Made by a program: the position numbers and the translations under genes. Shown here one piece after another: positions 1 to 44,359 of a stretch of 44,359 nucleotides of DNA. A model generated the notes under the pieces. It made no database searches. It was not told where the DNA came from and worked only from the letters and a program-made list of their open reading frames with translations. Source of the DNA: an uncultured Clostridia bacterium (GTDB taxonomy: Bacteria > Cyanobacteriota > Vampirovibrionia > Gastranaerophilales > Gastranaerophilaceae); contig CAMEWS010000013.1 of the NCBI GenBank assembly GCA_945946765.1, positions 1 to 44,359 on the forward strand, in the 5' to 3' direction. Positions within the stretch are counted from its first letter, which is position 1, and every line of letters begins with the position of its first letter.

Positions 1-782
1 AAGAAATTCAAGGTGAGAAAAATAACGGAAAGATACCTGTAAAATATTTAGAAACATTTAAAAATCATCAACAAGAATGTAATATGAAATTAGGTGATAG
101 GGCACAATATGAAGTTAAAAGAGCAGAAGAAAAAGCAGGAGTTTTAAAAGTTGAGTTGGAAAAAGTTAAACAAGAATTGGGCTCTGCAGTAGAATTAAAA
201 ACAATTGATGATGCTATAAAAATATTTGATTATTTCAGAATTAAGACTGAGAAAAAAGATGATGGATTAGTAATTTCCGAATACAAACAACCTGATGATT
301 ATAATTTCGAAGATATTGAAATTGATGAAAACAAATTATTCAAATACGTAAATGAAATCAAAGGAAATGCTGTTTTTTATAAGTCTAAAATAACAAGCCT
401 TGGACAATTACAAAGCATTGGTGGGGATGCCGATTTTATGGATTCTCAAGTAACAAACCTTGGACAATTAAAAAGTATTGGCGGGGATGCTAGTTTTGCT
501 TTTTCAATAATAACAAATCTTGGACAATTACAAAGTATTGGCGGGGATGCTAATTTTATTCGTTCTAAAGTTGAAGATCTCGGACAATTACAAAGTATAG
601 GCGGGAATGCTAGTTTTGCGGATTCTAAAATAACAGGCCTTGGACAATTACAAAGTATTGGTGGGGATGCTGATTTTAGAGATTCAAAAATTAGTATTGA
701 CGATATTAACAAATTGGAAATTGGCGGAGAAATAAACGGTAAAAGAAAAAGTCTGTCTGTCGGCTTGGTAAAGTTGTTCTAA
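1..782 (+). CDS. Repeat protein with 20-residue LGQLxSIGG solenoid repeats (5' end outside window)
   Basis: The reading frame is open from the first bases of the window, so the ATG at 84 is probably internal and the true start lies upstream. A charged, coiled-coil-like segment (about residues 5-40 counted from that ATG) is followed by a short mixed segment. Five consecutive 20-residue repeats with the pattern LGQLxSIGGxAxFxxSxxxx then begin at 399, 459, 519, 579 and 639. The last repeat degenerates into a short basic C-terminus. The regular spacing suggests a beta-solenoid or leucine-rich-like stack. No signal peptide or membrane segment is visible, but the N-terminus is missing. The function is unknown. 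Such repeats often mediate binding, but no partner can be named. Confidence 0.75.
   Translation, partial: EIQGEKNNGKIPVKYLETFKNHQQECNMKLGDRAQYEVKRAEEKAGVLKVELEKVKQELGSAVELKTIDDAIKIFDYFRIKTEKKDDGLVISEYKQPDDYNFEDIEIDENKLFKYVNEIKGNAVFYKSKITSLGQLQSIGGDADFMDSQVTNLGQLKSIGGDASFAFSIITNLGQLQSIGGDANFIRSKVEDLGQLQSIGGNASFADSKITGLGQLQSIGGDADFRDSKISIDDINKLEIGGEINGKRKSLSVGLVKLF
399..698 (+). repeat. Five tandem 60-bp coding repeats
   Basis: Five direct copies of a 60-bp unit begin with cttggacaatta or a close variant. The period is exactly 60 bases and keeps the reading frame. The first half of each unit is nearly invariant and the second half varies. This pattern fits expansion by recombination or slippage, with selection on the structural residues. 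Confidence 0.9.
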
Positions 783-1032
783 TGACTTAGCACAATTAAA
801 ATAAAAGCAAGTTTTACTTGCACACAGAAGCCGTAATACGCCTTCGCCGTGCAAAGCACCCTTACATTTTAAAATTCAAAAGTTAAAGTGTTTTATAAAT
901 ATTTGTAAAGTAAAAAATTGTATATTTTTTAACTTTTTTAAGATTTTCACGTATGATTTAAGAATCTTATTATTTTATTATTTAGTGGTTTAGGAATATA
1001 AAATTTACTGCATTGTGTTCAGGGAGAAAAAT

Positions 1033-3435
1033 ATGAAAAAATTATTGGGATTAGTTCTTGTATTGTTGGTATTGGGAGTAAATGTACAAAGCGTATTGGC
1101 AATACAAGAAACCGGTGCGGCAAAACAACAAAAACCTGTTGTTTATAATAAAAATGCACGTTCTATTAAATACGCATTTGTTTTTGACGGCCCGTCAGAT
1201 AAAAACGCTCAGGTGTTAAAACAGTTTAAAGAAACAATAACAAGAACAACCGCCCCCGATTTTAAAGCTGAATTTCCGGCAAACCTTGTATATACGGGGA
1301 ATTGGACAAAAGAAAGCGTAAAAACAATAAGCGATAAAGCTCTTAATTCTGATGCAACAATGGTTGTTTCGTTAGGATATTTGAGTACAAAATACTACAA
1401 TCACCTGCCGTCAAAAAAGAAATTTGTTGTAACAATAGACCAATACGGCTTGCGTGATTTCGGCGATGAGTTTTTTAACCCTGTATCACAATCCGTAAAA
1501 GGGGTTTATGCTTTTCAAAAACTTGTAAACTTCAAAAAAGTTGCAATTTTAATGAACGAAAATTATTACAAAACAAGAAGCGACTGGAAAAAATTCTTAG
1601 AACCAAAACTAAAAGGAATTGATTTTGTAATAATCCCTGCCACAAAAAACATTGACGGTACATTTGCAAAAATCCCGAAAGATGTTGATGCAGTTGTTAT
1701 GACACCATTATTCAACCTTTCTTTAAGCGAAAGAAAACACTTAATCACCCACCTCAACGAGCAAAAAATACCGACTTACTCAACATTGGGTAAAGAAGAC
1801 GTGGAAATGGGTGCATTATTGGCGTCAGGCGCTTTTGATTTGGACAGAAAAATCGCAGAAGCAACTTCTTTCAATATTAAAGGTGCGCTGAAAGGTGAAG
1901 TAAAAAAATCCGAAAAAGTAATGTTTTTTGAAGATGAAGTGTTCTATATCAACGCTGATACTGCGGAGTTAATAGGATATCAACCTCACCTTAGAATTTT
2001 AAATAATGCGGAAATTATTACAAACAAAAAACCTAAAATGTATGACCTTTCTGCAATTTTTAACACATTAGAAAAACAAAACCTTGATATAGAAAGAAAA
2101 AGATTGCTTGTAAAAGCTGCAAAACGCTCCGCCGTCAGTGCTGCATTAAGATATTTGCCCACCTTCGGCATAACATTAGGTTATCAGCAATACAACAGCG
2201 AATATGCCGATTCCGCAAGGCTTTTGTACCCCGAAAAAACAGGCATATTTCAAATGGGTATTGAACAGGTAATTTATTCACCTGCACTTGTTACAAATAT
2301 ATTGATTAAAAAGAAACAACATGATTTTGCAAAATATGAAAAATTCATGACTGAGCAAAACATGGGTATTGATATAGCAACAACCTACATTGATACATTA
2401 ATGTTGCGTAACGCAATAATTATTCAAAAGGAATATGTAAAAGAATCCAGAGAAATTCTTGCAATGGCAAGAGTAAGACAACAAATGGGCAAATGCGGTC
2501 AGGAAGAAGTAATGCGTTGGGCTGCTCAACTCAATATTAACGAACAAAGACTTCTTGATATGACGGCAGAATATAAAAACCTTAAAATAGCTATAAATAA
2601 ATTGTTATATCAAGATCAGCGTTTGGATTTTGAACTTGAACCTCTTACTGCAATGGATCCGGCATTTTATACAAAAGACATTAACATTATTGATTATGTA
2701 TCCACTCCGCAGGCATTGGAACAGTTTACACAAATGCTTGTTGACAGAGCGTTTGAAGTAGCACCGGAGCTTTCAAAATTAAAAGCCGCAATCAAGATGA
2801 AAGATTACGAACGCAATATGTATTACCAAAAATTCATTTTGCCTGATGCAAAATTGAGTTATACATATACCTCTTTGATGAACAGAGAATACACAAGAGA
2901 TATGGCATTACCGATGTACACCCCTTTGGGAATGAGAAATATCGTACTGCCACACTCTAACGCTACAAATGGAATGTTTGGTATTTTTGCACAGTGGAAA
3001 CCTATTGAAGGCGGTACAAAAATTGCGGAAATTATGCGAATAGATGCAGAGAAAAAAGAATTGCAAAGATATCAGGATGAAGCTAAAACAGAAATAGAAC
3101 TTCAGGTAAGAGATATTATTAATAGAGCAATTGCATCTTATTTCAGCATTGAAAAAAATTACAAGGCTATGTATACAGCCGAAGAAAATTATAGAACGGT
3201 AAAACAAAAATATCTTACGGGAGAAACTCCTATTGCACAGCTTATTGATGCTCAAAAAGTTTACCTTGACTCGAAACTGTCGGCAATCAATTCTCAAAAC
3301 AAATTTTTCCAACAGTTAGTATGGGTACAAAGAGCAATCTGTGCTGTAAACTGGTCTACGGCTGATGAGGATTCCAAAAAGTTTATACAAAGCGTAAAAG
3401 ACAAATTGGAAAAAAGAGGCGACATAGCTTTATAA
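1033..3435 (+). CDS. ABC substrate-binding domain fused to TolC-like outer-membrane efflux protein
   Basis: The ATG at 1033 is chosen because AGGGAG at 1021-1026 precedes it; a GTG at 1015 would lie upstream of that RBS. The product is 800 residues. A signal peptide covers residues 1-23 and ends VQSVLA. Residues about 45-315 look like a periplasmic type-1 binding fold of the ABC_sub_bind (DUF534) kind, with alternating beta/alpha segments such as VDAVVMTPLFNLS. Residues about 335-790 carry the long helical repeats of outer-membrane efflux proteins, including a C-terminal stretch LTGETPIAQLIDAQKVYLDS typical of TolC. TolC homologues are usually 420-500 residues, so the N-terminal domain is an addition. 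The protein probably sits in the outer membrane with the binding domain in the periplasm. The acyl-CoA synthetase gene follows after 20 bases. No pump or adaptor genes lie nearby. The 250 bases upstream hold no gene. Confidence 0.8.
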   Translation: MKKLLGLVLVLLVLGVNVQSVLAIQETGAAKQQKPVVYNKNARSIKYAFVFDGPSDKNAQVLKQFKETITRTTAPDFKAEFPANLVYTGNWTKESVKTISDKALNSDATMVVSLGYLSTKYYNHLPSKKKFVVTIDQYGLRDFGDEFFNPVSQSVKGVYAFQKLVNFKKVAILMNENYYKTRSDWKKFLEPKLKGIDFVIIPATKNIDGTFAKIPKDVDAVVMTPLFNLSLSERKHLITHLNEQKIPTYSTLGKEDVEMGALLASGAFDLDRKIAEATSFNIKGALKGEVKKSEKVMFFEDEVFYINADTAELIGYQPHLRILNNAEIITNKKPKMYDLSAIFNTLEKQNLDIERKRLLVKAAKRSAVSAALRYLPTFGITLGYQQYNSEYADSARLLYPEKTGIFQMGIEQVIYSPALVTNILIKKKQHDFAKYEKFMTEQNMGIDIATTYIDTLMLRNAIIIQKEYVKESREILAMARVRQQMGKCGQEEVMRWAAQLNINEQRLLDMTAEYKNLKIAINKLLYQDQRLDFELEPLTAMDPAFYTKDINIIDYVSTPQALEQFTQMLVDRAFEVAPELSKLKAAIKMKDYERNMYYQKFILPDAKLSYTYTSLMNREYTRDMALPMYTPLGMRNIVLPHSNATNGMFGIFAQWKPIEGGTKIAEIMRIDAEKKELQRYQDEAKTEIELQVRDIINRAIASYFSIEKNYKAMYTAEENYRTVKQKYLTGETPIAQLIDAQKVYLDSKLSAINSQNKFFQQLVWVQRAICAVNWSTADEDSKKFIQSVKDKLEKRGDIAL

Positions 3436-3455
3436 TATAGTATGGGGTAAGTTAA

Positions 3456-5171
3456 ATGGAAATCAATCAAAAAGTAAAAGAACAAAGATTGGAAAAGACA
3501 GCCAGAAATATTCTTTTGTTTCTGGAAAACAAAACCGATAATTACCAAAACAGAGTGGCACTGGGTATAAGAACCCGACATGGCTGGAATGAATACACTT
3601 ATAAAGGGATAGGCAGACTGTCACGCAAACTTGCCTGTTATCTTATCAATGATCTTGAAATCCATAAAGGAGAGCGTTTGGCGATTTTATCGGAATCCCG
3701 TCCGGAGTTTGGTGCAGGAGTGTTTGCCTCTGTAATGTCGGGAATGATAACGGTTCCTTTGGATATTAAACTTACCAAATACGAACTACAATCAATACTT
3801 TCTGATTGCAGACCGTCCGTTATGATTGTTTCCGCAAATTTCTTGCAAATGGCTAAAGAGCTGCAAAAAGAAATTGATTCCATAAAATTCATTATCTGCT
3901 TTGACGATACTGGAATGGAAAGTGATAAAATACCCTATATTCATCACTTACCCAATAATTATGAAGCAAAATGGAAACACAGAAGCTCAAAATCAACTGC
4001 ACTGATTATTTATACATCGGGCACAACAGGTGCTCCTAAAGGTGTAGAAATTTCATTTAACAATATGCTTACGCAATTAAATGACATGTCAACATTGTAT
4101 AAAAATTTCTTTGGTAAAAGGAAAATAACAACAATACTCTCAATTTTACCGATGAATCACCTGTTTGAATTGACAGTAGGATTTTCAGTATTACTGAGTT
4201 GGGGCTTGTCTATTTATTACACAAAAAGCCTTAAACCGAAAGATATCCTCGGTATTATGCAAGAAAAAAACGTTAACTTTATGATTGTTGTACCTGCATT
4301 TTTAAAACTCTTAAAAACGGGTATTGAAGCAGAAGTTAAGAATTCTCACCCGATTAAACGTTCTTTATTCTACGGAATGTTGGCAATTTCAAAATATATT
4401 CCGTCATATAGAATCAGAAAACTTATGTTTTCTCAAGTACACAAAAAATTTGGCGGTAATTTCTTCGGATGTATCTCAGGCGGGGCACCGTTAGATGTTT
4501 CCGTAGGAGAATTCTTTGAAAGAATGGGAATCAGGGTATTTCAAGGATACGGACTAACAGAAACAAGCCCTGTTGTTAGTGTAAATTATGACAGAAGAAG
4601 TGATATCGCTTCTGTGGGCAAACCGCTAAAAAGTGTTGAAGCCAAAGTGGATGAAAACACGGGCGAATTATTGTTAAGAGGGCCTTCAGTAATGAAAGGC
4701 TACCACAATCAACCCGAATTAACACAAGAAGCCATTGATTCAGACGGCTGGTTCCACACAGGTGATATTGGAAACATAGACAAGTACGGCCACATTCATA
4801 TTACGGGAAGAATAAAAAATATGATTGTACTTTCCGGCGGTAAAAAAGTTTTCCCCGAAGAAGTGGAAACAGCGCTGGGTGAAAGCGAAAACTTTGCGGA
4901 AATATGTGTGTTTGGGTCTTCACGCACCAGCGGAGCAAAAGAAGGAACGGAGGATATTGTTGCTGTTATTGTACCAACAGAGCATTTCTGTTCATTGGCA
5001 AAAGATGATGAAACGCTTAACAGAATGGTCAGAGATGAAGTAAAACGTTTTTCCGGTCGTTTGGCTTCTTACAAACGCCCAGTAAACATTATTGTAAACA
5101 AAGAGCCTTTGCCTAAAACCACAACAAGGAAAATCAAAAGAAAAGAAGTTAAAGAACTTGTTAATTGTTAA
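3456..5171 (+). CDS. Long-chain fatty acid-CoA ligase (AMP-forming)
   Basis: This 571-residue adenylate-forming enzyme is probably a long-chain acyl-CoA synthetase, activating fatty acids through an acyl-AMP intermediate. The ATP-binding P-loop IIYTSGTTGAPKG lies at about 184-196, the GYGLTETSP motif at 364-372, the hinge region WFHTGDIG at about 432-439 and GRIKNMI just after 450. The catalytic lysine is expected in the C-terminal PKTTTRKIKR segment. Length and motif order match FadD/AAE-type ligases rather than peptide-synthetase modules. The gene lies 20 bases after the TolC-fusion gene and is followed by a strong terminator, so the two probably form one transcript. The exact substrate cannot be read from the sequence. 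An acyl-ACP synthetase, as in cyanobacteria, is an alternative. Confidence 0.85.
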   Translation: MEINQKVKEQRLEKTARNILLFLENKTDNYQNRVALGIRTRHGWNEYTYKGIGRLSRKLACYLINDLEIHKGERLAILSESRPEFGAGVFASVMSGMITVPLDIKLTKYELQSILSDCRPSVMIVSANFLQMAKELQKEIDSIKFIICFDDTGMESDKIPYIHHLPNNYEAKWKHRSSKSTALIIYTSGTTGAPKGVEISFNNMLTQLNDMSTLYKNFFGKRKITTILSILPMNHLFELTVGFSVLLSWGLSIYYTKSLKPKDILGIMQEKNVNFMIVVPAFLKLLKTGIEAEVKNSHPIKRSLFYGMLAISKYIPSYRIRKLMFSQVHKKFGGNFFGCISGGAPLDVSVGEFFERMGIRVFQGYGLTETSPVVSVNYDRRSDIASVGKPLKSVEAKVDENTGELLLRGPSVMKGYHNQPELTQEAIDSDGWFHTGDIGNIDKYGHIHITGRIKNMIVLSGGKKVFPEEVETALGESENFAEICVFGSSRTSGAKEGTEDIVAVIVPTEHFCSLAKDDETLNRMVRDEVKRFSGRLASYKRPVNIIVNKEPLPKTTTRKIKRKEVKELVNC

Positions 5172-5173
5172 AC

Positions 5174-5206
5174 AAAAGCCTCCTTATCGATTTAAGGAGG
5201 CTTTTT
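5174..5206. terminator. Rho-independent terminator, probably bidirectional
   Basis: A 13-bp perfect stem (aaaagcctcctta at 5174-5186 with taaggaggctttt at 5193-5205) closes a 6-base loop. It has T-rich tails on both strands. It lies between the convergent acyl-CoA ligase and hpf genes and can serve both. Confidence 0.9.
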
Positions 5207-5227
5207 AAATATTACAAACTTTATTTG

Positions 5228-5602
5228 TTATTCAACAACGGTTTCTTCATCGTTTGATTCTTTTTCAAGAACTCCACTTGTTCTAATAGAATCTGATTTT
5301 GATTTTCCGAGATTTTTATCTTTAAATTTTTGGACTTGCCTTGCCAATTTGTCTGAAACAAGGTCAATACTTGCATACATAGATTCTGCATTTTCAGTAA
5401 CGTGAAGAACACCAGTTGTCATTTTACAGGTAACTTCTGCTGTATGATTTTCTGCAACGCTTGGGTTTTTAATAACAGTAAGCATTACATCAATACCTTC
5501 AATTTGGTCATAGTGGGTAGCAACTTTACCCAATTTTTCTTTTGCATAAGCTTTAATTGCGTCAGTAATTTCAATGTTTTTACCGTTTACATAAATACGC
5601 AT
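5228..5602 (-). CDS. hpf: Ribosome hibernation promoting factor, short form
   Basis: This 124-residue protein belongs to the HPF/YfiA/LrtA family, which binds the small ribosomal subunit decoding region and silences ribosomes in slow growth. It begins MRIYVNGKNIEITDAIK and continues with the family beta-alpha-beta core. The segment ENAESMYASIDLVSDKLARQ is typical of the second helix. The start at 5602 is preceded by GGAGG at 5607-5611. An upstream ATG at 5695 would add 31 residues that do not resemble the family. The dimerising C-terminal domain of long HPF/LrtA is absent, and only an acidic tail of about 25 residues follows the core. A good promoter lies upstream. Confidence 0.9.
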   Translation of the reverse strand: MRIYVNGKNIEITDAIKAYAKEKLGKVATHYDQIEGIDVMLTVIKNPSVAENHTAEVTCKMTTGVLHVTENAESMYASIDLVSDKLARQVQKFKDKNLGKSKSDSIRTSGVLEKESNDEETVVE

Positions 5603-5634
5603 AAATAGCCTCCATCTGATAATAATACTTTCCC

Positions 5635-5663
5635 AGTATACATCAACTTTAGACGAGTTGCAA
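5635..5663 (-). promoter_or_regulatory. Sigma70-type promoter of hpf
   Basis: On the minus strand TTGCAA (5658-5663) and TATACT (5635-5640) are separated by exactly 17 bases, about 33 bases upstream of the hpf start codon. Both boxes are close to consensus. Confidence 0.6.
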
Positions 5664-5754
5664 TCGATATTATTGTTTTGTATAATTTTGTTCAAGAAAT
5701 ATTAGCAACAAAAACACAGTAGTATTAACATTTTTTGAACAACTTTTTACAATA

Positions 5755-5760
5755 TATAAT
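5755..5760 (+). promoter_or_regulatory. Probable -10 box of the amylase-like gene
   Basis: A perfect TATAAT lies 33 bases before the start codon at 5793. A clear -35 box at 16-18 bases is not visible; TTGAAC lies only 14 bases away. The element is plausible but incomplete. Confidence 0.4.
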
Positions 5761-5792
5761 CAAATTCGTAAAGCAAAACGGGGAGTTTATTT

Positions 5793-7409
5793 ATGAAAAA
5801 ATCTTTTGTTAAATATGCAGCGAGCTTGTTATTAGCAGCGGGTCTTATAGCTCAAGCACCTTCTTATGCAGCGATGCAGCAAGGAGTATGGAATAATGAT
5901 TTAAAGTCACTGTTTTCAAGAAATCAGGCAATAATACTTGCGGTGAACATAAGAACATTTAACGCTGATGACAAAAACAAAAACGATATAATTGACTTTG
6001 ACAAAGGTGAAGCAAGCGGAAACTTTGTAAATGCAATATCAAGACTTGATGAAATCGCTCGTCAGGGAATAAACACAATACACCTTTTACCCGTAACTCC
6101 TACAGGCAAAATTAAAGCAATGGGTACGGCAGGTTCGCTTTACGCAATATCAAACTTCACTAAAATAAATCCGCAACTGGACGACAAAACAAACAACCTG
6201 ACACCGGAACAAGAAGCTAAAAATTTTATAAACGAATGTCACAAACGCAACATTCGTGTAATCATTGATTTACCGTCTTGCGGTTCTTATGACCTGTTTT
6301 TGTCCAGACCCGAGCTGTTTGTAACCGACAGCTCCAACAAGCCTGTTGTTCCTGCTGATTGGACAGACGTAAGACTGTTTAAATCGGTAAATAATGACGG
6401 CTCATTAAACGATGCGCTTTATACGGAATACAAAAACTTTGTTGATTTTGTACAAAAACTTGGTGCTGACGGTATCAGGGCCGATGTTGCAACAAACAAA
6501 CCATTTAAGTTTTGGCAAAGCTTAATCACATACGCAAAAAGCAAAGATTCACAATTTTTGTTTCTTGCCGAAGCCTCTGACAATTGGACTGAACCTATCG
6601 CCCAAAATGCAACGTTCACACCTTCATACAAACTTTTGGAAGCAGGTTTTGATGGCTGGTACGGTAGCTATTTCGATTTCAAAAACTGGAACACTCAACA
6701 AAAATTTGAAAAAGAATTTAATCTTGTAAAAAATATAAGAAAAGATTTTTCAATAAAAAATCAACCTAAAGCCGTAATAGGAAGTTTTGCAACACACGAT
6801 GAAGTATCTCCGATAATAACAGGCGGTATGCCTTTTGCAAATACAATTATTTGGTTGCAAGCAACATTGCCATTGAATTCATATTTTGTTGACGGATTCC
6901 AAACAGGTGACACTTATCAATACAAATACGCAAACCAAAGAGCGACAAAATCAGACACTGACGACAAAGACTATTATGTACACAAAGGCAAAATTGACAT
7001 ATTCAATTATTCCAGAAAACCTGCGGGGGGATACCAACAGTTGTCTGAAGACTTTGTAATGGCAAACAAATTTAAACTGATGGCATCGGAAATGATAAAT
7101 CGAGGCAACTACACCTTCTTACAAACCAATGACCCTAGTGTGTTTGCTTATACTTTAACATACAAAAATTCTGTAATACTCGTAATCTTAAACAAAGATT
7201 TAGTATATTCCAAGAGAGCAGAAGTTGCATACAAAGGCACTAAACCCGAGGACATAATAACACCGCTTGTTTTTAACGCTCCGCCTCAAATTGATAAAAA
7301 CAAAGTGTCCGTAGACTTAACGCCGGGGGAAACTGTTGTTCTTTTAATAAGCAAAGTAACAAAAGAAGCAAAAGGTCAACAGGCTAAAATGACTCCTGTA
7401 TATAAGTAA
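5793..7409 (+). CDS. Secreted alpha-amylase family (GH13-like) protein
   Basis: This is a 538-residue exported glycosidase-like protein. A signal peptide covers residues 1 to about 26, ending PSYA. The barrel shows GH13 landmarks: region I as VIIDLPSCGS (about 156-164), region II GIRADVA with the likely nucleophile D231, region III FLAEASDN with the likely acid/base E260, and region IV FATHDE with D336. All three catalytic carboxylates are present. The usual region I ending NH is replaced by SCGS and the region IV NHD by THD, so substrate binding may differ from classical amylases. The start has the RBS GGGGAG. The 3' end overlaps the convergent peptidase gene by 26 bases. Starch-like alpha-glucan is the likely substrate class, but specificity is uncertain. 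Confidence 0.8.
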   Translation: MKKSFVKYAASLLLAAGLIAQAPSYAAMQQGVWNNDLKSLFSRNQAIILAVNIRTFNADDKNKNDIIDFDKGEASGNFVNAISRLDEIARQGINTIHLLPVTPTGKIKAMGTAGSLYAISNFTKINPQLDDKTNNLTPEQEAKNFINECHKRNIRVIIDLPSCGSYDLFLSRPELFVTDSSNKPVVPADWTDVRLFKSVNNDGSLNDALYTEYKNFVDFVQKLGADGIRADVATNKPFKFWQSLITYAKSKDSQFLFLAEASDNWTEPIAQNATFTPSYKLLEAGFDGWYGSYFDFKNWNTQQKFEKEFNLVKNIRKDFSIKNQPKAVIGSFATHDEVSPIITGGMPFANTIIWLQATLPLNSYFVDGFQTGDTYQYKYANQRATKSDTDDKDYYVHKGKIDIFNYSRKPAGGYQQLSEDFVMANKFKLMASEMINRGNYTFLQTNDPSVFAYTLTYKNSVILVILNKDLVYSKRAEVAYKGTKPEDIITPLVFNAPPQIDKNKVSVDLTPGETVVLLISKVTKEAKGQQAKMTPVYK

Positions 7410-8037
7410 AAACACCTTTGACGGTATTATATAAAATTTCTTTATCAGATTTTTCCGGCAATTCAAGTGTAATTGTCGGAATTTTCTTTTCTATGCCGCA
7501 ATACGTACCAAAACTTCCCGGAGTAGGATAACCGATAGATTCTTCTGTTTTATATCCCGTAATTTCCGATATTTTTTGTGCAATATCTTTAGCGGGACCG
7601 TCATAATTAACTACCTGATAAGGCTCATGCAAAGTGATTATCAAGTCAGGTTTGTATTTGTCAATTACATATACAAGAAACTTTGTTTCTTGTTCGCTTG
7701 CAGGTGAATCCCCGCCAAAGTATTCATTTTTTTCACCCAATTCCCAATTTTGTGCAGGGAAATTCCTGTTTAAATCAACACCGTTAGCGTTTGTTCTTGT
7801 CCCATTTGCAAGTCCGTCCGGATTAAGACAGGGAATAAACAACAATCTGTTTTTGGTTTCGTTTTTTTCTGACAAATATCTGTTAATAAGATATTCACCG
7901 TCAGGTTCGTCACCGTGAAAAACACCTATAACGAGTACCGTCTTGTCATAATCTGTTTCTTTCGGTTCTCTTTTTAAAAGGAATATTTCATTCCCTTTTT
8001 GTGTATTAATTTTTAACTCGACTTTAGCAAAAATCAT
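7384..8037 (-). CDS. M14-family zinc carboxypeptidase / murein peptide amidase-like
   Basis: This 217-residue protein has the M14 zinc-peptidase signature. HGDEPDGE supplies zinc ligands H41 and E44, LHEP supplies H137, NGTRTNANGVDLNRNF binds the substrate carboxylate, and LELPE supplies the catalytic E192. No signal peptide is present, so it is probably cytoplasmic. Compact M14 enzymes without a signal include MpaA, which releases diaminopimelate from murein tripeptide. The ATG at 8037 overlaps the stop of the upstream solute-binding protein gene as ATGA and is preceded by GGAAGA; an ATG at 8055 is also possible. Coupling to a solute-binding protein suggests processing of an imported compound, possibly cell-wall peptides. 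That link is inference. Confidence 0.8.
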   Translation of the reverse strand: MIFAKVELKINTQKGNEIFLLKREPKETDYDKTVLVIGVFHGDEPDGEYLINRYLSEKNETKNRLLFIPCLNPDGLANGTRTNANGVDLNRNFPAQNWELGEKNEYFGGDSPASEQETKFLVYVIDKYKPDLIITLHEPYQVVNYDGPAKDIAQKISEITGYKTEESIGYPTPGSFGTYCGIEKKIPTITLELPEKSDKEILYNTVKGVFTYIQESF

Positions 8038-9281
8038 TCTTCCAATTTCTTCCATTTTTTTGACGTATCATCAAGCATTTTTTTTGTATCGGCTTGATTG
8101 AGTAATACCTGTTGTACGGTTGTATTTAAGAGCGTAATTATCTCTTTGTGATTATTTTTAAACTTAATCGGTGATTGAAGATTATTCAACTGTGTTGCAC
8201 TGATATAACGTGCTTTTGATACAATATCGTTTTCCTCATAAGTTGTAAAAAATTCATCTGAAAGCGCATTATTGTTTACGGGCAAAACTGTTGTAAGCTT
8301 AGCCAATTCAAGTTGATTTTTCTTGTTTGTCAAAAACAAAGCAAATTTCAACGCACCGTCTTTATTTTTAGCCCGTATCGGGATTATAAGATTCATAACG
8401 GAAACATCATATTTTCCGTTACTACCCGTAAACTGATGTGACACATTGGTTTGCTTAAAAACAAGTGGAGCATTTTCTTTAATAATATTCAAAAAGTTGG
8501 CACCCGATTGAATAAAAGCAAGCTGTCCTGACATATATTTTTCAAGCGCCTCTTGGTGGTTTTGAGTGATAGATTCTTTAGGTATAAAATCATTATTAAA
8601 CAAACGTTTATACTCATCAAACAAAGCTACGGATTGGTTTGACGTAATGTTTAAATAAGAGTTTATCCCATACTTATTCAAAATTTTCAACAAAGTATCA
8701 TTTTCCGTTAGCGTTGGCATTGTCACAAATTTGCCTGTCTTTTGTTTTATAATTGCAGCCGAGTCAAACATTTCGCCATAAGTGACAGGAACAGCGCTTA
8801 TGCCTGATTTCTCAAGAATTTCTTTATTATAAAAAGTTATGGAAGATGTTGCGTAAAAAGGTACAGCATAACATTTTCCGTCTTGTTTTAAAATATTGAC
8901 AATCTGCTCGTTATAATCTTTTAATTTTTCACAATCTATGTATTCCAATGCTTGTTTTTGCGCCAAAACGCCCGAAAAATCAGGATTCAAATTGACTAAA
9001 TCGGGAGGAGTGTTGCTTAAAATAGAAGCAAGTGTTCTTTTTTCGCCTTCCGAATACGGAACATCTATCCATTTTATTTTTAAATCAGGGTTTTCGGCTT
9101 CAAACTCAGCAATGAGCGAATTCATATACGTGTTAAAAGTACCCATTTGCAAAGACCAAAAAACTACCTCTTGTCTTGAGTCAGTGTTTTCAGGGTTATT
9201 GGGCTTCACAAAAAAATACACAGCACTTACGCAAACAAAAGTTATTAAAACTAAAAATATTGATATTTTAAAATTTTTCAT
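8034..9281 (-). CDS. Extracellular solute-binding protein, family 1 (ABC importer)
   Basis: This 415-residue protein resembles family 1 solute-binding proteins, which usually bind sugars. An N-terminal hydrophobic segment (about residues 4-25) exports or anchors it. No convincing lipobox is seen. The mature part begins with the typical VVFWSLQMG strand, followed by IAEFEAENPDLKIKWIDVPY and PPDLVNLN. The start at 9281 fits a GGGG Shine-Dalgarno and the promoter at 9301-9329; upstream ATGs in the same frame lie in or before that promoter. No permease or ATPase gene is adjacent, so the transporter partners must be elsewhere. The downstream M14 peptidase is translationally coupled. Confidence 0.85.
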   Translation of the reverse strand: MKNFKISIFLVLITFVCVSAVYFFVKPNNPENTDSRQEVVFWSLQMGTFNTYMNSLIAEFEAENPDLKIKWIDVPYSEGEKRTLASILSNTPPDLVNLNPDFSGVLAQKQALEYIDCEKLKDYNEQIVNILKQDGKCYAVPFYATSSITFYNKEILEKSGISAVPVTYGEMFDSAAIIKQKTGKFVTMPTLTENDTLLKILNKYGINSYLNITSNQSVALFDEYKRLFNNDFIPKESITQNHQEALEKYMSGQLAFIQSGANFLNIIKENAPLVFKQTNVSHQFTGSNGKYDVSVMNLIIPIRAKNKDGALKFALFLTNKKNQLELAKLTTVLPVNNNALSDEFFTTYEENDIVSKARYISATQLNNLQSPIKFKNNHKEIITLLNTTVQQVLLNQADTKKMLDDTSKKWKKLEE

Positions 9282-9300
9282 ACAAACCCCTTTGTATATG

Positions 9301-9329
9301 ATTATATAAAATACAATGTTGACACGCAA
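9301..9329 (-). promoter_or_regulatory. Promoter of the solute-binding protein gene
   Basis: On the minus strand TTGCGT (9324-9329) and a perfect TATAAT (9301-9306) are 17 bases apart, about 20 bases upstream of the start codon. It overlaps the divergent gcvPB promoter. Confidence 0.55.
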
Positions 9330-9347
9330 CACGCAAAACCTTAACAT
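9319..9347 (+). promoter_or_regulatory. Promoter of gcvPB
   Basis: A perfect TTGACA (9319-9324) lies 17 bases before TAACAT (9342-9347). Transcription would start near 9354. This supports translation from the GTG at 9379 rather than the ATG at 9316, which lies inside the promoter. Confidence 0.5.
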
Positions 9348-9378
9348 GTATGCAAGGACATTTTTAGGGGAAGATGCT

Positions 9379-10824
9379 GTGACGGAAATAATTTTTGAAA
9401 AATCAGTTAAAGGAATGACGGGAATAAGCATTACGGATGAAAATCTTGATAGCGCATTATCTGAGATAAAACCGCAATTTTTGAGAAAAGAACCGCCTGT
9501 GTTACCCGAATTAAGCGAGTTAGAGGTTATGCGTCATTTTAAAGAATTGTCCGACAAAAATTTCTGCGTAGAATCAGGTTTTTATCCGCTTGGTTCTTGT
9601 ACAATGAAATATAACCCCAAAGTCAACGAATATTTGGCTGCTTTAGAAGGTTTCACAAATTTGCATCCGTTACAAAACGACAAAGATTCCCAAGGGGCAC
9701 TTGAATTAATGTACAACCTTCAAGAAGCCTTAAAAACAATTACGGGCATGGATGCCATAACATTGCAGGGCTCTGCCGGTGCACACGGAGAGCTTTGCGG
9801 AATGATGATTGTAAAACACTATTTTAAAACAATCGGTGATACAAAAAGAACCAAAGTTATTATCCCCGATTCCGCACACGGCACAAATCCTGCATCGGCA
9901 AGTATTTGCGGGTTTGAAATTGTTAAAGTGCAAAGCAACTCAAAAGGACTTGTTGATATTGAACACTTAAAAGAACTTTTTGAACAAAACAAGGGCGAAA
10001 TTGCCGCAATTATGATGACAAACCCAAACACTCTCGGTTTGTTTGAAGAAGACATTTTAACCATATCAAAACTTGCGCACGGTGAAGGAGTATTGCTTTA
10101 TTATGACGGTGCAAATCTTAACGCTATTATGGGAATTACAAACCCCAAAGTTATGGGGTTTGATATAGTGCATGTAAATCTTCACAAAACTTTTTCAACC
10201 CCACATGGCGGTGGCGGTCCGGGTTCAGGTCCTGTTGGTGTTGTTGAAAAATTAAAAGATTATCTTCCCGTTCCTGTTATTGACAAAAAAGACGGAGAAT
10301 ATTTCAGAAATTATAATCTTAAAAATACAATAGGAAAAATCAAAGAATTCCAAGGGAATTTTGGAGTTCTTGTAAAAGCTTATGCTTATATACTTATGAG
10401 AGGCTATACACTAAAAGATGCCTCTTGTGATGCTGTACTTAATGCAAATTATATTAAAGAAAAACTAAAACCTTATTATGATTTGCCATACGATACAACT
10501 TGTATGCACGAATTTGTTCTCTCAGGTGACAGGCAAAAAGCTGACGGAGTTCACACGTTGGAAATTGCAAAAAGATTAATAGATTACAAATTCCATCCGC
10601 CTACGGTATATTTTCCTCTTATTGTATCGGAAGCCATTATGATAGAACCGACTGAATCCGAAAACAAAAAGCGGTTAGATGACTTTATTGATGCAATGAT
10701 AAAAATTGCAAAAGAAGTAAAAGAAAACCCGCAAGAAGTTTTAAGCGCACCGCACTGCGCTCCTGTAAAAAGGGTTGATGAAACTAATGCGGCAAGACAT
10801 CTTGATTTAAGATACAAACAATAA
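9379..10824 (+). CDS. gcvPB: Glycine dehydrogenase (decarboxylating) subunit 2
   Basis: This is the PLP-binding half of the P protein of the glycine cleavage system. With GcvPA it decarboxylates glycine and passes the aminomethyl group to lipoylated GcvH. The PLP lysine is in HVNLHKTFSTPHGGGGPG, at about residue 270 from the GTG start. ESGFYPLGSCTMKYNPK and DSAHGTNPASA are family signatures. The GTG at 9379 is chosen because AGGGGAAG (9366-9373) is well spaced and the product (481 residues, TEIIFEKS near the N-terminus) matches GcvPB length. An ATG at 9316 would add 21 residues overlapping the promoter. gcvPA, gcvT and gcvH are not in this window, which is unusual because gcvPA and gcvPB are normally adjacent. 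Confidence 0.92.
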   Translation: MTEIIFEKSVKGMTGISITDENLDSALSEIKPQFLRKEPPVLPELSELEVMRHFKELSDKNFCVESGFYPLGSCTMKYNPKVNEYLAALEGFTNLHPLQNDKDSQGALELMYNLQEALKTITGMDAITLQGSAGAHGELCGMMIVKHYFKTIGDTKRTKVIIPDSAHGTNPASASICGFEIVKVQSNSKGLVDIEHLKELFEQNKGEIAAIMMTNPNTLGLFEEDILTISKLAHGEGVLLYYDGANLNAIMGITNPKVMGFDIVHVNLHKTFSTPHGGGGPGSGPVGVVEKLKDYLPVPVIDKKDGEYFRNYNLKNTIGKIKEFQGNFGVLVKAYAYILMRGYTLKDASCDAVLNANYIKEKLKPYYDLPYDTTCMHEFVLSGDRQKADGVHTLEIAKRLIDYKFHPPTVYFPLIVSEAIMIEPTESENKKRLDDFIDAMIKIAKEVKENPQEVLSAPHCAPVKRVDETNAARHLDLRYKQ

Positions 10825-10843
10825 GATTTTATTTTCTACTTTT

Positions 10844-10870
10844 TGTCATTCATAGCATAATGAATAATCT
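10844..10870. repeat. Dispersed GTCATTC...GAATnATCT repeat, copy 1 (divergent)
   Basis: The sequence tgtcattcat...atgaataatct forms a small hairpin (attcat/atgaat). It has the outline of the better copies at 26548 and 33699. It is the most divergent member and could be a chance similarity. Confidence 0.35.
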
Positions 10871-10944
10871 GACTAAAATGACGACAATTCATCAAACGCA
10901 GCGTGACACAAAGAGTAAAAACAACAAATACAGAAAGACCAACA

Positions 10945-11610
10945 ATGTACGAATACTACTTTAAAATAAAAAAAGGCGATATTGAGTTTGAATGCTCGAC
11001 TTCCGATAAACAAACTTTTGAAGAACAGCTTTCTGATTGGATTAACGGAGTTGTCAAAGGGGAGTATGTTGCTCCGCCCGAACAACAAACTGAAAACATA
11101 ACCGAAAACAAGGCTGAACCAAAAGATATGTCTGAAGACAAACCTCAAAGAAGCGGTTTTATTGATGTGAAAAATCTTGTTTCTGTAAATGATATGTCTT
11201 TGCTCAATACAAATACAATAAATTTTTATGAAGAAAAACAAGAGTTGCCGGTACAAAATTTTGAACAAGTGTTGGAAGAATCCATAAATAACCCAAAAAC
11301 GGAAGTTGTTGAAAAAACGGATAATGTTTCGGATTTTTATACATATTTATATTCATATAATCCACAATCATCGTTGGATTATTTGATAATTACAGCAATG
11401 TATATTTTGAATAAAGAAAATAAAGAATTGTTTTCCATTAAACAAATTAATGCAAAACTTGTTCCTTTAAATAATGAACCGATAACTCATGCTGTAATAG
11501 AAGAAGCAATCAATCAAAACCTGATAAAAATTGTACCGGACTTGACAGGTACAAGTGAGTTTACGGAATACACTCTTACTCAAGATGGTGAAGGGTATTT
11601 TGTTGAGTAA
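10945..11610 (+). CDS. Hypothetical protein with C-terminal winged-helix-like region
   Basis: I do not recognise this 221-residue protein. The ATG at 10945 (MYEYYFKIKKGDIEF) is preferred over a GTG at 10903 because the sequence before it looks non-coding, although the RBS is weak. A compact N-terminal part (about 1-50) is followed by a charged, disordered linker (about 55-125). The C-terminal 80 residues (LDYLIITAMYILNKENK, then FSIKQINAKL, then TEYTLTQDGEGYFVE) have the helix and beta-wing pattern of a winged-helix domain. No membrane segment is present. It lies alone between gcvPB and a convergent histidine kinase, with an AT-rich hairpin at 11611-11630 after its stop. Confidence 0.6.
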   Translation: MYEYYFKIKKGDIEFECSTSDKQTFEEQLSDWINGVVKGEYVAPPEQQTENITENKAEPKDMSEDKPQRSGFIDVKNLVSVNDMSLLNTNTINFYEEKQELPVQNFEQVLEESINNPKTEVVEKTDNVSDFYTYLYSYNPQSSLDYLIITAMYILNKENKELFSIKQINAKLVPLNNEPITHAVIEEAINQNLIKIVPDLTGTSEFTEYTLTQDGEGYFVE

Positions 11611-11685
11611 ACAAATTTATAATAAATTGTAACTATTTTTACCTTGAATATAAATACAATCTGAACTTTTTCCTTTTGGTTTTAT

Positions 11686-13359
11686 CTAAACAGATGGGAT
11701 TTCAATTGTAAATTCAGTGCCGGAACCTTTTTGTGATTCAAAATATATTTTGCCGTTGTGTTTTTCTACAATTTTTTGAGAAATTGCCAGTCCCAATCCG
11801 GAGCCTATTCCTGATTTTTTGGTAGTAAAGCCGGGGGTGAACAATTTTTCTTTAATTTTTTCATCAATACCTGAGCCTGTGTCTTTTATTTTTACTGTTA
11901 AAATATTATTTTCAAAATGTGTGCTTACGGTAACAGAACCTTGTGAATCTATACTGTGGCAAGCATTTATTAATATATTCATAAATACTTGATTGAGCAT
12001 GTTGGGGTAACATTTTATTTCGGGTATTTCTTCGTAATTTTTTATAACTTCAATTTTGTTTTTTGTTTCGTGCTTAATCAATTCCAATGTTAAATCAAGT
12101 TCTTTGTTAATATTGGCAAGCTGCAAATCAGCCTCATCTAGTCTTACAAATTTTTTAAGGCTTTTTACAATTGAGCTTATTCTTTTTATTGCTTCTTTGT
12201 CTATTGCATTGATATTTTTTAAGTGTTGCGATATCTCGGAATCATCAAGTTTTAAAAGCAGTTTTTCCAATATACCATTGTTTGCATTTATTGACCCCAA
12301 AGGCGTGTTTATTTCGTGAGCAACACCTGCAACAAGTTGACCCAATGATGCCATTTTTTCGGAATTTATTAATTGAAGTTGTGTTTCTTTAAGCTCTTTT
12401 AGTGTGTTTTCTAATTCTTCATTTTGTTGCTTAACTTGTGCAAACAAAGATGCTTGTACTATTGCGGAAGCAAGTTGCGCTGCAATTGATTGCAGTACAT
12501 CGTTTTGTGACTCATCAAAGTTTTTACGATTTGTGTAAATTATAATAAGTCCCAATATATTATGCAATCTGTATACAGGAATGATAATCCTTGTTAATTG
12601 GACAGGGAAGGATCCATTGCTGTTAAGGTAATCTTTCATACAGCCGCTGATGTTTAGTTGTTTTGCATAAATGTTTTTTAGTGTTTCTTGTGAAAATTTT
12701 GCATTTTCGCCTTTGACTTTTTTGAATTGAGAAGGGTAAACATCTTCTATAACAAAATTGTTGCCATTTAAACTTGCATAATAAACTTTTATCGCTCCTG
12801 AAAGATTGAAAATTTCTTTTAATGTGGAATCAATAATTTTATTTAAATCTATAGATTCTCGAATTACATTTGTGATTCTGTGCATTAAAGAGAGTTTTAC
12901 TGCTTGCGCTTGTGATTGGTGCTGAAGATTTGCAAACTGTTTGTTCTCCTGTGCAAGTGTTATATACTGCTGACGAATAAAATCGTATTTCTTTTTGGAT
13001 TCATCGTACAAAATTTCTTTTGTTATGTCTTTAAAAATAAGGATTTTGTTGCTATCTTCAAAAAAAGCGGTTATCAGATAATAAAAAAACTGTTCCTTTG
13101 TTTTTTGAAAGATTGAATGAGCACAAAAGCTTTCTTTTGAGGATACGGCAAAGTTGACGGGGCTTGATTTGAATAAATTATCGGAGTCCAGTACACAAAT
13201 ATCAAAAGAAAAATTGTTTGCAAATTTTGCCAGATTTTTTACGTTGCCAAAAGTTTGGATAAAATGTGTGTTTTTAAACAAAATTTTGTCTTCCGTATCA
13301 AGTATCAGTACGGAATCGGTAAAATTGTTGTATAAATCAAAGTGTAAGTTTGAGGTCAT
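11686..13359 (-). CDS. Cytoplasmic sensor histidine kinase (PAS-GAF-HisKA-HATPase)
   Basis: This 557-residue kinase has no membrane segments. Residues about 8-115 look like a PAS domain (DSVLILDTEDKILFKN, ending ILIFKDITKE), and about 160-305 like a GAF domain. A coiled coil follows. The phospho-acceptor H348 lies in the H-box VAGVAHEINTPLGS. The N-box (NQVFMNILINACHSID), G1 (DTGSGID), F-box and G2 (GSGLGLAIS) are all intact, so it should be active. No response regulator gene is adjacent, making it an orphan here. The signal is unknown; PAS and GAF domains suggest a cytoplasmic ligand or redox cue. The gene converges on the 235-codon frame ending at 11610. Confidence 0.9.
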   Translation of the reverse strand: MTSNLHFDLYNNFTDSVLILDTEDKILFKNTHFIQTFGNVKNLAKFANNFSFDICVLDSDNLFKSSPVNFAVSSKESFCAHSIFQKTKEQFFYYLITAFFEDSNKILIFKDITKEILYDESKKKYDFIRQQYITLAQENKQFANLQHQSQAQAVKLSLMHRITNVIRESIDLNKIIDSTLKEIFNLSGAIKVYYASLNGNNFVIEDVYPSQFKKVKGENAKFSQETLKNIYAKQLNISGCMKDYLNSNGSFPVQLTRIIIPVYRLHNILGLIIIYTNRKNFDESQNDVLQSIAAQLASAIVQASLFAQVKQQNEELENTLKELKETQLQLINSEKMASLGQLVAGVAHEINTPLGSINANNGILEKLLLKLDDSEISQHLKNINAIDKEAIKRISSIVKSLKKFVRLDEADLQLANINKELDLTLELIKHETKNKIEVIKNYEEIPEIKCYPNMLNQVFMNILINACHSIDSQGSVTVSTHFENNILTVKIKDTGSGIDEKIKEKLFTPGFTTKKSGIGSGLGLAISQKIVEKHNGKIYFESQKGSGTEFTIEIPSV

Positions 13360-13447
13360 TATTTTGGTCTGCTCGAGTATGTTTTATTAAAAATCTCTAA
13401 TTTGTATAGAGTCTTAAACGATTTTAGAGTCATAGCAAGTGAAATTT

Positions 13448-13906
13448 TTATTGCAGAATCATAAAATGTATTACATAAGAAACAACAATACCTAAAATTG
13501 CTCCCATAAAGACTTCAAACGGTGTGTGTCCGAGCAATTCTTTAAGCTTTTCTCCCGCAGCGGAGGGTCGATGAGAGTAAAATTCCTCCATTACTCTGTT
13601 CATTGTTGCTGCAATTTTACCTGCGGAACGTCTGATTCCTGCTGCATCGTACATTACAACAAATGCATAACCGAGTGCAATAGCAAACGGTATAGAGTTC
13701 ATTCCCATATTGTACCCTACGGTCATAGAAAGTGCTATAACTCCCGCACTGTGAGAGCTTGGCATTCCTCCCGTAGTTGTGAAAATTTTAAAATTTATTT
13801 TTTTATGTATGATTAAAAAATAAAAGAATTTTAATAATTGAGCAATAGCTGCAGAAATGCAGGCGTTCCCCAAAACTTCTATCGCTGTCCCCTGTTGATA
13901 AAACAT
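13448..13906 (-). CDS. Divergent PAP2 family (DUF212/YuiD-like) membrane protein
   Basis: This 152-residue membrane protein matches the divergent PAP2 (DUF212) family. Signatures are TTGGMPSSHSAG, VMYDAAGIRRSAGK and ELLGHTPFEVFMGAILG. The serine/histidine and arginine motifs resemble the phosphatase core of PAP2 enzymes. It may act on a polyprenyl or lipid phosphate. The start codon overlaps the stop of the upstream prenyl diphosphate synthase gene as TAATG, with GGAAAGGG upstream. The coupling fits a role in isoprenoid diphosphate dephosphorylation, but that is inference. Several hydrophobic helices span most of the length. Confidence 0.85.
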   Translation of the reverse strand: MFYQQGTAIEVLGNACISAAIAQLLKFFYFLIIHKKINFKIFTTTGGMPSSHSAGVIALSMTVGYNMGMNSIPFAIALGYAFVVMYDAAGIRRSAGKIAATMNRVMEEFYSHRPSAAGEKLKELLGHTPFEVFMGAILGIVVSYVIHFMILQ

Positions 13907-14793
13907 TAATTAACCCTTTCCGAAATCGATGCTGCTATTTGCTTTAATACAGCAGATTCAATATTATTATTTACTAATATATCACAAGCTTTGGCACAAA
14001 GGGAAGACAGTTGTTTTTTAGATTCTTTAATACCGTAAAAACTTACGTATGTAACTTTGCCTTCTTCTGCATCTTTACCCGGAGTTTTGCCAAGTTCTTC
14101 AAGGGTTGACGTGACATCAAGAATATCATCCATAATTTGAAAAGCAAGTCCGATATTTTCTGCATATTCCGTTAGTGCTTTTAATTTTTCTTCATTTGCT
14201 CCGCCTAATATTGCACCTGTTCTTAAAGAAAGTTTGAATAACGCACCTGTTTTGTTTTCGTGGATGTAATTCAGTGTTTCTTTGTCAATTTGTTTGCCTT
14301 CGGAATCTATATCCACAACCTGCCCACCTATGAGTTTTGAAGCACCTGCATTAACAAGAAATTCTTCCAACACTTTTAATTTTTGTTCGGCGCTAACTTC
14401 TTGAGGCGTTTTTTGAAGGATTATTTGAGGTGCAAAAGACAAAAGCGCATCCCCCGCAAGTACTGCCGTAGATTCTCCAAAAACCTTGTGATTTGTTAAT
14501 TTTCCACGTCTGTAATCATCATTATCCATACAGGGCAAATCGTCATGAATAAGGCTTTGTGAGTGCAGCATTTCTATTGCGCAGGCGGTTGGTATTGCAT
14601 TTTTGTAATCACCGCAAATTACACGACAAGCTTCCAAACACAAAATCGGGCGGAGTCTTTTTCCGCCTGCAAGTACGGAATATCTCATGGATTCCCATAT
14701 TTTTTCGGGATATTCTATGGGGATATATTCATCCAATTTTTGTTCAATAAGTTGTTTATAATCTGCAAGTTGTTGTTTTACTGTTTGTTCCAT
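13906..14793 (-). CDS. ispA: Polyprenyl (farnesyl/geranylgeranyl) diphosphate synthase
   Basis: This 295-residue class I trans-prenyltransferase condenses isopentenyl diphosphate with allylic diphosphates. The first aspartate-rich motif is in DDLPCMDNDDYRRGK and the second is QIMDDILDVT. GGKRLRP near residue 44 binds diphosphate. The two-residue insertion in the first motif and the length match bacterial FPP/GGPP synthases. Product chain length cannot be fixed from sequence. Start and stop codons overlap those of rsgA and the DUF212 gene as TAATG, so the three genes are translationally coupled. Confidence 0.88.
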   Translation of the reverse strand: MEQTVKQQLADYKQLIEQKLDEYIPIEYPEKIWESMRYSVLAGGKRLRPILCLEACRVICGDYKNAIPTACAIEMLHSQSLIHDDLPCMDNDDYRRGKLTNHKVFGESTAVLAGDALLSFAPQIILQKTPQEVSAEQKLKVLEEFLVNAGASKLIGGQVVDIDSEGKQIDKETLNYIHENKTGALFKLSLRTGAILGGANEEKLKALTEYAENIGLAFQIMDDILDVTSTLEELGKTPGKDAEEGKVTYVSFYGIKESKKQLSSLCAKACDILVNNNIESAVLKQIAASISERVN

Positions 14794-15809
14794 TATTCGT
14801 GTAATTCCTTATTTATTTCCTGATTGTTTTTTCGTCTTGATGTTTGACGTTTTTTACTGCTGATTTTAGTAACTTCTCTATTGTGAATAACTTTAGAGCG
14901 TGTTTCCGTTTTTTTGCCGCTGTAGGTTACTTGTTTTTTGTATTCTTTTGCTTCTTTTACAAATTGAAGATAGCTTTGATACCTTGTTTCGTCAATGATT
15001 TCAGGGTGTTCTTGAATTTTGCAACCTGTTTCGTGTTCATGAATACAGTCCGAAAATTTGCAGGAGCCGTATTTGTCTTGAATTTCCTGTATTTCTCTGA
15101 ATAAAAGCCCTACCTCAGCAGGCATTAAAAAATCAAAACGTAATTGGCTAAACCCCGGAGTGTCCACGATTTTTGAGCCTTTTTCGATTGTAATAATTTC
15201 GCAATGTCGGGTTGTGTGGGTGCCACGTTCCGTTTTTTCGGAAATCTGTTTGGTTCTGAGGCTCAAATCGGGGCGAATAGCGTTTATCAAAGAAGATTTG
15301 CCTACGCCTGAAGACCCGCAAAGCACTGTAACTTTGCCTTTTAAAACTTCTTTAAATTGTTCTATACCGTTACCCTCTAATGCGGATGTGAAAATAATAC
15401 GGTATTTTAACGGTTCATATATTGTTTTTATTTTTGCAATTATTTCTTCTTCGCCTTCAAGGTCGTTTTTGTTGAAACATAAAACGGGAGATAATTTATA
15501 GTATTCACAAAATGCAAGATATCTGTTTAATTGTTCAAAATCCAAGTCGGGTTCTTTGATTGCACAAACGATAATAACCTGATTAATATTTGCAACTTTG
15601 GGTCTGGGGATAAAGCTGTTGCGTGGTAATATTTTGGACACAAATGCCTGTTTTGAGTTTTCGTTTATTTGTTCCAACTCTACAAAGTCACCTACAACAA
15701 TTGCATCTTTGCGCTTTTTTAAAACATCCCTGATTTTGGCTTCATACACACCTTTAGATGTGTCGATGTAATAAAAATCAGAATGTATCTTAAAAATTTG
15801 TCCTTGCAT
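14793..15809 (-). CDS. rsgA: Ribosome small subunit-dependent GTPase A
   Basis: RsgA is a circularly permuted GTPase acting late in 30S subunit assembly. Counting from the start used here, an N-terminal OB-fold covers about 1-70. G4 (NKND, 113-116) precedes G1 (GSSGVGKSS, from 165), followed by the switch-I region RGTHTT and G3 (DTPG, about 216-219). A C-terminal zinc-binding segment (CKFSDCIHEHETGC) follows, then a basic tail rich in Lys and Arg. I prefer the ATG at 15809 because MQGQIFKI matches the family start. The ATG at 15836 would add nine residues, and neither has a strong RBS. The gene leads an operon with ispA and the DUF212 gene. Confidence 0.9.
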   Translation of the reverse strand: MQGQIFKIHSDFYYIDTSKGVYEAKIRDVLKKRKDAIVVGDFVELEQINENSKQAFVSKILPRNSFIPRPKVANINQVIIVCAIKEPDLDFEQLNRYLAFCEYYKLSPVLCFNKNDLEGEEEIIAKIKTIYEPLKYRIIFTSALEGNGIEQFKEVLKGKVTVLCGSSGVGKSSLINAIRPDLSLRTKQISEKTERGTHTTRHCEIITIEKGSKIVDTPGFSQLRFDFLMPAEVGLLFREIQEIQDKYGSCKFSDCIHEHETGCKIQEHPEIIDETRYQSYLQFVKEAKEYKKQVTYSGKKTETRSKVIHNREVTKISSKKRQTSRRKNNQEINKELHE

Positions 15810-16002
15810 GTTTTTAATTATAGACCAAGCGGACATTTGAGAAAATATTTAAACAAATATTTGAACATACTTTTTACTTTTTGTTTACAACAACTCTTCT
15901 GTACAAGTTGTTTTTTGAGCATCGTTACTCATTTTAATATTTTTTCAAATGCCAAACAGAAGGCTTTTAATTGTTATAAACAGTAAAGATTATTTTTGCG
16001 TT

Positions 16003-16356
16003 TTAAAAATTTGCATTTCTTTTTTTAGGTGCAGTTAGTTCAAAACTTTGTTTAATTATTTCCTGAAGGATATCCTTAGGTGTTTCGTTTGGGTCGGCTT
16101 TTATCCAATGTTTTTTGTTCATATGCCAGCCGTGAGTGATTGAAGGATATTGCATTCTTAATATTGCGCCTGTTTCGGGCTCACATTTGACATTGATGTA
16201 TAATTTTTCATCCAAATAAAACAAAAGAGCAAACCATTTGTCGTTGCTCTTGTGACGCATAACACAAGTGTCTTTGTACTCATCCCTGCCAAATGGATAA
16301 GTTTCAATAGCATCATCGTTTACAAGACAAAGTTTTATAAGTTGTTGTTTATTCAT
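16003..16356 (-). CDS. MmcQ/YjbR family protein
   Basis: This 117-residue protein resembles the MmcQ/YjbR family, small proteins with a CyaY-like fold often labelled DNA-binding. Typical features are the early TYPFGRDEY motif, KWFALLF, INVKCEP, PSITHGWHMNKKHWIK and the final helix ILQEIIKQSFEL. The biochemical role of the family is poorly defined. The gene stands alone between rsgA and valS. The 190 bases between it and rsgA contain AT-rich palindromes but no gene. Confidence 0.85.
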   Translation of the reverse strand: MNKQQLIKLCLVNDDAIETYPFGRDEYKDTCVMRHKSNDKWFALLFYLDEKLYINVKCEPETGAILRMQYPSITHGWHMNKKHWIKADPNETPKDILQEIIKQSFELTAPKKRNANF

Positions 16357-16383
16357 TCATATTTATCCTGTATTTATAGTTAA

Positions 16384-16554
16384 AATCAAGAGTATTGTTA
16401 TTACAGAAAGTCACTTAAATCAAGAAAATATTATCAGTGTCCTAATTGTAAAGAGTCTTATAGAACCGAACATATGACTTCGACAATATGTAAAGTTTGC
16501 GGTAGTGAAGTTGTAGAAGTAAACGATGAAAATGTTTCTGATAAAACGTCTTAG
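16384..16554 (+). pseudogene. Start-less zinc-ribbon remnant
   Basis: An open frame on the plus strand encodes YYQCPNCKESYRTEHM, then ICKVCGSEVVEV and an acidic tail ending at TAG 16554. The two CxxC pairs form a typical rubredoxin-like zinc ribbon. The frame opens after a stop at 16381-16383 and contains no ATG, GTG or TTG before the first cysteine pair. The only ATG falls between the two pairs and would destroy the ribbon. It is probably a truncated or degraded gene, or a gene using an unusual start. Confidence 0.45.
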
Positions 16555-16575
16555 TTTTTATAATACAAAGCTGAG

Positions 16576-16605
16576 TATTTTATATAGACTTTACTATATA
16601 AAATA
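16576..16605. terminator. AT-rich hairpin between convergent genes
   Basis: tattttatatag (16576-16587) and ctatataaaata (16594-16605) form a perfect 12-bp stem with a 6-base loop. It lies after the zinc-ribbon remnant and beyond the valS stop. The stem is weak in G+C, so a terminator role is possible but uncertain. Confidence 0.4.
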
Positions 16606-16634
16606 TTATTAATGGCTCTGTTTTTTATTATTGT

Positions 16635-19289
16635 TTACTTCAATGTTTCAATCAATTCCTTGATAGCATTGATTTGTGAAGCCAATTCTTCCGCACGAGC
16701 TTGGGTTTCTTCAATAAGTTCTTTTGGTGCTTTTTCAACAAAGTTTTTGTTTTTAAGTCTTCCGTCCAAACTCATTTTTTCTTTATCAAGCTTTTCGATT
16801 TTTTTGTTCTGACGTGCAATTTCTTCGTCAAAATTAATCAAACCTTCTAAAGGAATAATTATTTTTGAATTGCCGACAACAGCTGAGGCTGATTTTTTAG
16901 GCATTTTGGTGTCTTCGCTTTTGAATTCCACATTGCGGATTCTTGCAAGCCGTTTGAGATAAGGAACAACCGCTTCAAAAATCGGAAGTTCAGATTTGTC
17001 GGCAAGTACGGTAATATCCATTTGTGCGCTTAACGGAATATTCAAGCCTTGGCGAACGTTTCTTAACGATTTAATTGTTTCAAATACAAGCTCCATTTCT
17101 TTGTTTTCGGTTTCAAAAACAAATTCTTTTTTGTAAACGGGGAACTGTGCTCTGATAATGCCTACAGCTTCTTTTTCCTGCGGGATTAATTGCCAGATAG
17201 CTTCCGTAATGTGCGGCATAATCGGGTGAAGCATTCTTAATGCCATATCCAAAACATAACGCAAAATTCTTTGAGTGTTAGCTTTTTGGGCTTCATCCTG
17301 CAATTGAATTTTTGCAATTTCCACATACCAGTCACAGTATTCATTCCAGAAGAAATCGTATAATACGTGCGCTGTTTCACCGATTCTAAAGGTTTCTATG
17401 TTGTCGTTAACGAGTTTTGCGGTTTCGTTAAGCCTGTGAAGAATCCATTTGTCGGCAATTGTAAGATTTTCTGTATCAATTGATTTGTTGTCTACCCCTT
17501 CAAGGTTCATAAGCACAAATCTTGATGCGTTCCAAATTTTGTTGGCAAAGTTTCTTCCGTATTCAAACTTGTCTTCGCTGATTTTGATATCTTGACCACC
17601 GTATGTACACATTGAGGTCATTGTAAATCTCAAAGCGTCACAGCCGTATTTGTCGATGACCGTTACGGGGTCAACGGTGTTGCCTTTTGATTTAGACATT
17701 TTTTGACCTTTTTCGTCACGAATTAAGCCGTGAATGTATACCGTAGAAAACGGTGCTTTACCCGTAAATTCAAGCCCCATTGTAATCATTCTGGCTACCC
17801 AGAAAAAGATGATATCAAAGCCCGTAACAAGCGTTGTTGTCGGGTAGAATTTTTTGAAATCTTCAGCTTCTTTGTTTGGCCATCCCATTGTAGAAAAAGG
17901 CCAAAGTCCCGAAGAAAACCATGTATCAAGACAATCTGTTTCTTGTATATAATTTTCGGGGTCAGGATTTTCTTTTGCAACAACCATTTCACCTGTTGTT
18001 TTGTGGTAATATGCGGGAATTTGATGTCCCCACCAAATTTGACGGGAAATACACCAGTCACGAATATTTTCCATCCAGCCAAGATAATTCTTTTCCCATT
18101 TTTCCGGTACAAATTTTATATCCCCTGATTTTACGGCTCTGATAGCAGCTTCTGCAAGGGGTTTCATTTTTACAAACCATTGTTCGGAAAGTAACGGCTC
18201 GATTGTTGTATGACATCTTTGACATTTGCCTACATTGTGTTCAAGGTCTGTAATTCTGATTAAGTCGTTGTGATAACGGAGCATTGCAACGGTTTTTTCT
18301 CTTGCTTCTTCACGTGTAAGACCGTGAAGTTCTTCAGGAACTTCCGCACAAGCTTTCATTTTGCCTTCTTCATCAATTACCCAAATAGGTTTCAAGTTGT
18401 GACGTTTTGCAATTTCGTAGTCGTTCGGGTCGTGTGCGGGAGTGATTTTTAATGCACCCGTACCGAATTTTTTATCAACATATTCATCCGCAATAATCGG
18501 GATTTCTCTACCCGTTAGAGGTATAACAACCGTCTTGCCGATTAAATCTTTGTATTTGTAATCAGTCGGGTTAACTGCAATAGCCGTATCACCAAACATG
18601 GTTTCGGGTCTGGTTGTTGCAATTACAATTGCTCCGGGTTCGTCTTTTAATGAATAGCTGATTTCCCAAAGATGGCTTGCTTCTGTTTCGTATTCCGTTT
18701 CTACATCAGAAATTGCGGATTGACAGCGAGGACACCAGTTTACAATATAAGAACCTTTATAAATTAGCCCTTTTTCGTATAATTTGACAAAAACTTCTTT
18801 TACCGCATCGGAACAACCTTTATCAAAGGTAAATCTTTCTCTGCTTCTGTCAAAAGATGCACCCAGTCTTTTGCATTGGTCAAGAATCGTGCTTTTGTGT
18901 TCGTTTGTCCATTCCCAAGTTCTTTCTAAGAATTTTTCACGTCCCAAGTCGTGACGGGTTAAGCCTTCTTTTGCAATTTGTTTTTCTACAACGTTTTGTG
19001 TTGCAAGACCGGCATGGTCAGTACCCGGAACCCAGAGAGTTTCAAAACCCGACATTCTGTGATAACGCACGAGTATATCCTGCAAGGTTTCGTCAATAGC
19101 GTGACCCATGTGTAATACCCCCGTAACGTTTGGTGGCGGGATGACTATGGAAAAAGGTTTTTTGGGGGATTTTGCGTCTGCTTTAAAACATTCGTTGTCT
19201 TCCCAAAATTTGTAAATTCTTTCTTCTGTTGCCTTTGCATCGTATGTAGTCGGCAAATCATTGAAATTAACGGTTTGATTGTTTTCCAT
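16635..19289 (-). CDS. valS: Valyl-tRNA synthetase
   Basis: This class I synthetase attaches valine to tRNA-Val. The start at 19289 (MENNQTVNFNDLPTTYD) has GAGAGG upstream; an ATG at 19328 would add 13 residues before that RBS. The product is 884 residues, normal for ValRS. The HIGH motif appears as PPPNVTGVLHMGHA (about 51-64), followed by the CP1 editing domain and then KMSKSKGNTVDP. The DALRFT stretch and the anticodon-binding domain follow. The C-terminal 65 residues form the tRNA-binding coiled coil typical of ValRS. It is a monocistronic minus-strand gene divergent from the DedA gene. Confidence 0.97.
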   Translation of the reverse strand: MENNQTVNFNDLPTTYDAKATEERIYKFWEDNECFKADAKSPKKPFSIVIPPPNVTGVLHMGHAIDETLQDILVRYHRMSGFETLWVPGTDHAGLATQNVVEKQIAKEGLTRHDLGREKFLERTWEWTNEHKSTILDQCKRLGASFDRSRERFTFDKGCSDAVKEVFVKLYEKGLIYKGSYIVNWCPRCQSAISDVETEYETEASHLWEISYSLKDEPGAIVIATTRPETMFGDTAIAVNPTDYKYKDLIGKTVVIPLTGREIPIIADEYVDKKFGTGALKITPAHDPNDYEIAKRHNLKPIWVIDEEGKMKACAEVPEELHGLTREEAREKTVAMLRYHNDLIRITDLEHNVGKCQRCHTTIEPLLSEQWFVKMKPLAEAAIRAVKSGDIKFVPEKWEKNYLGWMENIRDWCISRQIWWGHQIPAYYHKTTGEMVVAKENPDPENYIQETDCLDTWFSSGLWPFSTMGWPNKEAEDFKKFYPTTTLVTGFDIIFFWVARMITMGLEFTGKAPFSTVYIHGLIRDEKGQKMSKSKGNTVDPVTVIDKYGCDALRFTMTSMCTYGGQDIKISEDKFEYGRNFANKIWNASRFVLMNLEGVDNKSIDTENLTIADKWILHRLNETAKLVNDNIETFRIGETAHVLYDFFWNEYCDWYVEIAKIQLQDEAQKANTQRILRYVLDMALRMLHPIMPHITEAIWQLIPQEKEAVGIIRAQFPVYKKEFVFETENKEMELVFETIKSLRNVRQGLNIPLSAQMDITVLADKSELPIFEAVVPYLKRLARIRNVEFKSEDTKMPKKSASAVVGNSKIIIPLEGLINFDEEIARQNKKIEKLDKEKMSLDGRLKNKNFVEKAPKELIEETQARAEELASQINAIKELIETLK

Positions 19290-19432
19290 TATTTTTAAAA
19301 CCTCTCTTGAGTTTTGTTTCCTAACCAATGCCTATAAAATATCACAAACAAGAACAGATATCTAAAATTTTGTATTCAGTTCTTTTATATTTCTGCTAAA
19401 CTTTACTAAGTTGGATAGAAAAGGATAACGAC

Positions 19433-20053
19433 ATGCTTGATACAATTTTAGCGAATTTGATTAGTTTTATAGAAAATGTTATTACTGCAATGGGGCCGTT
19501 GGGTATAAGCCTTTTAATGGCAATAGAATCTTGTAATATTCCCTTGCCGAGCGAGGCTATTTTGCCATTTGCCGGTTATCTTGTTTCCAAAGGTGTTTTT
19601 AATATCCATGTCGCTGCGTTTGCCGGTGCATTTGGCTGTGTTTTGGGGTCAATACCTTCGTACTATCTTGGATATATTGGGGGCAGGCCGTTTGTGGAAA
19701 AATACGGTAAATACTTTTTAGTAAGTAAAAAAGACCTTGAGGATGCTGACAAATGGGTGGAAAAATATGGTGACTGGTCGTTTTTTATTTGCAGGATGCT
19801 GCCTGTTGTAAGAACTTTTATTTCACTTCCGGCAGGGATATTGAGAGCCAAAAAAAGATTCTTTTTTACTTTTACATTTTTAGGTTCATTGGTTTGGAGT
19901 TATTTGCTTGTATATGTTGGTGTGAAAATGGGACAAAATATGGAAGCATTTAAGCATATTTGGCACAAATTTGATGTTGCAATCGTTGTTGTGTGTTTTG
20001 TTTTAGGCTGTTTATATTTGTACAAACATTTTAAACACCTCAAAGAGTCATAA
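19433..20053 (+). CDS. DedA family membrane protein
   Basis: This 206-residue protein belongs to the DedA/SNARE-associated family. Members are implicated in lipid carrier flipping and membrane homeostasis; some recycle undecaprenyl phosphate or translocate phosphatidylethanolamine. Family signs include ESCNIPLPSEAILPFAGYL, GSIPSYYLGYIGGRPFVEKYG and the conserved FICRMLPVVRTFISLPAGI, where the arginines are functionally important. Several membrane segments span the protein. The RBS AAAGGA lies upstream. The next gene has its own promoter. Confidence 0.9.
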   Translation: MLDTILANLISFIENVITAMGPLGISLLMAIESCNIPLPSEAILPFAGYLVSKGVFNIHVAAFAGAFGCVLGSIPSYYLGYIGGRPFVEKYGKYFLVSKKDLEDADKWVEKYGDWSFFICRMLPVVRTFISLPAGILRAKKRFFFTFTFLGSLVWSYLLVYVGVKMGQNMEAFKHIWHKFDVAIVVVCFVLGCLYLYKHFKHLKES

Positions 20054-20093
20054 ACACTATAAAAGCACTCATCTTGGTGCAGGATTGCATTTA

Positions 20094-20121
20094 TTGTTGT
20101 ACGTATTAAAATAACTATAAT
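20094..20121 (+). promoter_or_regulatory. Promoter of pgpH-ybeY-dgkA
   Basis: TTGTTG (20094-20099) and a perfect TATAAT (20116-20121) are separated by 16 bases and end 27 bases before the pgpH start codon. Confidence 0.45.
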
Positions 20122-20148
20122 TAAAAACGAATTATAAGAGATTGTTAT

Positions 20149-22404
20149 ATGAAAAAAATTCAAATTTTTAACAAACTTGCAGACATATTTTCGTCTTCAA
20201 AGATGATAAACCTGCTGGTTTTTATTATATTTGCGTTGGTATTAACTGCAACTTTGGGTGCAAGATATTATCTTTTTCAAAGCATAATATCAGATGATGG
20301 TACAAGCAAAAAGGATATCGTTGCTCCAAAAACAATAAAGGTTATTGATACTTTTAAAACGGAGCAAAATAAAAAAGAAATTGCGCAAAAAATTGAGCCT
20401 ATTTTAACTCCTGCAGAAGATACATACATAAAAAACAATTATACAACTTTGTTAAAATCGATGGAGCAAATTCGTGCTAAAAATTTGAACTATGCTCAAA
20501 AGAAAGAACAAATGTCGTTACTCTTTGATTTTGAAAATAATCCATACAAAGATTATATTCTTAATTATTTAATAAACTCAAGTGAAGACAGGTTTAATAA
20601 TACCGTTTCCAAAGCAAGTAAAACACTTACCAATGTTCTTAATCAGGGAGTTACGGAACGGGATTTTGAAAAAGAGAATATTTCTTCGGTTATTTTAAGA
20701 AATACACATTTTGAAACATCTAAAGGTGAAATAAGAGTTATAACCGCACTCTTGGAACAAGTTATCGTGCCTAATATGGTTTTTGACGAGGCTGCTACTG
20801 AACTTGCGAAAAAGAATGCTATTAATTCAGTTGCACCTACAGTTGTTAAGTTTGAAAAAGGTGAAAAGATTGTATTTGCGGGTGAACCTGTAACACGTAT
20901 AAAAAAAGATGCTTTGCAAAAAGCAGGGTACAATGTTTTGGAACTTAATGCCAAAGGTGTTGTCGGTGTGTTTGCTTTGATTTGTCTTGCAATGATTACA
21001 TTTTTGTATTATTTGACAAATTACGAAAAACAATTTGTAACAAAAAATTATTTGTTAGTTATAGCGCTTTTGTCATTGTTAATGTCGGCTTTGGCAACTG
21101 TTTTGCCATCTGAAACGTCTTTCTATTTTTTGCCGTTCCCTGCTCTTGCCGTCTTGATATCAGTATTTACCAATCCAAGAGTGTCTGTCATTACTTCTTT
21201 TATCTTAATTACGGTAATAGCCCTTGTTGAGCAAATGCCAATACAGCCTTCCGCTGTGTTTATAATAGTGTGTTTAATTTCTGCAATTGCTACTTCAAAA
21301 GTTAGATATTCAAGACGTTTTGATTTAATTAAAATCGGTGCGGAAATAGGTTTGGCAATGTTGTTTTCAATATTAATCATTTATTTGATAGAAAACTCCA
21401 TAAATCCTATGAATTCAGGCATTGTATGGACAAATGCTCTTATAGGTACTGTTAACGGAATGCTATCCGGTATTATAGTGCTTGGAATAATTCCGTTGTT
21501 AGAAAGTATGTTTAAGCTCGTTACTCCGTATGGGCTTGCGGAGTTGGCAGACAATAATCAACCACTTTTAAAACGTTTGCAGTTTGAAGCTCCCGGTACA
21601 TTTGCCCACTGTTTGATGGTCGCCAATTTATGCGAAACCGCTGCCGAAGCTATCGGTGCAGATCCTGTTTTAGCACGTGTAGGCGCATTATATCACGATA
21701 TAGGAAAATTAAAACGCCCGCTTTTCTTTGTGGAAAACCAAACATATTTTGGCATTGAAAACCCTCATACAAAGTTGAATCCGAGATTGAGCAAAATGGT
21801 TATTACGGCTCACCCAAAAGACGGTATTGATATGGCAAAAGAAAACGGATTGCCTGCTGTCGTGCAAAATTTTATTATTCAACATCATGGCGATTCTGTG
21901 GCAAGTTATTTTTACAATCAGGCAAAACTTGAAGAAGGAGAAGATAAAGTTACGGAAGAACAATTCCGTTACACAGGGCCGCGTCCTAATATGAAAGAAA
22001 CCGCAATTTTGATGATTGCCGATTCCGTTGAATCTGCTGCAAGAACCTTAAAGGATCATTCGCAAGAAGAACTTGATGCAATGATTAATAAAATTATTCA
22101 AACAAAATTAAATGACGGTCAATTGTCAGATAGCCCGCTAACATTAAAAGATTTGAAAACGATTGCTGCAGCATTGAGTAAAAACCTTAGAGCTGCGCAT
22201 CACCAAAGAATTAAATATCATGAAAACATTATTCAGGAGCTTGAAGAAAAAGCTCTTAAAAAGAAATTTGTTGCTCCGGATAAAATAATTTCAGATGATG
22301 AAATAAAAATTGAAAAAAAGATACAAAAGCATATGCAAAAGACTGAAAATTTAGCAGAATCAGAAGAAAATGCAGAAAAAGACAATGACGAAAAAAGAGA
22401 TTAA
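20149..22404 (+). CDS. pgpH: 7TM-HD family phosphohydrolase, probable c-di-AMP phosphodiesterase PgpH
   Basis: This 751-residue protein has the PgpH architecture. A first membrane helix (about 20-40) is followed by an extracytoplasmic 7TMR-HDED domain (about 45-260), a block of hydrophobic helices (about 265-455) and a cytoplasmic HD domain. The HD metal ligands are in FAHCLMVANL, YHDIGKLKRP, MVITAHP and IQHHGDS. PgpH enzymes hydrolyse c-di-AMP, a regulator of potassium and turgor. A charged coiled tail ends the protein. The last 20 bases overlap ybeY, and dgkA follows. This gene order (HD protein, ybeY, dgkA) is the same as in many Firmicutes, which supports the call. Confidence 0.88.
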   Translation: MKKIQIFNKLADIFSSSKMINLLVFIIFALVLTATLGARYYLFQSIISDDGTSKKDIVAPKTIKVIDTFKTEQNKKEIAQKIEPILTPAEDTYIKNNYTTLLKSMEQIRAKNLNYAQKKEQMSLLFDFENNPYKDYILNYLINSSEDRFNNTVSKASKTLTNVLNQGVTERDFEKENISSVILRNTHFETSKGEIRVITALLEQVIVPNMVFDEAATELAKKNAINSVAPTVVKFEKGEKIVFAGEPVTRIKKDALQKAGYNVLELNAKGVVGVFALICLAMITFLYYLTNYEKQFVTKNYLLVIALLSLLMSALATVLPSETSFYFLPFPALAVLISVFTNPRVSVITSFILITVIALVEQMPIQPSAVFIIVCLISAIATSKVRYSRRFDLIKIGAEIGLAMLFSILIIYLIENSINPMNSGIVWTNALIGTVNGMLSGIIVLGIIPLLESMFKLVTPYGLAELADNNQPLLKRLQFEAPGTFAHCLMVANLCETAAEAIGADPVLARVGALYHDIGKLKRPLFFVENQTYFGIENPHTKLNPRLSKMVITAHPKDGIDMAKENGLPAVVQNFIIQHHGDSVASYFYNQAKLEEGEDKVTEEQFRYTGPRPNMKETAILMIADSVESAARTLKDHSQEELDAMINKIIQTKLNDGQLSDSPLTLKDLKTIAAALSKNLRAAHHQRIKYHENIIQELEEKALKKKFVAPDKIISDDEIKIEKKIQKHMQKTENLAESEENAEKDNDEKRD

Positions 22405-22927
22405 TGTATTTATAGAAAACATATACGATGATTTTAATCTTGATGAAAAAGGGATTGTCTTGTCTGACATGATTAATGATGCAGTTTTAATGACAGAATA
22501 CTTTTTATCACAAGACTTAAACGTGAAGAATTCTTGTCTAAATAATTGTGAATTTAAAAAACTGTATTTTGATGTTGTTTTAACCAATGATGAAAAAATC
22601 CACGAGATTAATCTGGAATATAGGCAAAAAGATTGCGCAACAGATGTTATCACTTTTGCAATTTTTGCTGACAGTCCCGAAGATGAAAAGTTTGTTTTTG
22701 ATAATGAAGTTAATCTTGGCGAATTGATAATATCTCTTGATACTGCATTAAAGCAGTCTAAAGACAATAGTCATCATCAAACAACATTTAAAGATGAATT
22801 GTATTTTTTGCTTGCGCATGGAATACTGCATTTGATGGGATATGACCATCAGGATGAAAACACGTTGAATGAAATGTGGCAATTACAGAAAGAAATGACA
22901 GATAGTCTCAAGAAAGTTGAAAGTTAA
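22385..22927 (+). CDS. ybeY: Endoribonuclease YbeY (rRNA maturation factor)
   Basis: YbeY is a single-strand metalloendoribonuclease needed for 16S rRNA 3' end maturation and ribosome quality control. The zinc-binding signature HGILHLMGYDH is present near residue 145, together with the family motif KDCATDVITFAIF. The length (180 residues) is normal. I prefer the ATG at 22385 (MTKKEINVFIEN); an in-frame ATG at 22370 lies further inside pgpH and is also possible. The stop codon overlaps the start of dgkA as TAATG. Confidence 0.92.
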   Translation: MTKKEINVFIENIYDDFNLDEKGIVLSDMINDAVLMTEYFLSQDLNVKNSCLNNCEFKKLYFDVVLTNDEKIHEINLEYRQKDCATDVITFAIFADSPEDEKFVFDNEVNLGELIISLDTALKQSKDNSHHQTTFKDELYFLLAHGILHLMGYDHQDENTLNEMWQLQKEMTDSLKKVES

Positions 22928-23307
22928 TGTCTAAATTTACATCAGGCGGTTATACAAAAAGTTTGTCGTATGCACTAAAAGGTTTAAGCGTAGCATACAA
23001 ATCTCAAAGAAATTATAGATTTCATTTGTTTGCAGGTTTTTTGGCAATTATTGGCGGTATTCTTTTGAATTTTAAATGTATTGAATACTGTATGTTGATT
23101 TTGGCAATCAGTTTTGTTATTACTGCGGAGTTGTTTAATTCAGTAATAGAATTTTCTTTGGATGCTTTGTACAAAAACAAGTATTCAAAACTTGTAAAAA
23201 TGGCAAAAGACTTGTCTGCCGGAGTTGTGTTGATAGCCGCAATGACAAGCATTTTGATAGGGTTAATGCTTTTTGGCAGAAAACTTTTGATTATGTTTTT
23301 CTTTTAG
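22927..23307 (+). CDS. dgkA: Diacylglycerol/undecaprenol kinase, DgkA family
   Basis: This 126-residue membrane protein has the prokaryotic DgkA fold with three hydrophobic helices. Signatures are RNYRFHLFAG and VITAELFNSVIEFSLD (the ELxNSxIE catalytic region), followed by AKDLSAGVVLIAA. It phosphorylates diacylglycerol or undecaprenol. Because this arrangement matches Firmicutes-type operons, undecaprenol kinase activity is possible. It is coupled to ybeY by a one-base overlap. It ends 22 bases before the convergent flagellin gene. Confidence 0.9.
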   Translation: MSKFTSGGYTKSLSYALKGLSVAYKSQRNYRFHLFAGFLAIIGGILLNFKCIEYCMLILAISFVITAELFNSVIEFSLDALYKNKYSKLVKMAKDLSAGVVLIAAMTSILIGLMLFGRKLLIMFFF

Positions 23308-23329
23308 TTCCTTTTCCGTAATAGTGTCA

Positions 23330-25177
23330 TTATAATGTATTAATCATATTTAATAATAAATTAGCTTGAAAATTTTGTGTTTGAGTAAGCAGAGAGTTTG
23401 CTGTTTGTGTCATAATTTGAGCTTTTGTGTAATTTGCTGTTTCTTCGGCAATGTCGGCATTTGTAATGTTAGAATGTGCAGAGGTAAGGTTTTCAACTTT
23501 TGTTAAGTTAACGTTAGCCGCATTTTCCAAACGGTTTTGTGAAATTCCGATGGCTGTCGTTCTTTTTGCAATAGCGTTAATTGCAGCTTTTACACATTTT
23601 GTTGCATCTAAACAATTTTCAACAGTAGATAAGTCGATTTTCATAGCGCCCAAATCAAGGCCTGTGTTGATAGTCAAAGAATTTGCATCTGAAACCGAAC
23701 CTTCACCTGCTTGAATACGGTTTTCATTATTGCCTTTTTCAAAATTCCAGTTTATGTTGTTAGTGCCTACACCTTTTAAAACAGGAGGAATTGAATAAGA
23801 CATCTCCCAAACTGAATTATCAAAACAATCCCATGTAGAATGTGTTGTAAATTCGCTTTCACTCACAATGCGAGTGTTTGATGAACTTGCGCTTAATGAA
23901 CCACTGCCAAGCATAGTTTTAATAGTTGATTTGTCGGCATTTCCGATAACATTTGTTGCAATTAAAGAGCTGGCTTGACCAAACAAAATACCGAAATTAT
24001 TGCCTGTAGCATTGTCTTTCTTGATGATATCAGCATTAACATAGCAGTTTGATACTGTACATCCGCTTCCTGCAATTCCACCGGTAACGTTAATACCGGA
24101 AACAGAACCTGTGGTATAGCAGTTGGATATAGTGAGACCGGATAATGATGTGTTATATCCTGAAATTCCACCAGTATATAGAGTTCCTGATACAGAGCTT
24201 TCGACATAGCATTTTGTGATATTTCCTTGACCATGTCCTGCAATTCCGCCTGTTGCCATTGTTCCTTTCACGGAACCTGTGACATAGCAGTTTGATATAG
24301 ATATACCACCAAGTCCAACGAGACCGCCTGTATACATAGAACCTGATATAGAGCCGGAAACATAGCAGTTTTCAATAGCGCTTTTACCGTATCCGGCAAG
24401 TCCGCCTGTGTAGTTTGAGCCACTTACATTAACGTTTTCAAGACCCATGTTTTTAATTGTGGCATTGTCTGTATAGCCGAACAAACCAACATATGTTGTA
24501 TTCGCTCTGTTAATTGTCATGTTTTTTATAACATGTCCGTTACCGTCAAAAGTGCCGGTAAACGCATTTGAATTATTTCCAATCGGCTCCCAGTTTTCAA
24601 TGGACGACAAATCAATATCCGCCATAAGAATATATTTTCCTGATAAGTTGTTTCTTACATTGTTTAAATCGTTTGCAGTGTAAATTGCAGTGTAACCTGA
24701 AGGTACAACATCGCTTGAAACATTCGATACGCCAACATTAGAGCTTACTGTTTCCGATACCGTACCGAATACATTCATTCCGTTAAACTTGGTGTCAGTG
24801 TTTTGTTTTTTGATTTCTTCAACAAGAGCATTTGCTTCTTTAGTTAATGCATTTCTTTCGGTATCTGTTAAAGTAGCATTGGCTCCTTGCAAAGCGAGGT
24901 CGTTAAGGCGATTTAACATATCAGTCATTTTGTTCATTGTGTCTTCAGCAGTGCTTAATAAAGAAGAACCCATAGATATGTTGTTTTGAGCTTCTTTAAG
25001 TCCTCTGATTTGAGAATTTAACCCTTGAGAAACGTAATAACCTGCGGCATCGTCAGCAGTTGAATTGATGCGAATACCTGTTGAGAGTCTTTGTAATGAT
25101 GTATTTAAAACATTGTTAGATGTATTTAATTTATTTTGTATCCCTAAAAGTGAGGGGTTAAAGTTTATTGATAACAT
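23330..25177 (-). CDS. Flagellin with a GLUG-repeat central domain
   Basis: This is a 615-residue flagellin. The conserved N-terminal D0/D1 region covers about 1-145 (LNTSLQRLSTGIRINSTADD, then MLNRLNDLALQGAN) and the C-terminal D1/D0 region about 505-615 (ADIAEETANYTKAQIM, ending NMINTL). Both are intact, so filament assembly is expected. The variable middle has about six GLUG-like units of the form GGLxGxxxxxIxNCYVxGxVxGxxxT, predicted to form a beta-solenoid exposed on the filament surface. Most units contain one cysteine, which is unusual for flagellins. The start at 25177 is set by AAGGA six bases upstream; in-frame ATGs at 25183 and 25204 are less well placed. No other flagellar genes are in the window. 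Confidence 0.9.
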   Translation of the reverse strand: MLSINFNPSLLGIQNKLNTSNNVLNTSLQRLSTGIRINSTADDAAGYYVSQGLNSQIRGLKEAQNNISMGSSLLSTAEDTMNKMTDMLNRLNDLALQGANATLTDTERNALTKEANALVEEIKKQNTDTKFNGMNVFGTVSETVSSNVGVSNVSSDVVPSGYTAIYTANDLNNVRNNLSGKYILMADIDLSSIENWEPIGNNSNAFTGTFDGNGHVIKNMTINRANTTYVGLFGYTDNATIKNMGLENVNVSGSNYTGGLAGYGKSAIENCYVSGSISGSMYTGGLVGLGGISISNCYVTGSVKGTMATGGIAGHGQGNITKCYVESSVSGTLYTGGISGYNTSLSGLTISNCYTTGSVSGINVTGGIAGSGCTVSNCYVNADIIKKDNATGNNFGILFGQASSLIATNVIGNADKSTIKTMLGSGSLSASSSNTRIVSESEFTTHSTWDCFDNSVWEMSYSIPPVLKGVGTNNINWNFEKGNNENRIQAGEGSVSDANSLTINTGLDLGAMKIDLSTVENCLDATKCVKAAINAIAKRTTAIGISQNRLENAANVNLTKVENLTSAHSNITNADIAEETANYTKAQIMTQTANSLLTQTQNFQANLLLNMINTL

Positions 25178-25318
25178 ATCCATTCCTTGTGTGTGGTATT
25201 CCATATCCCTTACACATACATAATTCCCTGATTTAAATTGTTTTAAACATATTTGAGAAAACTTGTTACAAAAGTTAATAATGGCGTTGGTAAATTACGT
25301 CTTTTACGATTTCATTAT

Positions 25319-25350
25319 GTTACCCTGAACTTGTTTGGCAAAGGGAACGA
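25319..25350. repeat. Dispersed repeat, diverged copy near the flagellin
   Basis: tgttaccctgaacttgttt resembles the opening of the family seen at 33699 (tgtcattctgaacttggtt). The end of the copy near 30742 carries the same gtcaccctgaa core in inverse orientation. Confidence 0.4.
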
Positions 25351-25594
25351 CAGAACCGAAGGTGATGATTGTGACTCTGTCCTTACAAGGCGAAGCCGCA
25401 TTGTAACATCTGATAAACTATACAAGTCAAACAGATTTTTAATAGGGTTATAACGTTGCCTCTTGCGATACTAGGTTAGATGTTGTAATAAAAATTAATA
25501 CAAATGCTTGCACTTTAAGCTTTACCATGTATGATTATTCTGTCAGAAAAGTTACCCGACAATTTAATACACCTCCGACTGATATATTTCGGTC

Positions 25595-25623
25595 TTGTTT
25601 TTGTTGTATAAATTGTCTATATA
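25595..25623 (+). promoter_or_regulatory. Candidate promoter of rpsE-secY operon
   Basis: TTGTTT (25595-25600) and TATATA (25618-25623) are spaced 17 bases apart, 47 bases before the rpsE start. It is the best candidate in this AT-rich stretch. Confidence 0.35.
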
Positions 25624-25670
25624 TTTAATTCACTACTAAGTTTACAATTACACTAAAGAAAGGTAATAAA

Positions 25671-26312
25671 GTGGAAGAAAAAGAAATTCAAGAAGTTGAA
25701 GCAGTAGAAACTGAAACAGTTACTCAAACTGCAGAATCGACAGAAGAAAAAGCTCCTGCTCAAACAAAAAAAGGCAGAGGCGCTCAAAAAGGCAAAAAAA
25801 GAAAAGTTGAAACAGTTGAAAGTGCTCCTCAATCCGAATGGAAAGAAAGAGTAGTTCAAATCAGACGTGTAACAAAAGTTGTTAAAGGCGGTAAAAAATT
25901 AAGCTTTAGAGCAATTGTTATCGTAGGTAACGGCAAAGGACAAGTTGGCGTAGGCTGTGCTAAGGCATCAGAAGTTATTATAGCTATCCAAAAAGCTATT
26001 GCTGAAGGCAGAAAAAACCTTATTACAGTACCTATCTTTAAAACAACTATTCCTCATCCGATTGTTGGACGTTCAGGTGCTGGTGCGGTTATGTTAAAAC
26101 CTGCTTCTCAAGGTACAGGTGTTATCGCCGGCGGTGCAGTACGTGCAGTACTCGAGCTTGCAGGTGTAGAAAACATTTTGAGCAAATCTTTAGGTTCAAA
26201 ATCACCGCTTAACGCTGCTAATGCAACTATGGATGCATTAAAAGAATTAAGAACATTTAACGATGTTGCTAAAAAACGTGGTTTAACTCTTAATCAAATG
26301 TTAAATGCGTAA
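25671..26312 (+). CDS. rpsE: Small ribosomal subunit protein uS5
   Basis: uS5 belongs to the 30S body and helps decoding accuracy. The start is GTG at 25671 with GAAAGG upstream. The conserved core begins near residue 58 with [19 protein letters not shown] and continues with [13 protein letters not shown] and the C-terminal dsRBD-like fold. The protein is 213 residues, about 45 longer than E. coli S5. The extra part is a low-complexity N-terminus, first rich in Glu and Thr, then in Lys and Gly. The gene opens a short operon with rpmD, rplO and secY. The usual upstream partner rplR is absent. Confidence 0.96.
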
Positions 26313-26346
26313 TTAATATTTAAATCTAATAAAGGAAGTTATAAAA

Positions 26347-26538
26347 ATGGCTAAAGATAAATTTGAAAAAGTTTCGATTAAGCTTACAAGAAGTTTAATC
26401 GGTTCAACAAAAGACCAAATCAAAGTTGTAAGAGCTCTTGGTTTGAAAAAAACAAACGATGTTGTTGAACATTTTGCCAGCCCTACAATTATGGGTATGG
26501 TTAACAAAGTTCCTCACCTCGTAACAGTTGTTAAGTAA
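26347..26538 (+). CDS. rpmD: Large ribosomal subunit protein uL30
   Basis: This 63-residue uL30 has the typical short beta-alpha-beta-alpha-beta fold: VSIKLTRSLIGSTKDQIKV, then LGLKKTNDVVEHF and MVNKVPHLVTVVK. It has the RBS AAAGGAAG. It lies between rpsE and rplO in the normal order. uL30 is missing in many Cyanobacteria, so its presence is a small taxonomic point. Confidence 0.95.
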   Translation: MAKDKFEKVSIKLTRSLIGSTKDQIKVVRALGLKKTNDVVEHFASPTIMGMVNKVPHLVTVVK

Positions 26539-26547
26539 CAATTTGTA

Positions 26548-26587
26548 TGTCATTCCGAACTCGTTTTGGAATCTCCGGCAAAGCCGG
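26548..26587. repeat. Dispersed two-hairpin repeat between rpmD and rplO
   Basis: tgtcattccgaactcg followed by ttttggaatct forms one hairpin (attcc/ggaat). ccggc-aaa-gccgg forms a second perfect stem directly after. The layout matches the copy at 33699, where the second stem has different bases but still pairs. Confidence 0.65.
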
Positions 26588-26621
26588 TTAATATAATAAT
26601 CATAGAAAAGGAAATATAAAA

Positions 26622-27074
26622 ATGGCAGAAAGAATAACATTAGAAGATTTAAGACCTGCCGAAGGTGCTACTCACAGAACAAAAAGAGTTGGTAGAGGCA
26701 GATCTTCAGGACACGGAAAAACTTCTTGTCGCGGTCATAACGGTGAAGGTCAACGTTCAGGTTCAAGCGCAAAAAGAGGTTTTGAAGGTGGTCAAATGCC
26801 GTCTTACAGACAAATGCCTAAATTAAAAGGCTTTACAAACTTTGCAGCACTTAATTGTGCAGAAATCAATGTTAAAGACATCGAAAAACTTGATGCTAGC
26901 GAAATTGATTTGACTTGGTTAATCGAAAACGGCAAAGCTCATCCGAAATCAGAAGTATTAAGAGTTCTCGGCAGTGGTGAAATTTCTAAAGCCGTTACCG
27001 TTAAAGCAAGATACTTTACTCCGTCAGCTAAAGAAAAAATCGAAAAAGCAGGCGGAAAGGCTGAGTTAGTATAA
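26622..27074 (+). CDS. rplO: Large ribosomal subunit protein uL15
   Basis: This 150-residue protein of the 50S subunit has the glycine- and arginine-rich N-terminus of uL15 (RVGRGRSSGHGKTSCRGHNG, then SGSSAKRGFEGGQMPSYR), followed by the globular domain ending KARYFTPSAKEKIEKAGGK. The length is normal. It stands immediately before secY, as in most bacteria, with an RBS AAAGGAA. An RNA-like hairpin lies in the 152-base spacer to secY. Confidence 0.96.
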   Translation: MAERITLEDLRPAEGATHRTKRVGRGRSSGHGKTSCRGHNGEGQRSGSSAKRGFEGGQMPSYRQMPKLKGFTNFAALNCAEINVKDIEKLDASEIDLTWLIENGKAHPKSEVLRVLGSGEISKAVTVKARYFTPSAKEKIEKAGGKAELV

Positions 27075-27086
27075 AAGTGCGTGAAA

Positions 27087-27122
27087 ATTACAGGCTGCTG
27101 ACCTATGTCAGTAGCTTGTAAT
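27087..27122 (+). promoter_or_regulatory. Hairpin in the rplO-secY spacer
   Basis: attacaggctgctgac (27087-27102) pairs over all 16 positions with gtcagtagcttgtaat (27107-27122), using two G-U pairs and a 4-base loop. G-U pairing in one orientation suggests an RNA element. No T-run follows, so it is not a simple terminator. It may be an RNase processing site or a regulator of secY. Confidence 0.5.
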
Positions 27123-27226
27123 TGTAACAATCTTATGCCGCTGTTGTGAAGGAATCATAACTTCCGTAACACACAAATTTCTAACAGAAATTTCACAGGC
27201 GGAAAACTATTGGAGAGGAATTATAA

Positions 27227-28570
27227 ATGCAAAATGCAAAAATGAAACCGCCATCTATGGATGATGTGGTATCAATGTTTCAGGCATCAGGTTTAAAAGC
27301 AAAACTATTGTTCACATTTGCAATGATAGTTATTTTTAGATTAGGTGTTGCTCTTCCTTTATATGGTATTAATAATGAAGTTTTTTCTAAAATTGCTCAG
27401 GGCAACAATATTATAGGTTTTATTGATTTATTTTCAGGCGGTGCTTTGGCTAATGTTTCTATTTTGGCTTTAGGTATCGGACCATACATTACAGCGTCAA
27501 TTATCATGCAATTGTTGACGGTTATTATTCCGCATTTGGAACAACTGCAAAAAGAAGAAGGTGAAGCGGGTAGAAGAAAGATTTCACAGTACACAAGATA
27601 TTTCACTGTATTCATTTCTTTCTTTCAGGCAAGTATATTTTTGCTTTACCTTTTACATCAGGCACCTGCTACGATTTTACCCGGAGTTTCGCACGTTGCG
27701 TTCTTTATAGGTTCTGCAATTATTTTAACCGCAGGCTCAGTATTTGTTATGTGGCTTGCTGAATTGATGACGGAACGAGGAATCGGTAACGGCGGTTCTT
27801 TATTAATTTTTGTCGGTATTATTTCAAGAATTCCGTTTTATTGCGAAAAAACAGGTCAGCTTGTTGCAAATGATTCTTCATTACAATTAGGTTTACTTTT
27901 GTTATTGGCAATTTTCTTTGCGACGATGGTTTTAATTGTTGTTATGCAGGAAGCCGTAAGAAAAGTTCTTATTGTTAACCCTAAAAGACAGGTAGGCAAT
28001 AAAATATATGGAGGAATAAATACTTACATTCCGTTTAAAATGAATCCGGGCGGTGTAATGCCTATTATCTTTGCAATTGCGATTTTGCTTTTCCCGACTA
28101 CCGTAATAAGTCTTATCGGGCAAACAAATCTTCCCGCAGGTGCTATAAAAGATGCTATTACTTGGCTTTCTACAACATTGAGCCCTTCAGGATGGGTGCA
28201 CTATGTATTGTATTTCTTGTTGATTGTTTTCTTAACATTCTTCTATGCATCTATTATGCCTAATATGCAACCGAAAGAAATTGCTAACAATCTTAAAAAA
28301 TACGGTTCATCTATCCCCGGTATCAAACCCGGCAAACCTACTGCGGAAGCTCTTGATAAGATTCTTTCAAGAATAACTTTATTGGGTGCTTTGTGCTTGG
28401 GCGTTGTTGCTTTGATTCCGTCAGGGGCATCATACATTACAAATATCACGACTCTTCAAGGTATTGGTGCTACGTCACTAATCATCATGGTCGGGGTTGC
28501 TTTAGATTTTATCAACCAAATCAAAACTCAACTCCTTGCAAAAAACTATGAAAGTTTCCTTAAAGAGTAA
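27227..28570 (+). CDS. secY: Protein translocase subunit SecY
   Basis: SecY forms the membrane channel of the Sec system with SecE and SecG. The 447-residue protein has ten hydrophobic helices. Family motifs include IIMQLLTVIIPHLEQLQKEEGEAGRRKISQYTR near residues 91-125 (read as two motifs around LEQLQKEGEAG), LAELMTERGIGNGGSLLIF, and the cytoplasmic loop GIKPGKPTAEALDKILSR. The gene ends the rpsE operon and is followed by a strong terminator. adk and map, which often follow secY, are absent. Confidence 0.97.
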   Translation: MQNAKMKPPSMDDVVSMFQASGLKAKLLFTFAMIVIFRLGVALPLYGINNEVFSKIAQGNNIIGFIDLFSGGALANVSILALGIGPYITASIIMQLLTVIIPHLEQLQKEEGEAGRRKISQYTRYFTVFISFFQASIFLLYLLHQAPATILPGVSHVAFFIGSAIILTAGSVFVMWLAELMTERGIGNGGSLLIFVGIISRIPFYCEKTGQLVANDSSLQLGLLLLLAIFFATMVLIVVMQEAVRKVLIVNPKRQVGNKIYGGINTYIPFKMNPGGVMPIIFAIAILLFPTTVISLIGQTNLPAGAIKDAITWLSTTLSPSGWVHYVLYFLLIVFLTFFYASIMPNMQPKEIANNLKKYGSSIPGIKPGKPTAEALDKILSRITLLGALCLGVVALIPSGASYITNITTLQGIGATSLIIMVGVALDFINQIKTQLLAKNYESFLKE

Positions 28571-28589
28571 TTAACGGATAAATTTTACA

Positions 28590-28620
28590 AAAAGCCTCCT
28601 TGAACAAGGGGGCTTTTGTT
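28590..28620 (+). terminator. Terminator after secY
   Basis: aaaagcctcctt (28590-28601) pairs with aagggggctttt (28606-28617) around a GAAC loop, with one G-U pair, and is followed by gtt. It separates the rpsE-secY transcript from the infA operon. Confidence 0.85.
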
Positions 28621-28634
28621 ATATGGAAATTCGC

Positions 28635-28668
28635 AAAAAAAAATGCTTACAAAGTTGTTGCAAGCATT
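28635..28668 (-). terminator. Minus-strand terminator without an assigned gene
   Basis: Read on the minus strand, aatgctt and aagcatt pair around an inner CAA/TTG stem and are followed by nine T residues. No annotated minus-strand gene lies upstream, which suggests a small RNA or an unrecognised short gene. Confidence 0.55.
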
Positions 28669-29084
28669 AAATAAACACGAGGATATTAAGAGAGAGAGTA
28701 TATGGATAAAACTTATTAATTTTGTTTAAGTTTAAGTTCAATCTAAAAAACTTTATAGTTGTATGTTTTTGTTTTATTCTTCCTTAAAGTTTAGATATCC
28801 CTTACTCTTATATAAAGTATTTTTGTTAAAAAAAATTGCCTGCTTTAATTTTAATTGTTAACAAATATTAAGCTCAAATTTTTTCTGTCATTCAAAACCT
28901 ATTGTTTATTAAAAAATAAAATAATTAGAATATTAATAAAAGTTTACAAAAAATCTGAAAATGCTTGTTAAAAGGCTGTATAAAACATACGCAATTTTAT
29001 TAAATACACCACTATTTTAAATAAACAAACACTATGTCTTCTTTATAAAAAGGCTTTAAATTTAATAAAATCAATGCAAAAAGC

Positions 29085-29112
29085 TTGCTTGCAAATTTTC
29101 ACCATGTAGAAT
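29085..29112 (+). promoter_or_regulatory. Candidate promoter of infA operon
   Basis: TTGCTT (29085-29090) and TAGAAT (29107-29112) are 16 bases apart, about 74 bases before the infA start. Confidence 0.4.
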
Positions 29113-29185
29113 TAATAACATAGGGCATAAATGTGCTTTTTACACAAGTGCCAAAACAACGTAACAATAAGTCAAAGAAGGTAAA

Positions 29186-29401
29186 ATGGCAAAAGACGTA
29201 ATTGAATTTGAAGGCAAAATTTTGGAATCTCTACCAAACGCAATGTTTAGAGTAGAACTTGAAAACGGTCACGAAATTCTTGCTCACATATCAGGGAAAA
29301 TCAGAAAGAATTTTATTAAGATTCTTCCCGGTGATAAGGTCAAAGTCGAAATGACACCTTATGATTTAACAAGAGGAAGAATCACATACAGATTAAAATA
29401 A
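29186..29401 (+). CDS. infA: Translation initiation factor IF-1
   Basis: This 71-residue OB-fold protein binds the ribosomal A site during initiation. [19 protein letters not shown], then [20 protein letters not shown] and [16 protein letters not shown] are textbook IF-1 motifs. The RBS AGAAGG lies just upstream. It opens the second part of the translation block and is followed by rpmJ. Confidence 0.97.
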
Positions 29402-29478
29402 GAGCATGGCTCTATATCGTTCCCACCTCTCGGGACAAACGCGGCAAAAACAATAAAACACTAGATAAGGAAAACAAA

Positions 29479-29592
29479 ATGAAAGTAAGAGCATCAGTTA
29501 AAAAAATGTGCAAAGACTGTAAGTTTATCAGAAGAAGAGGTAGAATCACAGTTATTTGTAAAAACCCTAAACACAAACAAAGACAAGGCTAG
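29479..29592 (+). CDS. rpmJ: Large ribosomal subunit protein bL36
   Basis: This 37-residue zinc-binding protein reads [20 protein letters not shown], then [17 protein letters not shown]. The zinc ligands are two Cys in CKDC, a Cys in VICKN and His in PKHKQ, so it is the zinc-binding form. It has the RBS AAGGAAAA at 29468 and lies between infA and rpsM, as in most bacteria. Confidence 0.97.
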
Positions 29593-29760
29593 CGGATTTT
29601 GTACGGCTGTGGTGTCGAGCGAAGCGAGCGAACAGCCCTGTGAGCAAGGTTAATGGAGTGGAAAATTTTTAGAATAAAAATTTGAAACGAAATTCAAAAC
29701 CTTGTGAACGTCAATAATCCAAGATAAAAAACAATCACTAAGTTAACATAAGGAGAAACA
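29593..29760 (+). other. Spacer rpmJ-rpsM with several inverted repeats
   Basis: The 168-base spacer contains ggctgt/acagcc enclosing cgagcgaagcgagcg, then caaggtt paired with aaccttg across about 50 bases, and aaattttt/aaaaattt between them. It could fold into a branched RNA. No gene is seen and rpsM has its own RBS (AAGGAG). Confidence 0.5.
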
Positions 29761-30126
29761 ATGGCAAGATTGGCTGGGGTTGATTTACCCCGTAACAAAA
29801 GAATGATAATCGCTTTAACCTATATTTACGGTATAGGACCAACTCGTTCTGCTAAAATTCTCGATGCTTGCGGAATTTCGCACGATTTGAGAACAGACGA
29901 CTTGACAGATGACGATATCAAAAAATTAAGAAATGAACTTACAAATTACCATATCGAAGGTGATTTGAGAAGAGAAGAATCTCTTAACATTAAAAGACTT
30001 TCAGAAATCAACTCTTACAGAGGTATGAGACACAGAAGAAAACTCCCTGCAAGAGGACAAAGAACAAAAACTAACGCAAGAACAAGAAGAGGCAAAAAAA
30101 CAGGCCCGGTAAGCAAGAAAAAGTAA
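29761..30126 (+). CDS. rpsM: Small ribosomal subunit protein uS13
   Basis: This 121-residue protein sits in the 30S head and contacts tRNA and the 50S subunit. [20 protein letters not shown], then [14 protein letters not shown] and the C-terminal [20 protein letters not shown] and [10 protein letters not shown] are characteristic. The start follows AAGGAG by a short spacer. It is followed by rpsK after a 145-base spacer with a small hairpin. Confidence 0.97.
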
Positions 30127-30271
30127 AATTCTGAAACAGGAGTGAAGTTAATACAGCTTGTCAAAGGGCAAGATGGCGTGACGGAACTTAATTCAGCGGC
30201 GTAAGAGTTTTTGAAAAACTCCACAGAAGTAAAAGTAAAAATAACAACAGTAATAATTAAAGGAAATAAAA

Positions 30272-30658
30272 ATGGCAAGACCAATTAAAACTAAAAAGAA
30301 AGAAAAAAAGAATGTATTGCAAGGTGTTGTTCACATTCAATCAACATTTAACAATACAATCGTAACTTCTTGCGATACTCAAGGTAATGCTATTGCATGG
30401 GCATCAGCAGGCGGCTGCGGTTTTAAAGGTGCCAGAAAAGGTACACCGTTTGCAGCACAATCTGCAGCAGCTCAAGTAGCTAAAAAATCAGTAGACCAAG
30501 GAATGAAAAAAGTAGAAGTGTATATCAAAGGACCGGGTTCAGGTCGTGAAACTGCTATCAGAGCTATTCAGGCAGCAGGTTTGGAAATCACTTTGATTAA
30601 GGACGTTACTCCGATTCCTCACAACGGATGTCGTCCTCCTAAGAAAAGAAGAGTTTAA
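30272..30658 (+). CDS. rpsK: Small ribosomal subunit protein uS11
   Basis: This 128-residue protein of the 30S platform has the core [20 protein letters not shown], then [17 protein letters not shown] and the C-terminal [13 protein letters not shown]. Length and motifs are normal. It has the RBS AAAGGA and lies in the usual place after rpsM. Confidence 0.97.
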
Positions 30659-30671
30659 TCTCTGATTTTCC

Positions 30672-30751
30672 CGTTATTCCAAATGTGTTTTGGAATCCGT
30701 TTTCAAGAGTAGCTTGTTAACGAGAGCCTGATAAAATTCAGGGTGACGTAA
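30672..30751. repeat. Dispersed repeat copy between rpsK and rpsD
   Basis: gttattccaaatgtg plus ttttggaatcc forms the first hairpin. The stretch ends attcagggtgacgta, the inverse of the core at 25319. It appears to be a longer or composite member of the family. Confidence 0.5.
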
Positions 30752-30786
30752 AAATAGTAGTAATAAGAAAGACAAAGGAGTCAAAA

Positions 30787-31386
30787 TTGGCTAAATATAC
30801 AGGACCTTCAAATAAATTATTCCGTAACTTCGGTGTAACGGATTTATCTAACAGAAAGTTAGTTTCTTCATTGAGACAGACTGCTTCAGGTCAGCATGGT
30901 GCTGCAAGAAAAAAACTTTCTGACTATGCTATTCACTTAAACGAAAAGCAAAAAATCAGACTTACTTATTTGGTAAGTGAAAAACAGTTTGCAAAATACT
31001 ATAATAAAGCAGCAAGAACAAAAGGCGTTACAGGTACAGTTCTTTTACAATTCTTGGAATCAAGACTTGATAACGTTGTGTTCAGAGCAGGTTTTGCAAC
31101 AACAAGAAAACAAGCAAGACAAATCGTTAACCACGGTCACGTACTTGTTAACGGCAAAAAAGTTGACATTCCATCATACCTAGTTAAAGCAGGTGACGAA
31201 ATCACGGTAAGAGCAAAAAGTGCTGATTTTGTTAAGTCTGTAATGGAACCGTTAGACGTTGCTGCTCCTCAATGGATGACAGTTGATGCTAACGCTCAAA
31301 AAATTGTGTTCGACAGAATTCCTGAAAGAGAAGAACTCGACCCTGAATTCAAAGAACAACTCGTAATTGAGTACTACTCAAAATAA
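30787..31386 (+). CDS. rpsD: Small ribosomal subunit protein uS4
   Basis: uS4 is a primary 16S rRNA-binding assembly protein. It starts at TTG (30787), with AAAGGAG (30773-30779) well placed. The product is 199 residues. The N-terminal segment AKYTGPSNKLFRNFG is followed by the S4 domain (LESRLDNVVFRAGFATTRKQ, then QIVNHGHVLVNGKKVDIPSY). The N-terminal zinc cysteines seen in some homologues are absent. rpsD lies between rpsK and rpoA as in many Proteobacteria and Firmicutes relatives; in Cyanobacteria it is usually elsewhere. Confidence 0.96.
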   Translation: MAKYTGPSNKLFRNFGVTDLSNRKLVSSLRQTASGQHGAARKKLSDYAIHLNEKQKIRLTYLVSEKQFAKYYNKAARTKGVTGTVLLQFLESRLDNVVFRAGFATTRKQARQIVNHGHVLVNGKKVDIPSYLVKAGDEITVRAKSADFVKSVMEPLDVAAPQWMTVDANAQKIVFDRIPEREELDPEFKEQLVIEYYSK

Positions 31387-31427
31387 TCCACATAAAGTCC
31401 GAATAACATAAATCAGGAGAAAAACAG

Positions 31428-32417
31428 ATGGAATTAAAAATTAAAAACGTAACAACAACAACCGGTTCTGACGGTTCACAATACGGAAAATTTTCTATTG
31501 AACCATTAGAAAGAGGTTTTGGTAATACTATCGGTAACGCATTAAGACGTGTATTGCTTTCTTCATTAGAAGGTGCAGCAGTTACAGCTGTGAGAATTGA
31601 AGGTATTACTCACGAATATACAGCTATTCCGGGTATTGTTGAAGACGTTATTGATATAATGTTAAATCTTAAAGGTATGGTTGTTAAAACAGATTCAAAA
31701 GAACCTCAACAATTAAGATTAGACATTGATAAACCGGGTCCGGTTTTGGCATCAGATTTGCAATTACCCGCAGGTGTTAAAATTGTTAACCCTGACTGGT
31801 TAATTTGTACAGTTGCCGATGGCGGTTCTATCCACGCAGATGTAGTTGTAGAAACAGGTAAAGGATATATCGCTCACGATGTATTAAAAGACAACAATGG
31901 CTCAATGCCGATTGATATGTTGCCAATCGATGCAACATTTATGCCTATCAAACGTGTTAGCTACAATGTAGAAAACACTCGTGTAGGTGATGTTACAGAC
32001 TTTGACAAGCTTAACCTTGAAATATGGTCAAACGGTTCAATTGATGTAAACGTTGCGTTGTCACAATCTGCTAACATCTTAATCGAACACTTTATGCAAA
32101 TTGCAGCAATTACAGGTACACCTGTTATCTCTGTTCCTCAAACAGCTGCTGTAATTGAAGAAGAAGTTGTTGCAGATACTACAGCTGCTCCTACAATTTC
32201 AATTGAAGATTTGGAATTGTCTGTAAGAGCATACAACTGCTTGAAAAGAGCAAGCATTAACAACATGGCTGAATTGCTTAAAAAGTCAGAACATGATTTG
32301 TTAAATATTAAAAACTTCGGTAAAAAATCATCTGATGAAGTTATCGAAAAATTGCACCAATTCGGTTTAGATCTTATGCCTAATCCCGAAGGTGTAGATA
32401 TGGATGAACTCGTATAG
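31428..32417 (+). CDS. rpoA: RNA polymerase subunit alpha
   Basis: This 329-residue alpha subunit nucleates RNA polymerase assembly and contacts promoters and activators. The N-terminal assembly domain (about 1-235) contains PLERGFGNTIGNALRRVLLS and IPGIVEDVIDIMLNLKG. After a linker, the C-terminal DNA-binding domain (about 258-320) has ISIEDLELSVRAYNCLKRAS and LLNIKNFGKKSSDEVIEKL. Both domains are intact. RBS AGGAGA precedes the ATG. Confidence 0.98.
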   Translation: MELKIKNVTTTTGSDGSQYGKFSIEPLERGFGNTIGNALRRVLLSSLEGAAVTAVRIEGITHEYTAIPGIVEDVIDIMLNLKGMVVKTDSKEPQQLRLDIDKPGPVLASDLQLPAGVKIVNPDWLICTVADGGSIHADVVVETGKGYIAHDVLKDNNGSMPIDMLPIDATFMPIKRVSYNVENTRVGDVTDFDKLNLEIWSNGSIDVNVALSQSANILIEHFMQIAAITGTPVISVPQTAAVIEEEVVADTTAAPTISIEDLELSVRAYNCLKRASINNMAELLKKSEHDLLNIKNFGKKSSDEVIEKLHQFGLDLMPNPEGVDMDELV

Positions 32418-32485
32418 AGTTTAGTTCAAAATTTCGGCACAGCCGATAAGGATAAGTACACTATAATTAATAAGGACAAATAAAA

Positions 32486-32923
32486 ATGAGACACCAGTCT
32501 AAAAAACATCACTTAGGAAAAGCACAAGACCAAAGAAAAGCCTTGTTGCGTTCTTTAGCGACTGAGCTTATTTTGCACGGTGAAATCAAAACTACAATGG
32601 CAAGAGCAAAAGCTCTTAAACCTTATGCAGAACACATTATCACTCTTGCAAAACAAGGTACTCTTCACTCAAGAAGATTGGCTGCAAAATTCATATTTGA
32701 CAAAGAAACAGGCAAATTTATGAATTTTGAAACAGGCGAAGTTCTTGAAGGCGTAGAAAAAGCTAACAAAGAACAAAAAGCTGTTGCTCAAACAATTTTA
32801 AGAAAATTGTTTGCAGAAACAGGCAAAAAATACGCTAACAGAAACGGCGGTTATACAAGAATCTACAGAATGCCACCAAGACGTGGTGACGCTTCCGAAA
32901 TGGCATTGATTCAATTGGTATAA
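32486..32923 (+). CDS. rplQ: Large ribosomal subunit protein bL17
   Basis: bL17 (145 residues) surrounds the exit tunnel of the 50S subunit. MRHQSKKHHLGKAQDQRKAL, then LRSLATELILHGEIKTTMARA and the C-terminal NRNGGYTRIYRMPPRRGDAS are diagnostic. It contains a short insertion relative to the shortest family members. It follows rpoA and precedes truA by four bases. Confidence 0.97.
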   Translation: MRHQSKKHHLGKAQDQRKALLRSLATELILHGEIKTTMARAKALKPYAEHIITLAKQGTLHSRRLAAKFIFDKETGKFMNFETGEVLEGVEKANKEQKAVAQTILRKLFAETGKKYANRNGGYTRIYRMPPRRGDASEMALIQLV

Positions 32924-32927
32924 TTAA

Positions 32928-33749
32928 GTGCCGAAGTATTCAATTATACTTGAATATATCGGAACAAATTATTCGGGCTCACAAGTTCAGCCTGATAAGG
33001 TAACGATTCAGTCTGAACTTAACAAAGCCCTTTGCACATTGAACAGGGATATCGGTTTAGATGAAAAAGATAATCCCAAAACGATAAAAACAATCTTCTC
33101 AGGCAGAACTGATGCAGGCGTGCATTCCAAAGGTCAGGTTGTTCATTTTGAAAGTTCAAAACCTATTGTTGCTTCACGGTTTTTGAATTCACTTAACGGA
33201 TTATTACCTGACGATATCAGCGTAAAATCCATTCAAGAAGTTGATGAAAATTTTCACGCACAGTTGAGTGCAAAGTATCGTGTGTATCAATACAAAATTG
33301 TCAACAGACAACAGCGTAGCGTCTGGGACGGACATTCTCTTCTGATTCGAGAACCCTTAGATGTTGAGAGAATGAATAAATGCCTCTCTTATTTAATCGG
33401 AGAACATGATTTTACTTCGTTTAAATCGGCGAGGACAGAAAATCCCGCAAAAGATTGTGTTGTATACAAGGCTGAATGCACTAAGCAAGGTGATGTTATC
33501 ACTTTTGAAATTGCAGCAAACAGGTTTTTGTACAATATGGTCAGGACAATTGTCGGTACAATGTTAAAGATAGAACATGAAAAACTCGACCCTGAGTTTA
33601 TGAAACAGGTTCTTGAAGCAAAAGACAGAACAAAAGCGGGTACAACTATCAGCCCTGATGGGTTGACGTTGGTCGAGGTAGGGTATAAGCCTTACTCGTG
33701 TCATTCTGAACTTGGTTCAGAATCTCCTGCCGAGGCAGGTCAAAATTGA
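32928..33749 (+). CDS. truA: tRNA pseudouridine synthase A, with a repeat-derived C-terminal tail
   Basis: TruA makes pseudouridine at positions 38-40 of the tRNA anticodon arm. The start is GTG at 32928, four bases after rplQ. The catalytic aspartate D62 lies in FSGRTDAGVHSKGQVVHFE. The C-terminal half has NRFLYNMVRTIVGTM, and the conserved end is TKAGTTISPDGLTLVEVGY. The family normally ends just after this point. Here about 18 more residues (SCHSELGSESPAEAGQN and flanks) are encoded by a copy of the dispersed repeat at 33699-33739. The original stop was probably lost when the repeat inserted. Confidence 0.94.
   Translation: MPKYSIILEYIGTNYSGSQVQPDKVTIQSELNKALCTLNRDIGLDEKDNPKTIKTIFSGRTDAGVHSKGQVVHFESSKPIVASRFLNSLNGLLPDDISVKSIQEVDENFHAQLSAKYRVYQYKIVNRQQRSVWDGHSLLIREPLDVERMNKCLSYLIGEHDFTSFKSARTENPAKDCVVYKAECTKQGDVITFEIAANRFLYNMVRTIVGTMLKIEHEKLDPEFMKQVLEAKDRTKAGTTISPDGLTLVEVGYKPYSCHSELGSESPAEAGQN
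33699..33739. repeat. Dispersed two-hairpin repeat inside the 3' end of truA
   Basis: attctgaac-ttg-gttcagaat is a perfect 9-bp hairpin, followed by cctgcc-ga-ggcagg, a perfect 6-bp hairpin. The copy at 26548 keeps both stems with different paired bases in the second one, which indicates conserved structure. Here the repeat is translated as the TruA tail. Confidence 0.75.
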
Positions 33750-33782
33750 AGTAACACAAATGATATAAAGGAAAACTGAAAG

Positions 33783-34220
33783 ATGAAAACATATTCAGCA
33801 AAACCTCTTGAAGTTGAAAGAAAATGGTATGTAATCGATGCCGAAGGTAAAACTTTAGGCAGATTGGCTACTGTTTGTGCAAACTTGCTCAGAGGTAAAT
33901 TAAAACCTGAATTTACACCTAATGTTGATACAGGTGACTTTGTTATCGTTATCAACGCTGACAAAATTCAAGTTACAGGTAACAAAGAAACAGATAAAAT
34001 TTATTACCATCACACAATGTATCCGGGCGGATTGAAATCAATTTCATTCAAAGCTTTAATGGAAAAAGACCCTACAAAAGCAATTGAAAAAGCTGTTAAA
34101 GGTATGCTTCCTCACAATACATTGGGTGCACAACAATTTACAAAACTCAAAGTTTATGCAGGTGCAGAACATCCGCACGAAGCTCAAAAACCTGTAGTTT
34201 ATGAAATGGAGGTTAAATAA
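33783..34220 (+). CDS. rplM: Large ribosomal subunit protein uL13
   Basis: uL13 (145 residues) is an early 50S assembly protein. The motifs [38 protein letters not shown], the glycine-rich turn [10 protein letters not shown] and [20 protein letters not shown] are typical. RBS AAAGGAAA lies upstream. The stop overlaps the rpsI start as TAATG. Confidence 0.97.
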
Positions 34221-34618
34221 TGGCTGATAATAAAGTAATTATGGCAACAGGCAGAAGAAAGACCTCTATTGCAGTTGTTAAATTGGTTAAAGGTAAAGGC
34301 AGAGTATTCATTAACGGTAAAACTATTGATGCGTATCTTGGTAACAGACCTGCAATGAAAATTTTGGTTTACAAACCATTAGCATTAACTGAAAATATGG
34401 AAAACTTTGACGTTAAAGTTAAAGCTGTAGGTGGTGGTATCTGCTCACAAGCAGGCGCTATCAGACACGGTATTTCCAGAGCATTGTTACAATACAATCC
34501 TGAATTAAGATCTGTTCTTAAATCAGAAGGCTTGTTAACAAGAGATGCAAGAGTTAAAGAACGTAAAAAATACGGAAGAAAAAGAGCAAGAAAAAGATTC
34601 CAGTTCTCAAAACGTTAA
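34220..34618 (+). CDS. rpsI: Small ribosomal subunit protein uS9
   Basis: uS9 (132 residues) reaches the P-site tRNA through its basic C-terminus, which ends RARKRFQFSKR as in all bacteria. ATGRRKTSIAVVKLVKGKGR and the HGISRALLQYNPELR segment support the call. It is coupled to rplM by a one-base overlap and closes the operon before a strong terminator. Confidence 0.97.
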   Translation: MADNKVIMATGRRKTSIAVVKLVKGKGRVFINGKTIDAYLGNRPAMKILVYKPLALTENMENFDVKVKAVGGGICSQAGAIRHGISRALLQYNPELRSVLKSEGLLTRDARVKERKKYGRKRARKRFQFSKR

Positions 34619-34639
34619 TCTTTTCTTATTCAATATTTC

Positions 34640-34668
34640 AAAGGCGAACCTTTTGGTTCGCCTTTTTT
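34640..34668 (+). terminator. Terminator after rpsI
   Basis: aaaggcgaacc and ggttcgccttt form an 11-bp perfect stem with a TTTT loop, followed by further T residues. It ends the infA-rpsI operon. Confidence 0.92.
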
Positions 34669-34858
34669 ATGTTAAAGGGGATGGTGTGGCACTCCGCAGA
34701 TGTGAGTTTGAGCAGAAACAGTTGTGTTATTAGGTGATTTTACTTTATAAATATTATCGCTGTGTTAACAAATGTAACAAAATATATAAATAGTGAATAT
34801 GAAATATATAAAATGTTTTTATATATATGTGAATAAGTAGAAAGACAAGGTGTGTCAT

Positions 34859-36256
34859 ATGGGTAATCCGTTTGCAATTACATCAGACGAACTTTTAAAA
34901 CGTCAGCAAGGTATCAATGGTACGAATAGTACTGACGGAGTTCAAAATACACAAGAAACCAAAGAAGCCAAAGAAAAAGAAGAACTTAAAGGTACTAACG
35001 TACTGGCTCAAACTAATGGTGGTTCAATGGCAACGACTGACGGAGTCTTTGAAAACTATGACGGTTTTGTAAGAACTAATTATACTCAAAATAATCAAGT
35101 TGGAGATTCTGAATGCGCTTCTGCTACTTCTGATGCCAAGAATGCTCAATCTGAAGCAGGTAGTGCAACAACCAGAGCTAATCAAGCAGCTGATACAGCT
35201 CAAGAAGATGTTCAAGAATTAACCCAAATTACAAAGAAAACACAAGCTAAAACGAAACAAACCATTGCAAAAGTAAATAGTAATAATAATAATATTGAAG
35301 ATAAAAAAAATGAAAATGATGCACTTCGAGACGAGGTGGCCGATATAGAAAATGAAATAGCCGATTTGATGGCTGAAGATGGAGAAGATTATACACCCGA
35401 TATTGTTGAGGGTGATGATGAACCTCCGCAACAACCTGCACAAGCTTCACAACAAGGCGGAAACGGTCAAACTCAGACAGCAGGTGTTGATGGTGCTGCT
35501 ACAGCAGGTGGTGCTCAGCCGTTTGCAATGAATTCACTTCCGTCAGGTGGCGGTGTTGAATACGCACCTACTTCTATAACTGGTGTGGCTGCACAAGCTT
35601 CCTCTCAAGCTGCAGATGGTGCTCAGGGCGGACAACAAAATACTCAAAATGTGCAAAATACACAACAAAATAATAATCAACAATCTCAAAACAAACAAAA
35701 TGCTGCAGCCAATAAATCCGCAACTGCTACATCAGGCAGTTCTTTAAAAGCATTTGGCTCGTCTGTTTCTGGTGGTAAAAATGCTGCCAGAATAGCAGAA
35801 TTACAAGCACAATCTGCTGATAAAAAATCAACAATACAATCTAATTCAAGTAATATAAATTCTTTACGAACCAGTAATATGAGTTTGCTAACACAAGGTT
35901 TGAATTTTGCAAATAATTCTACTTCTACGGCAAAAACTAAACAGGCGAATAACCAAGCGGGTTTTGGTGTTGCTGAAGCAACATCAGCAGTTGGAGCAAC
36001 AACCACGACAACAGGTGGTGTTATTACAGGTATTGCATCATTAAAGATGTCAAATCCTTTGACACTAGAAGCAGGTCTAGCATTAATGCCTTGGGGCATT
36101 GGTACTACTGCCGCAGGAAACACAGCAACAACAGCAGGGACATTTGCCCAAGGCAAAACAACAGAAGGTATAACACAGGCCGGGCAAACAGCCCAATCTA
36201 CAATGCAAAATGTTGCTCAATTAAATACACAAAACAAAATATCAAATAGCAAGTAG
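34859..36256 (+). CDS. Low-complexity Gln/Asn/Ala/Thr-rich protein of unknown function
   Basis: I do not recognise this 465-residue protein. The ATG at 34859 has AAGG eight bases upstream; a GTG at 34850 is within that RBS. There is no signal peptide. The N-terminal 60 residues are polar. Residues about 80-180 form a long coiled coil with heptads (ending NDALRDEVADIENEIADLM). An acidic, proline-containing hinge and a Gln/Asn/Gly-rich disordered region follow. A second short coiled coil comes after, then a Thr-rich and moderately hydrophobic block (GGVITGIASL, LTLEAGLALMPWGIG) and a polar C-terminus. The layout resembles secreted structural or effector-type proteins exported without a cleaved signal, but this is only a resemblance. 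It has its own AT-rich upstream region and no operon partner. Confidence 0.7.
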   Translation: MGNPFAITSDELLKRQQGINGTNSTDGVQNTQETKEAKEKEELKGTNVLAQTNGGSMATTDGVFENYDGFVRTNYTQNNQVGDSECASATSDAKNAQSEAGSATTRANQAADTAQEDVQELTQITKKTQAKTKQTIAKVNSNNNNIEDKKNENDALRDEVADIENEIADLMAEDGEDYTPDIVEGDDEPPQQPAQASQQGGNGQTQTAGVDGAATAGGAQPFAMNSLPSGGGVEYAPTSITGVAAQASSQAADGAQGGQQNTQNVQNTQQNNNQQSQNKQNAAANKSATATSGSSLKAFGSSVSGGKNAARIAELQAQSADKKSTIQSNSSNINSLRTSNMSLLTQGLNFANNSTSTAKTKQANNQAGFGVAEATSAVGATTTTTGGVITGIASLKMSNPLTLEAGLALMPWGIGTTAAGNTATTAGTFAQGKTTEGITQAGQTAQSTMQNVAQLNTQNKISNSK

Positions 36257-36274
36257 GGTGCGTTTTAACGCACC
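36257..36274. terminator. Short hairpin shared by convergent genes
   Basis: ggtgcgtt (36257-36264) and aacgcacc (36267-36274) are perfect inverted repeats that overlap the stop of the ROK kinase gene and abut the stop of the low-complexity gene. T-tracts are weak, so termination efficiency is uncertain. Confidence 0.45.
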
Positions 36275-37245
36275 TTAACTTTATCAATATTTATTTCTGA
36301 TTGCAAAAAACATGCACCGACGACTCCCGAAAAATCGCCGAGTTGTGCTTTTTTAAATTGAATTTTTTCTGCAGGTATGGGTAAAGCTTTAGCACGTGCT
36401 TTTGTGATTGTTCTTTCATAAAATTCATCAATTGCATCAATCAAACCACCGCCAAGTATTATCAATTCCGGGTTATAGAAATTTATAACCGTAGCCAATC
36501 CATTAGAAAGGTAATCAGATGCTTCAAACAACGCCTGTGTAACAAGCTCATCTTTGTGTTCTAAGGCTTTTTTTAAAATTTTAGAACTGATTGGTTTGTC
36601 ATCTTGCATAAACTCTGTAATAACGGAAGGTCTTCCTTTTTTTAGCGCTCCCAAAATTCTTGCTTCAATAGCGGTTCTTGATGCATAGGCCTCCAAACAG
36701 CCGTTTCCTCCGCAACCGCAAGGGCGTCCGCCGGCATCTACAATTATGTGCCCAATTTCACCTGAAGTCCCTGTTGCACCGTGTCGGACTTTGCCGTTTT
36801 CGGCAATTCCCGATCCTACACCTGTTCCAACAAATACGCATACAAAATTGTTGAACCCCTGTCCTGCACCGAATTTCATTTCACCCAAGGTTGCAATTTC
36901 TACGTCATTACCAAGATGAGTCGGGATAAAAAATTCTCTTTCCATAATGGCTTTAATGTTTAAATTTTGGCAATTTAGGTTTGGTGCTGAAACAAGTATT
37001 CCTTTTTCTCTGTTTACTTGCCCCGGAGCACCTATGCCTATTGAGTCAATTTGTGCAATGTCAAAATGTGAAGTTTCCAAAAGCTCTTTTATCGAAAGTT
37101 TCAGCTTTTCTACTATGGTTTCGGCATCTTTTGCCTTTCCTGTTTTTTGTTTTATTGAGTATAAAACTTCGCCGTTAGCTTTGTTTACAAGCCCTGTTAA
37201 AATTTTTGTTCCGCCTAAGTCAATTCCGATTGCATAATTTGGCAT
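36265..37245 (-). CDS. ROK family sugar kinase (glucokinase-like)
   Basis: This 326-residue ROK kinase probably phosphorylates glucose or a related sugar with ATP. The N-terminal phosphate motif is GIDLGGTKILTGLV. The catalytic GND lies in HLGNDVEIATLGE. The ROK zinc site includes EIGH (His near 166) and CGCGGNGCLEAY with C176, C178 and C183. GTGVGSGI supplies ATP contacts. No helix-turn-helix domain is present, so it is a kinase rather than a repressor. It could support glucose use downstream of the amylase-like enzyme. It stands 88 bases after queH on the same strand. Confidence 0.88.
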   Translation of the reverse strand: MPNYAIGIDLGGTKILTGLVNKANGEVLYSIKQKTGKAKDAETIVEKLKLSIKELLETSHFDIAQIDSIGIGAPGQVNREKGILVSAPNLNCQNLNIKAIMEREFFIPTHLGNDVEIATLGEMKFGAGQGFNNFVCVFVGTGVGSGIAENGKVRHGATGTSGEIGHIIVDAGGRPCGCGGNGCLEAYASRTAIEARILGALKKGRPSVITEFMQDDKPISSKILKKALEHKDELVTQALFEASDYLSNGLATVINFYNPELIILGGGLIDAIDEFYERTITKARAKALPIPAEKIQFKKAQLGDFSGVVGACFLQSEINIDKVKVR

Positions 37246-37333
37246 ATATTGAGGATTTCTCCATTAATGTCTAATGTGTTTGCAATTTGATTATAGCATT
37301 AATTTTATGTTTAAGTAAGAAATATTTTACAAT

Positions 37334-37879
37334 CTACACTCTTACACTATACTCACATCCGCAGTACTGCTGACGGTAAAAGTCGTTTTGTTTTGCAATT
37401 TCCATTGTCTTTAAAAAACCGTTTTGTTTTTTAAAATCGTATTCTATAAATTCTAAACCGTATTTTTGTGCAACCGTCTTACCTGCCATAAAAATATTTT
37501 TAGAAACTTTATGAGGACTAACGGTTAAAGTGGTTGTAAAATATTTTATGCCTAGTTCTTTTGCTTTTTGTGCGGTTTTTTCAAGGCGGAATTCAAAACA
37601 TCTGTTACAGCGCATACCTTTTTCAGGCTCTTTTTCATAACCTTTTACATATTCGTACCATTTTTCGGGAGCATATTCTTCAATAATATATTTATAACCT
37701 TGCTTTTCACAGTATTTAATCAGTTCATCACGGCGTTTTAAATACTCTGTTTCGGGATAAATATTCGGGTTAAAAAACAAGACTATTGGTTCATAGTCTT
37801 GTTTTAAAAGTTCTATCGGATATGCCATACATACCGCACAGCAGGCATGTAATATGATTTGAGGTTTGTTATCTTTCAA
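37334..37879 (-). CDS. queH: Epoxyqueuosine reductase QueH
   Basis: QueH (DUF208) performs the last step of queuosine synthesis on tRNA, reducing epoxyqueuosine. The 181-residue protein has all family cysteines: HACCAVC near the N-terminus (C13, C14, C17), MRCNRCFEFRL (C91, C94) and YCGCEYS (C173, C175). These bind an iron-sulfur cluster and a further metal. The segment TTTLTVSPHKVSKNI is also diagnostic. The start overlaps the end of the VKOR-DsbA gene by 11 bases. QueH is a non-orthologous replacement for cobalamin-dependent QueG. Confidence 0.93.
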   Translation of the reverse strand: MKDNKPQIILHACCAVCMAYPIELLKQDYEPIVLFFNPNIYPETEYLKRRDELIKYCEKQGYKYIIEEYAPEKWYEYVKGYEKEPEKGMRCNRCFEFRLEKTAQKAKELGIKYFTTTLTVSPHKVSKNIFMAGKTVAQKYGLEFIEYDFKKQNGFLKTMEIAKQNDFYRQQYCGCEYSVRV

Positions 37880-39071
37880 CAGCCCCTGCTTTCAATAATT
37901 TTGCTTTTAATTCTTCGTATGGCATTATTCCCACTTTTGTTTCCATATTGATTCTTATTGCGGGCGTTCCGTCAATGCCAAGATTGTTTGCCTCATCAAT
38001 TTCTTTGGTCAGTTCTTTTGCAACTTCGTCAGAATGTGCATCTTCTTTAAGTTGTTCAAGATTTAACCCTTTAATGGATTTTGCGTTTTGCAAGATGGAT
38101 TCTTCACCTTGAAATTCCTTGTCAAACAAAAGGCTGTTCATATCCCAGTATTTGCCCTGACGTCCTGCTGCAATTGCGTATTTAGCCATAAGGCAAGAAC
38201 CTTCGTGCATTTGATATTTCATTGCTTTGTTGCAATTCATATCTAAAGGTAGATTGTGATGTACAACTTTAATGTTTTTCAATTCGCTTACGGCTCTGTG
38301 CATCATTGTATTTAGCACAAAACAAAACGGACATTGATAATCAGTATATTCATGAACCACAAGAGTAGCTTTTTCATCACCAAGTATGTTGCCAGACATT
38401 TTGTATTTGCCGTGAGGAGATGAATAATAATCAAGCTCTTTTTGCAATTTTAATTGCGGTGTCAATACATCGGAAACCGTTGTATAAGTTAAAACACCTA
38501 TTGCAGCAATCATTAGTAAACCGAAGGCTATTGCATATTTTTTAACTTTTATCGCAGAGATAAAATCTTTAAAACTTATGGCTAGTACTGATAAAAAGTT
38601 TTCGTCTTTCGGTTTTCCTACAATTGCAAGTATAAAATTCAAAATGTATGTAAAAAAGCACAGAATACACAATTTTTTGATTTCAAAAATGGAAATTCCG
38701 GCAAGAATCATTGAAATTGTGAATGAGATTAAACCGATTGCGCAAATATAGGCTTCGGGATTTTTAAATACATCAAAGTATGCAAAAATTCTAAAACCTT
38801 TTATTTCAACGTTTTTAAGTTTGTCTACATATGTAAAAAACAAGAATACAAAGTATAAAAACAATCCCCAAAATGCCAGCGGTACACCAAAACATTGTGA
38901 ATGAGTCGTTTTTGCCACTCCGTCACAGTCAATAAATTCGTTTATGGAGCAGAAGCTGGAAAGCGCATATGGGTTAAAATTAGCGTCCCAGTATATTAAA
39001 GACAATTTTATTGATGTAATAAACCCGATAATTGCAATAATTGTTAATGCTATTCGTTTATTTAAATTCAT
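37869..39071 (-). CDS. VKOR-DsbA fusion (vitamin K epoxide reductase/thioredoxin-like)
   Basis: This 400-residue protein makes disulfide bonds in the periplasm. Residues about 1-150 form a VKOR four-helix domain with loop cysteines C41 and C49, a third at about C60, and the quinone-proximal CILC (C135, C138). A membrane segment near 180-197 is followed by a DsbA-like thioredoxin domain with CPFC at 247-250 and a cis-proline region GIDGTPAIRIN. VKOR fused to a thioredoxin domain is well known in Cyanobacteria; there the oxidase re-oxidises its own partner. Downstream overlap with queH and a 1-base gap to the O-antigen ligase gene indicate one operon. Confidence 0.92.
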   Translation of the reverse strand: MNLNKRIALTIIAIIGFITSIKLSLIYWDANFNPYALSSFCSINEFIDCDGVAKTTHSQCFGVPLAFWGLFLYFVFLFFTYVDKLKNVEIKGFRIFAYFDVFKNPEAYICAIGLISFTISMILAGISIFEIKKLCILCFFTYILNFILAIVGKPKDENFLSVLAISFKDFISAIKVKKYAIAFGLLMIAAIGVLTYTTVSDVLTPQLKLQKELDYYSSPHGKYKMSGNILGDEKATLVVHEYTDYQCPFCFVLNTMMHRAVSELKNIKVVHHNLPLDMNCNKAMKYQMHEGSCLMAKYAIAAGRQGKYWDMNSLLFDKEFQGEESILQNAKSIKGLNLEQLKEDAHSDEVAKELTKEIDEANNLGIDGTPAIRINMETKVGIMPYEELKAKLLKAGAVER

Positions 39072-39072
39072 C

Positions 39073-40458
39073 TTACACCTCGATATTATCAGCTATATGC
39101 TGTTTTTGAGTTATAACGGAAGAAGCCGTTGCTATCATTGTCCAAAACAGGAATTGCACCTGCGGTCTAAAATATATTGTATCAAATAATCCGTGAGTCA
39201 GCACACCTATAATTAGCAATATTGACGAAGCAACAATTGCCTTGTCGGCTAACCCGTAAGTATCGTTGTTTGATTTTACAAAGCAAAATGCGTTATACAG
39301 AAACCAACCTATGAATACAACAAAGGCTAAAAGTCCGAATATACCGCTTTCTACGGCTATTTCCAAAGGCACTGAATAAGTGCTTAGGGCATCGAAACCC
39401 GTTAGCATATACAAACCGTAGATTTCTCTAAAAGTTTGATTACCTGCGCCTATTCCCAGTATCCAATTGTCGCAGAACATTTGCCAACAGGAATGGTATA
39501 CATTCATTCTGAAGGAAGTTGACGAGTCACCCCTCAAAATAAATATGGATAGAAGTCTTTTGGTAATTTTAGGTACAGCAATTAGTACCAGTGTAAATGC
39601 ACTGACAATACCGATTACAATTTTATGCCAAAGAAATTTAAGCTTGTTCATTGCTGCAAAATCAGTATTGATGATAACGGTAACTATGCCGATTAATGTT
39701 GCTATAATTGCACCAAGCGCAAGATAAGCACCTCTTGAACCCGTAACAAACACAGCCAAAGAACATAAAGCAAACACTACAAGACTGAAAAAACAGATTT
39801 TATATTTTTTGTTCGCCAAAAGTAATGCACTTGTGCCTAATACATAAGGGATTCCTGCAATTAAGTATCCGCCAAGCAAATTGGGGTTGTATGGCTTTAG
39901 AGTGCCGTATGCTCTGGCAATTGCATCTTCTGGGTTTATGTAATTTGAATCTTGCCAAGTTGATATTTGTTCAACCCCTGCAAAGTTTTGACAAATCGCA
40001 ATAAAAGCTTCAATTGAACATAAAACGCCGACAAGCATAAAGACATAGCGGATTTTGTTTTGGTTTGTCTGAAAATAATTTACCGCACAAAAATAATAAA
40101 ATATATAAATTACCGTTTTTAAAAATCCGTGTATGCTTTGAGGCACCAGCGTCGAATTTATTGTGCTTATAAAACAGATTGCAAAATAAACAATCAATGC
40201 ACCGTCAAAACCCGTAATTGAAACTTTTGCCCCTTTTTTAGTAAACAGTTTTATTACAGTTAAAAGAACTACAATAATTGCAAATGCGCCTATTTTCTCG
40301 CTTGCAAGAACCGTTGAAGAAATAAGCGTGAGCCCGATGAAAAACAGAATTATTCCGTCAACGTTAGAAAGAATAAAACTGTTGTTTGTTATGTTTTCAA
40401 ATTTGTTTTGAAAGTAAGAATATATTTCGTTTTTTATATCAATAAATTTACTGTTCAT
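39073..40458 (-). CDS. O-antigen ligase / polymerase family (IctB-like) membrane protein
   Basis: This 461-residue protein has about ten to twelve hydrophobic helices and the Wzy_C signature region. GSRGAYLALGAI precedes a long periplasmic loop with ILGIGAGNQTFREIYG, then SVPLEIAVESGIFGL and LTHGLFDTIYFRPQVQFLFW. Members ligate or polymerise surface polysaccharide on lipid carriers. The cyanobacterial branch is often labelled IctB, wrongly linked at first to bicarbonate transport. A promoter lies just upstream. It is followed after one base by the VKOR-DsbA gene. The substrate is unknown. Confidence 0.85.
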   Translation of the reverse strand: MNSKFIDIKNEIYSYFQNKFENITNNSFILSNVDGIILFFIGLTLISSTVLASEKIGAFAIIVVLLTVIKLFTKKGAKVSITGFDGALIVYFAICFISTINSTLVPQSIHGFLKTVIYIFYYFCAVNYFQTNQNKIRYVFMLVGVLCSIEAFIAICQNFAGVEQISTWQDSNYINPEDAIARAYGTLKPYNPNLLGGYLIAGIPYVLGTSALLLANKKYKICFFSLVVFALCSLAVFVTGSRGAYLALGAIIATLIGIVTVIINTDFAAMNKLKFLWHKIVIGIVSAFTLVLIAVPKITKRLLSIFILRGDSSTSFRMNVYHSCWQMFCDNWILGIGAGNQTFREIYGLYMLTGFDALSTYSVPLEIAVESGIFGLLAFVVFIGWFLYNAFCFVKSNNDTYGLADKAIVASSILLIIGVLTHGLFDTIYFRPQVQFLFWTMIATASSVITQKQHIADNIEV

Positions 40459-40514
40459 ATTGTTAACTGACTCCGATTATTTATTGAGCTTGTGCAAAAC
40501 TACAAGTTCGCTTT

Positions 40515-40542
40515 TTTATAACAAGTCCGTCACAGGCAACAA
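40515..40542 (-). promoter_or_regulatory. Promoter of the O-antigen ligase operon
   Basis: On the minus strand TTGTTG (40537-40542) and TATAAA (40515-40520) are 16 bases apart, ending 57 bases before the start codon, which is preceded by CGGAG. Confidence 0.5.
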
Positions 40543-40579
40543 GTGTCTGGGGGTATCATTCTCAAAAATAATACAATCA

Positions 40580-41170
40580 CTATTCAGCGTTTTTAGGTTG
40601 TTGGTTGAGAACTGCTTGATTGTTTTGAGCCGCTTTTGCTTCTTCAATAATTTTTCTTATTTCCGGAAGTTTTTCATCATCAATAATTTGAACATTTGAA
40701 ACAGTACCGCCTATACGGTAGTTAAAACCTTCCAATACAATAGGCATACCAATCTTTATCTTATTACCGCCAACAACAGGGCCATCTTTTGTGATTTTGG
40801 CATCATCTATAAGTGATACAACAAAATCGTACTGATATGGCTGTGAATAATCATCTACAACAATAAAAGGCTGTTTGGCATCATTTACCGGAATCATTGT
40901 CTTTTTAGGTTGGAAAGCAACGTCAATGATTTCCAGTTTTGTATAAGGTACGTTTCTGATTGTGATAAAAGATTCATCACCAATTTTAAAAGGAGGTTGT
41001 GTATCTGTAACGGAAACACTTTTCATCATTACCTGAAAAGCAATTTTTTTGGTTGCTTCAACGGGCGATTTGGAAAATTTGTTTTTGCCTAAATATGCAA
41101 GTGCTCCGATTGCTATTATTGCAATAACTATAACGATTATTACGTAATCAAACGGTTTTAGTTTTTTCAT
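40580..41170 (-). CDS. DUF4330 domain-containing membrane-anchored protein
   Basis: This 196-residue protein has one N-terminal membrane helix (about residues 8-27) after a basic MKKLKPFD start. An extracytoplasmic domain matching the DUF4330 pattern follows (FDYVIIV near the N-terminus, then IKIGMPIVLEGFNYRIGGTV). DUF4330 proteins occur mainly in Cyanobacteria and some Firmicutes; their role is unknown. The C-terminal 30 residues are Ala/Asn/Gln-rich. The gene follows the PfkB kinase gene after 29 bases and probably shares its transcript. Association with envelope genes is suggestive only. Confidence 0.8.
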   Translation of the reverse strand: MKKLKPFDYVIIVIVIAIIAIGALAYLGKNKFSKSPVEATKKIAFQVMMKSVSVTDTQPPFKIGDESFITIRNVPYTKLEIIDVAFQPKKTMIPVNDAKQPFIVVDDYSQPYQYDFVVSLIDDAKITKDGPVVGGNKIKIGMPIVLEGFNYRIGGTVSNVQIIDDEKLPEIRKIIEEAKAAQNNQAVLNQQPKNAE

Positions 41171-41199
41171 CTTTAACTCCTCGTAAAATTGTGTTTTAT

Positions 41200-42252
41200 T
41201 TAAGCTTTAATTGTGTAATTGTCCATATTCATTTTGTTAAGACTTGCTTTGATTTCCGGAATCGAGGTTGTAGCACAGCCGAATGAACGAATAACAATAC
41301 TGGCTGCAATGTTGCCTATAATTGCAGCATATTTTGGAGGTGCACCTGCAGCAAGAGCCAGTGTGAAAGAGGCAACTACCGTATCTCCCGCACCGGTAAC
41401 ATCAAATACGTTTGTTTTGTTGAAAACGGGGACGTCAGTATGTTCTGTTTTTCCTGATTCAAATACAGCCATACCGTCTCCGCCTCTGGTTAACAAAAGA
41501 ACTTGTGCCTGTGTCATATCTAAAATATCCGCACCTGCACGGTTAAGGGTTTCTCTGTCTTTTATAAAATATCCCGCTGCTTTTTCGCTGTCAGGTTGAT
41601 TTGGAGTGAGAGCATATACACCTTTGTATCGTTTCATATCTTTTTGAACATCCGCAACAATAATTTTTCCGTGTTTGTTTGCGGTTGTAATTGCCGCTGT
41701 TATTACTCTGTCTGTTAAAAGCCCGATATTGTAATCTGATAGTATTACAGCATCGTGCAAAGGGATTGCTTTTTCTATGTTTTCGATAAGTTTATCTTCA
41801 ATTTCTTGCGACAAAGGAGTGTTTGACAGTCTGTCTATTCTAACAATTTGTTGAGTTACGGAGTGAAAACTTGCCCCTGAAATTCTTGATTTTACTGTTG
41901 TTGGTCGGGATTCGTCTTTGACCATAAAATCTGTATTAATGCCTACTTTTTGAAACGCTTCTAAAAGTGTAGGGCCGTAGTGGTCATTGCCATACAAACC
42001 AATAGCGGATACTTTTCCGTTGTTTATAGTGGCAAGGTTGTGAGCTGCGTTTGCTGCCTGACCGAGTATGATTTTTGTGTTAGCGTGTCTTAAGATGAGA
42101 ACGGGGGCTTCTCTTGAAATTCTTTCAGTATCGCCGTAGACCATTTCATCTATGCCCATATCTCCTATAATAAGGACTTTGGGGCTGTTTAGTTTATCAA
42201 TATATTCTTCCAGTTTTTGTTTATCAAATTCAAAATTTTGTGTATTATCCAT
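41200..42252 (-). CDS. PfkB family kinase, HldE-N (RfaE1)-like
   Basis: This 350-residue kinase resembles the kinase domain of HldE, which phosphorylates heptose-7-phosphate for ADP-heptose synthesis. Support comes from VLIIGDMGIDEMVYGDTERI, SREAPVLILR, LGQAANAAHNLA and TTVKSRISG. The catalytic GAGDT lies in VFDVTGAGDTVVASF. It has no fused cytidylyl/adenylyltransferase domain, and no such gene is in the window. A role in heptose for surface polysaccharide fits the nearby O-antigen ligase; another sugar kinase function is possible. The start follows CGGAGA. It diverges from the gene at 42403. Confidence 0.82.
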   Translation of the reverse strand: MDNTQNFEFDKQKLEEYIDKLNSPKVLIIGDMGIDEMVYGDTERISREAPVLILRHANTKIILGQAANAAHNLATINNGKVSAIGLYGNDHYGPTLLEAFQKVGINTDFMVKDESRPTTVKSRISGASFHSVTQQIVRIDRLSNTPLSQEIEDKLIENIEKAIPLHDAVILSDYNIGLLTDRVITAAITTANKHGKIIVADVQKDMKRYKGVYALTPNQPDSEKAAGYFIKDRETLNRAGADILDMTQAQVLLLTRGGDGMAVFESGKTEHTDVPVFNKTNVFDVTGAGDTVVASFTLALAAGAPPKYAAIIGNIAASIVIRSFGCATTSIPEIKASLNKMNMDNYTIKA

Positions 42253-42402
42253 TTATGTCTCCGTTTTGTTTCAAAAAAGAAAATATCCTATAGTTGCGGG
42301 TCATATTTTTTAAAATAGTGTAGTATAATATTTTTAGTTTAGCACAAAAAATATGTTGCAACTCTCTTTCATTAGTAATACATAAATATTATCAGAGGTA
42401 AA

Positions 42403-42984
42403 ATGGCAGAATTTGCTGATGACAACGAAAGCTTTAATCTTGATTTTGATGAAAAGCAAGAAATAGAAAAACTTCAGGCAACTATCAGGAGTATGACTAA
42501 TTTTTCTGATGATTCCGAAGGATTCCTCTCTCAAAGTCCAAAGGCATTGTTGGACGGTAATTTAAATTTGGAAGTTCCTGAGTCGGATGAATTTGATCCT
42601 TATGCTGCTATTGAAACACCTGTTATCAGGACTAAAGGTCCGAAACCTAAGAAATTTGTTGTTATGGTAAATTCTGAAAATGTGGAGTTTTTTGATAAAA
42701 TTCCAATGGAAGAGCGTACTCAGTTGTTTAATAAACTTCTTTCTGACTATCAAAGAAATACACTAATAAAAAAAACAAGAAAACATTTGATAAAATTTTC
42801 CAAACATATGTTTGTGGCAATAATGACAATTATTATTTCTTTGCCTATAATGTTTGTTGTTGTGAACAAATCTATTGAAATGACAGTTAATAACTACAGG
42901 GATGTTCAAAATAATTTTGAAAAGCTTTATGAAAGCAAAACACAAAACAAGATGAATTCATCTATACACAGAACGGTATACTAG
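42403..42984 (+). CDS. Hypothetical single-pass membrane protein
   Basis: I do not recognise this 193-residue protein. An acidic, disordered N-terminal half (MAEFADDNESFNLDFDE and similar) is followed by a short ordered segment (about 80-110: KKFVVMVNSENVEFFDKIP). A basic stretch (KKTRKHLIKF) comes next, then one membrane helix at about 135-153 and a short C-terminal coil. The positive-inside rule places the long N-terminal part in the cytoplasm. RBS AGAGGT is good. The next gene follows after 23 bases, so the two probably form an operon. Confidence 0.65.
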   Translation: MAEFADDNESFNLDFDEKQEIEKLQATIRSMTNFSDDSEGFLSQSPKALLDGNLNLEVPESDEFDPYAAIETPVIRTKGPKPKKFVVMVNSENVEFFDKIPMEERTQLFNKLLSDYQRNTLIKKTRKHLIKFSKHMFVAIMTIIISLPIMFVVVNKSIEMTVNNYRDVQNNFEKLYESKTQNKMNSSIHRTVY

Positions 42985-43007
42985 TTGTAAACATAAAAGA
43001 GATTTTG

Positions 43008-43661
43008 ATGACAGATAATAACGTGTTAAAAAATATCAAATATGAAAATAAGCTTTATTTTGTCGGATTGTCGCTTGGCTCATGCTCAACAAATGAAACA
43101 GGCGCGGCAATAATTGACAGAGATTTAAACATAATTACTTTAGATAAGCTATTTTCTATGGAAGATGTCAGGTTTTTTCTAAAAAGAATGGTAGGAAAAC
43201 AAAATGCGATTATAAATATTGCATTGCCTGAAAATCCTCAAATGCTCAATGCAAAATGGAAACTTATTGCAAGAGAATATCAACTTGTACAAAGTAGCAC
43301 GCTTATAAATCAGGATAATGACTGGATTCAAAGATATTCTCACAGAGGGTGTGATTGCTTTTCAGAATTAAAAACACAAGGAATAGATGTGTTCCGATAT
43401 GATATTAGAGAAATAAAATCCATGCTCGGATTGGCCGGTGTTTATAAAGACCGCTCACCTGTAGATTGTAAGGCATTGCAAAGTGCTTTGAAATATAAAT
43501 TTGGTTTTAATGAACTTCCTTCAAATATGTTGCCTGTGTCACAGTTGGAAGCTATTTTGGGTGCTTATCTCGGTGTAATTATGGCGGATAAAAATAATCA
43601 ATATAACTGTAAGATAAAAGCTAAATACAATGATATAGAAGTGATTGGTATGTGTTTATAA
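43008..43661 (+). CDS. Putative RNase H-fold protein, DUF429-like, with altered acidic residues
   Basis: The 217-residue product starts at ATG 43008; the TTG just before it is an alternative. The pattern resembles DUF429-type RNase H-like proteins: a first strand YFVGLSLGSCSTNETGAAII, a strand-and-proline element AIINIALPENP, and a final helix LPVSQLEAILGAYLGVIMA. In the family these positions usually carry Asp or Glu (first strand GxD, the IDxP motif, a helix with DALDA). Here they read S, N and SQLEA, so catalysis may be lost. The identification is tentative and rests on pattern only. Confidence 0.45.
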   Translation: MTDNNVLKNIKYENKLYFVGLSLGSCSTNETGAAIIDRDLNIITLDKLFSMEDVRFFLKRMVGKQNAIINIALPENPQMLNAKWKLIAREYQLVQSSTLINQDNDWIQRYSHRGCDCFSELKTQGIDVFRYDIREIKSMLGLAGVYKDRSPVDCKALQSALKYKFGFNELPSNMLPVSQLEAILGAYLGVIMADKNNQYNCKIKAKYNDIEVIGMCL

Positions 43662-43679
43662 TTTTTTTGTTTCAAACAC

Positions 43680-43708
43680 TTTACAAAAAAAAATCAGCAT
43701 GTATTATA
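43680..43708 (+). promoter_or_regulatory. Promoter of tRNA-Ala
   Basis: TTTACA (43680-43685) and TATTAT (43703-43708) are 17 bases apart; an overlapping TATAAT at 43705-43710 is also present. It is the only strong promoter ahead of the tRNA. Confidence 0.6.
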
Positions 43709-43712
43709 ATAA

Positions 43713-43749
43713 ATGTCGAAAGACATAGGACTATTCGGAGTAATCCGAA
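43713..43749 (+). ncRNA. Structured leader with two GNRA-tetraloop hairpins
   Basis: ATGTC-GAAA-GACAT (43713-43726) and TTCGGA-GTAA-TCCGAA (43734-43749) are perfect stems, each capped by a GNRA tetraloop (GAAA and GUAA). They are seven bases apart, just downstream of the promoter and upstream of the tRNA. They may guide processing of the tRNA precursor or be a small regulatory RNA. No known riboswitch family is recognised. Confidence 0.5.
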
Positions 43750-43779
43750 AAACCTAAAAGCTTTAAATAGATTTAAAGT

Positions 43780-43855
43780 GGGGGTTTAGCTCAGCTGGTA
43801 GAGCACCTGCTTTGCACGCAGGGGGTCAGGAGTTCGAATCTCCTAACCTCCACCA
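43780..43855 (+). tRNA. tRNA-Ala (anticodon TGC)
   Basis: A full cloverleaf is visible. The acceptor GGGGGTT pairs with AACCTCC (one G-U). D-stem GCTC/GAGC, anticodon stem CCTGC/GCAGG with loop TTTGCAC, and T-stem AGGAG/CTCCT with TTCGAAT follow. The 3' CCA is encoded. The anticodon UGC reads Ala codons. Confidence 0.97.
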
Positions 43856-43864
43856 TTATAAAAC

Positions 43865-43886
43865 AAGAGCCGAAAGGCTCTTTTTT
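43865..43886 (+). terminator. Terminator after tRNA-Ala
   Basis: aagagcc-gaaa-ggctctt (43865-43882) is a perfect stem with a GNRA loop, followed by a run of T. Confidence 0.9.
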
Positions 43887-44054
43887 AATGCTTTCAATAC
43901 ACTCATTCTTTTGAGAAATTATGTAGGCTTTGAATTCAGACATGCTCTGTTTTGAAATCTCTTTTTTAGCAAGTTTTAAGAGCTTTTCAATGGTTGCAAA
44001 TGGTTCTTTAAAGGTCATTTTGACCTTTTTGTTATTAACACTGTAATTAGACAT
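43887..44054 (-). CDS. Possible small protein gene truncated at the tRNA locus
   Basis: The minus-strand frame starts at ATG 44054 (MSNYSVNNKKVKMTFKEPFA) and encodes about 56 plausible lysine-rich helical residues (TIEKLLKLAKKEISKQ). It then runs antisense through the terminator and the tRNA, with a formal stop at 43791. The last 30 residues are antisense tRNA and are not believable as protein. I mark only the part beyond the terminator. The start codon lies in an AGACATTT/AAATGTCT inverted repeat (44049-44071), which suggests self-regulation. It may be a gene remnant from an element integrated at the tRNA, or not a gene. Confidence 0.3.
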
Positions 44055-44200
44055 TTAAAATTAAAATGTCTGACACATAAAATGATAAATTTTAAATTTG
44101 AACCATTTTAAGGGAAGAATTTATAAAACTAAATGTCCGACATTTTAAAAATTTGACATAAATTTATCAAATTATTTGTCCGACAAATAGTTTTATAAAT
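44049..44200. promoter_or_regulatory. Cluster of TGTCyGACA palindromes within a large inverted repeat
   Basis: TGTCTGACA occurs at 44067-44075. AAATGTC-C-GACATTT (44131-44145) and ATTTGTC-C-GACAAAT (44174-44188) are perfect odd palindromes. They sit symmetrically inside a larger inverted repeat whose 24-base arms (44119-44142 and 44177-44200) match at 21 positions, the outer 13 perfectly. The pattern fits operators for a dimeric regulator or an origin-like control region. Confidence 0.6.
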
Positions 44201-44240
44201 TTTTATAAATAAATTAAAAGGTGTTTAAAAGGGGATTAAA

Positions 44241-44359
44241 TTAGTCGACATTAAATCCTTCAGAAATCTTTTCTATAATAAATTTTTCAATATAAGCATT
44301 TAAATCTTCATATGTTTTAATTTTTTTATTTGTTGCAAAAATATTAAAAGATTTCTTTA
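44241..44359 (-). CDS. C-terminal end of an unidentified protein (5' part outside window)
   Basis: On the minus strand one frame is open from the window edge to TAA at 44241. The visible 39 residues include NIFATNKKIKTYEDLNAYIE, then KFIIEKISEGFNVD. They form plausible alpha-helical coding sequence. The family cannot be named from this fragment. The gene reads toward the palindrome cluster and tRNA, as genes at the edge of an integrated element often do. Confidence 0.45.
   Translation of the reverse strand, partial: KKSFNIFATNKKIKTYEDLNAYIEKFIIEKISEGFNVD

Follow-up and report, generated by a model that had tools for sequence, protein, structure and literature searches.

A flagellin with a predicted GLUG beta-solenoid between its D0/D1 ends, and its multicopy relatives in Gastranaerophilales

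The window, by which we mean the whole 44,359-nucleotide stretch analysed here, comes from a Gastranaerophilales (Melainabacteria) metagenome-assembled genome (MAG) of 1.65 Mb that is 80% complete, and it carries a flagellin gene whose features are collected in Table 1. The longest open reading frame at this locus runs over 23330-25204 on the minus strand. The ATG at 25177 (MLSINFNPSLL), which the sequence-only reading had taken as the start, is likely the correct one because paralogues and relatives begin at the same methionine and a ribosome-binding-like AAGGA lies just 5' of it. Four Pfam matches, each above its curated cut-off, outline the protein: Flagellin_N (1.4e-26, 93.6 bits against a cut-off of 26.6) and Flagellin_C (3.2e-14, 53.5 bits against 23) at the two ends, and between them Glug (PF07581; 9.7e-12, 44.9 bits against 20.5) and Peptidase_M26_N (PF05342; 6.2e-8, 32.6 bits against 27.7). 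The motif GG[LI]xG...[IV]x[NK]C[YF] occurs in five tandem copies, starting at residues 258, 284, 310, 336 and 366, and 20,000 shuffles of residues 157-425 never produced more than one copy. The count of about six GLUG-like units made at first sight thus holds for five canonical units, the rest being weaker, degenerate coils on either side. The cysteine noted in these units is present in all five, as NCYV in three, KCYV in one and NCYT in one.

Table 1. Features of the flagellin locus and of the VKOR-DsbA gene, in window coordinates.
Feature	Position	Strand	Basis
GLUG flagellin gene, 615 aa, stop codon included	23330..25177	-	Pfam, ORF
Flagellin_N, residues 4-137, D0/D1 N-terminal helices	24767..25168	-	Pfam, AlphaFold2
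Junction linker, residues 138-156, low model confidence	24710..24766	-	AlphaFold2
Solenoid N-terminal cap and first coils, residues 157-255; Peptidase_M26_N match overlaps (171-275)	24413..24709	-	
GLUG unit 1, residues 256-281, Cys271	24335..24412	-	
GLUG unit 2, residues 282-307, Cys297	24257..24334	-	
GLUG unit 3, residues 308-333, Cys323	24179..24256	-	
GLUG unit 4, residues 334-363, Cys353	24089..24178	-	
GLUG unit 5, residues 364-392, Cys373 and Cys378	24002..24088	-	
Solenoid C-terminal coils and cap, residues 393-470	23768..24001	-	AlphaFold2
Flagellin_C, residues 527-608 (helix 519-614), D1/D0	23354..23599	-	Pfam, AlphaFold2
Upstream leader with ATTAACTTTTGTAACAA...GTTTA...GGGAATTAT element	25178..25282	-	
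VKOR-DsbA fusion gene	37869-39071	-	VKOR 3.4e-19, DSBA 1.3e-17

The leader element of the window gene is common to two further GLUG flagellins of the same genome (C8 and C40) and absent from its plain flagellins, and a sigma-28 scan of flagellin leaders found no match. The idea that the flagellin had inserted into the ribosomal spc operon was rejected: the genes preceding rpsE are unrelated in same-genus genomes too, and this gene is therefore not the cause of the break in the operon.

The predicted structure places a solenoid inside a genuine flagellin. AlphaFold2, run on a 28-sequence alignment, predicts helices at residues 8-33, 41-98, 105-128 and 519-614, corresponding to flagellin D0/D1, and with both flagellin domains above cut-off these helices bear out the earlier view that the D0/D1 ends are intact. 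Between residues 163 and ~425 short strands, most of them with pLDDT 88-97, form a beta-solenoid in place of D2/D3, with no normal D2/D3 fold, as the sequence-only reading had expected of the variable region. The best structural match of the model is Bacteroides ovatus 3n6z (Z 30.2, 2.6 A over 265 residues; VIA-align), followed by five metallo-IgA1 protease entries (Z 25.2-29.5), flagellin filament cores ranking after these at Z ~19. A profile of the solenoid alone likewise matches 3n6z (5.8e-20) and IgA1 proteases in a sequence search. With 3n6z and the NTD2 of metallo-IgA1 proteases (M26) the window protein shares the solenoid fold, 22-28% identity over ~260 residues and the Pfam M26_N and Glug matches; it differs from the proteases in having neither a catalytic domain nor HExxH and in carrying its solenoid between the D0/D1 halves of a flagellin. 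The beta-helix of IgA1 proteases is the NTD2 gating domain, which helps control substrate access (PMC9637739).

Taken at their word, the domain labels would make this an enzymatic flagellin of the M26 protease type, a reading that draws on the Peptidase_M26_N match and on the 17 'Peptidase_M26' domains counted among flagellin inserts by Eckhard et al. (2017; PMC5595980). However, the match spans the beta-helix side only, and the HExxH zinc site is absent from 28 of 28 aligned family members; the window protein also gives no Pfam match to the gluzincin metallopeptidase domain of flagellinolysins. Judged by its lack of HExxH the window protein is a non-protease, and the enzymatic reading, largely refuted already, has a probability close to nil. 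Some of the 17 inserts may likewise be non-catalytic solenoids, which suggests that a 'Peptidase_M26' label may, in certain flagellins, point to a solenoid with a binding or structural role instead of an enzyme. The window protein resembles flagellinolysins and other domain-inserted flagellins in that both flagellin ends are intact and the hypervariable region holds a whole foreign domain (PMC5595980), whereas its insert is a non-enzymatic solenoid and its family is multicopy and mosaic, with homopolymeric tracts in relatives. Giant flagellins, which exceed 1000 aa, also have an enlarged surface region (PMC6248924), but the window protein has 615 aa and its insert is a GLUG solenoid. No description of GLUG flagellins was found in the open-access papers searched, none of which paired 'flagellin' and 'GLUG' in a relevant sense.

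Regular cysteines raised the possibility of disulfides along the filament, made by an oxidising VKOR-DsbA protein encoded in the same window. That fusion gene is real (Table 1), and there is a cysteine in each of the five GLUG units. Across the GLUG flagellin family, however, the NCY position holds 57 Cys, 30 Ser and 6 Thr, and among intact members one has no cysteine at all and another only one. Flagellin is normally exported via the flagellar channel, bypassing any periplasmic oxidase, and the VKOR gene lies more than 12 kb from the flagellin gene, with unrelated neighbours. Because cysteine is exchanged for serine across the family we reject a disulfide ladder, and consider filament disulfides of this origin very unlikely.

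The architecture recurs in relatives, represented in the genome collection by Candidatus Gastranaerophilales MAGs. A search for GLUG repeats between flagellin N and C domains had been proposed from the sequence, and the 28-row profile found a match at E <= 1e-40 in 104/241 Gastranaerophilales genomes. In 25 of those 104, spread over two families, the best match reached E <= 1e-100; listed matches of that strength span both solenoid and flagellin sequence. A scan of the collection gave 76 loci, about 40 of them GLUG flagellins by custom HMMs, broken and contig-edge copies included. A phage source or link was set aside, the viral-contig scan yielding a single weak match at 21% identity. At one of the collection loci (L079:3-2240, genome G051) the flagellin linker contains an HPELVSGSQTP-type peptide, which may reflect the entry of an interspersed repeat into the part of the gene that encodes the linker.

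The window gene is one of several such flagellins in its own genome, which has nine Flagellin_N loci, one of them FlgL, and at least five GLUG flagellins (the window gene, C8, C62, C60 and C40) beside plain ones. C8 is a 604-codon frame, and C60, which like C62 is cut by a contig end, has two solenoid blocks and a GSGEGG linker. C40 (L030:2100-2230) is frame-broken between N-domain and solenoid, with a C5 run, ACCCCCGAAC, as against C6, GCCCCCCGAAC, in C60; the break might reflect slippage, mutation or faulty assembly. Flagella are known in some Gastranaerophilales (PMC4040986, PMC5877343). FlhA was found in the window genome and hook and rod genes were also seen; FliD gave no match in this 80% complete assembly and is present in same-genus genomes. 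Two full-length FlhA-type genes occur in G000 (C32:13554-15560 and C35:1839-3815, with partial matches on contigs C5 and C21), and two also in G013 and in G059; the duplicates are perhaps a second export system.

Comparison of paralogues within single genomes revealed shell/solenoid mosaics, which together with poly-G/C tracts in relatives are the main feature of the family beyond what the sequence-only reading had seen. Four paralogues at four loci of the same-genus genome G013 have N-terminal 244 residues that are 97.5-100% identical (up to 243/244 or 244/244 identical codons) and C-terminal 172 residues that are 97-99% identical, whereas their solenoids are just 35-43% identical; the 200 bp upstream are 94-96% alike in 3/4. 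G059, a genome of the same family, has 28 paralogue pairs with N-shell identity of at least 95% and solenoids only 33-56% identical. Such mosaics could arise either by solenoid exchange or by shell homogenisation through gene conversion. Giant adhesins were considered as recent solenoid donors in G013 and rejected, as tblastn gave 25-39% identity and blastn matches were of at most 52 bases. The contrast between shell and solenoid is weaker in G129, G202, G242 and the window genome, where shells have diverged too (50-76%); with N-shells only 50-70% identical among its paralogues, recent shell homogenisation is not seen in the window genome.

Paralogues that differ mainly in the solenoid invite the view that the solenoid is a true adhesin, as the sequence-only reading had proposed for the filament, binding a host glycan, mucin or food particle via its faces, with the paralogues as different specificities. 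GLUG solenoids also fill giant surface-type proteins of up to 11,061 aa in the same genomes, and the gating role of the related IgA1-protease domain (PMC9637739) would fit as well. On the other hand, neither a ligand nor a conserved binding site was identified, the beta-helix is a common scaffold, and the divergence of the solenoids suits antigenic variation equally well. An adhesin function of the solenoid filament is plausible, and we rate it somewhat short of even.

The second feature, poly-G/C tracts, belongs to relatives. The window flagellin gene has no C/G run of 5 or more, the window none of 7 or more, and the window genome no G/C tract of 10 or more. The signs of phase variation are therefore confined to relatives; without a slippage-prone tract in gene or promoter, the window gene would be always available or regulated via its leader. 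In G059 (BRZ_GG__bin60, equal to G201 of genus g45, the handles being equated by contig coordinates), 12 of the 14 G/C tracts of at least 10 nt lie inside variable flagellin genes, at about codons 142-159, the junction of D1 and variable region; the corresponding site in the window protein is the junction linker, where genus g45 relatives have their tracts. These junction tracts are 11-13 nt long, and the plain flagellins of G059 have no such tracts. Half of the tract flagellins (6/12, one of them cut by a contig end) are in frame and half (6/12) out of frame. Each out-of-frame gene has exactly one alternative frame, open for 432-529 codons and mostly reaching the flagellin C-terminus. The twelve are not all GLUG flagellins: in one of them, at L222 (G059:C6, Flagellin_N ~103683-104078) and with a G12 tract, RTX-like GGxGNDT repeats replace the GLUG units. 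G060, equated by contig coordinates with G196 of genus g45, has 2/3 tracts in flagellins. In other genera, G9-G13 tracts precede the start of the GLUG flagellin by 85-92 bp, and in an orthologous pair with 94.8% gene identity the tract, which stands before TATAAT, is G9 in one member and G13 in the other.

Of the 18 G/C tracts of at least 8 nt in the 685 kb of scan loci, 11 lie around flagellin starts, regions that make up 4.4% of this DNA; the binomial probability of 2.7e-11 is only indicative because five tracts come from one genome and the loci were chosen for GLUG. In several tract-bearing genomes many further tracts lie outside flagellin genes, which are thus not the sole target. Every genome used is a metagenome assembly, and its tract lengths are assembler consensus; a poly-G sequencing artefact is nevertheless unlikely, since the tracts are internal, stand at homologous sites and can be either G or C on the coding strand. 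Tracts were also seen near a glycosyltransferase-like gene (L198), in a membrane acyltransferase-like gene (L211) and near metK (L202), the names being read from translations, which suggests a wider set of switch-like loci. The junction and upstream tracts of sister genera have the signature of phase variation, from which we infer active and probably stochastic switching. They resemble the homopolymer contingency loci of Campylobacter and Helicobacter, where coding G/C runs of similar length switch surface genes, but here a single genome has them in many flagellin structural genes, at the boundary of shell and solenoid, or ahead of these genes.

The tracts bear on a further reading, that solenoid variation is antigenic or phage-receptor variation without specific binding and the tracts choose the filament coat. 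Multigene families that pair a conserved shell with a diversified exposed region argue for it, as does one genome whose tract-bearing genes are out of frame in half of the cases. Yet fold and head (GKYILMxDIDLS...W.PIG) are conserved among the solenoids, which suggests some constraint. This is a serious possibility that we hold a little below an even chance; binding and evasion both appear compatible with the data and are given equal weight.

Flagellar filaments are usually viewed as propellers with variable decoration. The window protein is probably a solenoid-displaying flagellin from a diversifying and, in some genera, phase-variable surface repertoire. In this genuine flagellin of a flagellated Gastranaerophilales bacterium, D2/D3 would have been replaced by a non-catalytic right-handed beta-solenoid of metallo-IgA1-protease NTD2/GLUG type. 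Given the conserved D0/D1, the protein should be exported and polymerise like any flagellin, and the filament, or the stretch of it built of this subunit, would then present a regular solenoid array. Within the repertoire a conserved polymerising shell would carry diverged solenoids, and in sister genera each copy might be individually switchable by poly-G/C slippage, which would turn translation on or off at the D1/solenoid junction and probably act on promoter spacing where the tract lies upstream of the start. The likely role would be variation of the filament's exposed face, serving attachment to gut surfaces or particles, escape from antibodies and flagellum-using phages, or both. In this gut lineage, a relative of cyanobacteria, the filament appears to have become a scaffold for a family of large modular domains on its surface, shells and solenoids being combined in mosaics and some genera having phase-switch tracts on many flagellin genes simultaneously. 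More broadly, we lean slightly towards the view that flagellated Gastranaerophilales vary antigens or adhesins through their flagellin repertoire, in which a near-invariant polymerising shell carries interchangeable IgA1-protease-type solenoids under a per-copy homopolymer switch at the junction or upstream, possibly together with giant GLUG FliD-like proteins.

Giant GLUG open reading frames were observed in three loci of same-genus genomes: L260:803-18574(+) of 5924 aa, L261:1081-17604(-) of 5508 aa and L244:3-19535(-) of 6511 aa. All three start with a FliD_N-like domain, which scores 18-28 bits (cut-off 24.8) in a scan limited to the first 800 aa and 23-34 bits in the genome search, and all contain Flagellin_IN repeats; they are possibly giant filament-cap or hook-associated proteins.
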